DNA of 64,000 nucleotides from the NCBI RefSeq assembly GCF_003344865.1, contig NZ_CP031165.1, positions 5,523,910 to 5,587,909 of the forward strand. The letters are read 5' to 3'. Positions 1 through 64,000 of the stretch are shown piece after piece. Both the position numbers and the translations under genes were made by a program. The notes beneath the pieces were generated by a model, which worked only from the letters and a program-made list of their open reading frames with translations, was not told the origin of the DNA and did no database searches. This DNA is from Euzebya pacifica (GTDB taxonomy: Bacteria > Actinomycetota > Nitriliruptoria > Euzebyales > Euzebyaceae). Position 1 is the stretch's first letter. Every line of letters starts with the position of its first letter.

Positions 1-367
1 GCAGGCGACGGGCGATGTCACCGGGCAGGACCAGCTCGCACAGCTCGTCGACGGCCCGCCCGATCCGGTCGATGTCACCTGCGGTGCCGCCCGCGCGGAT
101 CCCCTCCAGCAGCGAGCACCCGGGTGCCAGCTCGAGCGGGTCGAGGTCCCCGACGTTGAGGTCACCGACCGCGGTGGTCAGCGTCGACCCCTCCACCGGC
201 GGCGGACGACGCGCGGCAACCGGGACCTCCTCGGGCCCGAAGGCCACGAACGCCCAGATCAGCACGCCGATCGCAGCCGGGATGGCTGCCAGGCCGAGCA
301 GGACGAACCAGCGAGGCAGCAACGGGTCCTCGAGCTCGCCGGTCCGCGCTCCCTCGTAGACCGACAC
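1..367 (-). CDS. Membrane protein of unknown function (partial, runs off the left edge)
   Basis: An open frame on the minus strand starts at a GTG at 367 and continues beyond base 1, so only about 122 N-terminal residues are visible. A short hydrophilic N-terminus (VSVYEGARTGELEDP) is followed by one membrane segment at about residues 19-43 (WFVLLGLAAIPAAIGV and on). A proline-rich stretch and an acidic, probably extracytoplasmic part with two cysteines come next. It follows purS by 44 bases in the same direction, where many actinobacteria have purQ, so it may be cotranscribed with purC-purS. I do not recognise a family. The start is uncertain because no clear ribosome binding site is visible. 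Confidence 0.6.
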   Translation of the reverse strand, partial: MSVYEGARTGELEDPLLPRWFVLLGLAAIPAAIGVLIWAFVAFGPEEVPVAARRPPPVEGSTLTTAVGDLNVGDLDPLELAPGCSLLEGIRAGGTAGDIDRIGRAVDELCELVLPGDIARRL

Positions 368-411
368 GGTCCGACGGGGGCCGCGCTGCGGCGTGGATCC
401 CGCCACGCGGG

Positions 412-657
412 CTAGCCGTCGACGACGGTGACGGTGTAGGCCTCGATCACCGGGTTGGCCAGCAGCTTGTCGGCCACGGCCTCGGCGAGGCCCTCGGCGT
501 CGGCCACGTCGTCGTCGATCACCAGCTCGATGTGCTTGCCGATGCGCACCTCGGCGACCCCCTCGAAGCCCATGGTGGGGAGGGCGCGCTCGACGGCCTG
601 GCCCTGCGGGTCCAGGATCTCGTGCTTCAGCATCACATCGACGTTCACGCGGGGCAT
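412..657 (-). CDS. purS: Phosphoribosylformylglycinamidine synthase subunit PurS
   Basis: This 81-residue protein is the small structural subunit of the PurL-PurQ-PurS complex, which converts FGAR to FGAM in purine synthesis. It begins MPRVNVDVMLKHEILDPQGQ and shows the family pattern (E-I-LDPQG-A-E-AL..MGF..V..VRIGK). Length and pattern match PurS closely. The frame is open further upstream, but the ATG at 657 gives the standard N-terminus and lies one base after the purC stop, indicating translational coupling. purQ and purL are not in the visible part of the window. Either they follow the membrane gene off the left edge or they lie elsewhere. Confidence 0.95.
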   Translation of the reverse strand: MPRVNVDVMLKHEILDPQGQAVERALPTMGFEGVAEVRIGKHIELVIDDDVADAEGLAEAVADKLLANPVIEAYTVTVVDG

Positions 658-658
658 G

Positions 659-1564
659 TCAGGTCCAGTCGGAGAAGGGGAGGCCGGTGAGCAGCTCGTA
701 GGCCTCAACGTATCGGGAGCGGGTGCGCTGCACGATCTCGTCGGGCAGCTCGGGGCCGGGAGGGGTCTTGTCCCAGTCCAGCGTCTCGAGCCAGTCGCGG
801 ACGTACTGCTTGTCGAACGACCGCTGGGCGCGTCCGGGTTCGTAGTCGTCGGCTGGCCAGAAGCGAGACGAGTCGGGGGTCAGCACCTCGTCGATGAGGA
901 CGATCTCGCCGTCGACGAGGCCGAACTCGAACTTGGTGTCGGCGAGGATGATGCCGCGCTGGCGAGCGTGGTCGGCCGCCCGGCCGTACAGCTCCAGGGT
1001 CAGGCCGCGGACACGGTCGGCGACCTCTCGGCCGACGATGCCGGCGGCGGTGGCGAAGTCGATGTTCTCGTCGTGGTCGCCGAGCTCGGCCTTGGTCGCC
1101 GGGGTGAACAGCACCTCGGGCAGGCGGTCGGACTCCTGCAGGCCCTCTGGCAGGTCGATGCCGCACACGGTCCCGTCCGCGAGGTATTCCTTCCAGCCCG
1201 AGCCGGACAGGTACCCGCGGGCCACGCACTCGATGGCCAGCGGCTGCGCCCGGCGGCACAACATCGACCGACCAGCGAGGAGGTCGGCGTGGTCGGCCAG
1301 CCCCTCGGGGAAGGTCGCGGGGTCGGTGGCGATCAGGTGGGTGGTGACGACGTCGTCGAGCTGCTGCAGCCAGAACGCGGTCATGGCCGTCAGCACCTTG
1401 CCCTTGTCGGGGATGGGTGTGGGCATGACGACGTCGAACGCGCTGATCCGGTCGCTGGCGACCAGCAGCAGCTGGTCCTCGCCGACCGCGAAGATCTCGC
1501 GGACCTTGCCGGCCCCGAGGCGCGTGACGCCGGGGAGGCCGGCGAGGGAGTCGAGTTCGCTCAT
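659..1564 (-). CDS. purC: Phosphoribosylaminoimidazole-succinocarboxamide synthase (SAICAR synthetase)
   Basis: PurC joins CAIR and aspartate using ATP to make SAICAR in the cytosolic purine pathway. The 301-residue protein has the ATP-binding N-terminus GAGKVREIF, the signature region SAFDVVMPTPIPDKGKVL, the RGYLSGSGW segment and the DTKFEFG motif, and its length is typical. The ATG at 1564 is chosen because a TACCCT box lies eight bases upstream, the leaderless pattern seen repeatedly in this window; longer in-frame extensions give low-complexity Arg/Pro-rich sequence. It is the first gene of a purC-purS unit. purK and purE lie 2 kb away on the other strand. Confidence 0.96.
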   Translation of the reverse strand: MSELDSLAGLPGVTRLGAGKVREIFAVGEDQLLLVASDRISAFDVVMPTPIPDKGKVLTAMTAFWLQQLDDVVTTHLIATDPATFPEGLADHADLLAGRSMLCRRAQPLAIECVARGYLSGSGWKEYLADGTVCGIDLPEGLQESDRLPEVLFTPATKAELGDHDENIDFATAAGIVGREVADRVRGLTLELYGRAADHARQRGIILADTKFEFGLVDGEIVLIDEVLTPDSSRFWPADDYEPGRAQRSFDKQYVRDWLETLDWDKTPPGPELPDEIVQRTRSRYVEAYELLTGLPFSDWT

Positions 1565-1572
1565 GGCCGCCG

Positions 1573-1578
1573 AGGGTA
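1573..1578 (-). promoter_or_regulatory. Extended -10-like box of a leaderless purC promoter
   Basis: TACCCT on the minus strand is separated by eight bases from the purC ATG. Transcription from this box would start at or next to the start codon, with no room for a ribosome binding site. The same spacing recurs at seven other genes here. Confidence 0.5.
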
Positions 1579-1650
1579 AAGGACCGGAGCGGCTGTTCCA
1601 CACGTCCGTCAGGTTGCCGACCCCCGAGCCGTACCCCTGCCCGACGACTA

Positions 1651-1667
1651 CGCTGCACCGTGCAGCG
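1651..1667. promoter_or_regulatory. Inverted repeat overlapping a -10-like box upstream of the acylphosphatase gene
   Basis: CGCTGCA and TGCAGCG flank a three-base centre. The repeat overlaps a TACGCT box at 1649-1654, about 60 bases before the acylphosphatase start. It could be an operator or a 5' leader hairpin. No regulator is known to me. Confidence 0.35.
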
Positions 1668-1713
1668 ACGACGGTCGTTGCCGCCCCGTCGCCGTTCGAA
1701 GGGGAGACCTGCC

Positions 1714-2022
1714 ATGACCCGCACCGCCGACCCCGCGCCGACCCCGAACGGGGAGGTCCGCGTGCACCTGCGCGTCGAGGGGCATGTCCAGGGTGTCTTC
1801 TACCGTGCCACCACCCAGCGCACCGCCCGCGAGCACGGCACGACCGGATGGATCCGCAACCGGCCCGACGGCACCGTGGAGCTGGAGGTGCAGGGGCCGG
1901 CCGACGCCGTCGAGGGCGTCGTCGCCTTCTGCCGCACCGGTCCGTCCGACGCCCGGGTCGTGCAGGTCCTGGTGGACGACCGGCCGACGGTCGACGGCGA
2001 GGAGGACTTCGAGGTGCGATGA
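1714..2022 (+). CDS. Acylphosphatase
   Basis: This 102-residue cytosolic enzyme hydrolyses carboxyl-phosphate bonds of acyl phosphates. The conserved VEGHVQGVFYR segment supplies the phosphate loop and catalytic Arg, and GWIRNRPDGTVE supplies the catalytic Asn; both lie in the N-terminal half as in AcyP. The ATG at 1714 is preceded by an AAGGGGAG ribosome binding site and places the conserved strand near residue 15. The stop overlaps the start of the polymerase gene (ATGA), so the two are translationally coupled. A functional link between acylphosphatase and a repair polymerase is not obvious and is probably operon convenience. Confidence 0.93.
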   Translation: MTRTADPAPTPNGEVRVHLRVEGHVQGVFYRATTQRTAREHGTTGWIRNRPDGTVELEVQGPADAVEGVVAFCRTGPSDARVVQVLVDDRPTVDGEEDFEVR

Positions 2023-2960
2023 CCGTTCGGCTGTCCTCTCCCGACAAGGTCCTGTGGCCCGACGTCGGCCTGACCAAGGCCGACCTGTTCGCCTGGGTCA
2101 CCGACGCCGCCCCGCGCTTGCTGCCGCAGGTCGTCGACCGTCCGCTTTCGCTCAAGCGCTTCCCGAAGGGCGTGCGGGGCAAGGGCTTCTTCCAGAAGGA
2201 CCTGCCCGACCACGCCCCCGATTCGATCCGCCGCTGGCGGGTGTGGGCGGAGTCCGCGGATCGCGAGGTCGCCTACGCCCTGGTCGACGACGTCGAGGGC
2301 CTGCAGTGGCTCGCACAGCAGAACACCATCGAGCTGCACCCCGCCCTGCTTCGTGTCGACCGTCCGGACCGGGCCGACCAGCTGGTCTTCGACATCGACC
2401 CCGGTCCGATGGCGGTGTCCCCCGGCCGCGTGGCCCTCTGGGTCAAGGAGGTCCTCGACGAGCTCGAGCTCGTGGCACGCGTCAAGACGTCCGGCGGCAA
2501 GGGCGTGCACGTGATCGTGCCCATCGAGCGCCGGTACGGGCCCGAGCTGCTGCGTCCGCTGACCCTCGCCATCGCTCGGATGGTGGCCGATCGGCATCCT
2601 GACGAGCTGACGGTGGAGATGCGCAAGGCCGACCGGGAGGGGCGGACGCTGATCGACTGGTCGCGAGGTGGCGGGTCGACGCTGATCGCGGCGTGGAGCC
2701 CCCGGGCGAGGGCCGAGGCCACCGTGGCCATGCCGCTGTCGTGGGATCAGGTCGACGCCGACCTCGACCCCACCCGCTGGACCATGCGCAACGCCCTGGA
2801 CCTGGACGACCCGTGGGCCGACGACGGCGTGTCGCCCCAGCGGCTCGAACACGCCCGCGACGCCGTGCGGGACGCCGGGTTCGACCTGGTCGATGCCAGC
2901 CCGCGCGACCGGACCGCCAACGCCCTGTCCCGGGGTGGCCTGGCCCGCGACAGGGGATGA
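2019..2960 (+). CDS. LigD-type primase-polymerase (PolDom family), stand-alone
   Basis: This 313-residue protein matches the polymerase domain of bacterial LigD, an archaeo-eukaryotic-primase-like nucleotidyltransferase used in nonhomologous end joining and gap filling. Visible motifs are LSLKRFPKG and GFFQK near the N-terminus, the metal-binding FDIDPG (about residues 128-133), and the SGGKGVHVIVPI motif. The length fits the polymerase domain alone: no ligase or 3'-phosphoesterase domain is fused. It overlaps the acylphosphatase stop by four bases. Ku and a separate ligase, if present, are outside the window. Actinobacteria commonly have stand-alone PolD paralogues, so a role apart from classical end joining is possible. 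Confidence 0.9.
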   Translation: MTVRLSSPDKVLWPDVGLTKADLFAWVTDAAPRLLPQVVDRPLSLKRFPKGVRGKGFFQKDLPDHAPDSIRRWRVWAESADREVAYALVDDVEGLQWLAQQNTIELHPALLRVDRPDRADQLVFDIDPGPMAVSPGRVALWVKEVLDELELVARVKTSGGKGVHVIVPIERRYGPELLRPLTLAIARMVADRHPDELTVEMRKADREGRTLIDWSRGGGSTLIAAWSPRARAEATVAMPLSWDQVDADLDPTRWTMRNALDLDDPWADDGVSPQRLEHARDAVRDAGFDLVDASPRDRTANALSRGGLARDRG

Positions 2961-2992
2961 CCCAAGGGCACCTGCGGGCGTAGGATCGATGG

Positions 2993-3604
2993 GTGGCGGA
3001 CCTACCGACCCCGGTGCTCGTGATCGCCGGTCTGGCCTTCGCGGCCTGGCTGGGACTCATCGTCCGCGTCGTCGTGGGGGCAGCGGCCCGACGACGCCTG
3101 GAGGAAGCCGACGTCGTCACCGCCGGGGGTGCCCGGGCGCGCGACGGTGACGTGGTCGCGGTGCGGGGCCGGATCGCCGTCGGTCCGACGGGGCTGATCC
3201 GTGCACCCCGGACCGGGGAGGTCGGGGTGCACGCCCGTTACAGGGTGTCGCGGTCCGTCGACCACGTCCAGGAGGTCGATGGCGACCGTCGCATGGTCAC
3301 CGACACCGACGTCGAGGAGGAGGTCGAGGTCCCGGCCGACGACCCGGTGATCGAGGTGGCCGACCGACACGACGATCGCATCCGTGTCCGCGCCCGTGAC
3401 CTGGAGGACCTGCCCGCCGAACGTGTCCTGTCCGACACCACCCAGCTGCCCCGACCCACCGGTGCACGGTCGGCCGTCCGCACGGTCACCGAGGACGTGG
3501 TTCGCGACGGCACCCCGGTCGTGCTCCGTGGCCGGGTCGAGGTCGTCGACGGGGTGGTCTGGTTGCGTCCGTCCCTCGGCGAGCCGGTGGTGGTCCAGCG
3601 CTGA
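2993..3604 (+). CDS. Single-pass membrane protein of unknown function
   Basis: The 203-residue protein has one N-terminal membrane segment (about residues 8-28, [20 protein letters not shown]) and then a soluble, acidic, beta-rich domain. The stretch with [22 protein letters not shown] followed by YRVSRSV faintly resembles the GIDE-type domain of other membrane proteins, but this is not certain. The GTG at 2993 follows a TAGGAT box (2981-2986) by six bases, a leaderless arrangement, so it is probably transcribed independently of the polymerase gene 32 bases upstream. No catalytic motif is visible. Confidence 0.75.
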
Positions 3605-3657
3605 CCCCTCCGTCCGGCCGACCGTCGCCGCTGCCGACTGTCGTATCCTCGCCGCCC

Positions 3658-4833
3658 GTGTCGACCTCTTCCGAACCCCGCCCCCGCGAGCCCCACACCA
3701 CCGTCCTCGGGATGGTCGGTGGCGGACAGCTCGCCCGCATGACCGCCCTCGATGCTGCCCGCCTGGGTGTCGACGTCCGCGTCCTCGCCGGCGCCTCGGA
3801 CCAGGGGGTCCGTGGCCTCTTCGAGGTCGTCGACGGTGCCCACGACGATCCGGCAGCGCTGCGACGACTGGCCGACCAGGTCGACGTGGTGACCTTCGAC
3901 CACGAGCTGGTGCCGCTGGACGCCATCGCCGCGTTGGAGGCCGACGGCCATCCGGTGCGCCCCTCCAGCACCACGCTGTCGTTCACCGACAAGCTGCACC
4001 AGCGCCAGGCCTTCGCCGACGCCGGCCTGCCCGTCCCGCCGTTCGCCCGCGTGACCTCCACCGACGAGGTCGAGACGTTCGCCGCCGCACACGGCTGGCC
4101 GGTCGTGCTGAAGGCCCCGCGTGGGGGCTACGACGGTCGTGGGGTCTCCGTTGCCGAGGACCTCGCCGCCGCCGAGGACATGCTGACCGCGGCCGCCGGA
4201 CGCCCGCTGCTGGCAGAGGCCCACCTGGACCTGACGATGGAGCTGGCCGTCCTCGTGGTGACCTCCGCCACCGGGCAACGGGCCGTCTACGACGTCGTCG
4301 AGTCGGTCCAGGTCGACGGGATGTGCCGCGAGGTGCATGCGGCCGACGGCCACCTGTCGGTCTCGATGGTCGCCGAGGGCCGCCGGCTGGGCGAGCGGGT
4401 CGCCGACCTGGTGGAGTCCGTCGGTGTGCTTGCCGTCGAGCTGTTCGTCGTGGGCGACGAGGTCCTGGTCAACGAGATCGCCCCACGGCCCCACAACTCC
4501 GGCCACCACACCATCGACGGTTGCGTGACGTCGCAGTTCGAGAACCACGCGCGAGCGGTGCTCGGTTGGCCGCTCGGGTCCGTCGCCCCCACCGCATCGT
4601 CGACGGTGATGGTCAACGTGGTCGGCACCGACGTCGACCCGCGCGAGCGGGCCGCCCTCGTCACCGAGGACGTGCGCATCCACCTGTACGGCAAGTCCGT
4701 GCGGCCGGGCCGCAAGATCGGCCACGTCACCGCCACCGGCACCGACCACGACGAGGTCGCCGCCCGAGCCCGTCGAGCGGCCGCGATCCTCGAGGGCAGC
4801 GCCCCCACCAGCGACACAGGAGCAACGACATGA
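3658..4833 (+). CDS. purK: N5-carboxyaminoimidazole ribonucleotide synthase
   Basis: PurK uses ATP and bicarbonate to convert AIR to N5-CAIR, the step before PurE. The 391-residue ATP-grasp protein shows the N-terminal [14 protein letters not shown] motif, the [18 protein letters not shown]-binding loop and the [17 protein letters not shown] active-site segment typical of PurK. The GTG start at 3658 lies eight bases after a TATCCT box, suggesting a leaderless mRNA. The first 13 residues are a non-conserved extension before the conserved core. The stop overlaps the purE start (ATGA), so purK-purE form a coupled pair on the plus strand, separate from purC-purS. Confidence 0.96.
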
Positions 4834-5360
4834 GCCAGCAGGACCCGGTTGTCGGGATCACGATGGGCAGCGACAGCGACCTGCCGGTCATGGGTGCCGC
4901 CGCTGACGTGCTCGAGACGTTCGGCGTCCCCCACGAGGTTCGGGTCGTCTCGGCCCACCGCACCCCCCAGGTGCTGGCCGACTACGGCACCACCGCTGCC
5001 GAGCGCGGGTTGAAGGTCATCATCGCCGGGGCCGGCGGGGCGGCCCACCTGCCCGGGATGCTGGCCGCGTTCACCACCCTCCCCGTCATCGGTGTGCCGG
5101 TGCCCAACGGTGCCCTCAACGGCATGGATGCGCTGCTGTCGATCGCCCAGATGCCCGGCGGCGTCCCGGTGGCGACCGTGGCGATCGGCAACGCCAAGAA
5201 CGCCGGTCTGCTGGCGATCCGCATGCTGGCCACCGCCGACCCCGACCTGGCCGAGAAGCTGGCGGCGGATCAGCAGGCGATGAAGGACATGGTGGCCGAC
5301 AAGGACGATCGCGTGCGTGCCCGCTACGCCGGGGAGAGCGGCTTCGGCTTCACCGGCTGA
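4830..5360 (+). CDS. purE: N5-carboxyaminoimidazole ribonucleotide mutase
   Basis: PurE rearranges N5-CAIR to CAIR. The 176-residue protein begins [20 protein letters not shown], has the SAHRTP motif with the catalytic His, and the [11 protein letters not shown] and [16 protein letters not shown] segments of class I PurE. Length is typical. The ATG overlaps the purK stop by four bases, and the gene ends in the arm of a hairpin that also faces the convergent phosphatase gene. No regulatory site internal to the pair is visible. Confidence 0.96.
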
Positions 5361-5383
5361 CCGCCCGGACCGAATCGGGCGGT
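5360..5383. terminator. Bidirectional terminator-like hairpin between purE and the phosphatase gene
   Basis: ACCGCCCG and CGGGCGGT form an eight-pair stem with an eight-base loop between the convergent stops at 5360 and 5395. No T-run follows, which is usual at this GC content. Confidence 0.55.
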
Positions 5384-5394
5384 ACCGGCAGTCG

Positions 5395-6627
5395 TCAGGC
5401 GGCGTGCGGCGCCCAGTGCACCAGCGCCAGGTCGTCGGACTGCGTGGCGTGCGGGCAGACCTTCTGCGCCAGGGTGTACACGTCGCAGTCCGGGGCCAGC
5501 GCCGCACCCTCGCGGCAGCAGGTCATCAGCCGCAGGAAGCCCGCGTCGAGGTCCTCGTCGCGGCGTTCGACGAGTCCGTCGGTGAACAACATCAGGCCCT
5601 CGCCGTCCTCCAGGCGCACCTCGCACGACGGGTCGTGCACGCACGGTCCCACACCCAGCGGCGGCGAGGCCCCCTGCATCAGGACCCTGGGGTTCGGTCC
5701 GGTCACGACCGGCGGCATGGCGCCGGCCCGAGCCCAGCGGACCGTTCGGCCGTCCGCGCTGATCCGCATCACCACCAGGGCAGCGCCCTCGCACCCGGGC
5801 AGGTCGCCACACGCAGTCTCGATGCGGTTGATCGTGTCCGCCGGCGTCGGTGACTGCCCCGCGAAGACCGCCCGAGCGGCTGCGCGGAGCTGGGCAGCCG
5901 CGTGGGTGCTCGTCACCCCGTGGCCGACCACGTCACCCACGACGACGTCCATCTGGCCGTCGGCGCGGAGGAACGCGTCGTAGAAGTCGCCGCCGACGTC
6001 GTCGGTGTCGATCACGGGCCGGTACTTGCCCTGCAACCTGCCCCCGGGATGCACCGGCAGCTGGTCCGGGATGAGCCGACGCTGGAGGTCGTGCACCATC
6101 GTGGAGTAGTCGCGGTTGGCATCGACCGTCTCGGTCACGAGGGCCGCGAGCTGCTCCAGGATGTCGACCGTGCGGACGTCCCAGACGCGACGTTCGCTGT
6201 CGATCACACAGAAGCTGCCGAGGACGTGGCCGTCGGGGTCGCGGATCGGTACGCCGCAGTACGCCTCGACCCCGATGTCGTGCCGTGCGGGGTGGTCCGC
6301 CCATCCGGGGTCCGCACCCAGGTCGTCGATGACGACCGGGTCCTCGGAGGCGACGACGGTCTGGCAGACCGAGTGCGACAGCGGCGTCTGGCGGTCGCTT
6401 GCCCAGGGTTCGTGCAGGCCGTGCTGGCTCGTGAAGTACTGCCGGTCCTCGTCGACCATGGAGATCAGCGACACCGGCGCACCCGTCAGGGACGACGCGA
6501 GGCGGGTCAGGCGGTCCAGCCGATGGAAGGTGTCACCACCCAGCAGGCCGCTCCGACGCAACGCCTCGAGACGTCCCCGGTCCTGTGCTGCAGGACTTGA
6601 GGTTCCCATCACGTTCGTTGCCACCAC
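5395..6627 (-). CDS. GAF-domain SpoIIE-type PP2C phosphatase (RsbU-like)
   Basis: A cytosolic signalling phosphatase of about 410 residues. The first half is a GAF sensor domain (SLTGAPVSLISMVDEDRQYF through GSFCVIDSERRVW). The second half is a SpoIIE/RsbU-type serine phosphatase with the metal-binding motifs VGGDFYDAF, VVGDVVGHG and LFTDGLVERR. Such proteins dephosphorylate anti-anti-sigma factors in partner-switching pathways; no RsbV/RsbW partner is nearby, so the target is unknown. The GTG at 6627 is seven bases downstream of a TAGGCT box, consistent with leaderless translation. An in-frame ATG at 6609 is the alternative. It is divergent from the acetyltransferase gene. Confidence 0.88.
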   Translation of the reverse strand: MVATNVMGTSSPAAQDRGRLEALRRSGLLGGDTFHRLDRLTRLASSLTGAPVSLISMVDEDRQYFTSQHGLHEPWASDRQTPLSHSVCQTVVASEDPVVIDDLGADPGWADHPARHDIGVEAYCGVPIRDPDGHVLGSFCVIDSERRVWDVRTVDILEQLAALVTETVDANRDYSTMVHDLQRRLIPDQLPVHPGGRLQGKYRPVIDTDDVGGDFYDAFLRADGQMDVVVGDVVGHGVTSTHAAAQLRAAARAVFAGQSPTPADTINRIETACGDLPGCEGAALVVMRISADGRTVRWARAGAMPPVVTGPNPRVLMQGASPPLGVGPCVHDPSCEVRLEDGEGLMLFTDGLVERRDEDLDAGFLRLMTCCREGAALAPDCDVYTLAQKVCPHATQSDDLALVHWAPHAA

Positions 6628-6634
6628 CCCGTCG

Positions 6635-6640
6635 AGCCTA
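6635..6640 (-). promoter_or_regulatory. -10-like box, leaderless promoter of the GAF-SpoIIE gene
   Basis: TAGGCT on the minus strand lies seven bases before the GTG at 6627. This spacing decides the choice of start. Confidence 0.45.
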
Positions 6641-6748
6641 GCAAGGGTCAATCCGCTGGTCGCCACGGGGAAGTCGGCGGGCAACCGTGTGATTCACCTG
6701 TTCCCACCAACTATCTGGGTTTGCATTACGGACCCAGCTGTGACAGTC

Positions 6749-6769
6749 TGAGTTCACAATCCGAACTCA
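6749..6769. promoter_or_regulatory. Perfect inverted repeat just upstream of the acetyltransferase gene
   Basis: TGAGTTC and GAACTCA are separated by seven bases. The repeat lies between a GACAGT -10-like box (6742-6747) and the AGGGGG ribosome binding site of the gene at 6783. A repressor site or a leader hairpin is plausible; the regulator is unknown. Confidence 0.4.
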
Positions 6770-6782
6770 AGGGGGTCCCGCC

Positions 6783-7415
6783 ATGCTGATGCCACTGTCC
6801 GCGCCACCGCCTGCCAGCCCCGTCTCGCTTCCCGATGACGGCATGCCGCTGACCGGCGGCCCGGCCCTGTTCGACGTCCCCGCCGCTCGTCGCCACGTCG
6901 TCCCGACCGCCAGGGGGCCGGTGCTCCTGCGCCCGGTGACGCCCCTCGACACGCACGCCGTGGACCGGTTCGTGCGCGGGCTGTCGCCGACCTCGCGGTT
7001 CAGGCGCTTCCATTCCGCCGTCCACCGGTTGACCGACCGGCAGCTGGCCGGAGTGGTCGACGTCGACCACCGTGGCCGCGAGACCCTCCTCACCGTGGCC
7101 GGGAGCGGGGCCGCAGCCAGGGTCGTCGGCATGGGGCAGTACCTGGTCCAGTCCCACCCCGCGGACTCCGTTGACCTTGCCGTCGTCGTCGACGACGACT
7201 GGCAGCGCCTCGGCCTCGGCCGCTTGCTGCTCGAGGCGACCGTCGACGCCGCCCGGGAGAGCGGCTTCCGCACCGCCACCGCGTACGTCCAGGCCGAGAA
7301 CCGCGCGATGCTGACCCTGCTCCGTGGCACCCGGCTGCCGATGGCACGGTCGAACGAGGGCGCGATCGTCGAGGTCCTGATCGACCTGACACGGATCGGC
7401 ACGGCCGCTGGCTGA
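6783..7415 (+). CDS. GNAT-family N-acetyltransferase
   Basis: The 210-residue protein carries a GNAT fold. After a 45-residue N-terminal part comes LLRPVTPLDTHAVDRFV, then the central strands, the acetyl-CoA pyrophosphate-binding motif DDWQRLGLGRLLLEA (about residues 138-152) and the YVQAENRAMLTLLR helix. This architecture resembles the GNAT domains found with cAMP-binding or protein-acetylating enzymes of actinobacteria, but there is no cyclic-nucleotide domain here and the substrate cannot be read from the sequence. A strong AAGGGGG site precedes the ATG, and an inverted repeat lies just upstream. Confidence 0.85.
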   Translation: MLMPLSAPPPASPVSLPDDGMPLTGGPALFDVPAARRHVVPTARGPVLLRPVTPLDTHAVDRFVRGLSPTSRFRRFHSAVHRLTDRQLAGVVDVDHRGRETLLTVAGSGAAARVVGMGQYLVQSHPADSVDLAVVVDDDWQRLGLGRLLLEATVDAARESGFRTATAYVQAENRAMLTLLRGTRLPMARSNEGAIVEVLIDLTRIGTAAG

Positions 7416-7433
7416 GCCGGTCGCCGTCCGGAA

Positions 7434-7883
7434 TCAGGGACGTCCCCGGACGTCGGGTGCGGCGTGACCGGTCACGGTCAGCTCGATGTCCTGCGTCCCG
7501 ATCATGCGCAGGAGGTGGAGCTCGGCCGTGCCCGTGATGCTGACGCCGACACGGGTGTCGGTGGCGGTCACCTGCACGTCGTCGATGCCCGTTCGTTCGT
7601 GATGGGCGTCGACGGCACGCAGCGCCCGCTCGCGTGCCCGGGAGGGATCGAGGCGGGGATCGCCATCCCGCAGCGCGGCGTCGTCGAGCGCGGTCGCGCC
7701 GGCCGCAGCGGCATCGTCGGCAACCGCGGCCAGCCGGGCCCGAACCGAGGCGGCCGACCACAGGTCGAGGGTGATCCCACCGAGGAGCAGCAACAGGACC
7801 GGGACGACCATCAGCCACACCGTGACCGACCCCCGGTCACCGCTCCACCCGGTCGGCTGCCCGCAAGGCATCTGCTGCGTCAT
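7434..7883 (-). CDS. TadE/TadG-like pseudopilin or secretion-helicase-associated membrane protein
   Basis: A 149-residue protein with a short N-terminus ending DRGSVTVWL, then one membrane helix (about residues 22-42, VWLMVVPVLLLLLGGITLDL) and an extracytoplasmic domain rich in short-chain residues (RARLAAVADDAAAAGATALDD). This is the layout of Tad pilus accessory proteins (Rv3654c-like in mycobacteria). It is the last gene of a four-gene minus-strand cluster with overlapping starts and stops (ATGA with the preceding TadE gene). It probably helps assemble a Flp-type pilus or pseudopilus whose motor and platform genes lie elsewhere in this window. Confidence 0.72.
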   Translation of the reverse strand: MTQQMPCGQPTGWSGDRGSVTVWLMVVPVLLLLLGGITLDLWSAASVRARLAAVADDAAAAGATALDDAALRDGDPRLDPSRARERALRAVDAHHERTGIDDVQVTATDTRVGVSITGTAELHLLRMIGTQDIELTVTGHAAPDVRGRP

Positions 7884-8344
7884 CGCCCGCGGTGGGGGTC
7901 GAGCACACGGATGTGATCGCCCATGACCCACGGCCCCTCGACGGTGCCGCCGCCGGGCAGCGTCACTGGTGAGGTCGGCAGGACCACGCGCACGCGGACC
8001 TCGCCATCGCGGGGCAGGCTCGTTCCCGGCGGCAGGTGGACCGTCACGGTCGCTTCGTCCGGCGGGATCCCGCGGCCGTCCAGCACGGCGACGACGGCCT
8101 GCTCGGCCGCCGTGCGGGCCGTGGCGACGTCGACGGCCGTGGCAGCGGCCCGTGCCCCTTCCCGTGCTGCCACCGCGGCAGCCTCGTGGCGGGACGCCCA
8201 GCCCGGCAGGAGCGCGACGACCAGCAGCGTCGGGACGACCAGCAACGCCATGCCGACCATCCATTCGGCCGTGACGAAGCCGTCCTCACCCGACGCGGCG
8301 ACGCCAGCCGTCCCTGGTGGGGGATGGGCGGATGGAGACCGCAT
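7880..8344 (-). CDS. TadE-family pseudopilin-like protein
   Basis: The 154-residue protein has a hydrophilic leader, a prepilin-like junction GFVTAEWMVGMALLVVPTLL with glutamate five residues after the glycine, a single membrane helix, and a C-terminal domain containing VRVRVVLPTSPVTLPGGG. These fit the TadE pseudopilin family processed by a prepilin peptidase. The start overlaps the previous stop (TGATG), and its own stop overlaps the next ATG. It is expected to sit in the membrane as part of the Tad apparatus. Confidence 0.75.
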   Translation of the reverse strand: MRSPSAHPPPGTAGVAASGEDGFVTAEWMVGMALLVVPTLLVVALLPGWASRHEAAAVAAREGARAAATAVDVATARTAAEQAVVAVLDGRGIPPDEATVTVHLPPGTSLPRDGEVRVRVVLPTSPVTLPGGGTVEGPWVMGDHIRVLDPHRGR

Positions 8345-8727
8345 CAGTCAGCGGCCAGCCCGGTGCCCCGAGCCGTGGCCGTGGTGTCGTGGGTCGGGAC
8401 CAGCGGAAGCCACCCCGGGAACGTGGCGGTGACCCCGGCGATGGCGCCGTCAGCCGCGATCGTGCAGACCGCCGGCGCGACACCAGCGGTCATCGGCCCG
8501 AGCCCCGCCTCGACCACCTCCGCAGCCCGAGCCGCGCAGGACGCGGCGTCGCCGGTGGCCAGGCCCTGCCGGACCCCCTCCTCGGCCGCGGACTGCAGGA
8601 TCCCGTCGGCATAGCGCAGCACGAGGAGGTTGACGACGGCGACCAGGAGGATCATCGTGAGACCGGCGGTCGCCACGAAGGCCGGGGTGACGTAGCCCAT
8701 GTCCCGAGGCGCGGTGCGTGGCCTCAC
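8344..8727 (-). CDS. TadE-like membrane protein
   Basis: A 127-residue protein read from a GTG at 8727 that overlaps the previous stop (GTGA). An internal ATG at 8700 is the alternative start. It has one N-terminal helix (GYVTPAFVATAGLTMILLVAVVNLLVLRY) and a soluble domain with two cysteines (AASCAARA, PAVCTIA) that could form a disulfide outside the membrane. Position between a Flp-like peptide and a TadE gene supports a TadE-like minor pseudopilin. The family assignment rests mostly on layout and context. Confidence 0.68.
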   Translation of the reverse strand: MRPRTAPRDMGYVTPAFVATAGLTMILLVAVVNLLVLRYADGILQSAAEEGVRQGLATGDAASCAARAAEVVEAGLGPMTAGVAPAVCTIAADGAIAGVTATFPGWLPLVPTHDTTATARGTGLAAD

Positions 8728-8912
8728 ATACCCAGGGCGCCGCGCATGCGCTCGATGAACTGCGCGCCCATGTCGCTCAGGCCCGCCCAGATGGCGACGA
8801 TGACCGCCAGCGCGAGCGCGGCGTTGCCCAGCAGCTCGGCGGTGCTGAACCCCTCCTCGCCCTGGGTGTCCGCGAGTCGGGTGGTCAGCCATGTCACGAC
8901 GATCAGGTGCAC
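8724..8912 (-). CDS. Flp/DUF4244-like small pilin
   Basis: A 62-residue peptide with a basic leader and a GFSTAELLGNAALALAVIVA junction, where a prepilin peptidase could cut before or after the glycine and the glutamate sits at mature position 5. One helix and a short tail (IERMRGALGM) follow. This matches the small actinobacterial Flp-like pilins (DUF4244, Rv3656c-like) that precede TadE genes. The GTG start has a very strong GGAGGAGG site, much stronger than the coupled genes behind it, which suits a major pilin subunit made in excess. Confidence 0.72.
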   Translation of the reverse strand: MHLIVVTWLTTRLADTQGEEGFSTAELLGNAALALAVIVAIWAGLSDMGAQFIERMRGALGM

Positions 8913-9099
8913 GATTCCTCCTCCACGCACGGGCCCACCCCGCGCCGTTGGACGGACGCTACGAGGGCCCAGGGGGCCCAGGACAAGGCCCAGCCGGAAC
9001 CGCAGGCGACGATCGGACCGTTTGGTCGTCCCCGTACCGGGAAGGTGTCTGTCCAACGGTTTGCCCGACTTCACCCCGACCATCGCGAGGTACGACGAC

Positions 9100-9513
9100 A
9101 TGGACTCCGACCTTCGACCCCCACGCGCCGACGAGAGCCTCGGCGACCTGGCCAAGCAGGCCAGCGAGCAGGCCTCGACCCTGATCCGCGACGAGGTCGC
9201 CCTGGCCAAGCTCGAGCTGAAGGACGACATCCGCGAGGCCGTCGCCGGCATCAGCCTGTTCAGCGCCGCTGGCGTGACCGCCCTGCTGTCGGTGTTGATG
9301 CTCTCGGTTGCCGCCGGCTTCGGCATCGGCACCGCGATCGGTGAGGGCTGGACCTGGCTCGGCTTCGTGATCGTCGGCGTCGTGTACCTGATCATCGCCG
9401 GCATCGCAGCGGTGCTGGGCCGCAAGCACGCCGAGGAGATCCCGCCGCCCGCACCCCGCACGACCCGCCAGGCCAAGCAGACCGTCGCCGCGACCAAGGA
9501 GATCGGCCGATGA
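9100..9513 (+). CDS. Actinobacterial holin-X / DUF1469 family membrane protein
   Basis: The 137-residue protein has an amphipathic N-terminal part (DLAKQASEQASTLIRDEVALAKLELKDD is the region, about residues 15-42), then two membrane helices forming a hairpin (ISLFSAAGVTALLSVLMLSV and WLGFVIVGVVYLIIAGIAAV) and a basic tail. It belongs to the phage-holin-3-6/DUF1469 group, a chromosomal envelope-protein family in actinobacteria rather than evidence of a prophage. It overlaps the following DUF3618 gene by ATGA, the usual partnership. Function is unknown. Confidence 0.85.
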   Translation: MDSDLRPPRADESLGDLAKQASEQASTLIRDEVALAKLELKDDIREAVAGISLFSAAGVTALLSVLMLSVAAGFGIGTAIGEGWTWLGFVIVGVVYLIIAGIAAVLGRKHAEEIPPPAPRTTRQAKQTVAATKEIGR

Positions 9514-9851
9514 ACACCGACGCCACCGCCACCAACGGCACCCCGACCTCTCCCGACGGCCTCGAGCACGAGATCGAACGGACTCGCGAGGACCTCGTCG
9601 GCACCGTCGACGCGATCGTCGAGCGGGTCCACCCCAAGGAGGTCGCGGACCGCAACGCCGAGCAGCTCAAGCGCGACGCCCAGCGGGCGCTCGAGCAGGC
9701 CCAGGAGCAGGCCTCGGACCTGCAGGACCGCGCGTCGACCTTCGTCGAGGAGAACCCCGACCGCGCCAAGAACTACGCGATCGGTGCCGGGCTCGTCCTC
9801 GCCCTGCTGTTCCTCCGTCGTCGCCGCCGTCGAACACGCACCGACGGCTGA
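9510..9851 (+). CDS. DUF3618 domain protein
   Basis: The 113-residue protein has the DUF3618 signature EIERTREDLVGTVDAI near residues 24-39, a Glu/Gln/Ala-rich likely coiled coil (QLKRDAQRALEQAQEQASDL), and a C-terminal membrane helix (AIGAGLVLALLFL) followed by an RRRRRR anchor. It is translationally coupled to the holin-X gene. The pair is widespread in high-GC actinobacteria and thought to act at the envelope, but no biochemical role is established that I know of. Confidence 0.85.
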   Translation: MNTDATATNGTPTSPDGLEHEIERTREDLVGTVDAIVERVHPKEVADRNAEQLKRDAQRALEQAQEQASDLQDRASTFVEENPDRAKNYAIGAGLVLALLFLRRRRRRTRTDG

Positions 9852-9940
9852 CCGCCCCGCGTCCGGGTGCCACGAGGCCCCGGCCAGTAGGCACTGGACG
9901 TCCATCGCCACGCCACGACGACCGTGCGATGCTCGGGAGC

Positions 9941-10381
9941 GTGACCTCCCTTCCGCCGTCCCGTCACCTCCTGCGCGCCAAGGACATGGCCGACGCCCGG
10001 TACGCCGAACCCATCCGCGTCGACGACATGGCCGCGGCGGCCGGGCTGTCCCGCGCCCATTTCATCCGTGCGTTCCGCAAGGCATTCGGTGAGACACCGC
10101 ACCAGTACCTGCTGACCCGCCGGCTGGAGCGGGCCGCGTCGCTGCTGCGCCGGACCGATCGGACGGTGACCGACATCTGCTACCTGGTCGGCCTGGAGAG
10201 CGTCGGCTCGTTCACCTCCAGCTTCACCCGCATCCACGGGATGAGCCCGACCGCCTACCGGGCGGCGCACCCGCCGGCCCAGACGTTCGCCCGGGTTCCG
10301 GCGTGCGTGGTGCGTGCACACGCCCGCCCGGCGAACCGCACTTTTCGAGAAGACGACGGGGCGGCCCCGTCCGTACCGTGA
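9941..10381 (+). CDS. AraC-family transcriptional regulator
   Basis: A 146-residue DNA-binding protein consisting almost only of the AraC double helix-turn-helix: IRVDDMAAAAGLSRAHFIRAFRKAFG (first HTH region) and TVTDICYLVGLESVGSFTSSFTRIHGMSPTAYR (second HTH with the family C-terminal signature). It has no effector domain and a basic, low-complexity tail. The GTG at 9941 is preferred; an in-frame ATG at 9929 gives four extra residues. It lies 79 bases before a VOC-fold gene, a common actinobacterial pair in which the regulator controls the VOC gene. Confidence 0.88.
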   Translation: MTSLPPSRHLLRAKDMADARYAEPIRVDDMAAAAGLSRAHFIRAFRKAFGETPHQYLLTRRLERAASLLRRTDRTVTDICYLVGLESVGSFTSSFTRIHGMSPTAYRAAHPPAQTFARVPACVVRAHARPANRTFREDDGAAPSVP

Positions 10382-10460
10382 CCCCTGTCATCGCAACAGG
10401 CCGCCATGTCGGCCGCACGGCGACACAAACCACTCGACGACACGGGAGAACACGAACGAC

Positions 10461-10889
10461 ATGATGCGCATCTCGACTACGCAGCTGTGGGTGCACGACC
10501 AGGACGAGGCGTTGGCCTTCTGGACCGACAAGGTGGGCATGGAGGTCCGCGAGGACGTCACCATGCCGGAGATGGGGAACTTCCGCTGGCTGACCATCGG
10601 CCCTCCGGGCCAGGACGACATCGCCGTCGTGCTGATGGCGATCCCCGGCCCCCCGATGATGGACGAGGCCACGACCCAGCAGCTGGCCGACCTGATGGGC
10701 AAGGGCTGGGCCGGCACCATGTTCCTGACTACCGACGACGTCCGCGCAGCACACGCCCGGCTGAGCGCCGCCGGTGTGGAGTTCACCGAAACGCCCGAGG
10801 AACGTCCCTACGGCATCGACGCGGGGTTCCGCGACCCCTCGGGCAACAGCATCCGCCTGACCCAGCTGATCGCCGCACCCGTCGGCTGA
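10461..10889 (+). CDS. VOC (glyoxalase/bleomycin-resistance/dioxygenase fold) protein
   Basis: The 142-residue protein has two beta-alpha-beta-beta-beta modules: TQLWVHDQDEALAFWTDKVG at the N-terminus and the second repeat from GTMFLTTDDVRAAHARLSAAGVEF to FRDPSGNSIRLTQ. The final DPSGNSI is the classic VOC C-terminal segment. The substrate is not predictable: related proteins include glyoxalases and antibiotic-binding proteins. Linked to the AraC gene upstream and probably regulated by it. The ATG at 10461 follows a GGGAG site; the next codon is also ATG. Confidence 0.87.
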   Translation: MMRISTTQLWVHDQDEALAFWTDKVGMEVREDVTMPEMGNFRWLTIGPPGQDDIAVVLMAIPGPPMMDEATTQQLADLMGKGWAGTMFLTTDDVRAAHARLSAAGVEFTETPEERPYGIDAGFRDPSGNSIRLTQLIAAPVG

Positions 10890-10953
10890 GGACAGGGTTC
10901 GACAGCCGGACTCGCGGGTGCGTCCGACCCGGGTGGTCAGCGGTGCCGGTCGA

Positions 10954-12543
10954 TCATTCGCAGAACTGCAGGGCACCCCCGCCGTAGAGCGCGGAGACCT
11001 GCGCGTTGGGGGTGTTGCCGTCCAGGATCGCGTCGAGCGGGCCACGGTGAGTGTCGATCACCGCGATGGGCGGCGGGAACCCCTCGGGCTCGCCCTCCCG
11101 CAGCACGTAGTCGATGCCGAAGAACGCCTCGAGCTCGCGGCTGGTGCTGCCGACAGTCGCGCCCTCCGGGGTGGTGAGACGCCCGTCCTGGGGCACGTCG
11201 TCACCGTCGAGGATCCAGCCGTCGAAGAACATCTCCTCCTGCACGGCCTCGGCGAACGTCGCGGTCAGGCCGTTGGCGAACGTCACGGCGCGACTGGCGG
11301 GACCGTCGGGGCCGGCCAGCTCGCAGCCTGGCTGGACGCGCCCCGTGTCGTTGGTGGGTGCGCCGAACTCCGCGACCATCGCCTCGAGGGCAACATCCGC
11401 CGGTTGGCCGAAGTCGATGCCCCTCCCGATGCCGTCGCCGCGGAGCTCCACCGGTCCGGTCGGTGCGGATGCGCCATCGCCGTCCGGGCAGATCTGGGCG
11501 CCTGCCACCCGTTCGTCGCTGATCATCGAGGTCGGGCCGGCGACCAGCACCTCTGTGGGACGGGCGCAGGCCAGGACGCCCTGGGTCGCCTCGGAGTCGA
11601 CCTCCGGGTTGATCGCGAGGATGCCACCGCCGAGGGATCCGACGATGGGGGAGGTGGCCAGGCCGTAGGCCCAGCCCTGCTCGTCGAAGAGGTTGACCAC
11701 CGCCATCGCACGCGGCGCGCCGTAGCCGTCGCGGAGGACCTGGCGGAAGATCGTCGCAGCGGTCTCGTCGCGGGAGGCCCCGGCGACCCGGCGGACCGGC
11801 GCGTCGATCTGCTCGACCGCGGACTCGCTGATCGCGGAGCTACCACCGAGGACGGTGACGCGACGCGGGGTCCGGCCGGCCAGCCAGGTGCTGATGGAGG
11901 GGTGCAGCTCGTCGCTGGGGGTGAACAGGATCGGTTGCCTGTTGCTGGAGGCGGCGGGGCCCGCTGCGACGCTGTCGGCCCACGCGGCGGTGGGGTTGTC
12001 GTCGGAACCGAACGCCCGGGCGACGAAGACCTCGTAAGACGCGGGCTCGGCATCGTCACCGAGGACGTAGTCGGCCACCGCAACGGCCGTCTCGTAGCGC
12101 GTCGCCCCGGCCAGGCGGATGACCGGGCGGTCGCCGGGAAGCGCGTCCAGCTGCGCCTCGACCTGCGGGTCGATGACGGCTGTCCCGCCGATGATCGTGA
12201 ACTCGCCCTGCGGGTCCAGCACCACCCGGTCGAGCTCGGCCAGGGTGTCGGCGTCCAGCGGCTGACCGGGGCTGGCGAAGAAGATCGCGCCGAAGCTGGT
12301 CAGGGCGCTGGCAGCCAGCGCGTCGGCGAACGCGACGTCGGAGACGATCACGCCCTTGTCGACGCCGAAGTCGTTGACGGCGCGGGACAGGTTCACCGCG
12401 TAGGCGGCCGGGGTGTCCCCGTCGATGCGGGCGACCGCGTCAGGCGTGTTGGAGAAGGGGTCGGGGGCGTACTGGGCGGACACAGGCACCACCGACAGCA
12501 CGAGCGCCGCCACGAGGACGACGAGGGACAACGAACGACGCAA
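10954..12543 (-). CDS. Secreted cell-wall-binding repeat 2 (CWB2) protein
   Basis: A 529-residue exported protein. The signal peptide RRSLSLVVLVAALVLSVVPVSA ends near residue 23, followed by CWB2-type repeats with their FADALAASAL, TIIGGTAVIDP, RLAGATRYETAVAVADYVL and TVLGGSSAISE motifs. These modules bind anionic polymers of the cell wall in other bacteria. The C-terminal 180 residues lack clear repeats and may be a separate domain. The start is TTG at 12543, chosen because an AGGAG site lies eight bases upstream and it gives a complete signal peptide. It is convergent with the VOC gene. Confidence 0.88.
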   Translation of the reverse strand: MRRSLSLVVLVAALVLSVVPVSAQYAPDPFSNTPDAVARIDGDTPAAYAVNLSRAVNDFGVDKGVIVSDVAFADALAASALTSFGAIFFASPGQPLDADTLAELDRVVLDPQGEFTIIGGTAVIDPQVEAQLDALPGDRPVIRLAGATRYETAVAVADYVLGDDAEPASYEVFVARAFGSDDNPTAAWADSVAAGPAASSNRQPILFTPSDELHPSISTWLAGRTPRRVTVLGGSSAISESAVEQIDAPVRRVAGASRDETAATIFRQVLRDGYGAPRAMAVVNLFDEQGWAYGLATSPIVGSLGGGILAINPEVDSEATQGVLACARPTEVLVAGPTSMISDERVAGAQICPDGDGASAPTGPVELRGDGIGRGIDFGQPADVALEAMVAEFGAPTNDTGRVQPGCELAGPDGPASRAVTFANGLTATFAEAVQEEMFFDGWILDGDDVPQDGRLTTPEGATVGSTSRELEAFFGIDYVLREGEPEGFPPPIAVIDTHRGPLDAILDGNTPNAQVSALYGGGALQFCE

Positions 12544-12644
12544 GGCAATGACTCCTGGGCTCTTGGTGACGCGCGGAGCCTAGCCCCGGGGCCGGTCCAG
12601 ACCCGTCCGGTTCACCGCCTCGTCACAACCCCACGGCCGGCCCG

Positions 12645-13871
12645 TCAGCCGTAGGCGGCGCGGAGGGTGTCCAGGGCCGAGGCGACGACGGCGCCGTCGT
12701 CCAGCGTCGCGAGGCGGCGCGCGGTCGACCCGGCGTTGAACCCCATCAGGGCCGGCCGGCCGTTGACGGGCAGCAGGTTGACCCACTCGGCCCATTCCCC
12801 GTCGGTGGTGCCCACGATGCGGATCCCCGCGACGTCCTCGGGCCAGAACGGCTCGTCGAAGACCAGGACGGCCTTGTCGAGCACTCCCATGCCGAGCCGA
12901 TCGATGGCCCCGCGAGTGGCGGCAGGCAGTGGCGGATCGAACGTGATCGACCCGGCCTTCAGGACACCGAGCGGCACGGTGACGATGACGCCGTCGGCCT
13001 CGATGCGCCCCCAGGGACCGGCGACCACCACCCCGTCGGGACCGTGGACCACGTCGGTCACGGGGGCGCCCAGCCGCAGGTCGTCGATCGCCTCCTCCAG
13101 CACCTCCAGCAACGTGAGGTACCCGGCCGGCACCAGCGCGTCGCCGCCGCCCAGCGCGTCCCCCTCGCCGGCCGCGTCGGGGGACACGTCGTCGAGGTCG
13201 GCACCCAGGTCACGCTCCAGCGAGGCAGCGGCCTCGGCGGTGCCGTCGTCGGTGTCGAGCTCGTGACGGTCGGCGCCGTCGTAGTCGAACTCGTGCAGGT
13301 CGACGGCGGCGTCCTCGGCCAGGTCGGTCAGGGGGTTGCCGCGCGTCCCGTGGATCCAGCTGGCACCGAGGTCGACGGGGAACCCCAGCGAGTGGTCGGT
13401 CCACACGCGGCCGCCGATCCGGTCCCGGGCCTCGAGGACCACGACGTCGATGTCCTCCTCGACGAGCGTGGCCGCAGCTGCCAACCCTGCCGCGCCGGCG
13501 CCGATGACCACGACACGCCCGGCGTCGGCCTCGTAGGCCAGCTCCGCAGCGTCGACGCCGCTGAGCAGCGCGCCGTGCACGGTGGCCGGGTAGTCCTCGT
13601 GGACCGCTTCCCCCGCGATGACGAGCGTGTCCCCGATCGGGGTGCGCAGGATCTCCCGATCCTCGGGAGTCGAGCCGACGGCAAGGAAGCTGTAGCTCCC
13701 GCCCGCCAGCGGGTCGGCGGCCCAGCGGGTGACGCGTGCGGCGGTCGGCTGGGTGACGGGACGGCCGGTTCGCGGCTCGACCACCTCCTCCGCACAACCA
13801 CCCAGCAGCACCCCGCCGGCTGCGAGCGCCGTGCGAAGCATCTGTCGACGGGTCCACGACGGTGCGGTCAT
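12645..13871 (-). CDS. Flavin-containing amine oxidase, circularly permuted, Tat-exported lipoprotein
   Basis: A 408-residue FAD-dependent amine oxidase-like protein with its blocks in permuted order. Residues 1-26 form a twin-arginine lipoprotein signal (TRRQMLRTALAAGGVLLGGC). Residues 46-113 carry the segment that normally ends the family: VTRWAADPLAGGSYSF, then IAGEAVHEDYPATVHGALLSG. Only then comes the usual N-terminal FAD Rossmann motif RVVVIGAGAAGLAAA (119-133) with VVVLEARDRIGGRVW and DLGASWIHG. The protein ends at SALDTLRAAYG, the point where a normal family member would continue into the VTRW block. Substrate may be a mono- or polyamine. It should act outside the membrane. The reading frame is intact throughout. 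Confidence 0.9.
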   Translation of the reverse strand: MTAPSWTRRQMLRTALAAGGVLLGGCAEEVVEPRTGRPVTQPTAARVTRWAADPLAGGSYSFLAVGSTPEDREILRTPIGDTLVIAGEAVHEDYPATVHGALLSGVDAAELAYEADAGRVVVIGAGAAGLAAAATLVEEDIDVVVLEARDRIGGRVWTDHSLGFPVDLGASWIHGTRGNPLTDLAEDAAVDLHEFDYDGADRHELDTDDGTAEAAASLERDLGADLDDVSPDAAGEGDALGGGDALVPAGYLTLLEVLEEAIDDLRLGAPVTDVVHGPDGVVVAGPWGRIEADGVIVTVPLGVLKAGSITFDPPLPAATRGAIDRLGMGVLDKAVLVFDEPFWPEDVAGIRIVGTTDGEWAEWVNLLPVNGRPALMGFNAGSTARRLATLDDGAVVASALDTLRAAYG

Positions 13872-14173
13872 CTGCGCCACGCCTGGGGGAGCCGCGCGCC
13901 CGGCAGGACCATCACCGCCCCCGAGGGCAGCACCACGCCGACTGTCCAGCCGACCAGCTCCGACACGCATCGCGTCCATCATCACCGATCGTGCCGGGAG
14001 CCGTCGCGGGCCGGTCCCATCGGCGGCGCTGAATCGTTCCATCGCCGGTGGCACGCCGTTCACCTCCCGACCGGGCACACGCAAGCGCCGGTTTGCCGGA
14101 CACGACGACGGTGCGCGGCTGTCCGCCCGACACGGCGGGCTCAGCCGACCCTCGACCTCCCGAACGGAGCATC
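13872..14173. other. Intergenic region between divergent amine oxidase and metallophosphatase genes
   Basis: About 300 bases with no convincing gene. It must hold both divergent promoters, but I see no clear -35/-10 pair. Low-complexity reading frames here are GC-driven. Confidence 0.5.
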
Positions 14174-17100
14174 GTGTTCCCCCTCCCCGCCGCCCTCGGC
14201 GGACGACCCCTCGCACCCACCCCACGTGCGCTCGTCGTCCTCCTGACCGCCGCCCTCCTGGCCGGCCTGCTTGCCGTCCCCTCCCGCCCGGCTGAGGCGA
14301 CTGCCTCCGCGCCGGCCACGGACGACGCCGAGCTCGCCTCCCGCTTCACGCTGGCCGTCCTGCCCGACACACAGTTCTACTCCCGCTACGCCGCCGACCA
14401 GTTCCAGCCTCGGTACGGCAGCAACCCCTACGCCGTGCAGACCCAGTGGCTGGCCGAACACGCCGACGAGCTGAACATCCCCTTCGTGACCCACCTCGGC
14501 GACCTCGTCGACCGCGTCGGCGTCACCGGTGAGTGGCAGGTGGCCGACGCCGCCCACCAGACGCTGGAGGATGCCGGGCTGCCCTACTCCGTCCTGCCCG
14601 GCAACCACGACGTCCGCAACAGCAACGACCAGCTCGTCGACACCGACTACGACCTCGCCAACGAGCCGTTCCTCGACTGGTTCCCGATCTCGCGCGCGGC
14701 CGCCCTGCCCACCTTCGGCGGTGCGGACCCGACCGGCCTGAACCGGTGGCACGTGTTCGAGGCACAGGGACAGGAGTTCCTCGTCCTGGCGCTGGCCTGG
14801 CGGTCCTCAGACGCGACCCTGGCCTGGGCCGACGACGTCATCGACGCCCACCCCGACCTGCCGGTGATCCTCACCTCCCACTCCATCCTCAGCATCAAGG
14901 CCGACGCCGAGTCCCCCGAGGAGACCGCCTACGGCCTGAAGCTGTGGAACGACCTGATCCGCGGCAACGACCAGATCTTCATGACCCTCAACGGGCACTT
15001 CCACGGCGCCACCCGGCTGACCAAGACCAACGACTTCGGCAACCCCGTCACCCAGATCCTGATGGACTACCAGATGGCCTACGACGGCGGCAACGGCTAC
15101 CTCGGCCTGATGGAGTTCGACCTGACCGCTGGTGAGGTGTCGGTGCTGACCGGCTCGCCCTGGGTCGTCGCCAAGCCGCAGGAGGTGCTGACGCCCTACG
15201 ACCAGGCGATCCTGGAGGGGCCCAACCAGGCCTTCACCTTCGAGATGGACTTCGCCGGCCGCTACGACGGCTTCGACGCCGGCCCGGCCGACCAGCCATC
15301 GCTGATCCAGGCTGCACGCGACATCCTGCTCGACGGGTTCGAGGCCCCCGACGGCGTGGCGCTGGAGCAAGCCGGCTCGCGCGATGACTTCGTGCCCGTC
15401 GAGGGCACCGTCGCCCACTGGCGCTTCGACGGCGAGGACGGGCCGGTCAGCGAGGACGTGGTCTTCGACGACATCGCCGGTGACGCGGACCTGCGTCGGG
15501 TCGCCATCGAGGACTCCGGTGCCACCGGGGCCGAGCTCGGCGACGTCGTCCTGACCCACGACGCCAACCCGTTCTCCGCCGACGGCGCCGCGGTCTGCTT
15601 CACCAACGCCGACAAGCAGACCAACCGCTACAGCTACCTGACCTCCCCGTCGGACGTGGCCGCCACCGAGGACCACCTGGAAGAGGGGTACACCATCGAG
15701 ACGTTCGTCCTGATCGACGAGGACTGGACCGCTGACGCCAACGCCTGGTCCAAGGTCCTCGTGCGGGCCGGGAACCGCTCGACCATTCCCGGCATGCCGT
15801 GGAGTCGCTGGGACTACACCGCCTCACCGGTCGCCCTGGGCTTCTCCAACCTGCGGGAGTTCCAGTGGACCGAGGTGCCCGTCGAGACGGCCAAGGGTGA
15901 CCGCACCGCGTGGTCGGGGGAGATCATCCTCGGCCGATGGCTGCACGTCGCCATCGTCAACGACGTCGAGGCCGCCACCACGACCATGTACGTCGACGGT
16001 GCGCCGGTGCTGCGCAACGCCACCGACACCGGCGGGCACAGCCTCAACGCCGGGATGCCGTGGTTGTTCGGCGTCGACTGGGTCGACGACGGACCGACCA
16101 ACGGCTGGAACGGCTGCATCGGCGAGACGCGAGTCATCGACCACCCGACCGGACCGACGGAGTGGCTGACCGCCCGGCCGTCGCTCGCCGGCCTGACGGT
16201 CGACACGACGCCCGACGACCGGGTGCCCCACGGGACCACCGAGGTCGAGCTCGCCGGCACCGGCACCCCCCGCGCCACCGTGACCGTGGGCGGCGACCTG
16301 GACGGCACGACCGTCGTCGGGGAGGACGGCACCTGGCGTGTCGTCGTCCCGCTGTCCGGCCACGGTGTCCGGACCTGGACGGTCACCCAGGGCTTCGGGA
16401 CCCGCACCAGCGACCCGCTGACCGGGACCTTCCGGATCGCCGCCCCGGACCGACCCGACGGACCCACCGAAGAGCCCACCGAGGAGCCGACCGAACAGCC
16501 CACCGACGGGCCGACCGAGGAACCCACCGAGCCGGCCGACGGGTGGTTCCGGACCCCGTTCGGCCACGACGACGAGCCGACCATGCGCATGGCCGGTGGC
16601 GATCGTGTCGCCACCGCCGTGGAGCTCAGCCGCGAGGCCTTCGTCCCCGGCGTGCCCGTGGTGGTCCTCGTGCGGGCGGACTCCTTCGCCGACGCGATCT
16701 CCGCCGGTCCCGCCGCGGCGCACCTCGGCGGCCCGGTGCTGCTGGCCGGCGACACCCTGCCGCAGGCCACGGCCGACGAGATCGACCGCCTGCGCCCGGC
16801 GTCGGTCGTCATCGTCGGCGGCACCTCGGCCATCAGCGACACGGTGGCGTCGCAGGTCGCGGCGTTGACCGAAGGCGACGTCGTCCGCTACAGCGGACCC
16901 GACCGCTTCTCGACCTCGGCAGCCGTTGCCGAGGGGGTCTTCGACGACGAGGCAGCCGTGGTCCTCGCCACTGGCTGGAACTTCCCCGACGCCCTCGGCG
17001 GTGGGGTGCTGGCCGCACGCGAGGGCGGTCCCGTCCTGCTGGTGGACGACGCCATGCCCGGCCTGCTGGCGGATCGGTCGCCGTCCCGCGTGACGGTGCT

Positions 17101-17464
17101 GGGCGGCACGTCGGCGTTGCCCGCGTCGCTGGACGACGAGATCGCCGAGGCCACCGGGGCCGAGGTGCGCCGCCTCGCTGGGGACACCCGGTTCGAGACG
17201 GCCGCCCTGGTTGCCCGTGCGGCGTTCCCCGACGGCAGCCCGACCGCGATGCTGGCGACGGGTGGCAGCTTCGCCGATGCCCTGGCCGGTGTGCCGGTGG
17301 CCGCCCTGTCGGGCTCGCCGCTGCTGCTGACCGAGCACGATGCGCTGCCGGCCTCGACCGAGGCGTACCTGCGGGAGCACATGCCGCAGGTGCTGCTGCT
17401 CGGTGGTGACAGCGCCATCAGCACGTCGTTGCAGGAGGTGTTGGCCGAGCTGCTGGCCGGCTGA
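14174..17464 (+). CDS. Secreted calcineurin-like metallophosphoesterase with LamG-like and CWB2 domains
   Basis: A 1096-residue exported modular enzyme. A signal peptide (about residues 18-42) is followed by a calcineurin-like phosphoesterase with DTQ at 65-67, GD at 109-110, GNHD at 143-146 and GHFHG near 275. A concanavalin/LamG-like domain spans about 409-665 (VAHWRFDGEDG and on). An Ig-like stretch and a Pro-Thr-Glu linker (repeated PTEEPTEE units, about 763-787) lead to three CWB2 repeats from about 803 to the end. It probably hydrolyses a phosphoester while fixed to the wall. The GTG at 14174 is preceded by GGAG and opens directly into the signal sequence. Confidence 0.9.
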   Translation: MFPLPAALGGRPLAPTPRALVVLLTAALLAGLLAVPSRPAEATASAPATDDAELASRFTLAVLPDTQFYSRYAADQFQPRYGSNPYAVQTQWLAEHADELNIPFVTHLGDLVDRVGVTGEWQVADAAHQTLEDAGLPYSVLPGNHDVRNSNDQLVDTDYDLANEPFLDWFPISRAAALPTFGGADPTGLNRWHVFEAQGQEFLVLALAWRSSDATLAWADDVIDAHPDLPVILTSHSILSIKADAESPEETAYGLKLWNDLIRGNDQIFMTLNGHFHGATRLTKTNDFGNPVTQILMDYQMAYDGGNGYLGLMEFDLTAGEVSVLTGSPWVVAKPQEVLTPYDQAILEGPNQAFTFEMDFAGRYDGFDAGPADQPSLIQAARDILLDGFEAPDGVALEQAGSRDDFVPVEGTVAHWRFDGEDGPVSEDVVFDDIAGDADLRRVAIEDSGATGAELGDVVLTHDANPFSADGAAVCFTNADKQTNRYSYLTSPSDVAATEDHLEEGYTIETFVLIDEDWTADANAWSKVLVRAGNRSTIPGMPWSRWDYTASPVALGFSNLREFQWTEVPVETAKGDRTAWSGEIILGRWLHVAIVNDVEAATTTMYVDGAPVLRNATDTGGHSLNAGMPWLFGVDWVDDGPTNGWNGCIGETRVIDHPTGPTEWLTARPSLAGLTVDTTPDDRVPHGTTEVELAGTGTPRATVTVGGDLDGTTVVGEDGTWRVVVPLSGHGVRTWTVTQGFGTRTSDPLTGTFRIAAPDRPDGPTEEPTEEPTEQPTDGPTEEPTEPADGWFRTPFGHDDEPTMRMAGGDRVATAVELSREAFVPGVPVVVLVRADSFADAISAGPAAAHLGGPVLLAGDTLPQATADEIDRLRPASVVIVGGTSAISDTVASQVAALTEGDVVRYSGPDRFSTSAAVAEGVFDDEAAVVLATGWNFPDALGGGVLAAREGGPVLLVDDAMPGLLADRSPSRVTVLGGTSALPASLDDEIAEATGAEVRRLAGDTRFETAALVARAAFPDGSPTAMLATGGSFADALAGVPVAALSGSPLLLTEHDALPASTEAYLREHMPQVLLLGGDSAISTSLQEVLAELLAG

Positions 17465-17480
17465 TCCACCCAATTGCTGC

Positions 17481-17511
17481 GGCCGCCGCCCGAGGTCCTC
17501 GGGCGGCGGCC
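17481..17511. terminator. Strong bidirectional terminator hairpin
   Basis: GGCCGCCGCCCGAG and CTCGGGCGGCGGCC form a perfect 14-pair stem around a three-base loop. It lies exactly between the convergent metallophosphoesterase and PETase-like genes, so it can serve both. Confidence 0.8.
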
Positions 17512-17527
17512 GTCGTCGTGTTGTGGG

Positions 17528-18793
17528 TCAGACCGGGCAGGTCGTGCGGTAGTCGCTGATCGCCGATCCCTGACCGGCGTCGGGGCCGCACACGAACTGG
17601 CTGTAGCGCGTGTCCTCGTCCACCCAGCGCTTCAGCCAGGCAATGCTGTAGGACGCGATGGTCGTGTTGGGACTGTTGGACGCGAAGTGGCTGGCGTTGT
17701 TCAGCTGCAGGTAGACCTTCTCGCCTCCGAGGCTGTCGTAGAACCGCTGGGAGTGCGAGCTGTCCGGTGCGACGCTGTCGTTCTCCCCGCCGATCAGCAG
17801 GGCCGGCACCTGCACCTGGGACCACGTCTTGTCGGAGTTCCACCCCTGCAGCGGCACGATGGCCCGCAGCGACGGCCGGTCGTCGGCCGCCTCGAGGCTG
17901 CCACCGCCACCCATGGAGTGGCCCATGACGGCCAGGCGGTTGGGGTCCACCAGGTGGGACACGTCACTGTCGTTGACCAGCTGGTCCAGGGCGGCCAGCA
18001 GCTGGTCACCACGGGAGGCCGGCTGGTCGTAGCGGCTGTTGGTGTCGATCACGATGACCACGAAGCCCTGTGAGGCGATGCGCGGGCCGAGCCAGGTCAC
18101 GGTCGAGCGGCTGGCGGTGTAGCCGGGAGAGATGGCGATGCCACCGAAGGTGGCCGATCCGGCGTCGGAGGGGTAGTAGACGTCGGCCCCTCCGAACCCA
18201 TCGGCGGCGAAGGAGGAGATGTCGTAGTCGTCGACCTCGAAGGGACCGGTGGTTGCCTCGATGCTGTCCCACGTGGGGTCCGGGCCCTTGGCGTAGGGGT
18301 TGCCGGAGCCGCCGCCGTCACCGGCGGTCAGGACGACGTCGTCGACGTCGACACGCTCGTAGTAGCTGCTGGCATCGACCCGGAAGCGGAGCTGGAGGGC
18401 GTTGGATGCGGCGGCTGTCGGCAGGCCGACCGACAGGACGCCCGAGGACCGCTCGCTGCTGAGGGAGCTCCACGATGACCCCGTGGACCACTCGACGACG
18501 AGGGACTCCCCGGCGTCGAGTCGGCTCGTGGTCTGTGTCCAGGAGAGGGTCAGGTTGGTCTGCCCAGCAGCCGGTACGGCGCCGGAGGTGATCGTCCCGT
18601 CGGCGGAGCCGCCACGCAGGACGGCCACGCCGTTGTCGGTGCTGGCGTAGCCCTGGGCGCTGAAGGCCCCGAAGCCGTTGTCGAACGATTCGGCGAGCAG
18701 GGTGGTGGTGGCGGCACCTGCGGGCGTGACGACTACTGCGAGGAGCAGGGCCATCACCGCCAGGCAGGTGTTGAGGCGCGACAAAGTTGACAT
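17528..18793 (-). CDS. Secreted PETase/cutinase-family hydrolase with an N-terminal beta-sandwich domain
   Basis: A 421-residue exported serine hydrolase. Residues 1-28 are a signal peptide. Residues 30-158 form a beta-rich, Ser/Thr-rich accessory domain. Residues 165-421 match bacterial cutinases and PET hydrolases: NPYAKGPDPT, ISPGYT with the oxyanion Tyr225, VMGHSMGGGGSLEAA with nucleophile Ser293 and oxyanion Met294, the binding Trp318, Asp339 in GGENDSVAP, and His369 in NNASHF. Cys402 and Cys419 give the one C-terminal disulfide. His347 and Phe370 occupy the positions that are Ser and Ser in Ideonella PETase, so this is the ordinary type I arrangement. Polyester, cutin or triglyceride may be the substrate. 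The ATG at 18793 has an AAGGGGA site. Confidence 0.92.
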   Translation of the reverse strand: MSTLSRLNTCLAVMALLLAVVVTPAGAATTTLLAESFDNGFGAFSAQGYASTDNGVAVLRGGSADGTITSGAVPAAGQTNLTLSWTQTTSRLDAGESLVVEWSTGSSWSSLSSERSSGVLSVGLPTAAASNALQLRFRVDASSYYERVDVDDVVLTAGDGGGSGNPYAKGPDPTWDSIEATTGPFEVDDYDISSFAADGFGGADVYYPSDAGSATFGGIAISPGYTASRSTVTWLGPRIASQGFVVIVIDTNSRYDQPASRGDQLLAALDQLVNDSDVSHLVDPNRLAVMGHSMGGGGSLEAADDRPSLRAIVPLQGWNSDKTWSQVQVPALLIGGENDSVAPDSSHSQRFYDSLGGEKVYLQLNNASHFASNSPNTTIASYSIAWLKRWVDEDTRYSQFVCGPDAGQGSAISDYRTTCPV

Positions 18794-18964
18794 CAAGGTT
18801 CCCCTTTTGGTGGGTCGGCTGCGAACGAGGCGAACGTAGGAACCCCCGGGTCCGGGCGAAAGGGGCACCTGTGTCCGGCCTCCCCCTGGGCCAGCGTCAC
18901 GCCATGGCGTAGACGCACTGTTTCCGCAGGTCAGACCGTCATTCGCGGGTCCACTGGCACCGCG

Positions 18965-18983
18965 CACGAGACACCGTCTCGTG
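18965..18983. terminator. Hairpin downstream of the rifampicin phosphotransferase-like gene
   Basis: CACGAGAC and GTCTCGTG form a perfect eight-pair stem with a three-base loop, 17 bases after the stop at 19001. It may terminate that transcript. No T-run is present. Confidence 0.45.
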
Positions 18984-19000
18984 TTCCTCCATGGACGGTG

Positions 19001-21562
19001 TCAGGGCACGATCTCGACGTACCCGCCGGTGCCGTGGACGCGGATCCGTTGCCCGTCGCGGATCAGCCGGGTGGCGTGTTCGACCCCGACGACGGCGGGC
19101 AGGCCGTACTCGCGGGCGATGACCGCGCCGTGAGTCATCAGACCGCCGACCTCGGTGACGAGGCCGTCGACCCGAAGGAAGGCGGGGGTCCAACTCGGGT
19201 CGGTGAACGGGGTGACGAGGATGTCGCCCGGTTCCAGCTGGGCGTGGGCGATGTCCTGTATCACCCGGGCCCGTCCCTCCACCGTCCCGGCCGACACGCC
19301 GATGCCGGCCAGGGCCCCGGCGGGCAGGTCGGTGCGCCGGTACTCCCCGCCGATGATCTCCCCGTCGGAGGTCAGGACCCGTGGCGGCGCGAGCGCGTGG
19401 TGGGCTGCGAACGCTGTTCTGCGCCGGGTGACGAGATCGCGGTCGAGGCGCTGGATGTCGACGACTGCACGGAGCTCCTGCAGCGTGAGGAAGTGGATGT
19501 CGTCCGGCGCGTCGATCACCCCGGCGGCGAGCAGCCGATCGGCCTCCCGGACGAGCGCCTGCCGGTGGATCCAGTAGCGGCTGACCATGGCGTACTTCGG
19601 GTACTCCCGGTAGCCGGCGAAGGTGCGGAGGCGGTCGATCATCCGCTCGGCTGCCTCGGCCCTGTCGTCGCCGTCGGGGAGGGCACGCAGGCGGGCCAGC
19701 ACCCCCTCCCGCATGGCGCGGGCCTGCTGTTGCCCCAGCTCGACGCGGCGCTGGGCGGCGCCGGGTTCGGCGGTCCTCGTGTTGGCGAGGATCATCGGCA
19801 CCAGCAGGGCCGGTCGTTCGCGCCATCGTGGTCGGGCGATGTCGATCTCGCCGACGCACCTGACCCCGTGCACGTCGAGGAAGGCGTCGATGGCCGCTCG
19901 CGCCCGCGGTCCACCGGGCAGGCTGGCCAGCTCGTCGAGGAAGGCCGCGTCGCCGGTGTCCGGTCCGACCCGCTCGAGGAACGCCACGACGGCGGGGTGA
20001 GGGCGGATGACGTCGGCGACGTCCAGCAGCACCAGACCCATGTCGGCGGTGATGTTGCCCGGGGCGGACTGGGCGAGGGTGTCGGCGGCGTTCCACTCGC
20101 CCAGCCACTCGCGCAGGTGCTCGTTCAACCATGACGTCGCCTCGAACCCCGCCACGATGACCTGATGGCTGCGTGGATCGAACAACGACGTGCGCAGGGC
20201 CTGGAGGTCATCGGTGACGAAGTCGATCAGCGCCGTGCCCGTCAGGCCGTCGATCCGGCGGGCGCAGTCGTCGTTGGCGGCCTGCATCGTGCGGATCAGC
20301 TCGGCCACGATGGCTGGGTCGGTGGCGATGGGTTCCGGTGCCCCAGGGGAGGGTCCCGTGGCAGGGGCACCCGACGGTGCGCCCTCGGTGTTGCTCGGCA
20401 GGAAGCCCTCGCGCGCCACCACCGTTCGCAGCGCATCCCCGATCAGCGGATCGGATGTGCCCAGTCCGCGGATGATGCCGTCACGAGTCGCCGGGGAGGC
20501 CAGCGCTGGGGTGACGTCGACGAACAGCCGGCTGCCGGCGTGGCGCATCGGGGCGGGGCTGGTCAGCTGCCACACCGAGATCCCCAGCGGGGTCATCGGG
20601 TCGGTCATCATCTGCTGGTGGCCGACGGAGACGTAGACGTGGGGGTTGTCGTCGTCGACGTCGGGGATGGGGAAGAGCGTCGTGATCGGCCGGCTCTGGA
20701 CGACCTGCAGGTCACCATCGACCGTCAGGCACCACTCGATGTCCTGCGGCGCCCCGAAGTGGGCCTCGATCCGTTCTCCGGTCCGGGCCAGCGCCAGGCC
20801 CTGCTCGTCGGTCAGCACGGGCGGCCCCTGGCGGTCGGTGGCGATCCGTCGGTCCACGACCCGGCCGTCGCGGATCACGAGGGTGTCCGGGGTGGTCGTG
20901 CCGTCGACCAGCGCATCCCCGAGCCCCGGGACGGCCTCGATCGTTGTCGTGCGGCGGTGACCGCTGATCGGGTCGGCGGTGAACATGACCCCCGACGACC
21001 GCGGCCGGACCATCCGCTGGACGACCACGGCCATGCTGACGGCGCGGTGGTCGATTCCTGCCTGTCGGCGGTAGGCGACCGCGCGGTCGGTGAACAGTGA
21101 TGCCCAGCATCGGCTGATGTGGCGGAGGACGGCGGTCGGGCCGGCGACGTCGAGGAAGGTGTCGTGCTGGCCGGCGAACGATGCGGCGGGCAGGTCCTCG
21201 GCGGTGGCGCTGGACCGCACGGCGAACGCGACGTCGGTGCCGAGGCGGACCAGGTGGTCGGTGACCTCGCGCGCGAGGTCGTCGGGAACCGGGGTCGCCT
21301 CGATCGTCCCACGCACGGCCGCGCTGGCCTCGCGGAGCGCGTCGGTGTCGTCCGGGTCCACGTGGGCCAACGCGTCGAGGTGGTCGGCCAGCTCGGGACG
21401 GCGGCCCACGACGCGGTCCCAGGCCGCGGTGGTGACGACGAAGCCCGGCGGAACCTCGACGCCGTCGATGCGGCTGAGCTCGCCCAGGTTGGCCCCCTTG
21501 CCCCCGGCCATCACCCCCATCGTCCGGTCGACCTCGTGGAGTCCAATCACGTCGCTGGTCAT
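19001..21562 (-). CDS. rph: Rifampicin phosphotransferase-like PEP-utilizing enzyme
   Basis: An 853-residue cytosolic enzyme with the order of rifampicin phosphotransferase: an N-terminal ATP-grasp domain (MAGGKGANLGELSRI, VPPGFVVTT, AVRSSATAEDLPAASFAGQ), a central domain beginning after LQVVQSRPIT and containing YVSVGHQQMMTDPMTPLG, and a C-terminal swivelling phosphohistidine domain (TEVGGLMTHGAVIAREYGLP) with the carrier His near 811. RPH transfers the beta-phosphate of ATP to rifamycins and inactivates them. The HQQMMTDPM segment separates this group from PEP synthase. The ATG at 21562 has a GAGGGGG site. I found no rifamycin-associated palindrome upstream, so induction by rifampicin is unproven, and another substrate remains possible. 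Confidence 0.82.
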   Translation of the reverse strand: MTSDVIGLHEVDRTMGVMAGGKGANLGELSRIDGVEVPPGFVVTTAAWDRVVGRRPELADHLDALAHVDPDDTDALREASAAVRGTIEATPVPDDLAREVTDHLVRLGTDVAFAVRSSATAEDLPAASFAGQHDTFLDVAGPTAVLRHISRCWASLFTDRAVAYRRQAGIDHRAVSMAVVVQRMVRPRSSGVMFTADPISGHRRTTTIEAVPGLGDALVDGTTTPDTLVIRDGRVVDRRIATDRQGPPVLTDEQGLALARTGERIEAHFGAPQDIEWCLTVDGDLQVVQSRPITTLFPIPDVDDDNPHVYVSVGHQQMMTDPMTPLGISVWQLTSPAPMRHAGSRLFVDVTPALASPATRDGIIRGLGTSDPLIGDALRTVVAREGFLPSNTEGAPSGAPATGPSPGAPEPIATDPAIVAELIRTMQAANDDCARRIDGLTGTALIDFVTDDLQALRTSLFDPRSHQVIVAGFEATSWLNEHLREWLGEWNAADTLAQSAPGNITADMGLVLLDVADVIRPHPAVVAFLERVGPDTGDAAFLDELASLPGGPRARAAIDAFLDVHGVRCVGEIDIARPRWRERPALLVPMILANTRTAEPGAAQRRVELGQQQARAMREGVLARLRALPDGDDRAEAAERMIDRLRTFAGYREYPKYAMVSRYWIHRQALVREADRLLAAGVIDAPDDIHFLTLQELRAVVDIQRLDRDLVTRRRTAFAAHHALAPPRVLTSDGEIIGGEYRRTDLPAGALAGIGVSAGTVEGRARVIQDIAHAQLEPGDILVTPFTDPSWTPAFLRVDGLVTEVGGLMTHGAVIAREYGLPAVVGVEHATRLIRDGQRIRVHGTGGYVEIVP

Positions 21563-23331
<1,769 letters not shown>

Positions 23332-23529
23332 GGCAGGGACGCCTGCGGACGCACGATTGATCGCGTGCGCCAGGAATTATGATGCGGTACGTGACCGCCG
23401 CGTGGCCCCGGGTGTAGTCTCCGCGCGCCTCGTGTGAGGCGACGTGCGCACCTGCTTCTCGCGGCAGCCAGGCCGTCTGTGTGTCCCATGAACAGGGCGC
23501 AACGCCCATGACGATCCTGGGGGGATCAG

Positions 23530-25542
23530 ATGCCGTTCGTTCATGCATCCCGTTTCGAGCCGCACCGCAGGAGGCGAAGCGCCCTGCTGACTGTGGTGGT
23601 CATGCTCCTTACCGGTGTACTCAGCGTCCCGTCCGCGTCGGCGCAAGCCGATGATGGTCTCATCGTGTTCGCCCACGACGAACGGGATGACGGCACCCAC
23701 GTCATCGAGGTCGTCGAGCCGGACGGTTCGGGCCGCCAGGTGCTCACAGAGGGGTTCGATCCGGCGCTGTCACCGGACGGCGCACTGCTGGCGTTCTCAC
23801 GCGACGGCGACCTGTGGCTGCTCGACATGGCGACAGGGGAAGAGCATGCCTTCGCCACGGGACCCGGCACGGAGTCCGACCCTGCGTGGTCTCCTGACGG
23901 ATCGCTGCTGGCGTTCACTCGTCAGCTCCCCCCGGGGTCAGACTGTTCGCACGTCCGCAACGGAGAGATCTTCATCACCGACTTCACCAACGAGGTGCAG
24001 TTCACGAACGACCCCTGCTTCGGAGACAGCGACCCGGACTTCTCCCCGGACGGCACGCAGCTGGCGTGGGACAGCTTCTACGCCGAACGCGACTTCTCCA
24101 GCGGCTTCGGGTTGATCCAGATCGCGGACCTCGACACCGGCGACGTGCGATTCCTCACCGACCCCACCACGGGGGTGGACGCCTACGACCCTGCATGGTC
24201 CCCCGACGGCACGACGATCGCCTTCGACGACACCACGGACGTGTTCACGGTCCCCGCGACTGGAGGAACCCCGACCCAGCTGACCCAGTCGTGCAACCTG
24301 TTCGAGGCGCGCGATCCCGCCTGGTCCCCCGACGGGACCGAGATCGCGTATGCGGCGAGCGGGTGCAACGACGAGGGACCCGACTCCATCGCGGTGATTC
24401 CCGCTGGCGGCGGGACACCCCGGGCGGTCACCCGGTCCGAGGGGACGATCGACACGCCTGTTTGGGTCAGGCCGGATGGCGGGGGGCTGCCGGGCCCGGG
24501 CCCTTCTCCGGAGCCTCCGGCGCCGGGGGAGGGTTCGGTGCCACCGTCACCGGACGAGCCGCTGTTGGTGCTCGAGGACGGTTCGCGGGTGGACGGGGGC
24601 GGGTCATCGGACCCCGTGGGGCAAGCGATCGCGACGGCGCAGATCTGGGACGACGGGGGCGCCGAGCTCGTGGTGCTGGCCACGGCAGACCGGTTCCCTG
24701 ACGCGCTCGCTGGTTCTGCGCTGGCAGGCGAACGCGGGCCGGTGCTCGTGACTCCCTTCGGCCAGGGGCTCGATCCGCGGGTCGAGGCCGAGATCGATCG
24801 GGTGCTGCCGGACGACGGAATCGTCCTGATCCTGGGCGGGACGACTGCGGTCAGCGAGACCGCCGCGTCGCAGGCGCGGGCTGCAGCCGGTTCATCCACC
24901 TGTCCTGCACCGTTCCCGACCGACTGCCGGTATGCCGGGACGGGTCGTGAGCACACCGCTGCCTTGATCGGGGCCACGGTGCTGGCGCTCAACGATGGGT
25001 CCGGCGGCCGGGTGTTGCTGGCGCGGGGAGATGCGTTTGCCGACGCGATCACGGGCGGGGCGTACGCCGCCGAGGCGGGTGTACCGATCCTGCTGACACC
25101 GTCGACATCGCTCAACGGGTTCACGCGTGCGTTCGTGACCGACAACGACGTGGTCGAGGTGATCGTGCTCGGCGGCCCTGCAGCGATCGACGATGCGACG
25201 GCGGCGGCTGTCCCGACGGCAACCCGTCGCGTTGCCGGATCGGACCGCACGGCGACGGCAGCGGCAATCGCCACCGACCTGTGGCACGCCGAAGGCCTTG
25301 CGGGCGGCGGAATCGTCCTGGTCAACGTGCGGGACGACGCAGGCTGGCAGACCGCGCTGGCCGCCAGCGTCGTCTCGGCAGTGGCCAACGCCCCGCAGCT
25401 GGGTGTGGAGACCCCACCGGCGTCGCCGTCGTCGGCAACGACCGCCGCAGCCGCCGTACTCGGTGGTCCGGTGCAGGTGTTCGGCTCGACATCCCTCGTG
25501 TCGGACAACCAGCTCGCTGAGGTCCACGACGCGTCCGGCTGA
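23530..25542 (+). CDS. Secreted TolB-like beta-propeller protein with CWB2 repeats
   Basis: A 670-residue exported protein. A signal peptide covers about residues 1-38 (ALLTVVVMLLTGVLSVPSAS core). Residues 40-315 contain five PD40/WD40-like blades with the repeated DPAWSPDG.LLAF pattern (DPALSPDGALLAF, DPAWSPDGSLLAF, DPDFSPDGTQLAW, DPAWSPDGTTIAF, DPAWSPDGTEIAY). A Pro-rich linker follows, then CWB2-type repeats from about 350 (VVLATADRFPDALAGSAL, LILGGTTAVSETAASQ) to the end. It is probably a wall-bound binding or scaffolding protein; no catalytic motif is visible. The ATG follows a GGGGGGATCAG leader. Confidence 0.88.
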   Translation: MPFVHASRFEPHRRRRSALLTVVVMLLTGVLSVPSASAQADDGLIVFAHDERDDGTHVIEVVEPDGSGRQVLTEGFDPALSPDGALLAFSRDGDLWLLDMATGEEHAFATGPGTESDPAWSPDGSLLAFTRQLPPGSDCSHVRNGEIFITDFTNEVQFTNDPCFGDSDPDFSPDGTQLAWDSFYAERDFSSGFGLIQIADLDTGDVRFLTDPTTGVDAYDPAWSPDGTTIAFDDTTDVFTVPATGGTPTQLTQSCNLFEARDPAWSPDGTEIAYAASGCNDEGPDSIAVIPAGGGTPRAVTRSEGTIDTPVWVRPDGGGLPGPGPSPEPPAPGEGSVPPSPDEPLLVLEDGSRVDGGGSSDPVGQAIATAQIWDDGGAELVVLATADRFPDALAGSALAGERGPVLVTPFGQGLDPRVEAEIDRVLPDDGIVLILGGTTAVSETAASQARAAAGSSTCPAPFPTDCRYAGTGREHTAALIGATVLALNDGSGGRVLLARGDAFADAITGGAYAAEAGVPILLTPSTSLNGFTRAFVTDNDVVEVIVLGGPAAIDDATAAAVPTATRRVAGSDRTATAAAIATDLWHAEGLAGGGIVLVNVRDDAGWQTALAASVVSAVANAPQLGVETPPASPSSATTAAAAVLGGPVQVFGSTSLVSDNQLAEVHDASG

Positions 25543-25687
25543 CTTGCGGGCGGGGGGTTGGACCCGCAGGCGCCCCGGACACCCCGAACGACCCAGGACA
25601 TCCTCCGTGCGCGAGCACTTGTGACGCCTCGAGGTCTATCCGACACACCGATGCCGACTTGGCGGACGCAGCGGTCCGTCGGCTACC

Positions 25688-26116
25688 TCAGTTCGGCGAC
25701 CGTGTGACGATCCGGACCATGGGGACCGCCTGTGCGAGCCGACCGATGTCGTCGGGATCACCCGTGACGACCATGCCGCCGCCGGACATCGCGCAGACGG
25801 CAACGACGCTGGCGTCGACCAGGTCTTCGCTGCCCGCGCCGAGCGCGTGCAGGATCGCGCCGACCTGCTTGGCAGCATCGAGGTCGAGGTCGACGACGGT
25901 GACCGCGGGCGCGTCAGCTCCCGGTCGGCGGGCCAGCACCGACTCCACGGCGGCGGTCCGGTCCCGACCGCGGGCCAGTTCAGCGCAGACTGCCGCTGGC
26001 ACGAGGACGTCACGATCGCGCCGCAGCGCCTCGGCCAGCAGCGCCCGGAGGGCGACAGACGGCTGACCGGCGAGCTCGCCCAGTCCCGCGCTGTCCATGA
26101 CAAGGGGCGCGGTCAT
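25688..26116 (-). CDS. PIN-domain toxin (VapC-like ribonuclease)
   Basis: The 142-residue protein has the spaced acidic residues of a PIN nuclease: Asp8 in LVMDSAGL, Glu46 in AAVCAELARG, Asp101 in DLVDASVVAV, and Asp120/Asp122 in VVTGDPDDIGRL. VapC toxins cut specific tRNA or rRNA sites. The ATG at 26116 overlaps, as ATGA, the stop of a second reading frame that appears to be the true end of the antitoxin. That overlap strongly supports cotranscription and coupled translation with the RHH gene upstream. Confidence 0.87.
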   Translation of the reverse strand: MTAPLVMDSAGLGELAGQPSVALRALLAEALRRDRDVLVPAAVCAELARGRDRTAAVESVLARRPGADAPAVTVVDLDLDAAKQVGAILHALGAGSEDLVDASVVAVCAMSGGGMVVTGDPDDIGRLAQAVPMVRIVTRSPN

Positions 26117-26201
26117 GCGGCGGTGATGGAATGGCCGGGCGGGGCCGTGCCCGCGTCGAGATCGTCGAAGGCGGCAGCAGCGGCTGCGGCGTCCTCGGCG
26201 C

Positions 26202-26384
26202 TCACTGGCCCCACGTTTCGTCCCATCCGGCGAGAAGCGCGGCGAGGGCGGCGCGTCGGCGCAGCTTGTCGACATGGCCGGCGAGTGCGGCGTTGACGAC
26301 GGCCGACATCGACTCGTCGGACTCGCCACGAACGAACTCCACGAGGTCGTCATCCACCGTCACAGTGATCTTACGTTTCGCCAT
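26202..26384 (-). CDS. Ribbon-helix-helix antitoxin, apparently truncated by a one-base frameshift
   Basis: MAKRKITVTVDDDLVEFV is a ribbon-helix-helix beta strand and helix; VVNAALAGHVDKLRRRAALAALL continues the family pattern. The frame stops after GWDETWGQ (60 residues). In the next frame, translation would continue as PVSAEDAAAAAAAFDDLDAG and end at 26113 in an ATGA overlap with the toxin. Related antitoxins normally have such a WD..FGPVS-type tail, which neutralises the PIN toxin. One missing G in the run TGGGG near 26208 explains the break. It may be a real mutation, a programmed shift or a sequence error. TAGGAT lies six bases before the ATG. Confidence 0.75.
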   Translation of the reverse strand: MAKRKITVTVDDDLVEFVRGESDESMSAVVNAALAGHVDKLRRRAALAALLAGWDETWGQ

Positions 26385-26390
26385 ACCTCT

Positions 26391-26396
26391 ATCCTA
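26391..26396 (-). promoter_or_regulatory. -10-like box of the toxin-antitoxin operon
   Basis: TAGGAT on the minus strand, six bases before the antitoxin ATG. The RHH protein would be expected to bind around here and autorepress. Confidence 0.45.
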
Positions 26397-26422
26397 CCGA
26401 TGCGGGAATCAGCAAGAACGGC

Positions 26423-27358
26423 TCACCCTCCCAGCAGGGATGGCAGCGGTGCGGCCACGAACAGCAGCATCAGGGGGGCGAGCAGTCCGATGACCGGCAG
26501 GAGCAGCGCCGCACGCCGTTTGGTGGCATCGCGACGGAGACGGGTGAGATGGTGCTCGCGTCCCTCGCGGGCCAACCGGAGCAGCTCCGGCGCGGCGTCC
26601 AGGCCGTAGCGCATCGCGCCGGCGAGCAGGCGATACAGACGGGCCGCCTCCGGTTCGGGGGTGGTCGACGCCAGCGTCTCCAGCGCCTCCTCCAGCGGCC
26701 GGCCGGCGCGGTGCTGGGACAGGGCGTCACCGAGGTCGTCGGCGACCAGTCCGTGGCAGCGGTCCGCGGTGGCCGCGAGCGCGGTCGTCACCGATCCGCC
26801 GGCGCGAGCCCGCATGGCCAGCAGCTGGGCGACGGGCGGCAGCTCGGCCCGCATCCGTTCACGTCGACGGGTGATGGCGCGGTCCACCGCACCGCTGGGA
26901 CGGGCGGCACCAGCGACCAGACCGATCAGGCCGAGGGCGACCGTACCCGCACCGGACAGGCCGACGGCCGCCCCAGCCGCACCGGCCGCGCTGGCCCCGA
27001 CGACGCCGGCCAGCACTTGGCGGATCCGGTGCTCGCTGACCAGTCGCTCCTCGGGGACGGCGTACACCTTGGCCTGCACCAGCCGCCGGTGCAGCGTCTC
27101 GTCGGCGTCGCCACGAAGCAGCAGCACCTCCACCGTGCGTTCCAGCAAGCCGCCGATCCCGGTCCGACCCGGCGCCGCCTCACCGGCCGCGATCCGCACC
27201 GAGCGGGCGTCGACGGGCCGGCCGAGCGCGGTGAGCGCAGACAGTGCATAGGGACGGACCCTGCCCGCCAGCCGCCGCTTCGGCCGGACGACTGACCACA
27301 TGACCGAGGCCACGAACAGCCCGGTGGAGGTGGCGGCCAGCAGCTGCACGGCGGTCAT
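26423..27358 (-). CDS. tadC: Tad pilus inner-membrane platform protein TadC (GspF family)
   Basis: The 311-residue protein has the GspF/TadC layout: an N-terminal helix, a cytosolic part, a pair of membrane segments in the middle (around VLAGVVGASAAGAAGAAVGL and VALGLIGLVAGAA), then the T2SSF domain (ELPPVAQLLAMRARAGGSVTTALAATADRC, GRPLEEALETLA) and a last helix pair near LLLPVIGLLAPLMLLF. It would form the membrane platform that the TadA ATPase drives. The start overlaps the tadB stop (ATGA). The ATPase gene is 15 kb away, an unusual separation. Confidence 0.83.
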   Translation of the reverse strand: MTAVQLLAATSTGLFVASVMWSVVRPKRRLAGRVRPYALSALTALGRPVDARSVRIAAGEAAPGRTGIGGLLERTVEVLLLRGDADETLHRRLVQAKVYAVPEERLVSEHRIRQVLAGVVGASAAGAAGAAVGLSGAGTVALGLIGLVAGAARPSGAVDRAITRRRERMRAELPPVAQLLAMRARAGGSVTTALAATADRCHGLVADDLGDALSQHRAGRPLEEALETLASTTPEPEAARLYRLLAGAMRYGLDAAPELLRLAREGREHHLTRLRRDATKRRAALLLPVIGLLAPLMLLFVAAPLPSLLGG

Positions 27359-28230
27359 CCGGGCAACTCCGGGCGCAGCACGCGGGGTTCGTCGGGCACC
27401 CGGGACAGACGGCTGACCAGCGCCACGCCCAGCAAGGACACGACGGCGCCGATGCCGATCACGGTCGCCCCTCCCGGTCCGGCGTAGAACTCGGCGAACG
27501 GACCCGGGCGAGCGGTCAGCACCACGAGGACCACCCAGGGGAGCGCGAGGACCAGCCGGGCGTTCAGCTTCCCCTCCAGCGACAGCGTGTCGATCTCCTC
27601 GCCCGCCTGCACCTCCGCGCCGATGCTCATCGCCAGGTCGGCCACGACGTCGGTGACGATCCGGCCGCCCTCGGCGTGGGCCAGGCAGAGGACCTCCACG
27701 ACCCGGTCGGTCACCGGATCCCCTACGGCGTCGGCGACGGCCTGCAGGGCGGGGACCATGCCGACGGTCTGGATGCGGGCCGCCAGCCCGGCCATGGGAC
27801 CGCGCAGGGCGACCGGGCCGTCGAGCGACACGTCAACGACGGCGTGGCTGAGGGACCGTCCGCTGCGGACGCTCCCGCCGATCATCGCCAGCGCGTCCGG
27901 CCACGCCTCGCGGACCGCCCGGACACGGGCCAGCGCACGGCGACGGAGCAGCGCCTGCGGGGCGGCGAGGACCAGCACGCCGGGCACGACGGCCATCGCC
28001 GGGATCCCCGTCACGACAGCCACGACGACCATCGTCAACAGCGCTCCGACGGCGGTCGCGACACGCACCTGCAAGGGCGTCCAGCCCACCCCGGCCTGCT
28101 GCAGCTGGACGGCAAGGCGCGATGGCCCGCGGGGTCCGGTGGTCCGTTGCAGCGTCGGCAGCCCGCCCGACAGCAGGCCCACCAGCAGGGCGACGAAGAC
28201 CCCCGTGGACAGGGCTGCGAGGCCGCTCAC
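27355..28230 (-). CDS. tadB: Tad pilus inner-membrane platform protein TadB (GspF family)
   Basis: The 291-residue protein opens with a membrane helix (LAALSTGVFVALLVGLLSGG), has a central helix pair (ATAVGALLTMVVVAVVTG and AVVPGVLVLAAP), then the T2SSF region (EAWPDALAMIGGSVRSGRSLSHAV, EGGRIVTDVVADLAMSI) and C-terminal helices. TadB and TadC act together as the platform of a Tad/Flp secretion apparatus. The GTG at 28230 is chosen because it opens at the membrane helix; an upstream ATG would add an arginine- and cysteine-rich segment without homology. Confidence 0.82.
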   Translation of the reverse strand: MSGLAALSTGVFVALLVGLLSGGLPTLQRTTGPRGPSRLAVQLQQAGVGWTPLQVRVATAVGALLTMVVVAVVTGIPAMAVVPGVLVLAAPQALLRRRALARVRAVREAWPDALAMIGGSVRSGRSLSHAVVDVSLDGPVALRGPMAGLAARIQTVGMVPALQAVADAVGDPVTDRVVEVLCLAHAEGGRIVTDVVADLAMSIGAEVQAGEEIDTLSLEGKLNARLVLALPWVVLVVLTARPGPFAEFYAGPGGATVIGIGAVVSLLGVALVSRLSRVPDEPRVLRPELPG

Positions 28231-28338
28231 CGGCCAGCCCCTCCGACACGGGGACCCGGACCAGCGGCAAGCAGGTTCGTCACCCGACCGGTGTAGGCCG
28301 TGTGCGGGGCCCACCGGCAGGCCCAGTTCGCCGGACGG

Positions 28339-28620
28339 TCAGTCGGTCCAGTCCACGGCGATCGCCTCGGTGGCGACCTCGTCGATCCACGTGGCCGCCT
28401 CGACGTGCACCGGGTGGGCGTTGTACGCCTCGAACGCATCCCGGTCGGCGAACCGCATGAGCATGCCGACGTCGAACGACCGGTCGGCGCCCATCTGGTC
28501 ACGGCCGGCAACGAGCTCCTCGACCTGCGGGAGGGTGTCGGCGAGCTCGTGAAGCTTGTCGATGACGGCCACCGCGGTGTCGTCGTCGGGGAACCTGAAC
28601 ATGACCATGTGGTTGAACAT
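28339..28620 (-). CDS. Dabb-family (stress-responsive A/B barrel) protein
   Basis: A 93-residue ferredoxin-like alpha-beta protein with the Dabb pattern: FNHMVMFRFPDDD at the start, HELADTLPQVEELVAGRDQ, SFDVGMLMRFADRDAFEAYNAHPVHV, and a final strand AIAVDW. Dabb proteins form dimeric barrels, some acting as small enzymes or stress proteins. It ends the long minus-strand catabolic operon, 28 bases behind the dehydrogenase gene, with its own GAGGAG site. A role as cyclase, decarboxylase or oxygenase helper in that pathway is possible but unproved. Confidence 0.85.
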   Translation of the reverse strand: MFNHMVMFRFPDDDTAVAVIDKLHELADTLPQVEELVAGRDQMGADRSFDVGMLMRFADRDAFEAYNAHPVHVEAATWIDEVATEAIAVDWTD

Positions 28621-28648
28621 CGCGAACGCTCCTCGGGAACTCGTGCGG

Positions 28649-29722
28649 CTAGGGGCTGTCCGGGTCGGCCACGAGCGTCGCGATGCGGTCGCCGAGGTCG
28701 TCGGTCGATCCGCCCATGTCGGGGCCGGCCATCGTCTTCAGCTCCGTCAGGAGTGTGGCAGCTGCGTGCTCCACCGCATCGGCGGCGTCACCCTCCCCGA
28801 GCTGACGAAGGCACATCCCGAGGCTGAGCACGGCGGCGACCGGGTTCGCCCAGCCCATGCCGGCGATGTCGGGGGCCGAACCGTGGACCGGCTCGAACAT
28901 CGACGGGTGCGTCCCGGTGGGGTCGATGTTGCCGCTCGCGGCCAGGCCGAGGCCGCCCTGCACCGCCGCACCGAGGTCGGTGATGATGTCCCCGAACAGG
29001 TTGTCGGTCACCACCACGTCGAACCGTTCCGGGCTGTTGACGAGGTACAGGCACATCGCGTCCGCGTGCACGTAGGCGCGTTCCACAGCAGGGAACTCGC
29101 GCTCGCCGATCTCGGTGAAGACCCGCATCCACAGGTCACCGGCGTAGTTCAGCACGTTGGTCTTGTGCACCATCGTCAGGTGGCCCCGGCGCGCCTGTGC
29201 CCGGGTGAAGGCATCGCGGATCACACGTTCCACACCGTGGCGGGTGTTGATCGACTCCTGCGTCGCCACCTCGTGGGACATCCCCTCGAACAGCAGTCCC
29301 CCGGCACCGGCGTACATGCCCTCGGTGTTCTCGCGGACGATCACCATGTCACAGCGGTCCGGCGTCAGCCCGGCGATCGGCGTCGGGACACCCGGCAAGA
29401 GCTTTACCGGCCGCAGGTTGACGTACTGGTCGAACGCGAAGCGCACCTTGAGCAGCAGGCCACGCTCCAGCACGCCCGGCGGCACGTCGGGGGTCCCGAC
29501 CGCGCCGAGCAGGATCGCGTCGACCTCGTCGAGCTCTGCGAGGGTCTCATCGGACAACACCTCCCCGGTGGCGAGGTAGCGGCGGCCGCCGAGGTCGTAG
29601 TCCCTGCGATCGGTGGAGAAGCCGAACCGTCGTTCGGCCGCGTCCAGCGCCTTCAGTGCCTGGTCCATCACCTCCTGCCCGATTCCGTCGCCGGCGATGA
29701 TGGCAAGTGCATGGCTGGTCAC
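28649..29722 (-). CDS. Beta-hydroxyacid oxidative decarboxylase (isopropylmalate/tartrate dehydrogenase family)
   Basis: A 357-residue NAD-dependent enzyme of the LeuB/Icd/TtuC family. The motifs [98 protein letters not shown] and [14 protein letters not shown] are all present. Sequence alone resembles mycobacterial LeuB (3-isopropylmalate dehydrogenase), but it lies 11 bases behind an ABC-transporter ATPase gene, not with other leu genes. Oxidation of a different 2-substituted malate, for example tartrate-like compounds, is equally possible. The GTG at 29722 has an AGGA site at suitable distance. Confidence 0.85.
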
Positions 29723-29733
29723 TGGGGCATTCC

Positions 29734-30831
29734 TCACAGGGTCTGGCGTGCGGGCTCGGCGTGGCGTGACAGGGCGAGGCCCGTGTCGTGGTCGAACAGG
29801 TGGGCACGCGTCAGGTCGACACACACGTCGAGCGCCTGCCCCACCTCGTGCACAACGGTCGGGGCGGCCTTCACACGGATGACCGTGTCGCCGATCTCCA
29901 CGTCCAGCAGCACTCGGTCGCCCAAGGGCTCCACCGCGTAGACCACTCCGCGCAGGGCGTGTCCGCCACTGCCCTCGCCGGCCACGGACAGGTCCTCGGG
30001 GCGAACCCCGAGCTGGAGGCGGCCCGGGTGGCCCAGTGCCGCAGGTGGGGCCGGCAGGCGCCAGCCGTCCGTGCCGATCAGGACCTCGTCCTGGACCTCG
30101 CAGTCGAGCAGGTTCATGCGCGAGCTGCCCACGAACGTTGCCACGAAACGGTTGACGGGGTGGTCGTAGACCTCTTCGGGGGTGCCGACCTGCTGGATGC
30201 GCCCCTCGTGCAGCACCGCGATCCTGTCGGCCATCGCCATGGCCTCCGCCTGGTCGTTGCTGACATAGATGAACGTGCGCCCGACGTGGCGATGCAGGCG
30301 GGTCAGCTCGGCACGCATCTCCACGCGCAGCTTGACGTCGAGGTTCGTGAGCGGTTCGTCCATCAGGAACGCGCGAGGCTCGCGCACGAGGGCGCGGCCC
30401 AGCGCCACCCGCTGCTGCTCGCCACCGGACAGCTGCCCCGGATGGCGCTGCAGCAGATGGTCGATGCGCAGCAGCGTCGCAACCTCCTCCACGCGCTTCT
30501 GCATCTCGTCGGGACCGACGTTGCGCGCCCGCAGGGGTGAGGCGATGTTCTGGGCGACCGTCTGCTTCGGATACAGCGCGTAGCTCTGGAAGACCATCGC
30601 CACGTCGCGTTCGGCAGGTGTGGCCCCACCCGCAGAGTGGCCGTCGAAGCGGACGTCGCCGACATCCGGCGCCTCGAGCCCGGCGATCACGCGCAACGTC
30701 GTGGTCTTCCCCGCACCGGAGGGTCCCAGCAGGACGAAGAACGACCCGTCCTCGACGTCGACCGACACGTCGTCGAGCGCCTGGAGGTCGTCGAAGGACT
30801 TGGCGATGCCGGTCAGCTCAACGCGGCTCAT
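29734..30831 (-). CDS. Sugar/polyol ABC transporter ATPase with a degenerate H-loop
   Basis: A 365-residue MsmX/UgpC/GlpS-like ATPase with the C-terminal TOBE-type regulatory domain. Walker A is GPSGAGKTT (36-44), the signature LSGGEQQRV (134-142), and Walker B AFLMDEP (154-160). The H-loop, normally THDQ, reads SNDQ: Asn192 replaces the switch histidine needed for efficient ATP hydrolysis. The partner ATPase gene directly upstream keeps the histidine. The two probably make an asymmetric heterodimer, as in glycerol transporters with two ATPases (GlpS/GlpT). The ATG overlaps the previous stop (ATGA). Confidence 0.9.
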
Positions 30832-31892
30832 GCCGCCACCTTCCCAGAGACTTCGTGGTAGACGCGCGGGTCGGTTCCGACGAACGTCACGTCGACGGTG
30901 TCCTCGGCGTCGAACCGCACGGTCGGAGGGGTGCGGACGTGGACCCGAGTCCCGCCCATGTCCACGGCGTAGATGGTCTCGTCGCCGAGTGCCTCCCGGG
31001 CCACCACCCGCGCCGCCCCACCTCCGCCACCGGTCGGTGGGGCGATCGACAGCCATTCGGCTCGAACACCGGCGACCAGGCCGTCGACGCGGGGCAGCCC
31101 TGCCGGGATGGGCAGCCGCAGGCCCGACGGTCCGCGCAGGGCACCGCCATCGACCTCGACCGGCAGGATGTTCATCGCAGGGGTGCCGATGAACGTGGCC
31201 GCGAACAAAGATGCTGGGCGGTCATAGACCTCCAGGGGGGTGCCGACCTGTTCCAGGCGGCCGTCGTTGATCAGGGCGATGCGGTCCCCTAGGGACATCG
31301 CCTCCACCTGGTCGTGGGTCACCATCACCATCGTCGCGCCCAAGCGATCCTGCAGGTGCTTGAGCTCCGTACGCATGTCGAGCCGGAGCTCCGCATCGAG
31401 GTTGGTCAGCGGTTCGTCGAGCAGGAAGGCCTGCGGTTCGCGCACCATGGCACGGGCCAGGGCGATGCGCTGCTGCTCCCCGCCGGAGAGCTTGTTGGGC
31501 TTGCGCTGCAACAGGCCGTCGAGGCGCATGGTCCGCGCCACGGCATCGATGCGGGCCTCGGCCTCGGCCTTCGGCACCCCTGCTGCGCGGAGCGGATAGC
31601 CGATGTTCTCCCGCCCCGTGAGGTGCGGGTAGAGGGCGTAGAACTGGAAGACCATGGCGATGTCCCGCTCGCCGGGTCGCAGGTCGTTGACCAGCTTGTC
31701 CCCGATGCGGATGTCGCCGCTGGTCTGGGTCTCCAGGCCCGCGATGCAGCGCAGCGTCGTGGTCTTGCCGCAGCCCGATGGGCCCAGCAGGACGAACAGC
31801 TCCCCGTCGTTGATCTCGAGGTCGATCTCGTGGACCGCGACGGTGCCGTCGGGGAACTGCTTGTGCAGGGACTGGATGGAGATTCCGGCCAT
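30828..31892 (-). CDS. Sugar/polyol ABC transporter ATPase
   Basis: A 354-residue ATPase of the carbohydrate-uptake subfamily. It has intact Walker A (GPSGCGKTT), Q-loop (FQFYALYPH), signature (LSGGEQQRI), Walker B (AFLLDEP) and H-loop (VTHDQ) motifs, then a C-terminal regulatory beta domain. It is the canonical half of the predicted ATPase pair. The ATG overlaps the permease stop as TGATG, and its stop overlaps the next ATPase start, so the stoichiometry of the two subunits is likely fixed by coupled translation. Confidence 0.92.
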   Translation of the reverse strand: MAGISIQSLHKQFPDGTVAVHEIDLEINDGELFVLLGPSGCGKTTTLRCIAGLETQTSGDIRIGDKLVNDLRPGERDIAMVFQFYALYPHLTGRENIGYPLRAAGVPKAEAEARIDAVARTMRLDGLLQRKPNKLSGGEQQRIALARAMVREPQAFLLDEPLTNLDAELRLDMRTELKHLQDRLGATMVMVTHDQVEAMSLGDRIALINDGRLEQVGTPLEVYDRPASLFAATFIGTPAMNILPVEVDGGALRGPSGLRLPIPAGLPRVDGLVAGVRAEWLSIAPPTGGGGGAARVVAREALGDETIYAVDMGGTRVHVRTPPTVRFDAEDTVDVTFVGTDPRVYHEVSGKVAA

Positions 31893-32740
31893 CAGCGCCT
31901 CACCGCTCCGAAGGTCATGCCCGCCACGAGGTGGTTGCGGACGAGGTAGCCGAACACCAGCACCGGGAGGGCGAAGACCACCGCCGAGGCGGCCACCAGC
32001 CCCCACTGGGTCTCGGTGCCACCGAACAGGCCGGCGATGGCGGGCGGGGCAGTCCGCACCGCCCCACCGCCCGGGGTCAGGAAGATGGCGAACACGAACT
32101 CGTTCCAGGTGAAGATCAGCGAGAAGACGGCCGTTGCGAAGATGCCGGGCCGCAGCAGGGGCAGCAGCACCTGGCGGAACGCCTGCACACGGGAGAACCC
32201 GTCGACCATGGCGGCGTCCTCGTACTCGGCGGGGATCTCGTCGACGAAGCCCTTGAGCATCCAGATCGTGAACGGCAGGTTGAACGCCGTGTAGAGCAGG
32301 ACGAGCCCGAGTCGTGAGTCGAGCAGCCCGAGGGTCCTGAACATCAGGAAGAGCGGGATCACCGCCACCACGGGCGGCATGAACCGTGTCGACAGGATGA
32401 AGAACAGCTGGTCCTTGCCGGCTTTCAGCGGGAAGCGCGAGTAGGCCCACGCGGCCGGGGTGCCGATCGCGGTGGCAAGGACGGTCGCGGAGACGGCCAC
32501 GATCACGCTCGTCGCGAAGTTGGTGACCAGACCGGACGCCTCCCGGTCCTCACCCTCGGTGCCCCGCTCGAAGAAGACGTCCCGGTAGTTGTCCATGGTC
32601 GGCTCGAAGCCGACGAACGACGGGGGGTTGGCGAGGATCGTGGACTGGTCCTTCACCGATGCCTCGAGCATCCAGAAGATCGGGAAGATCATGAACAGCC
32701 CGAGGACGAGGAGGAGGGACTTCTCGATGACGGTTCTCAT
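31892..32740 (-). CDS. Carbohydrate ABC transporter permease, MalG-like
   Basis: A 282-residue inner-membrane permease with six predicted helices: an N-terminal helix (LLLVLGLFMIFPIFWMLEAS), SVIVAVSATVLATAIGTPAA, the FILSTRFMPPVVAVIPLFLM segment, and the conserved cytosolic EAA-like loop IPAEYEDAAMVDGFSRVQAF that docks on the ATPases. The C-terminus has FTWNEFVFAIFLT, typical of MalG-type subunits. It follows the other permease by 10 bases. Confidence 0.93.
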   Translation of the reverse strand: MRTVIEKSLLLVLGLFMIFPIFWMLEASVKDQSTILANPPSFVGFEPTMDNYRDVFFERGTEGEDREASGLVTNFATSVIVAVSATVLATAIGTPAAWAYSRFPLKAGKDQLFFILSTRFMPPVVAVIPLFLMFRTLGLLDSRLGLVLLYTAFNLPFTIWMLKGFVDEIPAEYEDAAMVDGFSRVQAFRQVLLPLLRPGIFATAVFSLIFTWNEFVFAIFLTPGGGAVRTAPPAIAGLFGGTETQWGLVAASAVVFALPVLVFGYLVRNHLVAGMTFGAVRR

Positions 32741-32750
32741 GCGGTCACGC

Positions 32751-33704
32751 TCACTTGGACTGCAGCCTCTCGAGGTACTTGATGAAGATGACGGCCATGA
32801 TGTTGACGACGATCAGCATCAGGACGCCGTACGCCGACGCCAGGCCGGTCTGGAAGTTGCGGATCGCCAGCTTGTAGATGTGGAAGCTGAGCGTCTCCGT
32901 CGTGCCACCGGGCCCGCCGCCCGTGACGATCAGCACGATGTCGAACAACCGGAAGGCGTCGATGACCCGGAACAGGATCGCGATCAGCAGGATCGGCCAG
33001 ACGATCGGCAGCGTGATGCTCTTGAACTTGAACCAGTCGCTCGCCTGATCGATGTCGGCGGCCTCGTAGAGGTAGCTCGGCACCGCGTTGAGTCCCGCCA
33101 GGGCGATCACCATGATGAAGGGAGTCCACTGCCAGGTGTCGACGAAGATCAGGGACAGCAGGGCGACACCCTGCTGGCTGAGCCACTGGGGCCCGTCGAC
33201 GCCGAGCATCGAGAGCGTCCCGTTGACCACGCCGAAGCTGGAGTCCAGCATCAGGCGCCAGAACGCACCCACGATGACCGGTGACAGCATCATCGGGATG
33301 AGGAACACCACGGTGAGGAGTCCTCCACCGCGTTTCTGGCGGTGCACCAGGTAGGCAAGGCCGAAACCGAGGACGGTCTGCAGGCCAACGGCACCGATCA
33401 CGAACAGCACGGTCGTCAGCGCCTTGGCCTGGACCTGGTCGCTGGTCAGCAGTCTGCTGTAGTTCTCGAAGCCGACGCCGTTGACCTCGGCGTTCCCGCT
33501 GGCGGAGAAGTCGGTGAAGGACAGCACCAGGACGTACAGCAGCGGGAAGATGAACAACCCGAACAGCAGCAGCAACGTGGGTGCGACCGACAACCTCGCC
33601 AGCCAGCGGTCGTGCAGCCATCGCCAGCGCGCCGCGGCCGGCGGGGCAACGAAGACCACGTCACCGTCCGACACCCGTTCCCTGGGCGGCGCGCTGGCGG
33701 ACAT
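32751..33704 (-). CDS. Carbohydrate ABC transporter permease, MalF/UgpA-like
   Basis: A 317-residue inner-membrane permease. A hydrophilic N-terminus of about 38 residues leads to six helices (SVAPTLLLLFGLFIFPLLYV first). The EAA loop reads VPSYLYEAADIDQASDWFKF, and FDIVLIVTGGGPGGTTET is the conserved periplasmic loop of this subfamily. It lies 49 bases behind the solute-binding lipoprotein gene and pairs with the MalG-like permease. Confidence 0.93.
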   Translation of the reverse strand: MSASAPPRERVSDGDVVFVAPPAAARWRWLHDRWLARLSVAPTLLLLFGLFIFPLLYVLVLSFTDFSASGNAEVNGVGFENYSRLLTSDQVQAKALTTVLFVIGAVGLQTVLGFGLAYLVHRQKRGGGLLTVVFLIPMMLSPVIVGAFWRLMLDSSFGVVNGTLSMLGVDGPQWLSQQGVALLSLIFVDTWQWTPFIMVIALAGLNAVPSYLYEAADIDQASDWFKFKSITLPIVWPILLIAILFRVIDAFRLFDIVLIVTGGGPGGTTETLSFHIYKLAIRNFQTGLASAYGVLMLIVVNIMAVIFIKYLERLQSK

Positions 33705-33753
33705 CAGCGGTCCTCCGGCGGTGTCGCCCGGGAGGCGTTGGGGGTCCGGCGCA

Positions 33754-35196
33754 TCAGATGCCGCCGTCCAGGATCGTCTGCTCCTGCTCGGCCAGGGCGT
33801 TCAGGGCGTCCGCCGGATCCTGTGTGCCGGTGATGGCGGCGTTCGCCTGGGTGGAGTGGACGTCGATCATCTGGAAGAACTCGGGGATGGCCCAGAAGTC
33901 CTTGAGGCTGTCGACGGAGTCGGTGAACGCCTGGTTCCACGGGCGGGCGTTCAGGAACGCCTCGGAGTTCAGCGCGTCGGTGCGCGCAGGGACGCCACCG
34001 GCCTCGGCCCACATCTCCTGGACCTCGGGGCCGGAGAACCACTCCATGAAGTCGAGCGCCGCCTGCTGGTTGGGCGAGTAGGCCGAGACGTGCATTCCCA
34101 TGCCGCCCATCGGGGAGACGTCGGCGGCACCGTCCGGAAGCTCGGCGAATCCGAGCTTCTCGAGGATCTCCTCCTCGGTCTCGCCGAGCGTGGAGTTGGC
34201 GGGGTCCTGCATGCCCTCCAGTCCGGCGACCCAGTTCATGCCCATGCATGCCTGGCCCTGGTTGATCGCTGCGTTGACCTCACCGATGAACGCCGTGCCC
34301 ACACCCTCGGGCGCGAGCGGGACCATCTCGTTGACGAGCTGGTCGATGGCGGCAAGCCCCGTCTCGTCGTTGATGACACCCTCGACCTGTCCCTCTCCGT
34401 CCCAGATCTCACCACCGTTGACCCAGATGACCTGGTTCAGCGTGATGCCGGCCGTGTCGTAGTCGGGGGCGCCGTGGAAGGCCAGTCCTGCCATGCCGGG
34501 GTTGTCCGCCTGGCACTGCGCGGCCACCTCGAGCATCTCCTCCCAGCTCCCGGGCGGCTCCTCGCCGACGAGGTCCTTGCGGTAGACGAGCACCCAGGTG
34601 TCGGCCAGCAGCGGCAGGCCATGGATGTCCCCGTCCGGGTCGAACTGACCGTCGGCGGCGACGGGGTACTGGGCGTACGCCGCGAGGAGGTTGGACGGAT
34701 AGGCGTCGAGCTCGATGTGTTCGTTGGCGAAGTCGGTCAGCGTCGTGATGTGGTTGCCGGTCACGGCCTCACCGATGAACTGGCTGTCCAGGATGGGGAT
34801 GTCGAAGCTGGTCTCGCCCGCAGCGAACTGCGTGAAGATCGCGTCGTGCCACTGGCCGAACGGAACCGTCTCGACCTCGAAGCTGACGTTGGGATCGACG
34901 TAGTGCTCGTTGGCGAAGTCCTCCAGAGCCGTGGCAGGTGCCCATTCGAACCACACCATGCGGAGCACGAGCTCCTCGTCGGAGGCGGCGGCGTCCTCGT
35001 CGGCAGCGTCCTCGTCGGCAGCGTCCTCGTCGGCAGCGTCGTCGTCGGCAGCGTCGGCGCCGGTGTCATCGGACGACGCGTCGTCGACCTCGCCGGAGGA
35101 CCCGCCACCGCCGCAGGCGACGGCCAGCATGGCGATGGCCACGGTGAGCGCCAGCAGGCGCAGCAGGCGGAAACGGGCAGGGGATGGTGTGCTCAT
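33754..35196 (-). CDS. Extracellular solute-binding lipoprotein of the ABC transporter
   Basis: A 480-residue family 1 binding protein. The signal ends in lipobox LAVAC with the lipidated Cys28. An acidic, low-complexity spacer of Asp/Glu/Ala (about residues 36-72), encoded by a short tandem repeat, tethers the binding domain away from the membrane. The domain begins VLRMVWFEWAPATALEDF and contains typical segments such as DIPILDSQFIG, GDIHGLPLLADTWVLVYRKDL and GGMGMHVSAYSPNQQAALDF. The ligand cannot be read from sequence; sugars, polyols or glycerol-type compounds are likeliest for this family. Confidence 0.93.
   Translation of the reverse strand: MSTPSPARFRLLRLLALTVAIAMLAVACGGGGSSGEVDDASSDDTGADAADDDAADEDAADEDAADEDAAASDEELVLRMVWFEWAPATALEDFANEHYVDPNVSFEVETVPFGQWHDAIFTQFAAGETSFDIPILDSQFIGEAVTGNHITTLTDFANEHIELDAYPSNLLAAYAQYPVAADGQFDPDGDIHGLPLLADTWVLVYRKDLVGEEPPGSWEEMLEVAAQCQADNPGMAGLAFHGAPDYDTAGITLNQVIWVNGGEIWDGEGQVEGVINDETGLAAIDQLVNEMVPLAPEGVGTAFIGEVNAAINQGQACMGMNWVAGLEGMQDPANSTLGETEEEILEKLGFAELPDGAADVSPMGGMGMHVSAYSPNQQAALDFMEWFSGPEVQEMWAEAGGVPARTDALNSEAFLNARPWNQAFTDSVDSLKDFWAIPEFFQMIDVHSTQANAAITGTQDPADALNALAEQEQTILDGGI
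34991..35050. repeat. Four 15-base tandem repeats inside the lipoprotein gene
   Basis: The unit GCGTCCTCGTCGGCA occurs three times exactly and a fourth time with one change. On the coding strand it encodes the Ala-Asp-Glu-rich spacer after the lipobox. The length is a multiple of three, so copy-number change would alter spacer length without a frameshift. Confidence 0.9.
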
Positions 35197-35236
35197 CTTT
35201 CGGCTCCTGGATTGGGGGGTTTCGTGGGACGTCGGG

Positions 35237-36187
35237 TCAGGCGGCGAGCACGCCGCGCAGGGCGGAGAGGTCGTCGGCGATGGCCTCCATGGCGATGGGC
35301 ACGGTCTCCATCAGCGCGTAGGCGTGGATGAGGCCCCCGTGTCGGTGGTGGACGGTGGGTACCCCTGCGTCGGCCAGACGGCGGGCATACGCGTCGCCCT
35401 CGTCGCGAAGCGGGTCGAGGTCGGCGGTGGTCACGACCGCGGCGGGCAGCCCCGCCAGGTCCTCGGCCGCCATCGGTGACGCGTCGGGGTCCTCGACCGG
35501 GCCCGCGTAGTGGTCGATGAACCAGGCCATGGTCTCGGCCGTCAGCCCGTACCCCGTGCCCATCTCGACGTAGGAGGCGTGGGACATCGTGAGGTCGGTG
35601 ACGGGATAGAGGAGCAGCTGCGCGGCGAGCCGTGGAGTTCCGGTGTCACGGGCTCGTCGGGCGACGACGGTTGCCATCGCCGCACCTGCGCTGTCCCCGG
35701 CGACGACGAGGGCGTCCGGGTCGCCGCCGAGCTCGGCCACGTGTGCAGCCACCCAGCGGGTCGCCGCAGCAGCGTCCTCGACCGGGGCCGGGAACGGCGC
35801 TTCCGGGGCACGGCAGTAGTCCACGGCCACCACCACCGCCGGCAGCCCGTCGGCGATCCTGCGGCACAGGGCGTCGTGGGTGTCGAGATCGCCGATGACC
35901 CACCCACCGCCGTGGAAGAAGACGACGGTCGGCATCACCGGGCGGTTCGCGGTCGAGGTCGAGGGTCGGTACAGCCGCAGCGGGATGTCCCGCCCGTCGA
36001 CCGCGGCGGTCCGGTCGACGACCTCGGCCATGGGCCTGGGTTGGTGGTCGGCACCGAGCCGGGCGGCCATCACCGAGGCGAACTGCGTGCGCGCATCAGC
36101 GGGGGCCAGGTCCACGTACGGACGCAGGCCCATGGCAGCGCTGTCGGCCAGGTAGGCCGCAACCGCAGGGTGGAGGTTCGTCGTCAT
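35237..36187 (-). CDS. Alpha/beta hydrolase of the hormone-sensitive-lipase family
   Basis: A 316-residue esterase or lactonase. The oxyanion motif is FFHGGGWVIGDLDTHD, the nucleophile elbow VVAGDSAGAAMA, the acid DLDPLRDEGDAYA and the catalytic His in HHRHGGLIHAYAL, all in the usual HSL order. The cap is short. It lies 40 bases behind no separate promoter that I can see, between the SDR gene and the lipoprotein gene, so it is probably part of the catabolic operon and may release the acid or alcohol that the SDR and aldehyde dehydrogenase then oxidise. The ATG at 36187 gives the normal family N-terminus. Confidence 0.9.
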   Translation of the reverse strand: MTTNLHPAVAAYLADSAAMGLRPYVDLAPADARTQFASVMAARLGADHQPRPMAEVVDRTAAVDGRDIPLRLYRPSTSTANRPVMPTVVFFHGGGWVIGDLDTHDALCRRIADGLPAVVVAVDYCRAPEAPFPAPVEDAAAATRWVAAHVAELGGDPDALVVAGDSAGAAMATVVARRARDTGTPRLAAQLLLYPVTDLTMSHASYVEMGTGYGLTAETMAWFIDHYAGPVEDPDASPMAAEDLAGLPAAVVTTADLDPLRDEGDAYARRLADAGVPTVHHRHGGLIHAYALMETVPIAMEAIADDLSALRGVLAA

Positions 36188-36206
36188 GGTCGTGGGGACG
36201 GGCCGG

Positions 36207-36992
36207 TCAGACGTCGCGCCCGCCGTCGACTTCGAGGCCATGGCCGGTGACGAGCGAGGATTCGTCGGAGGCGAGGTAGACCGCCGCCCATGCGATGTCG
36301 TCGGGGGTGGACATGCGTCCGAGGGGGATCGTCCCGACCACCGCCGCACGGCGGTCGTTGTCCATCTCCTCCTCGCCGGTGAAGACCTTGAGCATGCCGG
36401 TCTCGCCCATCACGGGGTTGATGGCGTTGACGCGGATCCTGTCGGGCGCCAGCTCCAGTGCGAGGGTCTTGGTCAGGTTGAGCGCGAAGGCCTTGGACGC
36501 GTTGTAGACGTTCAGCAGTGGCCGAGGTCGCACCGCAGCGGTGGACGCCGTGTTGATGATGACGCCACCACCCTGGGCCTTCATGACCGGCACGACGGCC
36601 CGGCATCCGGCGAAGACGCCGTACATGTTGACGGCCACGAGCGTGTCGAACAGCTCGTCGGTGGCGTCCTCGATCCTGGTCGGGGACTGCGCGATGCCGG
36701 CGTTGTTGACCATGACGTCGACCCGCCCCCACCGCTCGACGGCCATCGTCACAGCACGCCGGACATCGGCATCCACGGTGACGTCGGTGGCGACGCCGAT
36801 GGCATCGTGCCCGGCCTCACGCAGGTCCTTGGCGACGACCTCGACGTTCTCGCCGTCGAGGTCAGCGAGGAGGACGCGCGCACCCTCCGCGCAGAAGCGC
36901 CGGGCGATGCCCTCGCCGAAGCCGGCAGCTGCGCCGGTGACGACCGCGACCTTGCCCGCCAGTCGACCGCCCCGAGCGGTCCCGTCAGCCAT
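36207..36992 (-). CDS. Short-chain dehydrogenase/reductase
   Basis: A 261-residue classical SDR. The cofactor motif is VVTGAAAGFGEGIAR, with LLADLDG after beta strand 2, whose acidic residues favour NAD over NADP. NNAG occurs in VMVNNAGIAQ, the catalytic Ser in INTASTAAVRP, and YNASK supplies Tyr and Lys. The C-terminus ends GHGLEVDGG as expected. It overlaps the PfpI-like gene by eight bases. In this operon it probably oxidises a hydroxyl of the imported or hydrolysed substrate. Confidence 0.93.
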   Translation of the reverse strand: MADGTARGGRLAGKVAVVTGAAAGFGEGIARRFCAEGARVLLADLDGENVEVVAKDLREAGHDAIGVATDVTVDADVRRAVTMAVERWGRVDVMVNNAGIAQSPTRIEDATDELFDTLVAVNMYGVFAGCRAVVPVMKAQGGGVIINTASTAAVRPRPLLNVYNASKAFALNLTKTLALELAPDRIRVNAINPVMGETGMLKVFTGEEEMDNDRRAAVVGTIPLGRMSTPDDIAWAAVYLASDESSLVTGHGLEVDGGRDV

Positions 36993-37563
36993 TGGACGCC
37001 TCGGACTCGAGGTGGGCCTCGAGGACGGCCATGAAGGCTCGCGACCACTCGGGGAGGTCGGGCCATCCGGTGCAGGACACGATCTTGCCGTCCACGACGT
37101 CCTTGCCCGCGCGGTAGATGGCCCCGGAGTTCACGATGTCGCTCTCCAGCGGGGGGTACCCGGAGGTGGTGCGTCCCGAGAGCAGGCCGAACGCCTGGGG
37201 CACCTGCGTGCCGTGGCAGATCAGGCCGATCGGCTTGTCCTCGTCGAAGAAGTGCCGCGTGATCCGCTCGCAGTCGGGGTCGAGGCGAATCCACTCGGGA
37301 GCCCGTCCACCTGGGATGACGATCGCGGCGTAGTCCTCGGGCCGCACGTCGGCGAAGGTGACGTCCACGGGCAGGTGTCGCCCGGGCCGCTCGGTGTAGG
37401 CATCCCACCCCTCCTCGAAGTCGTGGACGACCAGCTTGATCAGCTTCGGCGTGGGCGAGGCCACCACCGCGTCGTACCCGGCCTCGCGCAGCCGGAAGAT
37501 CGGGTACATCGCGTCGAGGTCCTCAGCGGCGTCTCCAGCGAGGATCAGCACCTTGGCGGGCAT
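36985..37563 (-). CDS. DJ-1/PfpI-family protein
   Basis: A 192-residue protein of the DJ-1/PfpI glutamine-amidotransferase-like fold. It starts AKVLILAGDAAEDLDAMYPI with the conserved acidic residue, has AAIVIPGGRAPEWIR, and the nucleophile elbow in IGLICHGTQVP with Cys at the reactive position followed by His. Members act as glyoxalase III-type lyases, deglycases or hydratases. It is the first gene of the minus-strand operon, has an AAGGAG site, and the GntR-type operator lies about 35-50 bases upstream of its start. A role in handling a reactive carbonyl intermediate is inference. Confidence 0.9.
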   Translation of the reverse strand: MPAKVLILAGDAAEDLDAMYPIFRLREAGYDAVVASPTPKLIKLVVHDFEEGWDAYTERPGRHLPVDVTFADVRPEDYAAIVIPGGRAPEWIRLDPDCERITRHFFDEDKPIGLICHGTQVPQAFGLLSGRTTSGYPPLESDIVNSGAIYRAGKDVVDGKIVSCTGWPDLPEWSRAFMAVLEAHLESEASNG

Positions 37564-37598
37564 GGCTCGGCTCCTTGAATCGACAATCGTTGACTTGC

Positions 37599-37614
37599 AG
37601 ATTGTTGACAATCT
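37599..37614. promoter_or_regulatory. GntR-type operator upstream of the catabolic operon
   Basis: AGATTGTTGACAATCT is an almost perfect palindrome: seven-base arms around TG. On the minus strand it contains TAGATT, a good -10 hexamer with TTGCGC 19 bases upstream, so a bound repressor would block the polymerase. The first 15 bases recur exactly at 38425-38439. Confidence 0.75.
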
Positions 37615-37684
37615 AGGAGCCGACTTTGTCCTCGCGCAAGACAAATTATGGATCGGCGACCGCCCGAGCCCGGACGACGTCGAC

Positions 37685-38380
37685 TCAGAGCGCGGGGAAG
37701 AGCACCTCTTCGTCACCCAGCTGCAGCACGACCGCTCGCCGCATGTGGCCGTGCACGAGGGCCAGTGCGGCCGCTTCGTCGCCGGACCGGATCGCCTCCA
37801 CGAGGTCCTGGTGCTGGGGGACGATCTCCGCCGGCACCGGGTACGCCGGCTTCAGCCGCATGAGACACATTCGTGTCTCGACGAGCAGCGTCGCGAACAT
37901 CCGGTCGAGGCGCTTGCTCCCCGACGCCGCCACCAGCGTCTCGTGGAACTGCAGGTCGACCCGCGCGATCCGCGTCCAGTCACCGTCCCGGGCGGCCACG
38001 GCCAGGTCCTCCGCAGCAGCTTCCAGATCCTGGAGGCCCTGCCCACCGCCAGCCATGATCAGCCTGACCGCTGCAGCCTCGGTGACCGCACGACACCGGT
38101 ACACGTCGAGCACGTCCTCCGGCTCGAGGGTCGCGACGAACACCCCACGCCCTCGGTGCGACACGAGCACGCCCTGGGCGACCAGTCGCTGCAGCGCCTC
38201 CCGGATCGGCCCACGGCTGACACCCAGCCGCTCGGCGAGGCGCGCCTCGGTGAGCTTGGACCCGGCCGGGATGCTGCCGTCCATGATCCCTTCCAGGATC
38301 TGGTCGGCGATGAGCGCGTTGGTCGGCGCCGCAGCAAGCGGCTGGAGGTTGTCGAAGGCGGTCACGGGCCGTACTCCCAT
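37685..38380 (-). CDS. GntR-family (FCD/FadR subfamily) transcriptional regulator
   Basis: A 231-residue regulator. The N-terminal winged helix includes ADQILEGIMDGSIPAGSKLTEARLAERLGVSRGPIREALQ (residues about 25-65), followed by RGRGVFVATL. The C-terminal FCD all-helical domain has LEAAAEDLAVAARDGD, FHETLVAASGSKRL and HQDLVEAIRSGDEAAALALVHGHM, whose His residues form the usual metal and ligand site. It lies between the two operator copies, one toward the pfpI operon and one in its own promoter region shared with the aldehyde dehydrogenase. The ATG at 38380 is chosen because GGAGG lies nine bases away; a GTG at 38386 is too close. Confidence 0.92.
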   Translation of the reverse strand: MGVRPVTAFDNLQPLAAAPTNALIADQILEGIMDGSIPAGSKLTEARLAERLGVSRGPIREALQRLVAQGVLVSHRGRGVFVATLEPEDVLDVYRCRAVTEAAAVRLIMAGGGQGLQDLEAAAEDLAVAARDGDWTRIARVDLQFHETLVAASGSKRLDRMFATLLVETRMCLMRLKPAYPVPAEIVPQHQDLVEAIRSGDEAAALALVHGHMRRAVVLQLGDEEVLFPAL

Positions 38381-38424
38381 TCGCACGCACCTCCGAGGAG
38401 CATCACCGAGGTACGGTCTTTAGT

Positions 38425-38439
38425 AGATTGTTGACAATC
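38425..38439. promoter_or_regulatory. Second copy of the GntR-type operator, between gntR and the aldehyde dehydrogenase gene
   Basis: AGATTGTTGACAATC is identical to the first 15 bases of the site at 37599. It holds a TTGACA -35-like hexamer for the plus strand and TTGTCA for the minus strand, so both divergent genes could be repressed from one site. Confidence 0.75.
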
Positions 38440-38499
38440 GTACAGGCGCTCTGCTTGGGTGAGAACTCGCCACCCTATCGCCTTGCCGAAAGCGACCCA

Positions 38500-39921
38500 G
38501 TGAACACCGTGCCCACGTCCGCGCCCGTCGGCGACGACCGAGTCGTCGTGCACAATCCCTTCGACGGCGCCGTCCTCGGACACGTGCCACGCCACGGTCC
38601 GGAGGACGTGGACCGGGCCTGCCTGGCCGCCCAGGACATGCTCGATGCCAACCTGCGAGGCCGCATCTTCCCCCAGCACGCGCGCGCGGCGACCCTCGAT
38701 CGTGCAGCGGCCCTCCTGGAGGCGCAGTCAGACGCGTTCGCACGTCTGATCAGCAGCGAGGCAGCCAAGCCCATCACCGCGGCAAGGGGCGAAGTGGCGC
38801 GCTGCATCGACACCCTCCGGTTCTCCGCGGCCGAGGCTCGTTCGCTGGTCGGGGAGATGGTGCCCATGGAGGCATCCGAGCCGGGTGCCGGCCGCCTGGG
38901 GTTCGCCCTGCGTGTCCCGCTCGGCGTCATCGCGGCCATCACCCCGTTCAACTTCCCGCTCAACCTCGTCGCCCACAAGGTCGCACCCGCCATCGCGGCG
39001 GGCTGCCCCGTCGTGCTGAAGCCAGCCCCCCAGACCCCCTTGACCTCGCTGCGGTTCGTGGCGCTGCTGGAGGAGGCCGGGATGCCGGACGGCTGGGTGC
39101 AGACGCTGACCGATGGCGGCCGCGAGGCCGGTGAGGCGTTGGTCAGCCACCCCGTGCCGCGCATGGTCACGTTCACCGGCAGCGTCGGGGTGGGCTGGGC
39201 CATCGCGGCGGCCGCCCCGAAGAAGCGGATCGCGCTCGAGCTCGGTTCCAACGCCCCGGTCATCGTGACGGCCGACGCCGACGTCGACCTCGTCGCCAGG
39301 AAGGTGCGCGCCGGCGGCTTCTCCTACGCAGGGCAGAGCTGCATCTCCGTCCAACGGGTCCTCGTGGACCGGACGGTGCACGCCGCGCTTCGCGATGCGC
39401 TGACCCTCGAGGTGAGCCAGATCGTCGTCGGGGACCCCGCGGCGGAGACCACCGAGGTCGGACCGATGATCTCCGAACGCGAGACCGAACGCCTGCGGGG
39501 GTGGATCGACGACGCGGCGGCAGCCGGGGCGACCGTGCTCGTCGGCGGGAAGGTCGACGACGGCATCATGCTGCCCACCGTCATCGACAACCCGCCCGCC
39601 GATGCCGCGCTGTGCCGACGGGAGGCGTTCGGACCGGTGGTCGTCATCATCCCCTTCGACACCCTCGACGAGGCGTTCGCCATCGCCAACGACACCGACT
39701 TCGGGCTGCACGCATCCATCTTCACCGACGACCTCGGCGTCGCCATGCGCGCCGTCCGCGAGCTGGACTTCGGCGGCGTCGTCGTCAACGACGTCCCGAC
39801 GGTCCGGGTGGACCAGCAGCCCTACGGTGGGGTCCGTGACGCCGGCAACACCCGCGAGGGACCGGCCCACACGGTGCGCGAGATGACCGAGCTGCGCTTC
39901 GTGTCCCTGCCCTTGGGCTGA
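38500..39921 (+). CDS. Aldehyde dehydrogenase
   Basis: A 473-residue NAD(P)-dependent aldehyde dehydrogenase. Core motifs are ITPFNFPLNLVAHKVAPAIA, VLKPAPQTPLTSL, FTGSVGVGW, the general base Glu in ALELGSNAPVIV, and the nucleophile Cys in SYAGQSCISVQRVL. The C-terminus has EAFGPVVVIIPFD and GGVVVNDVPT. Substrate class resembles lactaldehyde or succinate-semialdehyde-type members, but I cannot assign it. The start is uncertain: GTG at 38500 is used, GTG at 38509 and longer frames are possible. It is divergent from gntR and shares the operator. Confidence 0.92.
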   Translation: MNTVPTSAPVGDDRVVVHNPFDGAVLGHVPRHGPEDVDRACLAAQDMLDANLRGRIFPQHARAATLDRAAALLEAQSDAFARLISSEAAKPITAARGEVARCIDTLRFSAAEARSLVGEMVPMEASEPGAGRLGFALRVPLGVIAAITPFNFPLNLVAHKVAPAIAAGCPVVLKPAPQTPLTSLRFVALLEEAGMPDGWVQTLTDGGREAGEALVSHPVPRMVTFTGSVGVGWAIAAAAPKKRIALELGSNAPVIVTADADVDLVARKVRAGGFSYAGQSCISVQRVLVDRTVHAALRDALTLEVSQIVVGDPAAETTEVGPMISERETERLRGWIDDAAAAGATVLVGGKVDDGIMLPTVIDNPPADAALCRREAFGPVVVIIPFDTLDEAFAIANDTDFGLHASIFTDDLGVAMRAVRELDFGGVVVNDVPTVRVDQQPYGGVRDAGNTREGPAHTVREMTELRFVSLPLG

Positions 39922-39982
39922 CCCGCAGCTGCGATCACTCGCCTGACGAGGCCTGGCCAGTGTCCCGTCCTCGCCGGTGCGG

Positions 39983-42169
39983 TCAGCGCTCCTCGTGGGT
40001 GGAGTAGACCGGCGTGCCGTCGAGGTAGAAGACGACCTCGAGGTCGTCCGGCTTCGTCGTCGCTGCCGGCACGGCGTGACCGACCACTTCGCGGTCCGGT
40101 GTCGCAGCCATCCCCGGCGGTTCCGCACCCGTCACGCGCTCGTCGTCAGCGGAGGCGCCGGTCGTCGCGGCAGGGGCGGGCGGCGAGGCCGGACGCGCGG
40201 GCACGTCGAGGGTTGGCGTCCAGCGCCGGTCGACGTTCCGTTCGGTGGCCATCGTGGTGAGGATCCGGAACAGCGTGACGACGACCGCGACGACCACGAG
40301 GCTCTCGACCCGACCTGCGGACATGGCCGTCCACTCCACCACCCGGTCACGAAGGCCGTCGGGGATCCAGGCCACGGGCAGGGCGACGGGCAGCCGCGGG
40401 CCGAACATGCCGTACAGCACGAGCGCGGAGTAGCCGACGACCCGCGCGTACCAGTTGACCAGGCCGAAGCCGCGACGCAGCGCCCGTCCCTCCTCCTCCG
40501 CGTCCTGCCCGTCGGCCCGCAGGACCCAGCCATCGGGCAGCAGCATCGCCACGACGGTGGTCAGGAAGTCCTGCCGGTTGTCCCAGTAGCTGGTGTGGTC
40601 ACCGAGGATCGACTGGCGGTTGACGACCGACCGTGTGGAGAAGGCGCCGGCGGGCGCGCCGGCCGGCATCCGCAGCGCCCCGCCGGGGACCGGGTCCGAG
40701 GTCGCCCACAGGTCGGTCCAGCGCCGCAGCGACGCCGGCCAGGCCAGGTGGACCCGCAGGCCGTGCGCCGCCGCCGTGCGCTCCCGCTGCGACGTGGTGC
40801 TGTGTGGTTCCCCGGTTGCGCCGACGGGATCGGGCACGTCGCTGGTCCGCGCGTGCCGCCACAGCTGGACCGCGCCGACGAACATGGCCAACCCCACGAC
40901 GCTGACCAGCACCACCGCGGCGCGGTCCACGTCCATGCTCATCACCCCGATCAGCTGCCACCACCCGGCAACCATCGCCGCCAGCCCGGCAAGCGCCCAG
41001 CCGATCCCGGCGTGCAGCCACGGCCGCACACTGGCGACCCACCGGTCCATGTCGTCCGACGGGTCCCCACCGACGGCACGACCCAGCCGTCGCAGCAGCG
41101 GCTGGACGGAATCCAGCGACCACAGCCAGCGCACGAGCAGGAGGAGGAGCGCCGTTCCGAGCATCGGGACGAGCCCGAGGGCAACCACCTCTGCGGCGTC
41201 GGGGAGACCGGCGACGGCATCGCGGCTGACGACCCACCATCCAGCCGCGCCGGTCACGACCGACATGACGTAGGGGAGGGTGACGTACCAGGCGTCGCGG
41301 AGGGGAACGCGGATGCGCTCGACCTTGGTCAGCCCCTGCCCGAACGTCACCAGGTCCAGGGAGCGGGAGGGCGGCGTCCCCTCGGTCAGCGCGTAGTAGG
41401 TGACCGCCGCACCCTGGGAGTGGGCGAGCACGGTGATGGGTGCGTCCGGGCCGACGTCGGCGATCGCCGCCCCGATCGCCTGCTTGACCCGGTCGACGAC
41501 GAAGGCTCGCTGGACGTCGTTGGTGGTGATGTAGGCGGTGTCACCCACCGACGCGGCGACCAGCTTCTGCAGTCCCTTCGCCGGCCCCTTCACGACGGGG
41601 ACGAGGGCGACCAGTCCGAGGATCCACACGGCCGCGACAGCCAGCAAACCGGCGGCGGCGCCGAAGGTCAGGGCGAGCAGCATCACGGGCAGCAGCACGA
41701 TGGCCGCGATCGCCCGCATGATGCCGCGGAGGCGGACGGCCCACCCGTCACCGGACAGGTCGGCCAGGCTCTGCTCGGGCCAGACCATCACGAGGCTGAG
41801 CAGGTGGTGGCTGACGACCTTCGGCAGGATCGAGGCGGACCAGCGGACCAGCGTGCCGAAGGACGGCGGCCGAATGACGTCGGCCCAGAAGGCCTCGTAC
41901 AACCGCACGCGTGTGGTGACCGTGTCGACGCCGGCCGGGTGACCCAGCACCAGGTCGGCCCAGGCCGGTCCGTCGCCGTCGGCGTGGACCCGGTCGATCT
42001 GGGCGCGCAGGCCGTCGGTGTCCTCGACCCAGTCGAGGATGGCCTGGACCCAGCCGCTCAGCACGGTGCCCCGCTGCTGGCTGCCGATTCCGTGCACGAG
42101 CACGACCGCCCGGTCCGGGACGGCCATGCCGTTCGGTGGTGCGGTTCGGTCCTGGTCGGCCACGGGCAT
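39983..42169 (-). CDS. Large membrane protein with an alpha/beta-hydrolase domain
   Basis: A 728-residue protein. The N-terminal part has the hydrolase entry AVVLVHGIGSQQRG, and after two membrane helices (about residues 133-175) the nucleophile elbow ITVLAHSQGAAVTYY follows, then LDLVTFGQGL. Three or more further membrane stretches (around YVMSVVTGAAGWWVV, ALGLVPMLGTALLLLLV, AALAGLAAMVAGWW-like, and AAVVLVSVVGLAMFVGAV) interrupt the rest. The C-terminal 90 residues are Pro/Ala-rich and soluble. The catalytic Ser is clear; Asp and His partners are not certain. A lipase-like activity inside or at the membrane is likely; the substrate is unknown. Confidence 0.8.
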   Translation of the reverse strand: MPVADQDRTAPPNGMAVPDRAVVLVHGIGSQQRGTVLSGWVQAILDWVEDTDGLRAQIDRVHADGDGPAWADLVLGHPAGVDTVTTRVRLYEAFWADVIRPPSFGTLVRWSASILPKVVSHHLLSLVMVWPEQSLADLSGDGWAVRLRGIMRAIAAIVLLPVMLLALTFGAAAGLLAVAAVWILGLVALVPVVKGPAKGLQKLVAASVGDTAYITTNDVQRAFVVDRVKQAIGAAIADVGPDAPITVLAHSQGAAVTYYALTEGTPPSRSLDLVTFGQGLTKVERIRVPLRDAWYVTLPYVMSVVTGAAGWWVVSRDAVAGLPDAAEVVALGLVPMLGTALLLLLVRWLWSLDSVQPLLRRLGRAVGGDPSDDMDRWVASVRPWLHAGIGWALAGLAAMVAGWWQLIGVMSMDVDRAAVVLVSVVGLAMFVGAVQLWRHARTSDVPDPVGATGEPHSTTSQRERTAAAHGLRVHLAWPASLRRWTDLWATSDPVPGGALRMPAGAPAGAFSTRSVVNRQSILGDHTSYWDNRQDFLTTVVAMLLPDGWVLRADGQDAEEEGRALRRGFGLVNWYARVVGYSALVLYGMFGPRLPVALPVAWIPDGLRDRVVEWTAMSAGRVESLVVVAVVVTLFRILTTMATERNVDRRWTPTLDVPARPASPPAPAATTGASADDERVTGAEPPGMAATPDREVVGHAVPAATTKPDDLEVVFYLDGTPVYSTHEER

Positions 42170-42260
42170 CCCCTCTCCGCGCGACGTCCGTCGACGTCGA
42201 TCGCAGCGTACCCCTCGGCCGGTCAGCGACCGGGCGGCCTCGTCGCTGCCGCCGCCGCGG

Positions 42261-42560
42261 TCAGGTCACGAGTCGGCCGTCAACAACCATGACGCACGCG
42301 GCCTTCATCGTCCCGTCGGTTGCGACCCAACCGACACACCCGCTGTCGCGCGACCCGTTGACCAGGTCGACGGGACGCAGGTCACAGGCGAGGTGTGACG
42401 CGCCGTCGGCGACCGCGAGGGCGACCAGGCCACCGGGGGAGAGCCCGTCGGGCAGGTCATCGGCGGACTCGCTCATCGCCTCCTCCATGTCGCAGAACGA
42501 CAGGCCCGCAGCACATCCCTCGTCGAACACCCCACGCCACCATTCCTCGAACTCGTCCAT
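42261..42560 (-). CDS. Small protein of unknown function
   Basis: A 99-residue acidic protein beginning MDEFEEWWRGVFDEGCAAGL. It has five cysteines (16, 23, 59, 75, 89), no signal peptide and no membrane segment. SPGGLVALAVADGASHLACDLRPVDLVNGSRDSGCVGWV is the most ordered-looking part and could be a small beta fold. I do not recognise a family. It lies upstream of tadA in the same direction, separated by 56 bases after its stop side, and may be independent. Confidence 0.55.
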   Translation of the reverse strand: MDEFEEWWRGVFDEGCAAGLSFCDMEEAMSESADDLPDGLSPGGLVALAVADGASHLACDLRPVDLVNGSRDSGCVGWVATDGTMKAACVMVVDGRLVT

Positions 42561-42616
42561 GCCCCCATCCTCGCAGCGACGACCTGCGGCTGGCGCGCTC
42601 GCAGGTCCTCGGCCGG

Positions 42617-43906
42617 TCAGGAACCTGCTGTGCTGGCCGCGACCGCCGGCCGACCGTCCGGGGACAGGACGTCCCGAAGGGTCCGACCGGGTGGGAGCAG
42701 CCGTTCGAGCCGCTCCAACGACGGGGGGACCAGACCGGTCCAGCGCAGCGGTGTGCCCGGGCCGGCCGGGCGGGTGAAGATCGGTTCGGTGGCGAAGGTG
42801 TCGGCGACCGACGGCATGACGGCGACGATCTCGCGGACCTCCCGGCGTGGCCCGGCCCCGTCGCCACGGTCGTGCAGGTCGGTGTGCACCACGAGGTCGA
42901 TGGCGGAGGAGAAGACCTTGCGGACCAGCGACTCGGGCACGTTCTCGCCGGCCATGATCGCGGCGTTGGTGATGGCCTCCAGCGCGTCGCGCCCAGAGTT
43001 GGCGTGCACGGTGCACGCGAACCCACACCCCGCGTTGACCGCCCGGGTGAGCTCGAAGGCCTCTGCCCCTCTGACCTCCCCGACCACGAGCAGCTCACAA
43101 CGCATGCCGAGGCAGAACTTGAGGAGGTCGCGCAGGGTGATGGCCGACTCGCCGGACGCCGACGGTGGACGGGTCTCGTAGTACGACCCGTGCGTCAACG
43201 GGACGGTCAGCTCGCGGATCTCCTCGCAGACCCGCACGCAGCGTTCCGACGGCACCGCCCCGAGCAGCGCGGTCAGCAGCGACGTCTTGCCGGCACCGGG
43301 CTGGCCGGACACGAGCACGCTGGACCAGCCCTGCATGCACAGGGTCAGCAGGTCCGCGGCCGGTTGGGACAGCGATCCGGAGCCGACGAGGTCGGCCAGG
43401 CTGTGCCGTCGGCGGGTGTGGCGGCGGATCGTGGCCGACAACCCTTCGGCCACCGGCGGCACGGCGACCGACAGTCGCGCCGCGCCGTCCAGGACGCGGG
43501 CCTGCACCATCGGGTTGCGGGTGTCCAGGCTGCGGCTGGTCGGGGCCAGCAACCGGTCGACGACCGCGCGGTTCTCCTCCTCGGTGGTGGGCACGTCCAG
43601 CCCGTGCAGCCGGCCGGTTCGGTCCATCCAGGTGACCCGCGGCCCCTCGACGAAGATCTCCTCCACGTCGGGTGCGGCGAGGATGTGGGTCAGCGGCCCG
43701 TAGGCGGTGACGGACTCGACCAGCCGGGTCGCCATCTGCCCGACGTCGCGCAGCCGCGCCTCCGTCCCGATCTCGGCGTCGCGCTGGTACTCCGCGACCA
43801 GCCGGGCCACGATGGTGCGGACCCGGTCGGGCTGCTCGGCCGGGTCGATCCGGTCGGCGTCGAGGCGGTCCAGCAGCTGGCGTCGCAGCCGGTCGTAGGT
43901 GGTCAC
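42617..43906 (-). CDS. tadA: Tad pilus/secretion ATPase TadA (CpaF, GspE/VirB11 family)
   Basis: A 429-residue hexameric motor ATPase. The N-terminal domain has LTHILAAPDVEEIFVEGPR, then the N2 region ARLSVAVPPVAEGLSATIRRH. Walker A is GQPGAGKTS (201-209), Asp box ERCVRVCEEIREL, Walker B CELLVVGEVRGAEAF and the His box GFACTVHANSGRDAL. It powers Flp-type pilus assembly from the cytosolic face. The GTG at 43906 overlaps the tadZ stop (GTGA). The platform proteins TadB and TadC are encoded at 26.4-28.2 kb and the pseudopilins at 7.4-8.9 kb. Confidence 0.92.
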   Translation of the reverse strand: MTTYDRLRRQLLDRLDADRIDPAEQPDRVRTIVARLVAEYQRDAEIGTEARLRDVGQMATRLVESVTAYGPLTHILAAPDVEEIFVEGPRVTWMDRTGRLHGLDVPTTEEENRAVVDRLLAPTSRSLDTRNPMVQARVLDGAARLSVAVPPVAEGLSATIRRHTRRRHSLADLVGSGSLSQPAADLLTLCMQGWSSVLVSGQPGAGKTSLLTALLGAVPSERCVRVCEEIRELTVPLTHGSYYETRPPSASGESAITLRDLLKFCLGMRCELLVVGEVRGAEAFELTRAVNAGCGFACTVHANSGRDALEAITNAAIMAGENVPESLVRKVFSSAIDLVVHTDLHDRGDGAGPRREVREIVAVMPSVADTFATEPIFTRPAGPGTPLRWTGLVPPSLERLERLLPPGRTLRDVLSPDGRPAVAASTAGS

Positions 43907-45075
43907 GTCGATGCCCAGCCGCAGCCGGCAACGACCCTGGCGACCGCCGTGCAGAAGCGTCCGCGGTCGACCCGTTCGCCCTGCCATGCCGCCCGGGCGA
44001 CCCGACGGTCCTCCGGCACCGTGTGGACCACGTCGACGGTCAGCCCGCGACGGAGCTCGGCGATGGCCTCGTCGGTGGCCCACCGGTCCTTCCCCACCCG
44101 GTTGAGCACCACGTGGATGCGCTGGCCGTCGTGTGACGCGCCGGGGCCGGGGTGCACGCGGCTGAACAGCTCGATCGTCCGTGCGATGGCGATGGGCGTC
44201 GGGGCGGTGACCAGGACGAGGTCGGTGCAGGTCCGTGCCATGCCCAGCGCATGGCCGAACCGGGTTCCGCCGGAGCCCTCCACCACCTCGGGGCAGTGCC
44301 CGAGGTCCATGACCAGCCGTGACCGGTGACGCTGGAGTTCGCCCGCCAGCTCGCCCACGGCGCCCCTGGGCACGTTGGTCCAGTCCTGGCCGCTGGTCAT
44401 GCCCGGGAGGGCCTGGAGCGGGTGCCGTCGGGACAGCCTGTGCAGCCCGAGGGTGACGTCGGCGCGCCGGCGGGTCGCGTCGATGGCCCCCAGCAGGTTG
44501 GGCTGCAGCGCGAGGGCCAGCCGTTGCGCGTGGCACGGCGAGTGTTCGTCGAGGTCCATCAGGAGCGTGTGCCGTCCGGTGGTCCCGAGCACCGCAGCGA
44601 TCTCGATGGCCAGCTCGGAGACGCCGACACCGCCGGTCGGGCCGGTCACCCCGATCGTCATGGCGTCCCGGCGAACGGGCGGGTCGACCCGCGCAGCCGG
44701 CACCCCGGGGTCGGCCACCCGCCGTTGCCCGGCCAGCCCGCGGATGGTGCCGACCAGCTCGTCGGGGTCGGCGTCGGCGCTGACCAGCGCATCGACGCCG
44801 GCGTCGACGAGATCGCCCTTGCCCTGCGGGTCGTCGGGGTCGAACACGCCGAGCACCGCCCGTCCCGCCTCGTGCACGGCGGCGACGAGCGCGGGGGTGA
44901 GGAAGGAGGTGATGTCGTCGACGATCAGCACGTCGCACTGCTCGCGGCGGGCGTCGGCGTCGGTCAGCACGGTCGCCCGCACCACGATGCCGCCGTGGTC
45001 GGCGGCGTGGGCGTGCAACGTCGATGCCCACGCCCGCGGGGTCGCCGCGAGCACCACGAACGGGTCGTCGATCAC
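43903..45075 (-). CDS. tadZ: TadZ/CpaE-like pilus localisation ATPase with altered Walker A
   Basis: A 390-residue protein with an N-terminal atypical receiver-like domain (residues 5-115, CDVLIVDDITSFLTPALVAA) and a C-terminal MinD/ParA-like domain starting AMTIGVTGPTGGVGVSELAIEIA. The P-loop reads GPTGGVGVS where most ParA proteins have KGGVGKT, so both lysines are missing. LLMDLDEHSP and VMDLGHCPE resemble the following switch motifs. Such proteins direct Tad machinery to its site in the cell; loss of the lysines suggests weak or no ATP hydrolysis. Coupled to both neighbours by overlapping codons. Confidence 0.83.
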   Translation of the reverse strand: MIDDPFVVLAATPRAWASTLHAHAADHGGIVVRATVLTDADARREQCDVLIVDDITSFLTPALVAAVHEAGRAVLGVFDPDDPQGKGDLVDAGVDALVSADADPDELVGTIRGLAGQRRVADPGVPAARVDPPVRRDAMTIGVTGPTGGVGVSELAIEIAAVLGTTGRHTLLMDLDEHSPCHAQRLALALQPNLLGAIDATRRRADVTLGLHRLSRRHPLQALPGMTSGQDWTNVPRGAVGELAGELQRHRSRLVMDLGHCPEVVEGSGGTRFGHALGMARTCTDLVLVTAPTPIAIARTIELFSRVHPGPGASHDGQRIHVVLNRVGKDRWATDEAIAELRRGLTVDVVHTVPEDRRVARAAWQGERVDRGRFCTAVARVVAGCGWAST

Positions 45076-45731
45076 CCGCCGACCCCGCCCGCGGTCCGGA
45101 CGATGTCCAGCTCGGAGTCACGCATCGCCGTGGACAGGGCGATGGCGTCGTCCTCGTCGACCGACAGCACGATCGCGAGGCTGCTGCCGGACGCGAAGCC
45201 CTCCCCGCCCGTGGCCACGTCGAGCACCTCGGCGTCGTCGACGATCACCACGACGACGTCGTCGACCTCGGCAAGGACATCGACGACGTCCCCGGCAGCG
45301 ATGCCACCGGCGACGGCGCGGCTCGCGTCGATCGGGACGCTCATCGCCGCACGCGAATGGTCCGCCGCCGGGCGGAGGTCGCCGGCTCGCAGGAGGTCGC
45401 CCGCGGCCAGCCGCGTGGTGGTGACCGTGCCCGACAGCTCGGCCCCCATCCGCGCCGGGGTCACGAGGTGCAACCGGTCGGGGTCGTCCACCGCCAGCGA
45501 CACGACGGTCGTGGCGAGCTGCCCGACTGGCGTGCCCGGCGGGGTGTCGACGGCGACCGCCAGCACCTCGACCCCGTCCGTGGTGCCACCCAGGGCGGCG
45601 AGGTTGGCGACGGCGGCGACGAGGCCGGCCACGACCATCAGCGCCCAGCCCCGATGCACCCGCGGGCCGGATGAGGGGGGCCGGCCCGCGGGTGCGGGTG
45701 CTGTGGTGGTCCGGTCGATCTGCTGGGTCAC
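45072..45731 (-). CDS. CpaB/RcpC-like SAF-domain protein
   Basis: A 219-residue protein with a cytosolic Pro-rich N-terminus, one membrane helix (ALMVVAGLVAAVANLAALGG) and an SAF domain (VEVLAVAVDTPPGTPVGQL, TTTRLAAGDLLRAGDLRPA), followed by the extracytoplasmic SVPIDASRAVAGGIAAGDVVDVLA motif of the CpaB/RcpC family. It is expected at the outer face of the membrane, stabilising the Tad pilus channel. It is the first gene of the cpaB-tadZ-tadA unit. Confidence 0.85.
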   Translation of the reverse strand: MTQQIDRTTTAPAPAGRPPSSGPRVHRGWALMVVAGLVAAVANLAALGGTTDGVEVLAVAVDTPPGTPVGQLATTVVSLAVDDPDRLHLVTPARMGAELSGTVTTTRLAAGDLLRAGDLRPAADHSRAAMSVPIDASRAVAGGIAAGDVVDVLAEVDDVVVVIVDDAEVLDVATGGEGFASGSSLAIVLSVDEDDAIALSTAMRDSELDIVRTAGGVGG

Positions 45732-45841
45732 GGCGATGGTCGTTCCTCGGCCGGGATCCCGACCGTCGGAGGCGACGCTACGGCCCCAGCGGGGACCCAG
45801 CGGCAGACCCAGAACCGACGCACGAGAATCCTCCCCTCGGG

Positions 45842-45850
45842 TGTGGAAAA
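45842..45850 (-). promoter_or_regulatory. DnaA-box-like sequence
   Basis: TTTTCCACA on the minus strand (one change from TTATCCACA). It lies about 70 bases upstream of the small HTH gene. A single weak match, so chance is possible. Confidence 0.25.
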
Positions 45851-45916
45851 CTCCCGTTGACCCACCCCGTCACCGCTAGACTCGCCCCGAACACCCCCGA
45901 CTTCGAGGAGGCCACG

Positions 45917-46153
45917 ATGGCCGACCACAAAGGGCTGGACGAGTTCCCCGACATCCTCACCGCCGCCCATGTCGCGGAGATGCTGGGCATGAACCTGGAC
46001 TACGTCCGCAAGATGTCGCGACAGGGCAAGATCCCCGCCCACAAGATGCCGGGTGGTCGCGCGTTCAGGTACTTCAAGGACGAGGTCGTGGAGTGGCTGC
46101 GCGGGCTGCCGGCCCACGAGACCGAGGTCGAGGAGCAGGCCTCTTCCGGCTGA
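45917..46153 (+). CDS. Small helix-turn-helix protein (excisionase/BldC-like)
   Basis: The 78-residue protein is one MerR-like winged helix: ILTAAHVAEMLGMNLDYVRKMSRQGKIPAHKMPGG then FRYFKDEVVEWLRG. The same fold is found in phage excisionases and in BldC-type developmental regulators of actinobacteria. There is no integrase or att site nearby, so a chromosomal regulator is more likely. A TAGACT -10-like box lies at 45876-45881 and GAGGAG before the ATG. Confidence 0.87.
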   Translation: MADHKGLDEFPDILTAAHVAEMLGMNLDYVRKMSRQGKIPAHKMPGGRAFRYFKDEVVEWLRGLPAHETEVEEQASSG

Positions 46154-46187
46154 CGTAAGCCCAGCCCGAGCCGGTCAGGCGGGCCGG

Positions 46188-46730
46188 TCAAGCCAACCAG
46201 GCGAGCGCCACGCGGGACAGCGGCACCACTCGTTGGCCCTGACGGCTGTCGAGCAGCACGTGGTCGGCGGCGACGGCCATCACGACGCCCTCGACCTGCA
46301 GCCCGTCGTCGAGCACGAGCACGACCGGCGCGGCCGCGACCTCGTGCTCGGTCAAGCGGGCGACGAACGTCCGTGGGCCGGGGCCCGGTGGGACCCCACC
46401 CCGATCGGCGGCATGCACGAGGCGCAGCAACGGGTGGGCAGCGACCGCCACGTCGACCCGGCCACGCACCTCCGTCTGCAGCACGATCAGGTCCGTGCCG
46501 GTGTGGGTGACCGCCCCCACGATCGCCATCCCGCCGACGGCCACCTCGACGGTGTCGCCGTGGACCATCCAGGCTCGGGCGACGTCGACGATGCGTCGGG
46601 CACGCCATGCGGCCTGCATGGCCATCGCCTCGTACTCGGCCTGCTCGGCCCGGATCTCCGCGTCCAGCTCGGCCGCCATCCGGCCGAGCTCGAGGTCGAG
46701 CTCCGGCGGCAGCGCATCGTCGTTGCCCAT
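46188..46730 (-). CDS. Conserved-type hypothetical protein with two beta-barrel-like halves
   Basis: The 180-residue protein begins MGNDDALPPELDLELGRMA with a likely coiled coil to residue 45, then two similar beta-rich segments: HGDTVEVAVGGMAIVGAVTHTGTDLIVL and VVLVLDDGLQVEGVVMAVAADHVLLD. The pattern of short strands resembles LSM-like barrels seen in some actinobacterial proteins encoded beside BldC-like genes. No enzyme motif is visible and the function is unknown. It is convergent with the HTH gene and divergent from the methyltransferase. CAGAGT lies eight bases upstream of the ATG. Confidence 0.7.
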   Translation of the reverse strand: MGNDDALPPELDLELGRMAAELDAEIRAEQAEYEAMAMQAAWRARRIVDVARAWMVHGDTVEVAVGGMAIVGAVTHTGTDLIVLQTEVRGRVDVAVAAHPLLRLVHAADRGGVPPGPGPRTFVARLTEHEVAAAPVVLVLDDGLQVEGVVMAVAADHVLLDSRQGQRVVPLSRVALAWLA

Positions 46731-46805
46731 GGCCCAACACTCTGGCACGAGGCGGGTGTGGCACGAGGCGGTTGTCGCTCTCCCCGTGGTGGCAGGATCG
46801 AACCC

Positions 46806-47603
46806 ATGAGCGACCCGTTCGATGGACCCGCCACCAACGCGTGGCGTGCCGAGCTCGAGGCGTGGGCGATCCCCGACGCGATCCTCGGGGCGGCACCGGC
46901 AAACCCCTACGCCTTCCCGACAGGGACGATCACGACGCCGACCGTCGACCCGATGACCACGCCGACCGGCCTGCGCGTCCTCCAACGGCTCTCTCCCGGT
47001 GAGGTACTGCTGGACGTCGGGTGCGGTGCCGGGCGGATCTCCGGCGCGTTCACCACCGACCATCGGGTCGTCGGTGTCGAACCCCGCGACAACCTGGCCG
47101 ACACCGCCACCGAACGGGGGATCGAGGTCCACCGTGGCCGCTGGCCGGAGCTCGCGTCGACGGTGGGCACCGCACCCGTCGTTTTGTCCACCCATGTCCT
47201 CTACGACGTGCAGGACGTCGCCCCGTTCCTCCTCGCCCTCCACCAGGCGGCGCAACGGCGGGTGGTCCTGGAGGTCACCACGACCCATCCGTGGAGCGAC
47301 ACCACCCCGCTGTTCCGCCGGTTCCACGACCTCGACCGTCCCGACGGGCCGACCGTCGAGCTGCTCGTGCGGGTGATCGAGGAGGTGCTGGGGGTCACCG
47401 CCGATGTCGAGGACCACATGCGCCCGAGCGGCCGCTACGACGTACTCGACGACCTCGTCGCCCACCAGCGGCAGCGGCTGTGCCTGACTGCGGACCACGA
47501 CGCCGCGATCGCCGACGCCCTGGCGGACGTCGTCGTGACCGATGGCGACGGTCGGGTGCGCATGCCCGACCAGCCGCTGGCCACCCTGTGGTGGGACAGG
47601 TGA
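46806..47603 (+). CDS. SAM-dependent methyltransferase
   Basis: A 265-residue class I methyltransferase. Motif I is VLLDVGCGAGRISGAF (about 67-82), the acidic end of strand 2 is VVGVEPRDNLADTA, and motif IV is APVVLSTHVLYDVQDV. The N-terminal 55 residues (NAWRAELEAWAIPDAILGAAP) resemble the lid of related small-molecule methyltransferases. The substrate is unknown. CAGGAT, seven bases before the ATG, suggests leaderless translation. The stop overlaps the next GTG (GTGA). Confidence 0.88.
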   Translation: MSDPFDGPATNAWRAELEAWAIPDAILGAAPANPYAFPTGTITTPTVDPMTTPTGLRVLQRLSPGEVLLDVGCGAGRISGAFTTDHRVVGVEPRDNLADTATERGIEVHRGRWPELASTVGTAPVVLSTHVLYDVQDVAPFLLALHQAAQRRVVLEVTTTHPWSDTTPLFRRFHDLDRPDGPTVELLVRVIEEVLGVTADVEDHMRPSGRYDVLDDLVAHQRQRLCLTADHDAAIADALADVVVTDGDGRVRMPDQPLATLWWDR

Positions 47604-48007
47604 GCGACCCGGCAGTCGAGCTGGACCGTGCTGCTTTGCGACGGTTCCTCCGCGAGCGGTACCCCTTCGTCGCCGAGACCGACCACGGGCCGCAGGCGGT
47701 CGCGGCTGGTGAGTGCGACCGCTGTGGCCACGAGCCACGCATGGTCCAGCCGTGCGGACCGCCACCCGCCGACCTGTCCGGCCCGGCCACCCCCGACTGG
47801 GCCCTCGGTCGGCGGTGCGCGGTCGCCGCTGGCGTGGAGGGGTGGTGCGACGGCCATGCCGACGAGGCGGCCGAGGCGATCGCCTGGCTGCAGGCGCTGC
47901 CGGTCGAGGCCGACGACATCGCCCGGCTGTGGTGGATCGCCACGGGGGAGGTCAGGGCCACCCCGGACGCCGCACGCCGGGCCCGAGCCCTCCTCGCCGG
48001 CTCCTGA
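47600..48007 (+). CDS. Hypothetical protein with CxxC, coupled to the methyltransferase
   Basis: A 135-residue soluble protein from a GTG that overlaps the methyltransferase stop. ALRRFLRERYPFVAETDHG forms an N-terminal helix, then AGECDRCGHEPRMVQPCGP carries a CxxC plus another Cys, and RRCAVAAGVEGWCDGHADEA two more Cys with His, which could bind zinc. The C-terminal half is helical (EAIAWLQALPVEADDIARLWWIATG). I do not recognise a family. The tight coupling suggests a shared task with the methyltransferase. Confidence 0.65.
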   Translation: MSDPAVELDRAALRRFLRERYPFVAETDHGPQAVAAGECDRCGHEPRMVQPCGPPPADLSGPATPDWALGRRCAVAAGVEGWCDGHADEAAEAIAWLQALPVEADDIARLWWIATGEVRATPDAARRARALLAGS

Positions 48008-48102
48008 CGGCATCGGTGCCCGGCGGCGTCGGCGGCGTCGCTCCGGCGTGGCACCGGCCGACGGGGTGACTCCCACCGACCGACCCGCACGGCCACGCGG
48101 CG

Positions 48103-48108
48103 TACAGT
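48103..48108 (+). promoter_or_regulatory. -10-like box, leaderless promoter of the LOG-family gene
   Basis: TACAGT lies seven bases before the ATG at 48116. Confidence 0.5.
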
Positions 48109-48115
48109 GCCCGCG

Positions 48116-48685
48116 ATGACCTCCCGCCCCGACCCGACGACCTTCGCCGTCTGTGTGTTCACCGCCTCCTCCGAGCGGGTGGCCGACAGCTACCGCTCCC
48201 TGGCCCGCGACGTGGGTGCAGCCATCGCCGGGGCCGGCTGGCGGCTGGTCTACGGCGGCGGCCAGGTCGGGCTGATGGGCGAGGTCGCCCGGGCGGCCCT
48301 GGCCGCCGGGGGCGGCGTCACCGGCATCATCCCGCACTCGCTGAACCGTCGCGAGGTCGCCTTCGACGACATCGACGACCTGGTGCTGTGCGACACCCTC
48401 GCCGAGCGCAAGCAGCTGATGGACGACCGCACCGACGCCTACGTCGTGCTGCCGGGTGGGATCGGCACCCTCGACGAGCTCGTCGAGGTCCTGACCACCC
48501 GGTCGCTCGGCTACCACGCCAAGGCCATCGTGCTGGTCGACGTCGACGGCTACTGGGCACCGCTGCACGCCCTGCTGGACCACATGGTCGACGCCGGCAC
48601 CCTGCGCCCTGACGTCCGCGACCTCGTCGAGACCGTGACCGACCTCGACGGCATGGTCGAGCGCCTCTCCAAGGAAACCCCGTGA
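48116..48685 (+). CDS. LOG-family cytokinin-riboside-monophosphate phosphoribohydrolase-like protein
   Basis: A 189-residue Rossmann-fold hydrolase. FAVCVFTASSERV and RLVYGGGQVGLMGEVARAAL give the N-terminal binding site, and VLPGGIGTLDELVEVLT the PGGxGTxxE signature. LOG proteins release the base from cytokinin nucleotides; in bacteria without cytokinin signalling they may cleave AMP or other nucleotides. The family was once mis-annotated as lysine decarboxylase. The start and its seven-base TACAGT spacing fit a leaderless mRNA. The stop overlaps the amidotransferase start. Confidence 0.9.
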   Translation: MTSRPDPTTFAVCVFTASSERVADSYRSLARDVGAAIAGAGWRLVYGGGQVGLMGEVARAALAAGGGVTGIIPHSLNRREVAFDDIDDLVLCDTLAERKQLMDDRTDAYVVLPGGIGTLDELVEVLTTRSLGYHAKAIVLVDVDGYWAPLHALLDHMVDAGTLRPDVRDLVETVTDLDGMVERLSKETP

Positions 48686-49380
48686 CCCGCCTGCTCGTCG
48701 TCCAGCACCTGCCCCACGAGCACGAGGGCGTGCTCGGCGAGGTGCTGGTCACCCGTGACCTCGACGTCGTCCGTTGCCGGGCCTGGGCCGAGCCGGTTCC
48801 CACGACGCTGGAGGGGATGGACGCGCTGGTCGTGCTCGGTGGGGACATGAACACCGACGAGGAGGCGGACTGGCCGCACCTCCGCGAGGTCCGTGACCTC
48901 CTCCGGGTGGCGCTGGACGAGGCCGTCCCCACCCTCGGCCTGTGCCTTGGCGCCCAGCTGCTGGCCGAGGCCGGCGGCGGGTCCGTCCATCACGGGACCC
49001 CCGAGATCGGCTGGATCCCGATCGAGCAGACCGACGAGGGTCGGGCCGACCCGGTCGTCTCCGCGGTCCCCGACGGCACGCCGTTCTTCAACGCCCACGC
49101 CGACTACGTGTCCCTGCCGCCCGGCGCGGCCCTGTTGTCACGGTCGACAGACACCGACGTGCATGCCTTCCGGTTGTCCGCAGCGCTCGGGCTGCAGCAC
49201 CACCCGGAGATCGACGCGTCGTTCGTCGCCGGGTACGTCGAGGCGCCCGGTGTGGCCCGGTACCTCGGCGCGAACGGCTGGACGCCGGAGGAGCTGGTGA
49301 GCGAGGCCCGTCGACGCAACGCCGCGCATCGTGCCGCGGGGCAGGCCCTGTTCGAGGCGTGGGTGGACTCCATCGGCTGA
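48682..49380 (+). CDS. Class I glutamine amidotransferase-like protein
   Basis: A 232-residue GATase. The oxyanion strand LVVLGGDMNTDEEADWP, the nucleophile elbow TLGLCLGAQLLAEAGGG (Cys near residue 92) and the catalytic His-Glu pair in LGLQHHPEIDASF form a complete triad. It resembles GMP-synthase-type amidotransferase domains that stand alone in many genomes; the acceptor enzyme is unknown. The GTG overlaps the LOG stop (GTGA), so both come from one transcript. Confidence 0.9.
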   Translation: MTRLLVVQHLPHEHEGVLGEVLVTRDLDVVRCRAWAEPVPTTLEGMDALVVLGGDMNTDEEADWPHLREVRDLLRVALDEAVPTLGLCLGAQLLAEAGGGSVHHGTPEIGWIPIEQTDEGRADPVVSAVPDGTPFFNAHADYVSLPPGAALLSRSTDTDVHAFRLSAALGLQHHPEIDASFVAGYVEAPGVARYLGANGWTPEELVSEARRRNAAHRAAGQALFEAWVDSIG

Positions 49381-49392
49381 GCCCCGCAGGGG

Positions 49393-49401
49393 TTGTCCAC
49401 A
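49393..49401 (+). promoter_or_regulatory. DnaA-box-like sequence upstream of the ssb paralogue
   Basis: TTGTCCACA, the form of DnaA box favoured in high-GC actinobacteria, about 90 bases before the start at 49491. A similar box lies upstream of dnaB. Confidence 0.4.
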
Positions 49402-49490
49402 GCCAGCACGAAACAGTCGGACGGGGTCCCGGGCAGCTGCCTACGGTGCGCTCATCGCACCCAACCAGCGTCCAGAAAGGACCCAGTGCC

Positions 49491-49943
49491 ATGACCAACA
49501 CCATCACCGTGTCGGGCAACCTGACCGCCGACCCCGAGCTGCGCCGCACCGGCGCCGAGGTGCCGTTCGCGAGGATGCGCGTCGCGGTCAGCCGCCGTAC
49601 ACAGAACGCCGACACCAAGGAGTGGGAGGACCGCCAGGACGGCTTCTTCAACGTGACGGCCTGGCGCGACCTCGGCCAGCACGCCGCCACGGCGCTGCGC
49701 AAGGGTGACCGGGTCACCGTCACCGGCAGGATGATGCGCCGCCCCTACGAGGCCGACCTCGGCGAGGGGAAGACCGAGACCCGCTACACCCACGAGATCG
49801 AGGCCGAGGACCTCGGGCCGTCGCTGCGCTGGCAGGCCTGGACCCGGCTGGAGCCCCGCCCCGTTGCCGTCCCCCAGGACCGTGGTGAGGGCGCCGACCC
49901 AGCCGTCGACTCGGTGCCGGAGCTTGCCGAGCGCGCTGCCTGA
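49491..49943 (+). CDS. Single-stranded DNA-binding protein paralogue lacking the acidic C-terminal tip
   Basis: A 150-residue OB-fold protein: NTITVSGNLTADPELRRTGAEVPF and FNVTAWRDLGQHAATALRKGDRVTVTGRM are SSB strands. The tail after residue 118 is short and ends VPELAERAA, with no DD(I/V)PF tip for binding repair and replication partners. Many actinobacteria have a second such SSB with a specialised role, for example in competence, sporulation or stress. The main ssb is 0.5 kb downstream. The ATG follows an AGAAAGGA site, and a DnaA-box-like sequence is upstream. Confidence 0.9.
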   Translation: MTNTITVSGNLTADPELRRTGAEVPFARMRVAVSRRTQNADTKEWEDRQDGFFNVTAWRDLGQHAATALRKGDRVTVTGRMMRRPYEADLGEGKTETRYTHEIEAEDLGPSLRWQAWTRLEPRPVAVPQDRGEGADPAVDSVPELAERAA

Positions 49944-50014
49944 CGCGGCGCCGCCCGAGCCGGGCCGGCGCCGACCGGACAGGCCCTGCCCGAGCCGATC
50001 AGCCGGGAGCGGTG

Positions 50015-50020
50015 TACGCT
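50015..50020 (+). promoter_or_regulatory. Possible -10 box of the rpsF-ssb operon
   Basis: TACGCT about 80 bases upstream of rpsF, leaving a leader long enough for autoregulation. A well-matched -35 is not obvious. Confidence 0.35.
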
Positions 50021-50100
50021 TTCGCGTCCGTCCTGTCCTCCACGCATGCGAACCGCGCATTCGACGTGAGGACCGCTACTAGCCCAAAGGATGGTTTGCG

Positions 50101-50403
50101 ATGCGAACCTACGAACTCATGATGATCTCCCGCGGCGACCTCGACGATGTCGCGGTCGACACCAACATCCGCCGGTTCACCGGCCTGATCGGCGAGCAGG
50201 GCGGCAAGGTCCTCAACGTCGACCACTGGGGCAAGCGCGAGTTTGCCTACGAGATCAACCACATGAACAGCGGCTTCTACACCGTTGTCGACCTCGAGAT
50301 CGAGAGCGACGGCCTGAAGGAGCTCGACCGCCAGCTCGGCAACGCCGAAGAGGTCGTGCGCCACAAGTTCGTGCGCCCCGAGGTCCGCAGCAAGAAGATC
50401 TGA
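50101..50403 (+). CDS. rpsF: 30S ribosomal protein S6
   Basis: The 100-residue protein begins MRTYELMMISRGDLDD and contains GGKVLNVDHWGKREFAYEIN and SGFYTVVDLEI, the S6 fold that pairs with S18 in the 30S platform. Length is normal. AAAGGATG lies before the ATG. It is followed by ssb after 97 bases. The partner S18 gene is 2.9 kb away rather than directly behind ssb. Confidence 0.97.
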   Translation: MRTYELMMISRGDLDDVAVDTNIRRFTGLIGEQGGKVLNVDHWGKREFAYEINHMNSGFYTVVDLEIESDGLKELDRQLGNAEEVVRHKFVRPEVRSKKI

Positions 50404-50500
50404 CCCGGCTGGTCGGGCGAGCTCGCCCGATCCGGCGGCTGCCGCTGTCGCACCCCTGTGGTACGAATCCTCCAACTTCAGTCCGAGGAGCACACACACT

Positions 50501-50956
50501 GTGGCGAACGAGCAGAACAACATCACCGTCATCGGCAACCTCACCAAGGATCCCGACCTCCGCTACACGCAGTCCGGCATCGCCGTGGCCAGCCTGAGCG
50601 TCGCCGTCAACCGGCGCGTGCGGAACAAGGACACCAACGAGTGGGAAGACAAGCTCGACGGGTACTTCGACATCAACATCTGGCGTGACCACGCCGAGAA
50701 CGTTGCCGAGTCGCTGAACAAGGGCGATCGCGTCGTCGTGATCGGTCGGCTGACCAAGCGGTCCTGGGAGGACCGCGACGGCCAGACCCGTTGGTCCACC
50801 GAGATCGAGGCCGACGAGATCTGCCCCAGCCTGCGCTGGGCCAAGGCCAGCGTCAGCAAGGTGCGCAGCGGTGGTGGCGGTCCCCGCCCCTCCAGCGGTG
50901 GCGGCAGCGCGCCGCCCCCCGCGGAGCCGCCCACCCCGGACGACGTTCCGTTCTAG
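50501..50956 (+). CDS. ssb: Single-stranded DNA-binding protein
   Basis: The 151-residue primary SSB begins ANEQNNITVIGNLTKDPDLR, has the OB-fold core SLSVAVNRRVRNKDTNEWED and FDINIWRDHAENVAESLNKG, a Gly/Pro-rich linker, and the acidic tip PDDVPF that recruits partners. It protects single-stranded DNA in replication and repair. GTG start with GAGGAG upstream. A terminator hairpin follows 16 bases after the stop. Confidence 0.96.
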   Translation: MANEQNNITVIGNLTKDPDLRYTQSGIAVASLSVAVNRRVRNKDTNEWEDKLDGYFDINIWRDHAENVAESLNKGDRVVVIGRLTKRSWEDRDGQTRWSTEIEADEICPSLRWAKASVSKVRSGGGGPRPSSGGGSAPPPAEPPTPDDVPF

Positions 50957-50972
50957 CGTCCGCGTGGACCAC

Positions 50973-51006
50973 ACGCCCGCCCGCCCCACGAGGGGTCGGC
51001 GGGCGT
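50973..51006 (+). terminator. Terminator hairpin after ssb
   Basis: ACGCCCGCC and GGCGGGCGT, with an inner CCCC-ACGA-GGGG stem, form a long interrupted hairpin. It would stop rpsF-ssb transcription before the arsenic-type genes and so separate rpsF-ssb from rpsR-rplI. Confidence 0.7.
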
Positions 51007-51137
51007 TCTGCGTGTCAGAGGACATCGACTAGACCCGTGATCCGGTTTGCGCGAGCTTTATTTGATCTAACTATTCCTCGTACATATTGTGGTGCTGCGG
51101 CAGCCGCCGTCCCACCACCGCAGCGAGGAGCGTTCCG

Positions 51138-51779
51138 ATGAGCCAAGAGCCACTCACCACCGAGCAGGAGTACCTGGTCAGCACCAGCACCAGCCGGCTG
51201 CACGACCAGTTCGCCCATGTCGCCGGCCGCGAGACCATCGAACGGTTGATCCGCGAATCCCTGGTGCACCTCAGCAACTCCAGCGTCACCAAGTGGCTGC
51301 CCGTGCTGGCGGAACGATTCGCCGCCGACCAGCTCCGCGCCCTGGCCAAGCTCGACAACCTGCTGGACACCGACCGGCCGCACGTGTTGTTCCTGTGCGT
51401 CCAGAACGCCGGGCGATCACAGATGGCCGCCGCGTGGACCACCCACCTCTCCGGCGGCGAGGTGGAGGTGTTCTCGGGCGGGTCGGAGCCGGCGAGTCAG
51501 GTCAATCCCGCCGCCGTCGCGGCCATGCAGGAAGTCGGCATCGACATCGCAGCCGCCTACCCCAAGCCGTGGACCGACGACATCGTGCGCGCAGCCGACG
51601 TCGTGATCACCATGGGCTGCGGGGACGCCTGCCCGATCTTCCCCGGCAAGCGCTACGAGGACTGGGTCATCACCGACCCGGCCGGCAAGGACGTGGAGGC
51701 CATTCGCCCGATCCGCGACGAGATCAAGGCCCGCGTGGAGACCCTGCTGGCCGATCTCCGCACCCGCACTCCCGCCTGA
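51138..51779 (+). CDS. Arsenate reductase (LMW-phosphatase fold) with N-terminal helical domain
   Basis: A 213-residue protein. Residues 1-78 are a three-helix domain (YLVSTSTSRLHDQFAHVAG, ETIERLIRESLVHLSN, VTKWLPVLAERFAADQLRAL) common in mycothiol-using actinobacterial arsenate reductases. Residues 80-213 are the LMW-phosphatase-like ArsC domain: nucleophile loop LFLCVQNAGRSQMAA (Cys87, Arg93) and the second redox cysteines in VITMGCGDACPIFPG. It reduces arsenate to arsenite, probably with mycothiol and mycoredoxin. It is preceded by an AT-rich stretch (51055-51095) unlike its surroundings. A second ArsC follows. Confidence 0.88.
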   Translation: MSQEPLTTEQEYLVSTSTSRLHDQFAHVAGRETIERLIRESLVHLSNSSVTKWLPVLAERFAADQLRALAKLDNLLDTDRPHVLFLCVQNAGRSQMAAAWTTHLSGGEVEVFSGGSEPASQVNPAAVAAMQEVGIDIAAAYPKPWTDDIVRAADVVITMGCGDACPIFPGKRYEDWVITDPAGKDVEAIRPIRDEIKARVETLLADLRTRTPA

Positions 51780-51790
51780 CCCCCGCACGG

Positions 51791-51810
51791 GGATTTGGTT
51801 CAACAAATCC
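51791..51810. promoter_or_regulatory. Palindromic operator-like site upstream of the second arsenate reductase gene
   Basis: GGATTTG and CAAATCC flank GTTCAA. It lies just ahead of a TAGGCT -10-like box (51818-51823) and about 50 bases before the gene at 51861. ArsR-family operators are often TTTGAN-type palindromes, so binding by an ArsR protein is plausible. Confidence 0.55.
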
Positions 51811-51860
51811 TCGCCCTTAGGCTGCAGGCCGTTCGTGTCCCTGCCCGACCGGAGCTTCCC

Positions 51861-52298
51861 ATGACCACCGCCCACGACCGTCCCGCCACCGACCGGCCCA
51901 GCGTGCTCTTCCTCTGCGTCCACAACGCCGGCCGGTCGCAGATGGCCGCCGGCTGGACCCAGCACCTCGCCGGCGGCGCCGTCGACGTCTTCTCCGGTGG
52001 GTCCGAGCCGGCCGACCAGGTCAACCCAGCGGCCGTGGAGGCGATGCAGGAGGTCGGGATCGACATCACCTCGGCCCAGCCGACCCGCTGGACCGACGAC
52101 GAGGTCCGCGCCGCGGACGTCGTGATCACGATGGGCTGTGGCGACACCTGCCCCGTCTTCCCGGGCAAGCGCTACGAGGACTGGCCCATCTCCGACCCCG
52201 CCGGCAAGGGAGTTGAGTCGGTCCGCCCGATCCGCGACGAGATCAAGGGCCGGGTCGAGGCGCTCCTGACCAGTCTGCAGGTGCCGGTGGCCGGATGA
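51861..52298 (+). CDS. Arsenate reductase (LMW-phosphatase fold), short form
   Basis: A 145-residue ArsC close to the C-terminal half of the gene upstream: LFLCVHNAGRSQMAAGW (Cys19, Arg25), VFSGGSEPADQVNPAAVEAMQEVGID and VITMGCGDTCPVFPG. The N-terminal helical domain is absent, so the pair look like paralogues, one with and one without it. The stop overlaps the ArsR-fusion start (ATGA). No arsenite efflux gene (arsB, acr3) lies in the window. Confidence 0.9.
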   Translation: MTTAHDRPATDRPSVLFLCVHNAGRSQMAAGWTQHLAGGAVDVFSGGSEPADQVNPAAVEAMQEVGIDITSAQPTRWTDDEVRAADVVITMGCGDTCPVFPGKRYEDWPISDPAGKGVESVRPIRDEIKGRVEALLTSLQVPVAG

Positions 52299-53002
52299 TG
52301 GAGCCCACGCCGTCGACGGCGTTGCCCGATCCGGCGGACGCGTCCCGTGCCGACCGTGCCCGGGTGCACGCCGCGCTCGGCGACCCGATCCGGCTGGCGA
52401 TCGTCGAGGCCCTGCTCGACAGCGACCTCGCACCCGACGAGGTTGCGGCGTCGCTGCGCATGCCGCCCAACGGCCTGGCCCACCACCTGAAGGTCCTGGA
52501 CCAGGCCGGCCTCGTGCAGCGGCAGCGGTCCCACGCCGACGGCCGGCGCCGCTACCTGGTGCTGGACCGCTCGCGACTCGACGGGCTCATCGGCGCCCGC
52601 TCGTGGACCGCGTCCTCGGTGCTGTTCGTGTGCACCGCCAACGCTGCCCGTTCGCAGATGGCGGCGGCGATCTGGCAGTCCGTGTCACCGGTGCCCGCCA
52701 CCTCCGCCGGCCACATGCCAGCCGACGCGGTCCCCGACGCGACGGTCGCGCTGCTGCGCCGCCACGGACTGCCCGAACCAGCCGACGGCCCCCGCGGGTA
52801 CGCCGACATCACCACCCCGCCGCAGCTCGTCGTCTCGGTCTGCGACCTCGCCAGGGAGGCGGGTCCGCCGTTCGAGGCCCCGCGCCTGCACTGGTCGATC
52901 CCCGACCCGCTGGCCGACGGTCGCCAGGAGGCCTTCGACCACGCCTTCGACGAGCTCCAGCGGCGCATCCACGCCCTCGCACCCCGCGTGACCGCCGCCT
53001 GA
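52295..53002 (+). CDS. ArsR-type regulator fused to an LMW-phosphatase-like domain
   Basis: A 235-residue fusion. Residues about 20-98 are an ArsR winged helix: HAALGDPIRLAIVEALL, DEVAASLRMPPNGLAHHLKVLDQAGLVQ and RRYLVLD. Residues 105-235 are an LMW-phosphatase/arsenate-reductase-like domain with VLFVCTANAARSQMAAAIW (Cys113, Arg119) and SVCDLAREAG. The winged helix has no cysteine, so the metalloid-sensing ELCVCDL motif is missing; the only cysteines are in the catalytic half. It may sense substrate through that domain. It probably controls this cassette, including itself, through the palindrome at 51791. Confidence 0.87.
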   Translation: MMEPTPSTALPDPADASRADRARVHAALGDPIRLAIVEALLDSDLAPDEVAASLRMPPNGLAHHLKVLDQAGLVQRQRSHADGRRRYLVLDRSRLDGLIGARSWTASSVLFVCTANAARSQMAAAIWQSVSPVPATSAGHMPADAVPDATVALLRRHGLPEPADGPRGYADITTPPQLVVSVCDLAREAGPPFEAPRLHWSIPDPLADGRQEAFDHAFDELQRRIHALAPRVTAA

Positions 53003-53069
53003 GCGCACCGCCTCCATCGCAGGGCCCGCGGCCAACCGTCCCGGGCTGTGCCCGATCCGTCGGCCGTGC

Positions 53070-53075
53070 TACCCT
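53070..53075 (+). promoter_or_regulatory. Possible -10 box of rpsR-rplI with a long leader
   Basis: TACCCT lies about 210 bases before the rpsR start. It would be needed because the operon is cut off from the rpsF promoter. The 53003-53283 gap contains no gene. Confidence 0.35.
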
Positions 53076-53283
53076 CGTTGGCTGATTGCCTCGGTGCCGT
53101 TAACGCCGGGCGGTGAGTGGGGCGCATTCGACGCCCGCTCGACCCCGCCCGTCCCGGCTGGGGCCCTTCATCCAAGGCTCCGCCACCTCACCGTTGCGCG
53201 GGGCGCGGGCTCATCCCGCTCTTCCAGACCCCTCCAGGCCCACCGCCCACGGGCCCTTCCCCATCCAGCACAAAGGACGACCC

Positions 53284-53526
53284 ATGGCACGTACTCAGCC
53301 CCAGCGGCAGCAGCGGCCCGCCAAGAAGAAGGAAGACTTCTTCAAGGCCAACAAGATCACCTACATCGACTACAAGGACGTCGAGATGCTGCAGCGCTTC
53401 GTGTCCGAGCGCGGCAAGCTCCGTTCCGCTCGCGTGACCGGTGTCAACCCGCAGCAGCAGCGACTCCTCGCAAAGGCGATCAAGAACGCCCGCGAGATGG
53501 CGCTGATGCCCTACACCAACCGCTAG
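53284..53526 (+). CDS. rpsR: 30S ribosomal protein S18
   Basis: The 80-residue protein contains [25 protein letters not shown]-type core (residues about 23-47) and [20 protein letters not shown], ending MPYTNR, which defines S18. It has no zinc-binding cysteines, so it is the zinc-independent C-minus type. The ATG follows an AAAGGACG site. rplI begins 15 bases behind. Confidence 0.96.
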
Positions 53527-53541
53527 GAGCGCTGGTCTGCG

Positions 53542-54126
53542 ATGAAGATCATCCTGAAGGCGTTCGTCGACAACCTCGGTGACGCCGGGGACATCGTCGA
53601 CGTGGCCAATGGCTACGCCAACAACTACCTGATCCCCCAGAACCTGGCGATGCGCGCCACCAAGGGCGCCGTCGCCGACGCCGAGGCCCTGCGCCGGTCC
53701 CGCCTGAAGCGCGAGGCCGTCGAGATCGCCGACGCCGAAGAGGTCAAGAAGGGCCTCGAGGGTCGCACGCTCGTCATCACCGCCACCGCGGGCGAGGACG
53801 GCACCCTGTACGGCTCCGTCGGCAAGCGTGACGTTGCCGAGGCCGTCGTGTCCACCACCGGTGTGCAGGTCGACCACAAGAAGATCGTCCTGGACCGTGC
53901 CCTCAAGGAGGTCGGCCAGCACGAGGTCGGCGTCAAGCTCCACCGTGAGGTCATCGCCACCGTCATCGTCGACATCGTCGCTGACGAGATCATCGAGTCC
54001 GGCGACCTCGAGTCCGCCCTCGAGGACGCCGACAACGACACCGAGACCCCCGAGGTTCCCGCAGTCGACGCCGACGCCGACGAGGCAGAGGTCGACGCGG
54101 CGGTTGCCGCCTCCGCCGACGCGTAG
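53542..54126 (+). CDS. rplI: 50S ribosomal protein L9
   Basis: The 194-residue protein has the L9 signature MKIILKAFVDNLGDAGDIVDVANGYANNYL and the C-terminal domain (LYGSVGKRDVAEAV, VGVKLHREVIATV). After residue 150 comes a 40-residue acidic tail of Asp/Glu/Ala not present in typical L9, which is about 150 residues. Cotranscribed with rpsR. A terminator hairpin lies 24 bases after the stop. Confidence 0.96.
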   Translation: MKIILKAFVDNLGDAGDIVDVANGYANNYLIPQNLAMRATKGAVADAEALRRSRLKREAVEIADAEEVKKGLEGRTLVITATAGEDGTLYGSVGKRDVAEAVVSTTGVQVDHKKIVLDRALKEVGQHEVGVKLHREVIATVIVDIVADEIIESGDLESALEDADNDTETPEVPAVDADADEAEVDAAVAASADA

Positions 54127-54149
54127 GCCAGCACCACTCGAACACCCGA

Positions 54150-54177
54150 CGACCCCGCGCCACACGGCGCGGGGTCG
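54150..54177 (+). terminator. Terminator hairpin after rplI
   Basis: CGACCCCGCGCC and GGCGCGGGGTCG pair perfectly over 12 bases around ACAC, followed by TTGCGTTG. It ends the rpsR-rplI transcript and faces the convergent sdaA gene. Confidence 0.8.
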
Positions 54178-54206
54178 TTGCGTTGCCCGGCGGGCGCGGC
54201 CGAGAT

Positions 54207-54291
54207 GTGCAGCTCGGCCGAGCGGCCAGCCAACCGGCACAGCTCGACTCGACGTTGGTGCAGCTCGGCCACCATGGCGGCCGAGCTGCAC
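54207..54291. repeat. Direct and inverted 13-base repeats between rplI and sdaA
   Basis: GTGCAGCTCGGCC occurs at 54207-54219 and 54258-54270, and its reverse complement at 54279-54291. The last two form a 13-pair hairpin with an eight-base loop. A degenerate further copy is near 54237. Function unknown. Confidence 0.7.
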
Positions 54292-54347
54292 AATTCGTTC
54301 GGGCGGCCGGGCCGCGGCCGGGCCGGGCCGCTACCCGGCGCCGGGGG

Positions 54348-55733
<1,386 letters not shown>

Positions 55734-55826
55734 GGCTCCATCGTCGCTGATGATTCGCCGGCCGCAGGCAGCTCCGGCGAAGAACCGGCAGCGGACGCGA
55801 AGATCTTGGACGATCCGCCGACGGGC

Positions 55827-55847
55827 TGTGGACAACCCGGTGGACAA
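55827..55847 (-). promoter_or_regulatory. Two tandem DnaA-box-like sequences upstream of dnaB
   Basis: Read on the minus strand, TTGTCCACA (55827-55835) and TTGTCCACC (55839-55847), 12 bases apart. They lie about 180 bases upstream of dnaB. Two boxes are too few for an origin. Confidence 0.45.
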
Positions 55848-56026
55848 CCCGGTCGCCTCGTGGATGGAGGGGGGCGCGAATGTGGAGAAGCGGCCCGTGC
55901 CTGTGGGCACAGCGAATATCCCGCCGCAGGTCGTCCTGATCGTCCTCGACCGATAGCGGATGTCACACCCCACAGGCATCCTCCCCCGGACGCCCCATCG
56001 CACCCGACGGTGTCTGGAGACCGCCC

Positions 56027-57478
56027 GTGGCAACCGTTCCCGATTACGACGCACCCTCCCCCGAAGGGGGTTATCAGCGCACGCCTCCCTACTCGTTGGA
56101 GGCCGAGATCAGCGTGCTCGGCAGCATGCTGCTGTCCGCCGACGCGATCGCCGAGGTGTCGGAATCGGTCAGCCCCGCGGACTTCTACCGCGGAGCCCAT
56201 CGCACGATGTTCGAGGCGATGTGCGACCTGTACGACAAGGGCGAACCGGTCGACACCGTGACCCTGGCCGACGAGCTCGAACGGCGCGGCAAGCTCGCCG
56301 ACGTCGGTGGGGCCATCGCCATCGCCGACATCTCCGCGCAGGTCCCCACCCCGGCCAACGCCGTGTACTACGCCCGGATCGTCACCGACCGGGCCCTCAA
56401 GCGCCGCCTGATCGAGGCCGGGTCGACGTTGACCAAGCTGGGCTTCGACCTCGAGAAGTCCGGTGCCGACGCCGTCGACGAGGCCGAGGCGCACGTCTTC
56501 GACCTGGCCAACAAGCAGCGCAAGGGCGAGTTCGTGCCGATGCGCGACCTGCTGTCGGAAGCCTTCGACCTGATCGAGAAGCTCCACGAGTCCGACTCGA
56601 CCATCACCGGGCTCGAGACCGGGTTCACCGACCTCGACCAGCTGACGTCCGGCCTGCAGCCCGGCCAGCTGATCATCCTCGCCGCCCGTCCCGCCATGGG
56701 GAAGTCGACGTTGGTCACCAACATGATCACCAACGTCGCCGCCGGACAGCGCAAGCCCGCCGCGATCTTCTCCCTCGAGATGGGCCAGATGGAGATCGTG
56801 CAGCGCATGCTGTCGGCCGAGGCCAAGCTCGACTCCGACCGGCTGCGCACCGGCAAGCTGCGCCACGACGACTGGCCCAAGCTGTCCAAGGCCATGGGCA
56901 AGCTGTCGGAGGCGCCACTGTTCATCGACGACACGCCCGGCATCACGATGATGGAGATCCGCTCCAAGTGCCGCCGCATCGCGCAGCGCCACGGCCTGTC
57001 GCTGATCGTCGTGGACTACCTGCAGCTGATGGAGTCCCACAAGAAGTCCGACGGCCGTGTGCAGGAGGTCGCGGAGTTCTCCCGTGGCCTCAAGGTGCTG
57101 GCCAAGGAGATCGGCTGCCCGGTCATCGCGCTGTCGCAGCTGTCGCGAAAGCCCGAGGAACGAACCGACCGCCGCCCGATGCTGTCGGACCTCCGTGAAT
57201 CAGGCGCGATCGAGCAGGACGCCGACATCGTCGGGTTCATCTACCGCGACGAGGTCTACAACCCCGACACCGAGGCCAAGGGCGAGGCCGAGCTGATCAT
57301 CGCCAAGCACCGTGCCGGTCGGCTGGCCACGGTCCGCCTGTCGTTCCTGGGCCACCACTCCCGCTTCGCCAACATCGCCCGCACGCCCGGTCCTCCGCCC
57401 GGCTCGGGTGGCGGCGGGGGCGGCTATGCCCCACCGCCCGCAGCGCCGGCCTACCCCTCGACCGGCGGGGCCATCTGA
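56027..57478 (+). CDS. dnaB: Replicative DNA helicase DnaB
   Basis: The 483-residue hexameric helicase begins ATVPDYDAPSPEGGYQR, with the N-terminal domain containing YSLEAEISVLGSMLLS and the linker helix. The RecA-like domain has Walker A ILAARPAMGKSTLV (near residue 220), IFSLEMGQMEIVQRM, IVVDYLQLM, and ALSQLSRKPEERTDRRP plus DLRESGAIEQDAD. It is a continuous frame with no intein. The Gly/Pro-rich C-terminal tail (after residue 455) is typical of actinobacteria. GTG start. It moves 5' to 3' on the lagging strand at the fork. Confidence 0.97.
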   Translation: MATVPDYDAPSPEGGYQRTPPYSLEAEISVLGSMLLSADAIAEVSESVSPADFYRGAHRTMFEAMCDLYDKGEPVDTVTLADELERRGKLADVGGAIAIADISAQVPTPANAVYYARIVTDRALKRRLIEAGSTLTKLGFDLEKSGADAVDEAEAHVFDLANKQRKGEFVPMRDLLSEAFDLIEKLHESDSTITGLETGFTDLDQLTSGLQPGQLIILAARPAMGKSTLVTNMITNVAAGQRKPAAIFSLEMGQMEIVQRMLSAEAKLDSDRLRTGKLRHDDWPKLSKAMGKLSEAPLFIDDTPGITMMEIRSKCRRIAQRHGLSLIVVDYLQLMESHKKSDGRVQEVAEFSRGLKVLAKEIGCPVIALSQLSRKPEERTDRRPMLSDLRESGAIEQDADIVGFIYRDEVYNPDTEAKGEAELIIAKHRAGRLATVRLSFLGHHSRFANIARTPGPPPGSGGGGGGYAPPPAAPAYPSTGGAI

Positions 57479-57495
57479 GCTGACGTCGAGCCCGG

Positions 57496-58191
57496 TCAGC
57501 GCCAGACGACGACCTCGTCCAGCGGCTTGCGCGCGATGTCGGGCACGACCGCGTCGGCGGCCGGATAGCCGACGGGCAGGACGAGGTAGGGCTGCTCGTG
57601 CTCGGGCCGCTGGAGGATCTCGCTGAGGAACCCCATGGGGCTCGGGGTGTGCGGCAGGGTGGCGAGCCCCACCTGGTGCAGTGCGGCGATCAGGAAGCCC
57701 GCCGCGATGCCGCAGGACTCGCTGGAGTAGTAGTTCTTCGAGCGGCTGCCGTCGGGCCCGACGGTCCAGCGGTGGCGGAACATCACAACCAGCCACGGGG
57801 CGTCGGTCAGGTGGGTCTTGACGTCGTCGGTGCCCAGCGGCGCGAGTGCCCGCAGCCACTCCTGTGGGGCCCGGTCGGTGTAGAAGGCCCGTTCCTCCTC
57901 CTCGGCCGCCTCCCGGATGCGGCTTCGTTCCTCGGGGTCGGCGACCACCACGAACGTCCACGGCTGGCGATGTGCCCCCGACGGAGCCGAGGAGGCGATC
58001 TCCAGCGCCGCCTCGACCAGCTCGCGGGGCACGGGGTCGGGGGAGAAGGACCGCACCGACCGTCGGGTGGCCATGATCGCCCGCAGGCGAGCCGCCGTGG
58101 CCAGCATGGTCGTCTCGTCGGACCGCTGGAAGTCGAGGGGGCGCATCACAGCGGGGGGCAGGGGAGCGGAGGTGGGCTCGATCGGCGTCAT
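57496..58191 (-). CDS. Iodotyrosine-deiodinase-like nitroreductase-fold flavoprotein
   Basis: A 231-residue FMN enzyme. MATRRSVRSFSPDPVP and SSAPSGAHRQPWTFVVVADP are the FMN-binding segments of the family. The substrate triad of vertebrate and bacterial iodotyrosine deiodinases is conserved with exact spacing: Glu100, Tyr104 and Lys125 (Glu at minus 4 and Lys at plus 21 from the Tyr). EEEERAFYTDR and LGTDDVKTHL contain them. Such enzymes remove iodide or bromide from halotyrosines using reduced FMN, which would suit a marine organism. The ATG at 58191 lies six bases after a TAGGCT box, a leaderless pattern. Confidence 0.87.
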   Translation of the reverse strand: MTPIEPTSAPLPPAVMRPLDFQRSDETTMLATAARLRAIMATRRSVRSFSPDPVPRELVEAALEIASSAPSGAHRQPWTFVVVADPEERSRIREAAEEEERAFYTDRAPQEWLRALAPLGTDDVKTHLTDAPWLVVMFRHRWTVGPDGSRSKNYYSSESCGIAAGFLIAALHQVGLATLPHTPSPMGFLSEILQRPEHEQPYLVLPVGYPAADAVVPDIARKPLDEVVVWR

Positions 58192-58197
58192 CGGCCG

Positions 58198-58203
58198 AGC
58201 CTA
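58198..58203 (-). promoter_or_regulatory. -10-like box, leaderless promoter of the deiodinase-like gene
   Basis: TAGGCT on the minus strand, six bases before the ATG at 58191. Confidence 0.5.
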
Positions 58204-58292
58204 CGACCGTGATCGGTGACAGAACCCTTTCGTGGAAACCCGGGCGCGATCGCTGGCGTCGGACCGGGCACGTCACCACCACGGAGGACCCA

Positions 58293-59387
58293 ATGGACCA
58301 CACCCCCACCCAGCTGCCCCACCACCGCCGGGCCACGACTCGACGCCGACGGTGGACCGTCCGACGGTCGGCCGCCATCGCCGTGCTCCTGCTCCTCCTC
58401 GCCGGCGCCTGCTCCTCCGACGAATCGGGCGACGACAGCGCGGTGGAGTCGGTGGCCGAAGGCCGCGAGGACTCCGTCGAGTCCGCTGACGCCGACTTCG
58501 GGTTCGGCGACGAGGCGGAGGTTGCGGAGGAGGGGGCCGCTGCCCCCGCCGAACCGGGCGCCACCACCGACGTCGCCGACAGCTCCACCGACGACGCGCC
58601 GACCGGCCCCGTGAGCGTCCCCGACACCGCCACGACCGGTGAACGGATCATCAAGGAGGGCACGGTGACCCTCGAGGTCGAACCCGGCTTCTTCGACACC
58701 GCCTTCGGCCAGGTCATCGCCCGGGCCCAGGCGCTCGGTGGCCACGTCTCCGGGTCCTCCTCCTCCACCGACACCGAGGGGCTGGTCCAGGGACAGGTGA
58801 CCGTCCGCGTCCCCGTCCGCAGCTTCGAGGACCTGCTGACCGCCGTGGGCGAGGCAGGCGACATCGTGGACCGCAACGTGACCAGCCAGGACGTCAGCGA
58901 GGAGTTCACCGACCTGGAGTCCCGCCGGCGCAACCTTCGTGCCCAGGAGGGCTTCTACCTCGGCCTGCTGGCCGACGCGACGAACGTCTCGGATGCCATC
59001 GCCATCCAGCAGCAGCTGGAGGACATCCAGCGACGCATCGAGGAGATCACCGGCCGGCTGAACCTGCTGGCCGACCGCTCGTCGTTCTCCACCCTGACGG
59101 TACGCATCCACGAGCGGGGCGCCGACGCGGTCGAGGAGGTCGTCGAGGACGGACCCCAGCTGGGCACCTACGTCGAGACGGCGCGCAACACCCTGATCGA
59201 CGTGATCGGCGGGCTCCTCGTGATCGCCACGGTCCTGCTGCCCTTCCTCCTCCTCGGGCTGGGTGTCTGGGCGATCGTCCGCACCGTGCGTCGTCGGCGG
59301 CCGCCGGTCACCGCACAGCCCTACGTCCACCCGGTGGCGCCGCCGGCCGCACCGGAGGAGGAGCGGGTGCCCGAACCGCAGGGCTGA
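58293..59387 (+). CDS. DUF4349 lipoprotein
   Basis: A 364-residue exported lipoprotein: basic N-terminus, hydrophobic stretch, lipobox LAGAC with Cys40, then an acidic disordered segment to about residue 110. The DUF4349 domain runs from GERIIKEGTVTLEVEPGFFD through a coiled-coil-like part (AIQQQLEDIQRRIEEITGRLNLL) to STLTVRIHE. A membrane helix (LLVIATVLLPFLLLGLGVWA, about residues 303-322) near the C-terminus anchors the far end with a basic and Pro-rich tail. Role unknown; members have been linked to envelope and cell-surface functions. Strong GGAGG site before the ATG. Confidence 0.88.
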   Translation: MDHTPTQLPHHRRATTRRRRWTVRRSAAIAVLLLLLAGACSSDESGDDSAVESVAEGREDSVESADADFGFGDEAEVAEEGAAAPAEPGATTDVADSSTDDAPTGPVSVPDTATTGERIIKEGTVTLEVEPGFFDTAFGQVIARAQALGGHVSGSSSSTDTEGLVQGQVTVRVPVRSFEDLLTAVGEAGDIVDRNVTSQDVSEEFTDLESRRRNLRAQEGFYLGLLADATNVSDAIAIQQQLEDIQRRIEEITGRLNLLADRSSFSTLTVRIHERGADAVEEVVEDGPQLGTYVETARNTLIDVIGGLLVIATVLLPFLLLGLGVWAIVRTVRRRRPPVTAQPYVHPVAPPAAPEEERVPEPQG

Positions 59388-59459
59388 CGCGGAGCCCCTC
59401 GACGGTGGCGGCCTACAGTGGCCGCCACCGTCGTCGTGACCCAGAAGGACTGACTCGCC

Positions 59460-59717
59460 GTGATGACCCCCGAGACGTGGATGGACCTCGTCAACTGGAT
59501 GTTGCTCGCCCTCGGGGCGGCGATGGCCGGCGGCACCGGGGTGGCCCTGTTTCGCTTCCGGCGGACCGGGCTGTTCCCGGGACAGCCCATCGACGACGAC
59601 GGCAACCCCATCGGCACACCGTCGATCACCTCGGCCTGGGTCAAGGTCGCGATCGGCGGGATCCTCGTCCTGTGGGGACTGGCCGGCCTGGCGTCCGGCG
59701 AGATCTTCGGATTCTGA
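59460..59717 (+). CDS. Small membrane protein of unknown function
   Basis: An 85-residue protein with two membrane helices: LVNWMLLALGAAMAGGTGVALF and VKVAIGGILVLWGLAGLASG. Between them lies a polar loop with FRRTGLFPGQPIDDDGNPIG. GTG at 59460 is used; ATG at 59463 is equally likely and differs by one residue. AAGGA lies about 11 bases upstream, and a TACAGT box lies at 59415-59420. No recognisable family. Confidence 0.75.
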   Translation: MMTPETWMDLVNWMLLALGAAMAGGTGVALFRFRRTGLFPGQPIDDDGNPIGTPSITSAWVKVAIGGILVLWGLAGLASGEIFGF

Positions 59718-59887
59718 CGACCTCGAGGCAAGGACCCGCGGCGATTCGGTAGCGGGTGTCTCAACGTCCGTTGGTACACCTGTTCCGCCCTGGACTGTCA
59801 CCTCGGACGTCTTGCGGCCCCGCCCCGCCTCACGCACACTGCATGGCAAGAGTTGACTAGTTCTCCACACGATCAGTCCAAAATTTC

Positions 59888-59913
59888 GTAACGGAGGCAG
59901 GTGTCGGTCGTTG
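59888..59913 (+). promoter_or_regulatory. Possible ECF-type promoter before the small peptide gene
   Basis: GTAAC, 16 bases, then CGTTG, matching the AAC...CGT pattern of many ECF sigma promoters. It lies 50 bases before the peptide start, in a locally AT-rich stretch (59845-59895). Self-activation by the sigma factor at 60150 is inference. Confidence 0.4.
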
Positions 59914-59962
59914 TACCGGCAAGAACCTGACGTCAACCTTCCTCGTACCCAGGAGTCACGCC

Positions 59963-60142
59963 ATGCGTCGCAAGTTCGTAGCGCTGTCCATCGTTGCCCT
60001 CTCCGCCCTTGCCGCCGTCTCGCCTGCAGGCGCCGAGAGCCCGGTGGACCTGGACTCCGACGACAACGGCCCCTACATCTGCTTGAAGTCCCGCCCGTTG
60101 TGGGGCGAGGACCGCGTCTGCATCCGCACCTGGGACGCTTGA
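59963..60142 (+). CDS. Small secreted cysteine-containing peptide
   Basis: A 59-residue frame with AGGAG eight bases before the ATG. MRRKFVALSIVALSALAAVS is a clean signal peptide, with cleavage after SPAGA likely. The mature part, about 34 residues (ESPVDLDSDDNGPYICLKS then RPLWGEDRVCIRTWDA), has two cysteines 13 apart that could form a disulfide. It ends seven bases before the ECF sigma factor start and so is probably the first gene of a two-gene unit. No family is recognised. The regular Shine-Dalgarno spacing, signal peptide and close coupling argue that it is a real gene. Confidence 0.72.
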   Translation: MRRKFVALSIVALSALAAVSPAGAESPVDLDSDDNGPYICLKSRPLWGEDRVCIRTWDA

Positions 60143-60149
60143 TACCTCG

Positions 60150-61220
60150 GTGACCGCCCTTCTCCCGCCGCAGCGGGGCTCCACCTTCGCCGAGGCGCTC
60201 CTGGGTGATCAGGACGCGCTCGACGAGCTGCTCCGACGGCACCGCGCGTCCGTCGAGGCGGTGTGCTTCCGGCGCCTGCGCTCGCGCACCGACGCCGAGG
60301 ACGCGGTGCAGGAGACCATGGTGCGGGGGATGCGGTCACTGCAGCACGTCGATGACCCGGCACGGCTGAAGAGCTACCTGTGCCGCATCGCCGAACGCGT
60401 CTGCCTCGACATGCTTCGGGCCGGCGCCAAGGCGATGCCCTACGTGGTGGAGGACGTGCTCGACAGCTCCGACGGCACCGACGAGCCCGAGACGGTGGCG
60501 CTCGAGCGCGAGCGGGCCCGGCTGGTCCACGAGACCCTTCGTGCCCTCAGCGAACGGCAGGCCACGGCCCTGTGGATGCGCGACGCCCTCGGCGAACCGG
60601 TCCCGGTCGTCGCCGAACGGCTCGGTGTCACCGAAGGATCCGCGCGGGTCCTGCTGACGCGCGCCAGGGCCAAGATGCGCGATGGCTGGGCCAAGGTGGC
60701 CGCGTTGCTCCCCGGCGCCGGCATCAAGTTCCCGGTGTTCGCCGCGAAGGCCGCCCACGTCGGCCCGCTGGCCATCCCGGCCGCCGTTCCGGCGCTGGTG
60801 CTGGTCGCGGTCGTGGCCGCCATCACCCCGGCGGCCTTCGACGCCCTGCAGGACGGGGACGACCAGTCGATCCGCATGTCCTCCGGCAGCGTCGCCACCA
60901 AGGGCGACGCCACCCGGCCCTCGGCGCCCATGGAGTTCGGGTCGACCCCGACCCCGACCACGGACGTCCTGGTGACCAGCACGCCACCCAGCACGTCCTC
61001 CGTTGGGGGATCCACGGCGCCGTCGCCGTCGTCGGGGCAGGCGCGACCGGCGGTCGATGTCGGCGTCGCGTCGGTCGGACGCGAACCCGACACCGGAGAG
61101 GACGACCCGGTCACCGTCGGCGACGCCGATCTGCTGGAGGTCGGGGCCGGACTCGGTGAACAGGTCGAGGCGTTCGTCCAGGAGACGGGCCTCCCGGATC
61201 TGCTCGGCGGCGGCCGCTGA
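60150..61220 (+). CDS. ECF sigma factor with C-terminal transmembrane and extracytoplasmic tail
   Basis: A 356-residue protein. Region 2 is ALDELLRRHRASVEAVCFRR to RIAERVCLDML (about 22-89), including DAEDAVQETMVRGM; region 4 is ALSERQATALWMRDALGE to VTEGSARVLLTRARAKM (about 132-176). A membrane helix at about 206-230 (LAIPAAVPALVLVAVVAAIT) is followed by 126 residues rich in Ser, Thr, Pro and acidic residues outside the membrane, ending EAFVQETGLPDLLGGGR. No separate anti-sigma factor gene is present, so the tail may be the regulator. GTG start at 60150, seven bases after the peptide gene. Confidence 0.9.
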   Translation: MTALLPPQRGSTFAEALLGDQDALDELLRRHRASVEAVCFRRLRSRTDAEDAVQETMVRGMRSLQHVDDPARLKSYLCRIAERVCLDMLRAGAKAMPYVVEDVLDSSDGTDEPETVALERERARLVHETLRALSERQATALWMRDALGEPVPVVAERLGVTEGSARVLLTRARAKMRDGWAKVAALLPGAGIKFPVFAAKAAHVGPLAIPAAVPALVLVAVVAAITPAAFDALQDGDDQSIRMSSGSVATKGDATRPSAPMEFGSTPTPTTDVLVTSTPPSTSSVGGSTAPSPSSGQARPAVDVGVASVGREPDTGEDDPVTVGDADLLEVGAGLGEQVEAFVQETGLPDLLGGGR

Positions 61221-61256
61221 CCCCCCTCCGCACCTCGGGGAAGTTTTTCGTGCCGG

Positions 61257-61268
61257 GGTGTTAACACC
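61257..61268. promoter_or_regulatory. Perfect palindrome upstream of the second sigma factor gene
   Basis: GGTGTTAACACC is a perfect 12-base palindrome, 37 bases behind the ECF gene and about 70 before the sigma gene at 61339. An operator is the simplest reading. Confidence 0.45.
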
Positions 61269-61338
61269 GTGACGTCTCGTCCGTCTACCCACCAGCAGCG
61301 CACCGTGCGTTGTGGATGGACTCGGACGGACCGGCACA

Positions 61339-61923
61339 GTGACCACGAGCACCCACACGTCCCACGACGACCTTGCCGTGGCGGCCCGGGCTGGCGACGA
61401 CCACGCGTTCAGGCTGCTGGTGGAGCGCTTCCGTCCGATGGTGCGGGCCATGGCCCGGGAGCGGTTCATCCCCGGTGGCGACCACGACGACCTGGTGCAG
61501 GAGGGCATGGTCGGCCTGTGGCACGCCATCCGTGACTTCAACCCCGCCGCCGGCCCGTTCGGCCCCTTCGCCCGCCTGTGCGTCGACCGGCAGATGTGGG
61601 CGGCGGTGACCAAGGCGAACCGCTATCGCCATCGGGTCCTGCACGATGCGTCGGTCTACGAGGACTGGATGGACATCGCGGTCTCCGAGGAGGACCCGGC
61701 GGTCATCAACGACTCGCTGGAGTCCGTGGAGATGCTGCAGCGCCACATCCGCGCCACCCTCAGCGACCTGGAGACCCAGGTCCTGCAGATGTACGCAGCC
61801 GGCGCGTCCTACGACGACATCGCCGACCGGCTCGCGATGCACCGCAAGCGCATCGACAACGCGCTGCAGCGTGCCCGCCGCAAGATCGCGGAGTACCGCG
61901 AACGCGACCTCGTCGCCGTCTGA
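61339..61923 (+). CDS. Sigma-70 family factor (SigH/ECF-like)
   Basis: A 194-residue sigma factor. Region 2 is DHAFRLLVERFRPMVRAMARERF to DHDDLVQEGMVGLWHAIRDFNPAAG, ending near QMWAAVTKANRYRHR; region 4 is LSDLETQVLQMYAAGASYDDIADRLAMHRKRIDNALQRARRKI. The QEG.VGL.HAIR.F segment resembles Bacillus SigH rather than typical ECF factors. No anti-sigma gene is adjacent. Start uncertain: GTG at 61339 opens at a plausible N-terminus, and ATG at 61312 is the alternative. A palindrome is upstream. Confidence 0.88.
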   Translation: MTTSTHTSHDDLAVAARAGDDHAFRLLVERFRPMVRAMARERFIPGGDHDDLVQEGMVGLWHAIRDFNPAAGPFGPFARLCVDRQMWAAVTKANRYRHRVLHDASVYEDWMDIAVSEEDPAVINDSLESVEMLQRHIRATLSDLETQVLQMYAAGASYDDIADRLAMHRKRIDNALQRARRKIAEYRERDLVAV

Positions 61924-61930
61924 CCCGCGG

Positions 61931-63604
61931 TCAGGCCAGCTCTGCCGGCAACGGGAACCAGCGAAGGTCCTCGAAGTCGGCGGTCACCTCGGGCCATCCG
62001 GGGTCGGTCACCGTCGGCCCTCGGTCGAGGATCTCCTCGGCGGTCCGCAGGTGGGACGACAGGTCGACCTCACCCGTCGGCGCAGGGGCGCGATGTGCCG
62101 GCGCGAAGCCGTCCGGGCCGATCACCAGGTCGGTCAGCCGCTCCACACCTCGGTCATCGGCAGCACGGTGCCGCCACAGCCCCGTGCGGGCGTCGAAGCG
62201 GTAGTCGGGCAGCAGCGCCGCGCCGCGGTCGGCGACGAGCTCGACCGCCGACAGGACGTAGTCGAACTCGGCCTCGTCGATGAAGTAGTTGAAGTTGACC
62301 CGGACCCAGCCGGGCTTGATGCCCTCACAGCCCGTGCCGATCTCGCGTTCGAACGCACGCGAGGTGTCCAGGTCGATGCCGAGCAGCCGGTGCCCGTAGG
62401 GGCCTGCACACGAGCAGCCGCCACGTGACTGGATGCCGAACAGGTCGTTGAGCAACGCCACGACGTAGTTGTGGTGCAAGTAGCGGCCGGCCTCGCCGTG
62501 GCGGACCACGAAGGAGACGATCGACAGCCGTTCGTGCTCACGGTTGCCCAGGATCTCGATGCGAGGGTGGGCACACCAGCGGTCGATGGCGCGGGTGATG
62601 AAGGCGGTCTCGCGACGGCGGATCTCCTCCGCCCCGACGGCGTCCTTGAGGGCGAACACCAGGCCGGCACGGATGGCCCCGACGATGTCGGGGGTACCCC
62701 CCTCCTCGCGGTGCTCGATGTCGTCGAGGTAGTGGTGGTCGTCGGGGTTGACGTACCAGACCGTCCCGCCGCCGGGCACCCCCGGGACACGGTTGGTGAA
62801 CAGGTCCTTGCGGGCCACGAGCAACCCGGGCGTGCCGGGCCCACCGACCAGCTTGTGCGGCGAGATCACGATCGCGTCGAAGTAGTGGTCGGAGTCACCG
62901 TCGTCGGGCGCCACGTCGATGGGCACGTAGGGCGCGGCGGCCGCGAAGTCCCAGAACGACAGCGCGCCGTGCTGGTGCAGCAACCGGCTGATGGCCCTGG
63001 TGTCGGAGGTGATGCCGGTCACGTTGGACGCGGCGGAGAACGAGCCGATCTTCAGCGGCCGATCGGCATGGTCGATCAGGGCCTTCTCGAGGTCGGCCAG
63101 GTCGATGCCGCCGTCGAGGTCCTCGTGGATGGTGACGACGTCGGCGACCGACTCGCGCCACGGCAGGTCGTTGGAATGGTGCTCGAACGGGCCGATGAAG
63201 ACGACCGGTCGCTCCTCCGGGGCGATCTCGACCCGGTCGGCCCACTGCTCGGGGATGCGCAGGCCGAGCACGGTGACCAGGCGGTCGATCGCGCCGGTCG
63301 AGCCCGAGCCACAGAACAGCACCGCGTGCTCGTCGGTTGCCCCGACGCAACGACGGATGATCTCGCGGGCGTCCTCGCGGAAGCGGGTCGTCTGCAGGCC
63401 GGTGCCGGAGGACTCGGTGTGGGTGTTGGCGTACTTCGGCAGGACGTGTTCACGGATGGCGTCCTCGACGAGGTCCAGCGCACGCCCCGAGGCGGTGTAG
63501 TCGGCGTACACGACGGGTCGGCCCCCGTAGGGCCCGATGACCGTTTCGTCGCGTCCGATGACGCCGTCCCGGATGCGCGCAACCAGCGCTGCCTTGTCAG
63601 CCAT
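61931..63604 (-). CDS. Large class V aminotransferase (cysteine-desulfurase-like fold)
   Basis: A 557-residue PLP enzyme. YADYTASGRALDLVEDAI and NTHTESSGTG start the fold, AVLFCGSGSTGAIDRLV binds the cofactor, and AIVISPHKLVGGPG carries the Schiff-base Lys near residue 250. SRGGCSCAGPYGH supplies cysteines at the position of the SufS/IscS nucleophile. A C-terminal extension of about 110 residues goes beyond the normal 400-residue family. The enzyme may be a cysteine desulfurase or a lyase of another kind; it is not in a suf or isc cluster. TACCCT lies six bases before the ATG, a leaderless start. Confidence 0.85.
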   Translation of the reverse strand: MADKAALVARIRDGVIGRDETVIGPYGGRPVVYADYTASGRALDLVEDAIREHVLPKYANTHTESSGTGLQTTRFREDAREIIRRCVGATDEHAVLFCGSGSTGAIDRLVTVLGLRIPEQWADRVEIAPEERPVVFIGPFEHHSNDLPWRESVADVVTIHEDLDGGIDLADLEKALIDHADRPLKIGSFSAASNVTGITSDTRAISRLLHQHGALSFWDFAAAAPYVPIDVAPDDGDSDHYFDAIVISPHKLVGGPGTPGLLVARKDLFTNRVPGVPGGGTVWYVNPDDHHYLDDIEHREEGGTPDIVGAIRAGLVFALKDAVGAEEIRRRETAFITRAIDRWCAHPRIEILGNREHERLSIVSFVVRHGEAGRYLHHNYVVALLNDLFGIQSRGGCSCAGPYGHRLLGIDLDTSRAFEREIGTGCEGIKPGWVRVNFNYFIDEAEFDYVLSAVELVADRGAALLPDYRFDARTGLWRHRAADDRGVERLTDLVIGPDGFAPAHRAPAPTGEVDLSSHLRTAEEILDRGPTVTDPGWPEVTADFEDLRWFPLPAELA

Positions 63605-63610
63605 GGCCGA

Positions 63611-63616
63611 AGGGTA
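63611..63616 (-). promoter_or_regulatory. -10-like box, leaderless promoter of the aminotransferase gene
   Basis: TACCCT on the minus strand, six bases before the ATG at 63604. Confidence 0.5.
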
Positions 63617-63700
63617 TCGGCCTCGGTGCTGCGCCGGCGCCGGCGTGGCAGCCGCATCACTCAACGCACTGTGAGAGATGGGTCACGCAACGAAGTAGTC

Positions 63701-63717
63701 CGTGAATCCACTTCACG
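63701..63717. promoter_or_regulatory. Inverted repeat in the divergent promoter region
   Basis: CGTGAA and TTCACG separated by TCCAC, 31 bases before the start of the secreted hydrolase gene. Operator-like; regulator unknown. Confidence 0.35.
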
Positions 63718-63747
63718 GCGTGGCGGAGTCTGCGAGGGTCAGTCGAC

Positions 63748-64000
63748 ATGACCAGAGTCACTTCAGTCCTCGTGTCCACGCTCGCGCTGCTGCTCGGCCT
63801 GCTCGCCGCACCCGCCGTCGCCCAGACGCCCGAGCCCCCCGACTACGTCATCGCCGACCCCGCCTTCGAGGCCCTGCCCGGCGCCGAGGCGTTCGCCGGC
63901 ACCATCGACACCGACGGCGCCGAGCACGCCTACCGCATCGAGGTGCCCGACGACTGGAACGGCACCCTCGTGCTGTACGCCCACGGCTTCGTCGGCCCCC
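63748..64000 (+). CDS. Secreted alpha/beta hydrolase-like protein (partial, runs off the right edge)
   Basis: The first 84 residues are visible. MTRVTSVLVSTLALLLGLLA is a signal peptide core, cleaved probably after AVA. The mature start is acidic, then ends in EVPDDWNGTLVLYAHGFVGP, where YAHGF matches the oxyanion-hole strand of secreted alpha/beta hydrolases such as tannase or peptidase-like members. The catalytic Ser lies beyond the window. The ATG has no strong site; a divergent promoter region with an inverted repeat lies upstream. Confidence 0.75.
   Translation, partial: MTRVTSVLVSTLALLLGLLAAPAVAQTPEPPDYVIADPAFEALPGAEAFAGTIDTDGAEHAYRIEVPDDWNGTLVLYAHGFVGP

Follow-up and report, generated by a model that had tools for sequence, protein, structure and literature searches.

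A circularly permuted member of the flavin amine oxidoreductase family in Euzebya pacifica and its permuted relatives

Introduction

The fold shared by monoamine oxidase, LSD1 and polyamine oxidase is among the best studied of the flavoenzyme folds. In the canonical order of the family, the FAD-binding Rossmann block comes first and a block carrying the VTRW and GEA motifs comes last. An open frame of 408 aa at 12645–13871 (−) in the stretch of Euzebya pacifica DNA analysed here (64 000 nt of NZ_CP031165.1, referred to as the window) has these blocks in the reverse order, raising the question of whether a natural permuted form of this enzyme exists and, if so, where else it is found and what it does. 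A natural permuted branch in many genera would show that the chain ends of the fold can be moved with the FAD site retained, would supply a template on which new attachment points could be engineered, and would explain why sequence searches return matches in several pieces. We consider it very probable that the gene encodes a circularly permuted family member, which would be exported, lipid-anchored and amine-oxidising, the FAD site, export and activity being predicted.

Order of the conserved blocks

A sequence-only reading of the window had placed the closing block of the family ahead of the FAD Rossmann block, and this was borne out by comparison with both PF01593 and LSD2. In a profile search of the genome itself, successive parts of the protein matched PF01593 positions 369–440 (E 7.5e-14), 2–86 (E 2.4e-20) and 197–370 (E 2.3e-24). 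The two ends of the protein meet at PF01593 369/370 with two profile positions in common and, hence, a single copy is present with no duplication or truncation at that point. When PDB chains were searched using phmmer, residues 38–109 matched LSD2 residues 699–770, residues 100–196 matched 319–416, and residues 218–406 matched 497–694.

The relocated block (block A, VTRW...GEAVHEDYPATVHGALLSG; residues 45–113; 13533..13739 (−)), which corresponds to PF01593 369–440 and LSD2 699–770 and contains the closing GEA...HGA..SG pattern, is the usual C-terminal block of the family, here N-terminal. It is followed by a short fused junction (residues 114–118; 13518..13532 (−)) and by the FAD Rossmann block (residues 119–200; 13272..13517 (−); PF01593 2–86), which includes VVVIGAGAAGL and VLEARDRIGGRVW; the GxGxxG motif is present (VVIGAGAAGL at 121–130) and PF13450 is matched with 59.3 bits. 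A shortened substrate-domain segment (residues 201–244; 13140..13271 (−)) precedes the remainder of the substrate and FAD domains (residues 245–408 and stop; 12645..13139 (−); PF01593 197–370), and the protein ends at ALDTLRAAYG.

In its native order the protein scored 211.1 bits against PF01593 in three stretches, above the family cut-off of 19.8. When it was rotated, a check proposed with the original claim, the score rose to 226.6 bits in two stretches, the larger of which spans 197–440 without a break, and the one gap left, profile 87–196, reflects an internal deletion; the linear relative L020 matched as a single stretch, 1–442. The window gene is a natural circular permutation of one flavin amine oxidoreductase copy. 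The cut lies in the loop preceding the VTRW strand, with approximately five residues linking the old C-terminal helix to what was the first Rossmann strand.

An orthologue in the same genus

A permuted orthologue sharing 91 % identity was found in one further genome of the genus (G022); the other two of the four genomes searched from this genus (G023 and G024) yielded shorter, weaker matches only. The suggestion that permuted relatives might be present in other Nitriliruptoria was borne out within the genus: among the matches listed for 66 genomes of the class, the only stop-free matches crossing the junction were in the window genome itself and the one same-genus genome, and the other permuted members that we found are from outside this class. 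Of the several junction-crossing matches listed with an internal stop, two that were inspected (G022:C27 and G053:C243) were rejected, as both consist of unrelated upstream sequence followed by an ordinary linear start.

Comparison of the orthologue pair gave dN 0.045 and dS 0.28, a ratio of 0.16, and the ratio was 0.041 for residues 120–200. For the junction codons 114–119 it was 1.06, with three nonsynonymous changes, though six codons provide too few sites to weigh. The permuted gene is under purifying selection.

Permuted relatives in other genomes

Of 396 genomes sampled from the phylum, 10 gave a single match crossing the junction (E ≤ 1e-22, the window genome and its sister included). 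Such matches were also present in 13 of 198 genomes of the order to which G310 belongs, in 6 of 198 of the class of G149, and in 4 of 299 of the phylum that includes G611, the record for which is titled Alphaproteobacteria MAG; as the latter three draws were centred on known carriers, the draws overlap and the thresholds were strict, these figures are counts and not rates. A scan of genome contigs for close relatives using the window protein produced 83 pattern stretches, none of which was confirmed. A scan of genome contigs with a junction profile confirmed 504 relatives, and among the best 80 of these there are 22 permuted loci, including one that is broken (L091) and one that is apparently the same as another (L081 and L058). 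The named records among them are from Cryobacterium, Leifsonia, Microbacterium, Naasia, Candidatus Microthrix and Acidimicrobiaceae, together with other MAGs. Permuted loci are also found in records titled Bifidobacterium breve, Alphaproteobacteria and Rhodobacteraceae (the last broken), and the titles of MAGs may be wrong. Permuted relatives thus occur across the Actinomycetota and in genomes sampled from the phylum to which an alphaproteobacterial MAG belongs.

A comparison set of 99 rows was assembled from 39 distinct permuted proteins that include all three blocks, the window protein and its orthologue among them, and 60 linear proteins. Duplicates were left out, as were rows in which any of the three blocks was missing and linear rows scoring below 60 bits for block A or below 300 bits in total. 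L057, L091/L176 and L182, in which one block is absent from the single frame, were kept out of the trees. L176, which is from the same site as L091 in the MAG titled Rhodobacteraceae, is interrupted by a TAG inside the stretch matching the junction and continues in a different frame, and is either a broken copy or the product of a sequencing error.

That the block order is not biological and reflects an assembly error or the chance joining of two gene fragments, an artefact that one window by itself could not rule out, has next to no probability and is in our view refuted by the independent permuted relatives, as the identical order recurs in a protein of a second genome (91 % identity) and across the 39 distinct proteins (counting the window protein and its orthologue), including L092 in NZ_CP050453.1, a record titled complete chromosome, and L069 in a one-contig genome (G271), while the gene is under purifying selection and its pieces add up to one copy.

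A tblastn search of plasmids matched 69 records, whatever their block order. For the window protein, none of the best 25 of 73 NCBIfam models scored above its own cut-off, and the same was true of the models reported at E ≤ 1e-10 for six other permuted proteins. There was no solved permuted structure among the best 60 of 135 PDB sequences retrieved in a profile search with nine permuted proteins; in each of these 60 the best stretch begins at or beyond the Rossmann strand.

Predicted structure

Structures were predicted using AlphaFold2. The model of the window protein, built with the 39 permuted sequences, has a pLDDT of 91.3 and a pTM of 0.89, and that of a distant member, L058, a pLDDT of 89.3 and a pTM of 0.87. 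Both permuted chains are confidently predicted to fold, each as one domain. Residues 1–44 of L058 are of low confidence and, because this protein as modelled begins at GTC, which is not a start codon, its true start is uncertain. In the window model, a helix (98–114) is followed by a strand (119–123) such that the old C-terminal helix continues into the old strand 1, and the mean pLDDT for residues 101–120 is about 98. Using VIA-align, residues 114–408 of the window model were superimposed on residues 380–742 of LSD2 (4fwe) with Z 27.9 and 2.0 Å over 292 residues, and in the corresponding structure alignment residues 134–477 of L058 aligned with LSD1 277–739 (Z 27.7, 2.2 Å, 335 residues); both alignments begin past the moved block. 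From the pTM values and the homology, we infer that the two blocks would still form one FAD site. With a predicted single-domain fold and permuted relatives elsewhere, the original proposal of a permutation at the level of the gene is upheld.

A shortened substrate-domain segment

The substrate-domain stretch represented by PF01593 87–196 was not matched in the window protein. The spacing between the flanking blocks is 45 aa in the window protein, 48 aa in the G022 orthologue and 54 aa in L097, and the medians are 91 aa for the 39 permuted rows and 101 aa for the 60 linear rows. As other permuted members (e.g. L058, L061 and L056) match through PF01593 87–196, this is a local shortening that is separate from the permutation, and the activity or specificity of the window protein may differ as a consequence of it.

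Could the gene be a decaying remnant that has lost its function? The unmatched stretch, and a segment of 45 aa where the permuted median is 91 aa, would fit such a reading. However, the frames are open in both orthologues, the overall dN/dS is 0.16, the AlphaFold2 model is confident and the shortening is common to the orthologue with its 48 aa, so that we regard decay as very unlikely. The shortened segment (window 13140–13271) is found in both the window protein and the G022 orthologue despite the purifying selection on the gene.

The Tat lipoprotein signal and the tether

Residues 1–26 (13794..13871 (−)) form a predicted Tat lipoprotein signal, in which pattern and alignment both identify the twin arginines (residues 8–9), a hydrophobic stretch and a lipobox cysteine (residue 26). 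R8, R9 and C26 are invariant in all nine permuted proteins that were aligned. A linker (residues 27–44; 13740..13793 (−)) connects the cysteine to the relocated block, the distance from the cysteine to the core being 19.

The combined Tat and lipobox pattern was found in 32 of the 39 permuted rows and in 19 of the 60 linear rows, where the match in L118 was judged false. The classifier is a crude regular expression, an earlier version of which matched fewer rows, and the L118_lin call and Tat-like calls for L170_PERM and several linear rows look false; the frame of L092 is perhaps too short upstream to reveal a signal. Five permuted rows from outside the set of 39 were inspected by eye. L183 has the twin arginines and a cysteine, L188 has the twin arginines without the cysteine, a signal is not clearly present in L187 or L189, and L184 is truncated at the end of its contig. 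The sequence-only reading had supposed that the permutation allowed a Tat lipoprotein signal to be placed on the new N-terminus. This idea is not supported, as linear relatives also carry such signals and seven of the 39 permuted rows are without the pattern; the signal and the permutation are separate traits.

Where the two kinds of protein differ is in the tether. The distance from the cysteine to the folded core has a median of 29.5 residues in 32 permuted proteins (range 19–44) and 15.5 residues in 18 linear ones (range 6–33), a difference for which no significance is claimed because the rows are related, and the tether of the permuted proteins enters the core at a different strand. The window protein would be exported by the Tat system and lipid-anchored via Cys26 on the outer side of the membrane, with the tether at the VTRW strand in place of Rossmann strand 1. 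This change may reorient the enzyme on the membrane.

One origin or several

Quick trees were built from two alignments after the rows had been thinned by hand, by 23 of 99 in an alignment of both blocks and by 33 of 106 in an alignment from the Rossmann block onward that includes more distant rows. For the first (36 of 76 rows permuted), a tree uniting the permuted rows outscored the free quick tree by 37.6 log units, with a p-AU of 0.911. For the second (36 of 73 rows permuted), the united tree was 13.1 log units lower and was not rejected (p-AU 0.332). From these two values, a single origin is compatible with the data, though not demonstrated.

Several independent permutations at one loop would account for the free trees, which require at least three changes of order (both blocks) or five (Rossmann block onward), and for the window protein being about as close to its best linear relatives (49.0 % over shared columns) as to the best permuted one beyond the orthologue (50.4 %). 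Against this, the united tree is the better one for both blocks and is not rejected from the Rossmann block onward, and the permuted proteins have an identical cut and junctions of similar length (7–14 aa). Hence, multiple origins appear unlikely, though with an appreciable chance. Among the ORFs of at least 180 aa scanned at the loci of the relatives, none has the moved block at both ends, and this speaks neither for nor against tandem duplication and trimming, the route suggested initially.

The flavin-site lysine and the electron acceptor

K333 of the window protein (12873–12875 (−)) was aligned by phmmer with the conserved flavin-site lysine of LSD2, and we take this column to be that of the lysine at flavin N5. 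All 60 linear rows have a lysine in this column, as do 22 of the 39 permuted rows, K333 included. The remaining 17 permuted rows (L069, L070, L076, L082, L083, L086, L088, L089, L090, L092, L096, L160, L162 and L164–L167) have T, V, S, A, N, R or L, and hence not all members need be oxidases. All of them except L096 fall in the branch that includes the named Microbacteriaceae, and the Cryobacterium members there retain the lysine. Loss of the lysine in part of the branch provides a natural test of how reactivity with O2 is controlled, and dehydrogenases are possibly present elsewhere in the permuted branch.

In PMC12224317, the flavin-site lysine is tied to O2 reactivity, Tat-FAOs without an adjoining cytochrome c reacted fast with O2, and an adjacent cytochrome c gene marks the FAO dehydrogenases that use this carrier. 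No such gene was seen near the permuted gene, as the CxxCH motif is absent from all frames of at least 90 aa in the 64 kb window. Given the retained lysine and the absence of CxxCH from these frames, electrons are most likely passed to O2 and, with the findings of PMC12224317 on O2, the window protein is probably an exported oxidase. The amine would be oxidised by hydride transfer to FAD.

A membrane-side dehydrogenase passing its electrons to a quinone or another carrier rather than to O2 would suit the predicted lipid anchor, and 17 of the 39 permuted rows are without the lysine that is linked to O2 reactivity in PMC12224317. As the window protein itself has kept the lysine and the scan of the 64 kb window found no CxxCH in its frames, we find this role doubtful, though a real possibility. 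Our best reading is that the window protein is an exported, lipid-anchored amine oxidoreductase, with its FAD site, activity and substrate predicted. A broader picture, in which a single ancient permutation founded a clade of membrane-tethered amine oxidoreductases in the Actinomycetota and beyond, the shift of the tether turned the enzyme, and part of the clade lost the O2-activating lysine to become dehydrogenases feeding a membrane carrier, is tentative and as a whole rather improbable.

Relationship to described proteins

The nearest solved PF01593 relatives are LSD2 and LSD1 and the spermine and polyamine oxidases. The window protein resembles them in its blocks, its Rossmann motif, the predicted fold of residues 114–408 and the lysine column, but is permuted, has no match to PF01593 87–196 and is a predicted Tat lipoprotein. 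LSD1 and LSD2 carry extra tower and SWIRM parts. Linear bacterial Tat amine oxidases (L059, L062 and L104, and NicA2 and Pnao of PMC12224317) share both the family and the twin-arginine signal, and L059, L062 and L104 match the lipobox pattern as the window protein does. However, in the linear proteins the signal runs into the Rossmann strand and the distance from the cysteine to the core is shorter than in the permuted ones. NicA2 and Pnao use a cytochrome c, according to PMC12224317. Natural permutations inside a known fold are likewise reported for cpRAS GTPases (PMC2430557) and for permuted enzymes of the NlpC/P60 kind (PMC3142127), though their folds are unrelated.

The earlier statement that no permuted member of the family had been described agrees with our search of the open (PMC) literature, outside which most subscription journals lie. 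The main texts of PMC12224317 and PMC7576179 do not mention permutation, PMC12667903 does not mention oxidase, FAD, flavin or oxidoreductase, and flavin appears in PMC2395249 solely in a reference. The permuted proteins seemingly represent a genuine branch of a familiar enzyme family that is undescribed in the PMC literature searched.

Gene neighbourhood

A scan for promoters and terminators found nothing, and several of the neighbourhood clusters look like antisense or otherwise non-coding frames. Between the window and the G022 loci, several flanking frames matched, with the downstream neighbour at 82 %. The neighbours at 10954–12543 (−) and 14048–17464 (+) both include CW_binding_2 domains, and the latter, which has no counterpart in the list of frames paired with the G022 locus, also includes a calcineurin-like phosphoesterase and a laminin-G-like domain. 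Besides the gene itself, the largest cluster common to the permuted loci is a multi-span membrane protein found at 19 of 39. One copy of it was searched against Pfam and matched nothing at E 0.001; it is presumably Pr6Pr-like. In the two examples inspected (L069:2762–3484 (−) and L078:4309–4998 (−)), the membrane protein gene is convergent with the permuted gene.

Follow-up and report, generated by a model that had tools for sequence, protein, structure and literature searches.

The genome of Euzebya pacifica, a marine-type actinobacterium, contains a pair of adjacent genes that we tentatively read as a two-gene signalling unit, in which an ECF sigma factor is tethered to the membrane, its anchor and extracytoplasmic tail would replace an anti-sigma factor, and a small secreted peptide would serve as a sensory cap. 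We give this reading a probability of about 45%. The pair lies in a 64,000-nucleotide stretch of DNA (hereafter the window) on the 5.80-Mb contig of the 6.37-Mb, two-contig genome, and its features are collected in Table 1.

Table 1. Features of the peptide-sigma unit, in window coordinates
Feature	Position	Strand	Properties and basis
Conserved upstream block	59828..59886	.	57/59 positions match the sister species; mean intergenic identity about 80%
ECF-like motif GTAAC-N16-CGTTG of the first-pass annotation, doubtful	59888..59913	+	
Shine-Dalgarno sequence of the peptide gene, AGGAG	59951..59955	+	Sequence; found before the peptide gene of the sister species too
Secreted 59-aa peptide gene	59963..60142	+	Signal sequence ~1-24, mature part ~35 residues, Cys40 and Cys53
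ECF sigma gene with C-terminal membrane anchor and tail, 356 aa, GTG start	60150..61220	+	Pfam, NCBIfam; orthologs in G002 and G050
Transmembrane helix IPAAVPALVLVAVVAAI, residues 209-225	60774..60824	+	Hydropathy, flanking charges
Predicted extracytoplasmic tail, 131 residues	60825..61217	+	Cysteine-free; variable, Pro/Ser/Thr-rich proximal part
Conserved distal tail module, residues 303-345; candidate peptide docking site	61056..61184	+	Identity to the sister species
Terminator-like hairpin with T-run, closing the two-gene unit	61226..61240	+	

Results

The peptide gene is under purifying selection

The first-pass annotation of this DNA described a 59-residue peptide with a signal sequence and two cysteines that ends seven bases before an ECF gene, and the coordinates of the open reading frames confirm this. 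The peptide gene runs from an ATG to a TGA at 60140-60142, and exactly seven bases (TACCTCG) separate this stop from the GTG of the sigma gene. Residues 1-24 resemble a Sec signal peptide, with an A-G-A site, and beyond this Sec-type signal we saw no gene for export or processing of the peptide. Cys40 (codon 60080-60082) and Cys53 (codon 60119-60121) are the cysteines of the motif C-x6-W-x2-DR-x-C-I. The third-position GC of the gene is 0.88, and 0.97 in its mature part, similar to the adjoining genes, as expected of a coding frame. When comparing the window with the sister species (G002), we obtained a dN/dS of 0.28 for the peptide, with 14 of the 28 changes synonymous (about 7 expected without selection, P 0.005) and zero amino-acid changes in the last 20 codons, which include both cysteines. 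The annotation had staked its case on a frame that is conserved in relatives, and conserved it is, given the dN/dS, the excess of synonymous changes, the fitting third-position GC and the absence of any indel. The peptide is hence supported as a real, selected gene, and purifying selection, judged from this pairwise comparison, is acting on the C-terminus of the mature peptide. We rejected an extra RNA-level constraint on the last 20 codons (2 synonymous changes), which was not significant against windows of neighbouring genes. The peptide has no family match in Pfam, NCBIfam or PDB. Its AlphaFold2 model is weak (pLDDT 64), with strands at residues 36-42 and 51-55 and the two cysteines in separate strands, and a fold search with this model returned zero matches at E <= 0.001.

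The sigma factor carries a membrane anchor and a conserved tail end

The sigma protein matches Sigma70_r2 at residues 27-92 (E 6.5e-15; Pfam 55.1 bits, cut-off 24), Sigma70_r4_2 at residues 125-176 (E 1.5e-11; Pfam 44.2 bits, cut-off 25.7) and TIGR02937 (82.9 bits, cut-off 42.9). With regions 2 and 4 above cut-off and without region 3, it has the domain content of an ECF member of the sigma-70 family. The 30 residues before the transmembrane helix contain 3 Lys/Arg and no acidic residue, the 30 after it 2 basic and 5 acidic residues, and the positive-inside rule predicts from these charges an N-in, C-out topology. The helix and the outside location of the tail as first annotated are thus borne out, the latter as a predicted topology, and the tail is 131 residues long by our count, not 126. 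Downstream of region 4, the protein contains no cysteine, and Pfam gave no anti-sigma match there and no carbohydrate-binding module in the tail; by sequence, this is a sigma factor without a fused zinc-finger anti-sigma domain. The tail is acidic and Pro/Thr-rich, and AlphaFold2 yielded no reliable structure for it (pLDDT 38). Identity between the window and the sister species is 96% for the sigma domains, 55% (42/77) for the proximal tail and 91% (39/43) for the distal tail module. Such a conserved module, set beyond a linker that drifts, is the appearance expected of a docking site. Given the predicted outside location of the tail and its conserved distal module, the earlier suggestion that the peptide acts on the tail is sensible.

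Gene neighbourhood and upstream region

As annotated before, no anti-sigma gene is near: scanning five local proteins with Pfam and NCBIfam revealed no anti-sigma domain, and the neighbours of the pair are a DUF4349 protein, an 85-aa protein without a match and a SigH-like sigma factor, none an anti-sigma gene. The first two, both membrane proteins, lie upstream at 58209-59717 and are syntenic in the sister species. The SigH-like gene (61312-61923, plus strand), which matches sporulation sigma H models with E 3e-40 and below their curated cut-off, comes directly after the ECF gene, placing two sigma genes in tandem; it is syntenic in the sister species as well.

No terminator was found between the peptide and sigma genes. 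We considered three other roles for the short frame and rejected them. A leader or attenuator is at odds with the lack of both a terminator and a credible Rfam match between the two genes. A single frameshifted protein is at odds with the different frames, the conserved stop and a signal peptide that would misplace the sigma factor. An anti-sigma factor would need a cytosolic domain, which the peptide lacks.

The first-pass annotation further proposed autoactivation through GTAAC-N16-CGTTG, and this we could not support. The motif occurs once where 0.01 matches are expected, but it was picked post hoc, and the sister species does not conserve its -35 half, which reads GTCAC there. The most conserved stretch of the upstream intergenic region between the two species is the block at 59828-59886, which is likely, given this conservation, to be the promoter or operator of the pair. 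The core of the block, GAGTTGACTAGTTCTCCAC, occurs in one copy in each of these two genomes, and we dismissed the block as a regulon motif because of this single copy per genome. Upstream of the pair, positions 59764-59775 form a near-palindrome, CAACG-NN-CGTTG, which is a possible operator; in the sister species the palindrome is perfect over its 12 bases (CAACGGCCGTTG).

The pair recurs in another family of the class

We asked whether peptide and sigma factor are paired in related genomes, a check that the first annotation had named, and found the pair in two genera. In the sister species, the peptide (86% identical) and the sigma factor (84% identical) occupy the same order and place, with no indel in the peptide frame. 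A profile search with the peptide within the class Nitriliruptoria identified it in 3 of 66 genomes: that of the window, the sister species and a member of another family (G050). Sampling 396 genomes of the phylum revealed no further peptide; matches in other classes were signal-peptide similarity inside long frames and were discarded. No relatives of the pair were found on viral contigs or plasmids, and a scan of genome contigs returned ordinary ECFs only.

The sigma factor of G050 is 37% identical to that of the window over most of its length, tail included. Its gene comes first, and the next gene, for a secreted peptide of 68 aa, begins within it: GTG start and sigma stop overlap in the four bases GTGA. 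The neighbourhood is unlike that of the window, and with the order reversed as well, the linkage has either outlived rearrangement or been rebuilt. The peptides of the window and G050 share the pattern C-x6-W-x2/3-DR-x-C-[IV], and their mature parts aligned better than all but 40 of 20,000 shuffles, or all but 3 of 20,000 at a lower gap cost.

Related sigma factors carry the cysteine pair on the tail itself

Besides the lineage of the window (lineage A), we identified five paralogous membrane-tailed ECF lineages in the same genomes: B (L072/L276), C (L073/L158), D (L085/L070), E (L359) and F (L355, in G050). The tail of each has exactly two cysteines, which are spaced as C-x(7-12)-C and lie within the final 30 residues. 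With each lineage represented by one protein, 10 cysteines fall in the 150 terminal residues and 0 in the 556 other tail residues (p 1.5e-7). This value is to be read with two limits: the pattern had already been seen in B, C and D when we framed the test, with E and F found later and in agreement, and the five lineages are only partly independent, as the tail ends of B and C look related. None of the B-F sigma genes has an adjoining gene for a secreted cysteine peptide. In all three genomes of lineage A, the tail has no cysteine and an adjoining secreted peptide has a C-x12/13-C pair; where B-F have two cysteines in the last 30 tail residues, the window has the pair in the neighbouring peptide. 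With the pair fused to the tail in B-F and separate in cysteine-free A, the peptide looks like the cysteine-pair module of the tail supplied in trans. The suggestion that it acts on the tail is strengthened by these paralogs, whose own tails carry a two-cysteine end. No sequence homology can be demonstrated between the peptide and the paralog tail ends; both are short and, the cysteines aside, unlike each other. The rule is local to the class and not general, since several membrane-tailed ECFs from elsewhere are without terminal cysteines and without a neighbouring peptide.

In a tree of the sigma domains with a weakly resolved backbone, most membrane-tailed ECFs fall in one part, and B and C sit together elsewhere. 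L143, placed near lineage A, was set aside as a soluble ECF on a long branch with an apparent fused H-x3-C-x2-C zinc finger. The two-cysteine-loop tail end of the sigma factors at L072 (1894-2979, minus strand), L073 (1961-3157, plus), L085 (1196-2305, minus), L359 (2061-3230, minus) and L355 (1369-2634, plus) is apparently an undescribed architecture. At L355 in G050, related ECF genes stand in tandem (398-1225 and 1369-2634), one with the cysteine-pair tail and one without a membrane helix.

Discussion

By analogy with RseB/RseA and ToxR/ToxS, the most likely role of the peptide is that of a cap protecting the tail of the tethered sigma factor from cleavage. Peptide and sigma factor would be made together from one transcript. 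The exported peptide, probably closed by a disulfide, would fold via a Cys40-Cys53 bridge and dock on the distal tail module; with the peptide docked, the tail would resist extracytoplasmic proteolysis and the sigma factor would stay at the membrane. Loss of the cap, whether it is reduced, diluted, not properly exported or folded, or captured by a ligand or a component of the cell wall, would expose the tail, and site-1 and then site-2 cleavage would free the sigma domain. We infer the disulfide, the docking, the proteolytic release, the sign of the regulation and the signal. Site-2-protease homologs, which are near universal in bacteria, are present in all three genomes that bear the pair. 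A narrower version, which we regard as speculative, takes the detachable, separately encoded 35-residue disulfide peptide as a split form of the fused cysteine-loop tail, an outside sensor whose occupancy would report secretion or disulfide formation in the envelope.

Alternatively, the peptide could be an output of the sigma factor, such as a small protein of the envelope or an antimicrobial one; its gene would then stay close by for the sake of co-regulation, and the peptide would have no action on the tail. ECF genes often adjoin their targets, and without a family match the peptide could have a structural or effector role. We consider this unlikely: across genera and in either gene order, the peptide stays next to the same rare sigma lineage, it occurs only with lineage A, whose tail is free of cysteine, and it precedes the sigma gene in one unit with no terminator found between them. 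It is similarly unlikely that the peptide is an activating ligand, as in the signal proposed by the first-pass annotation, where an autocrine signal or density cue would accumulate outside, bind the tail and trigger release of the sigma factor. A small secreted peptide adjoining a receptor-like tail would fit a ligand-receptor pair, the conserved pairing and the selection on the peptide gene count for a ligand too, and lysozyme with RsiV is a precedent for an extracellular protein that triggers RIP (PMC6066255). However, the two-cysteine element of the paralogs is fused to the tail and cannot report density, and a Sec-type signal is the only export or processing feature seen. Conserved neighbours without joint function, with the G050 peptide a chance look-alike, are very unlikely, for although the entire neighbourhood is syntenic in Euzebya, so that adjacency there says little by itself, and the likeness to G050 involves about a dozen residues (shuffle p about 0.002), the G050 peptide has a four-base overlap with an A-type sigma gene, in surroundings unrelated to those of the window, shares the cysteine/Trp/Asp-Arg pattern and has no counterpart in the class outside the three genomes.

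The cap reading has partial parallels in known systems. Release by proteolysis has been proposed for membrane-tailed ECFs (PMC8999054, PMC5826349). Like ECF48, ECF52 and ECF53 (SCO4117 of Streptomyces; PMC5826349, PMC8999054), the window sigma factor is actinobacterial, has a C-terminal transmembrane helix with a Pro-rich outside extension and has no separate anti-sigma factor; unlike them, it lacks a zinc-finger anti-sigma domain and a carbohydrate-binding module, and a separate gene encodes a secreted peptide. As these two domains are missing, the window sigma factor is, by domain content, of the membrane-tailed kind and not ECF52 as defined. In the RpoE-RseA-RseB system of E. coli, RseB, exported and encoded in the same operon, binds the periplasmic part of RseA and blocks its proteolysis (PMC8103513), the role that we propose for the peptide. 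The peptide has an export signal, is encoded in one unit with the sigma factor and has no family match; RseA is a separate anti-sigma factor and RseB a large folded protein, whereas here the sigma factor itself is tethered, the cap has about 35 residues and there is no homology. ToxR of Vibrio cholerae is a transcription regulator bound to the membrane; it has two cysteines in the periplasm, and their redox state, together with the small partner protein ToxS, sets the proteolysis of ToxR (PMC6242745). ToxR is a DNA-binding regulator and not a sigma factor, and its cysteines are on the tether, as in lineages B-F and unlike in this pair. IutY of Pseudomonas putida (ECF243) is a sigma factor fused to a membrane regulatory extension and is freed by Prc and RseP (PMC8999054); its fused part is the anti-sigma factor of an iron-signalling system, and it has no secreted peptide.

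Our literature search, mostly of open-access papers, retrieved no sigma factor paired with a dedicated secreted peptide, and to our knowledge none is known with a peptide partner of this kind. New here is the pattern of a cysteine pair that is present either in cis, in the tails of lineages B-F, or in trans, in the peptide of lineage A. Membrane-tailed ECFs are common in Actinomycetota, and for very few of them is it known what the tail senses. With a sister set in which the pair is either fused or on a free peptide, a single small peptide is enough to put the sensor question to the test, and the set offers a natural split switch for engineering.
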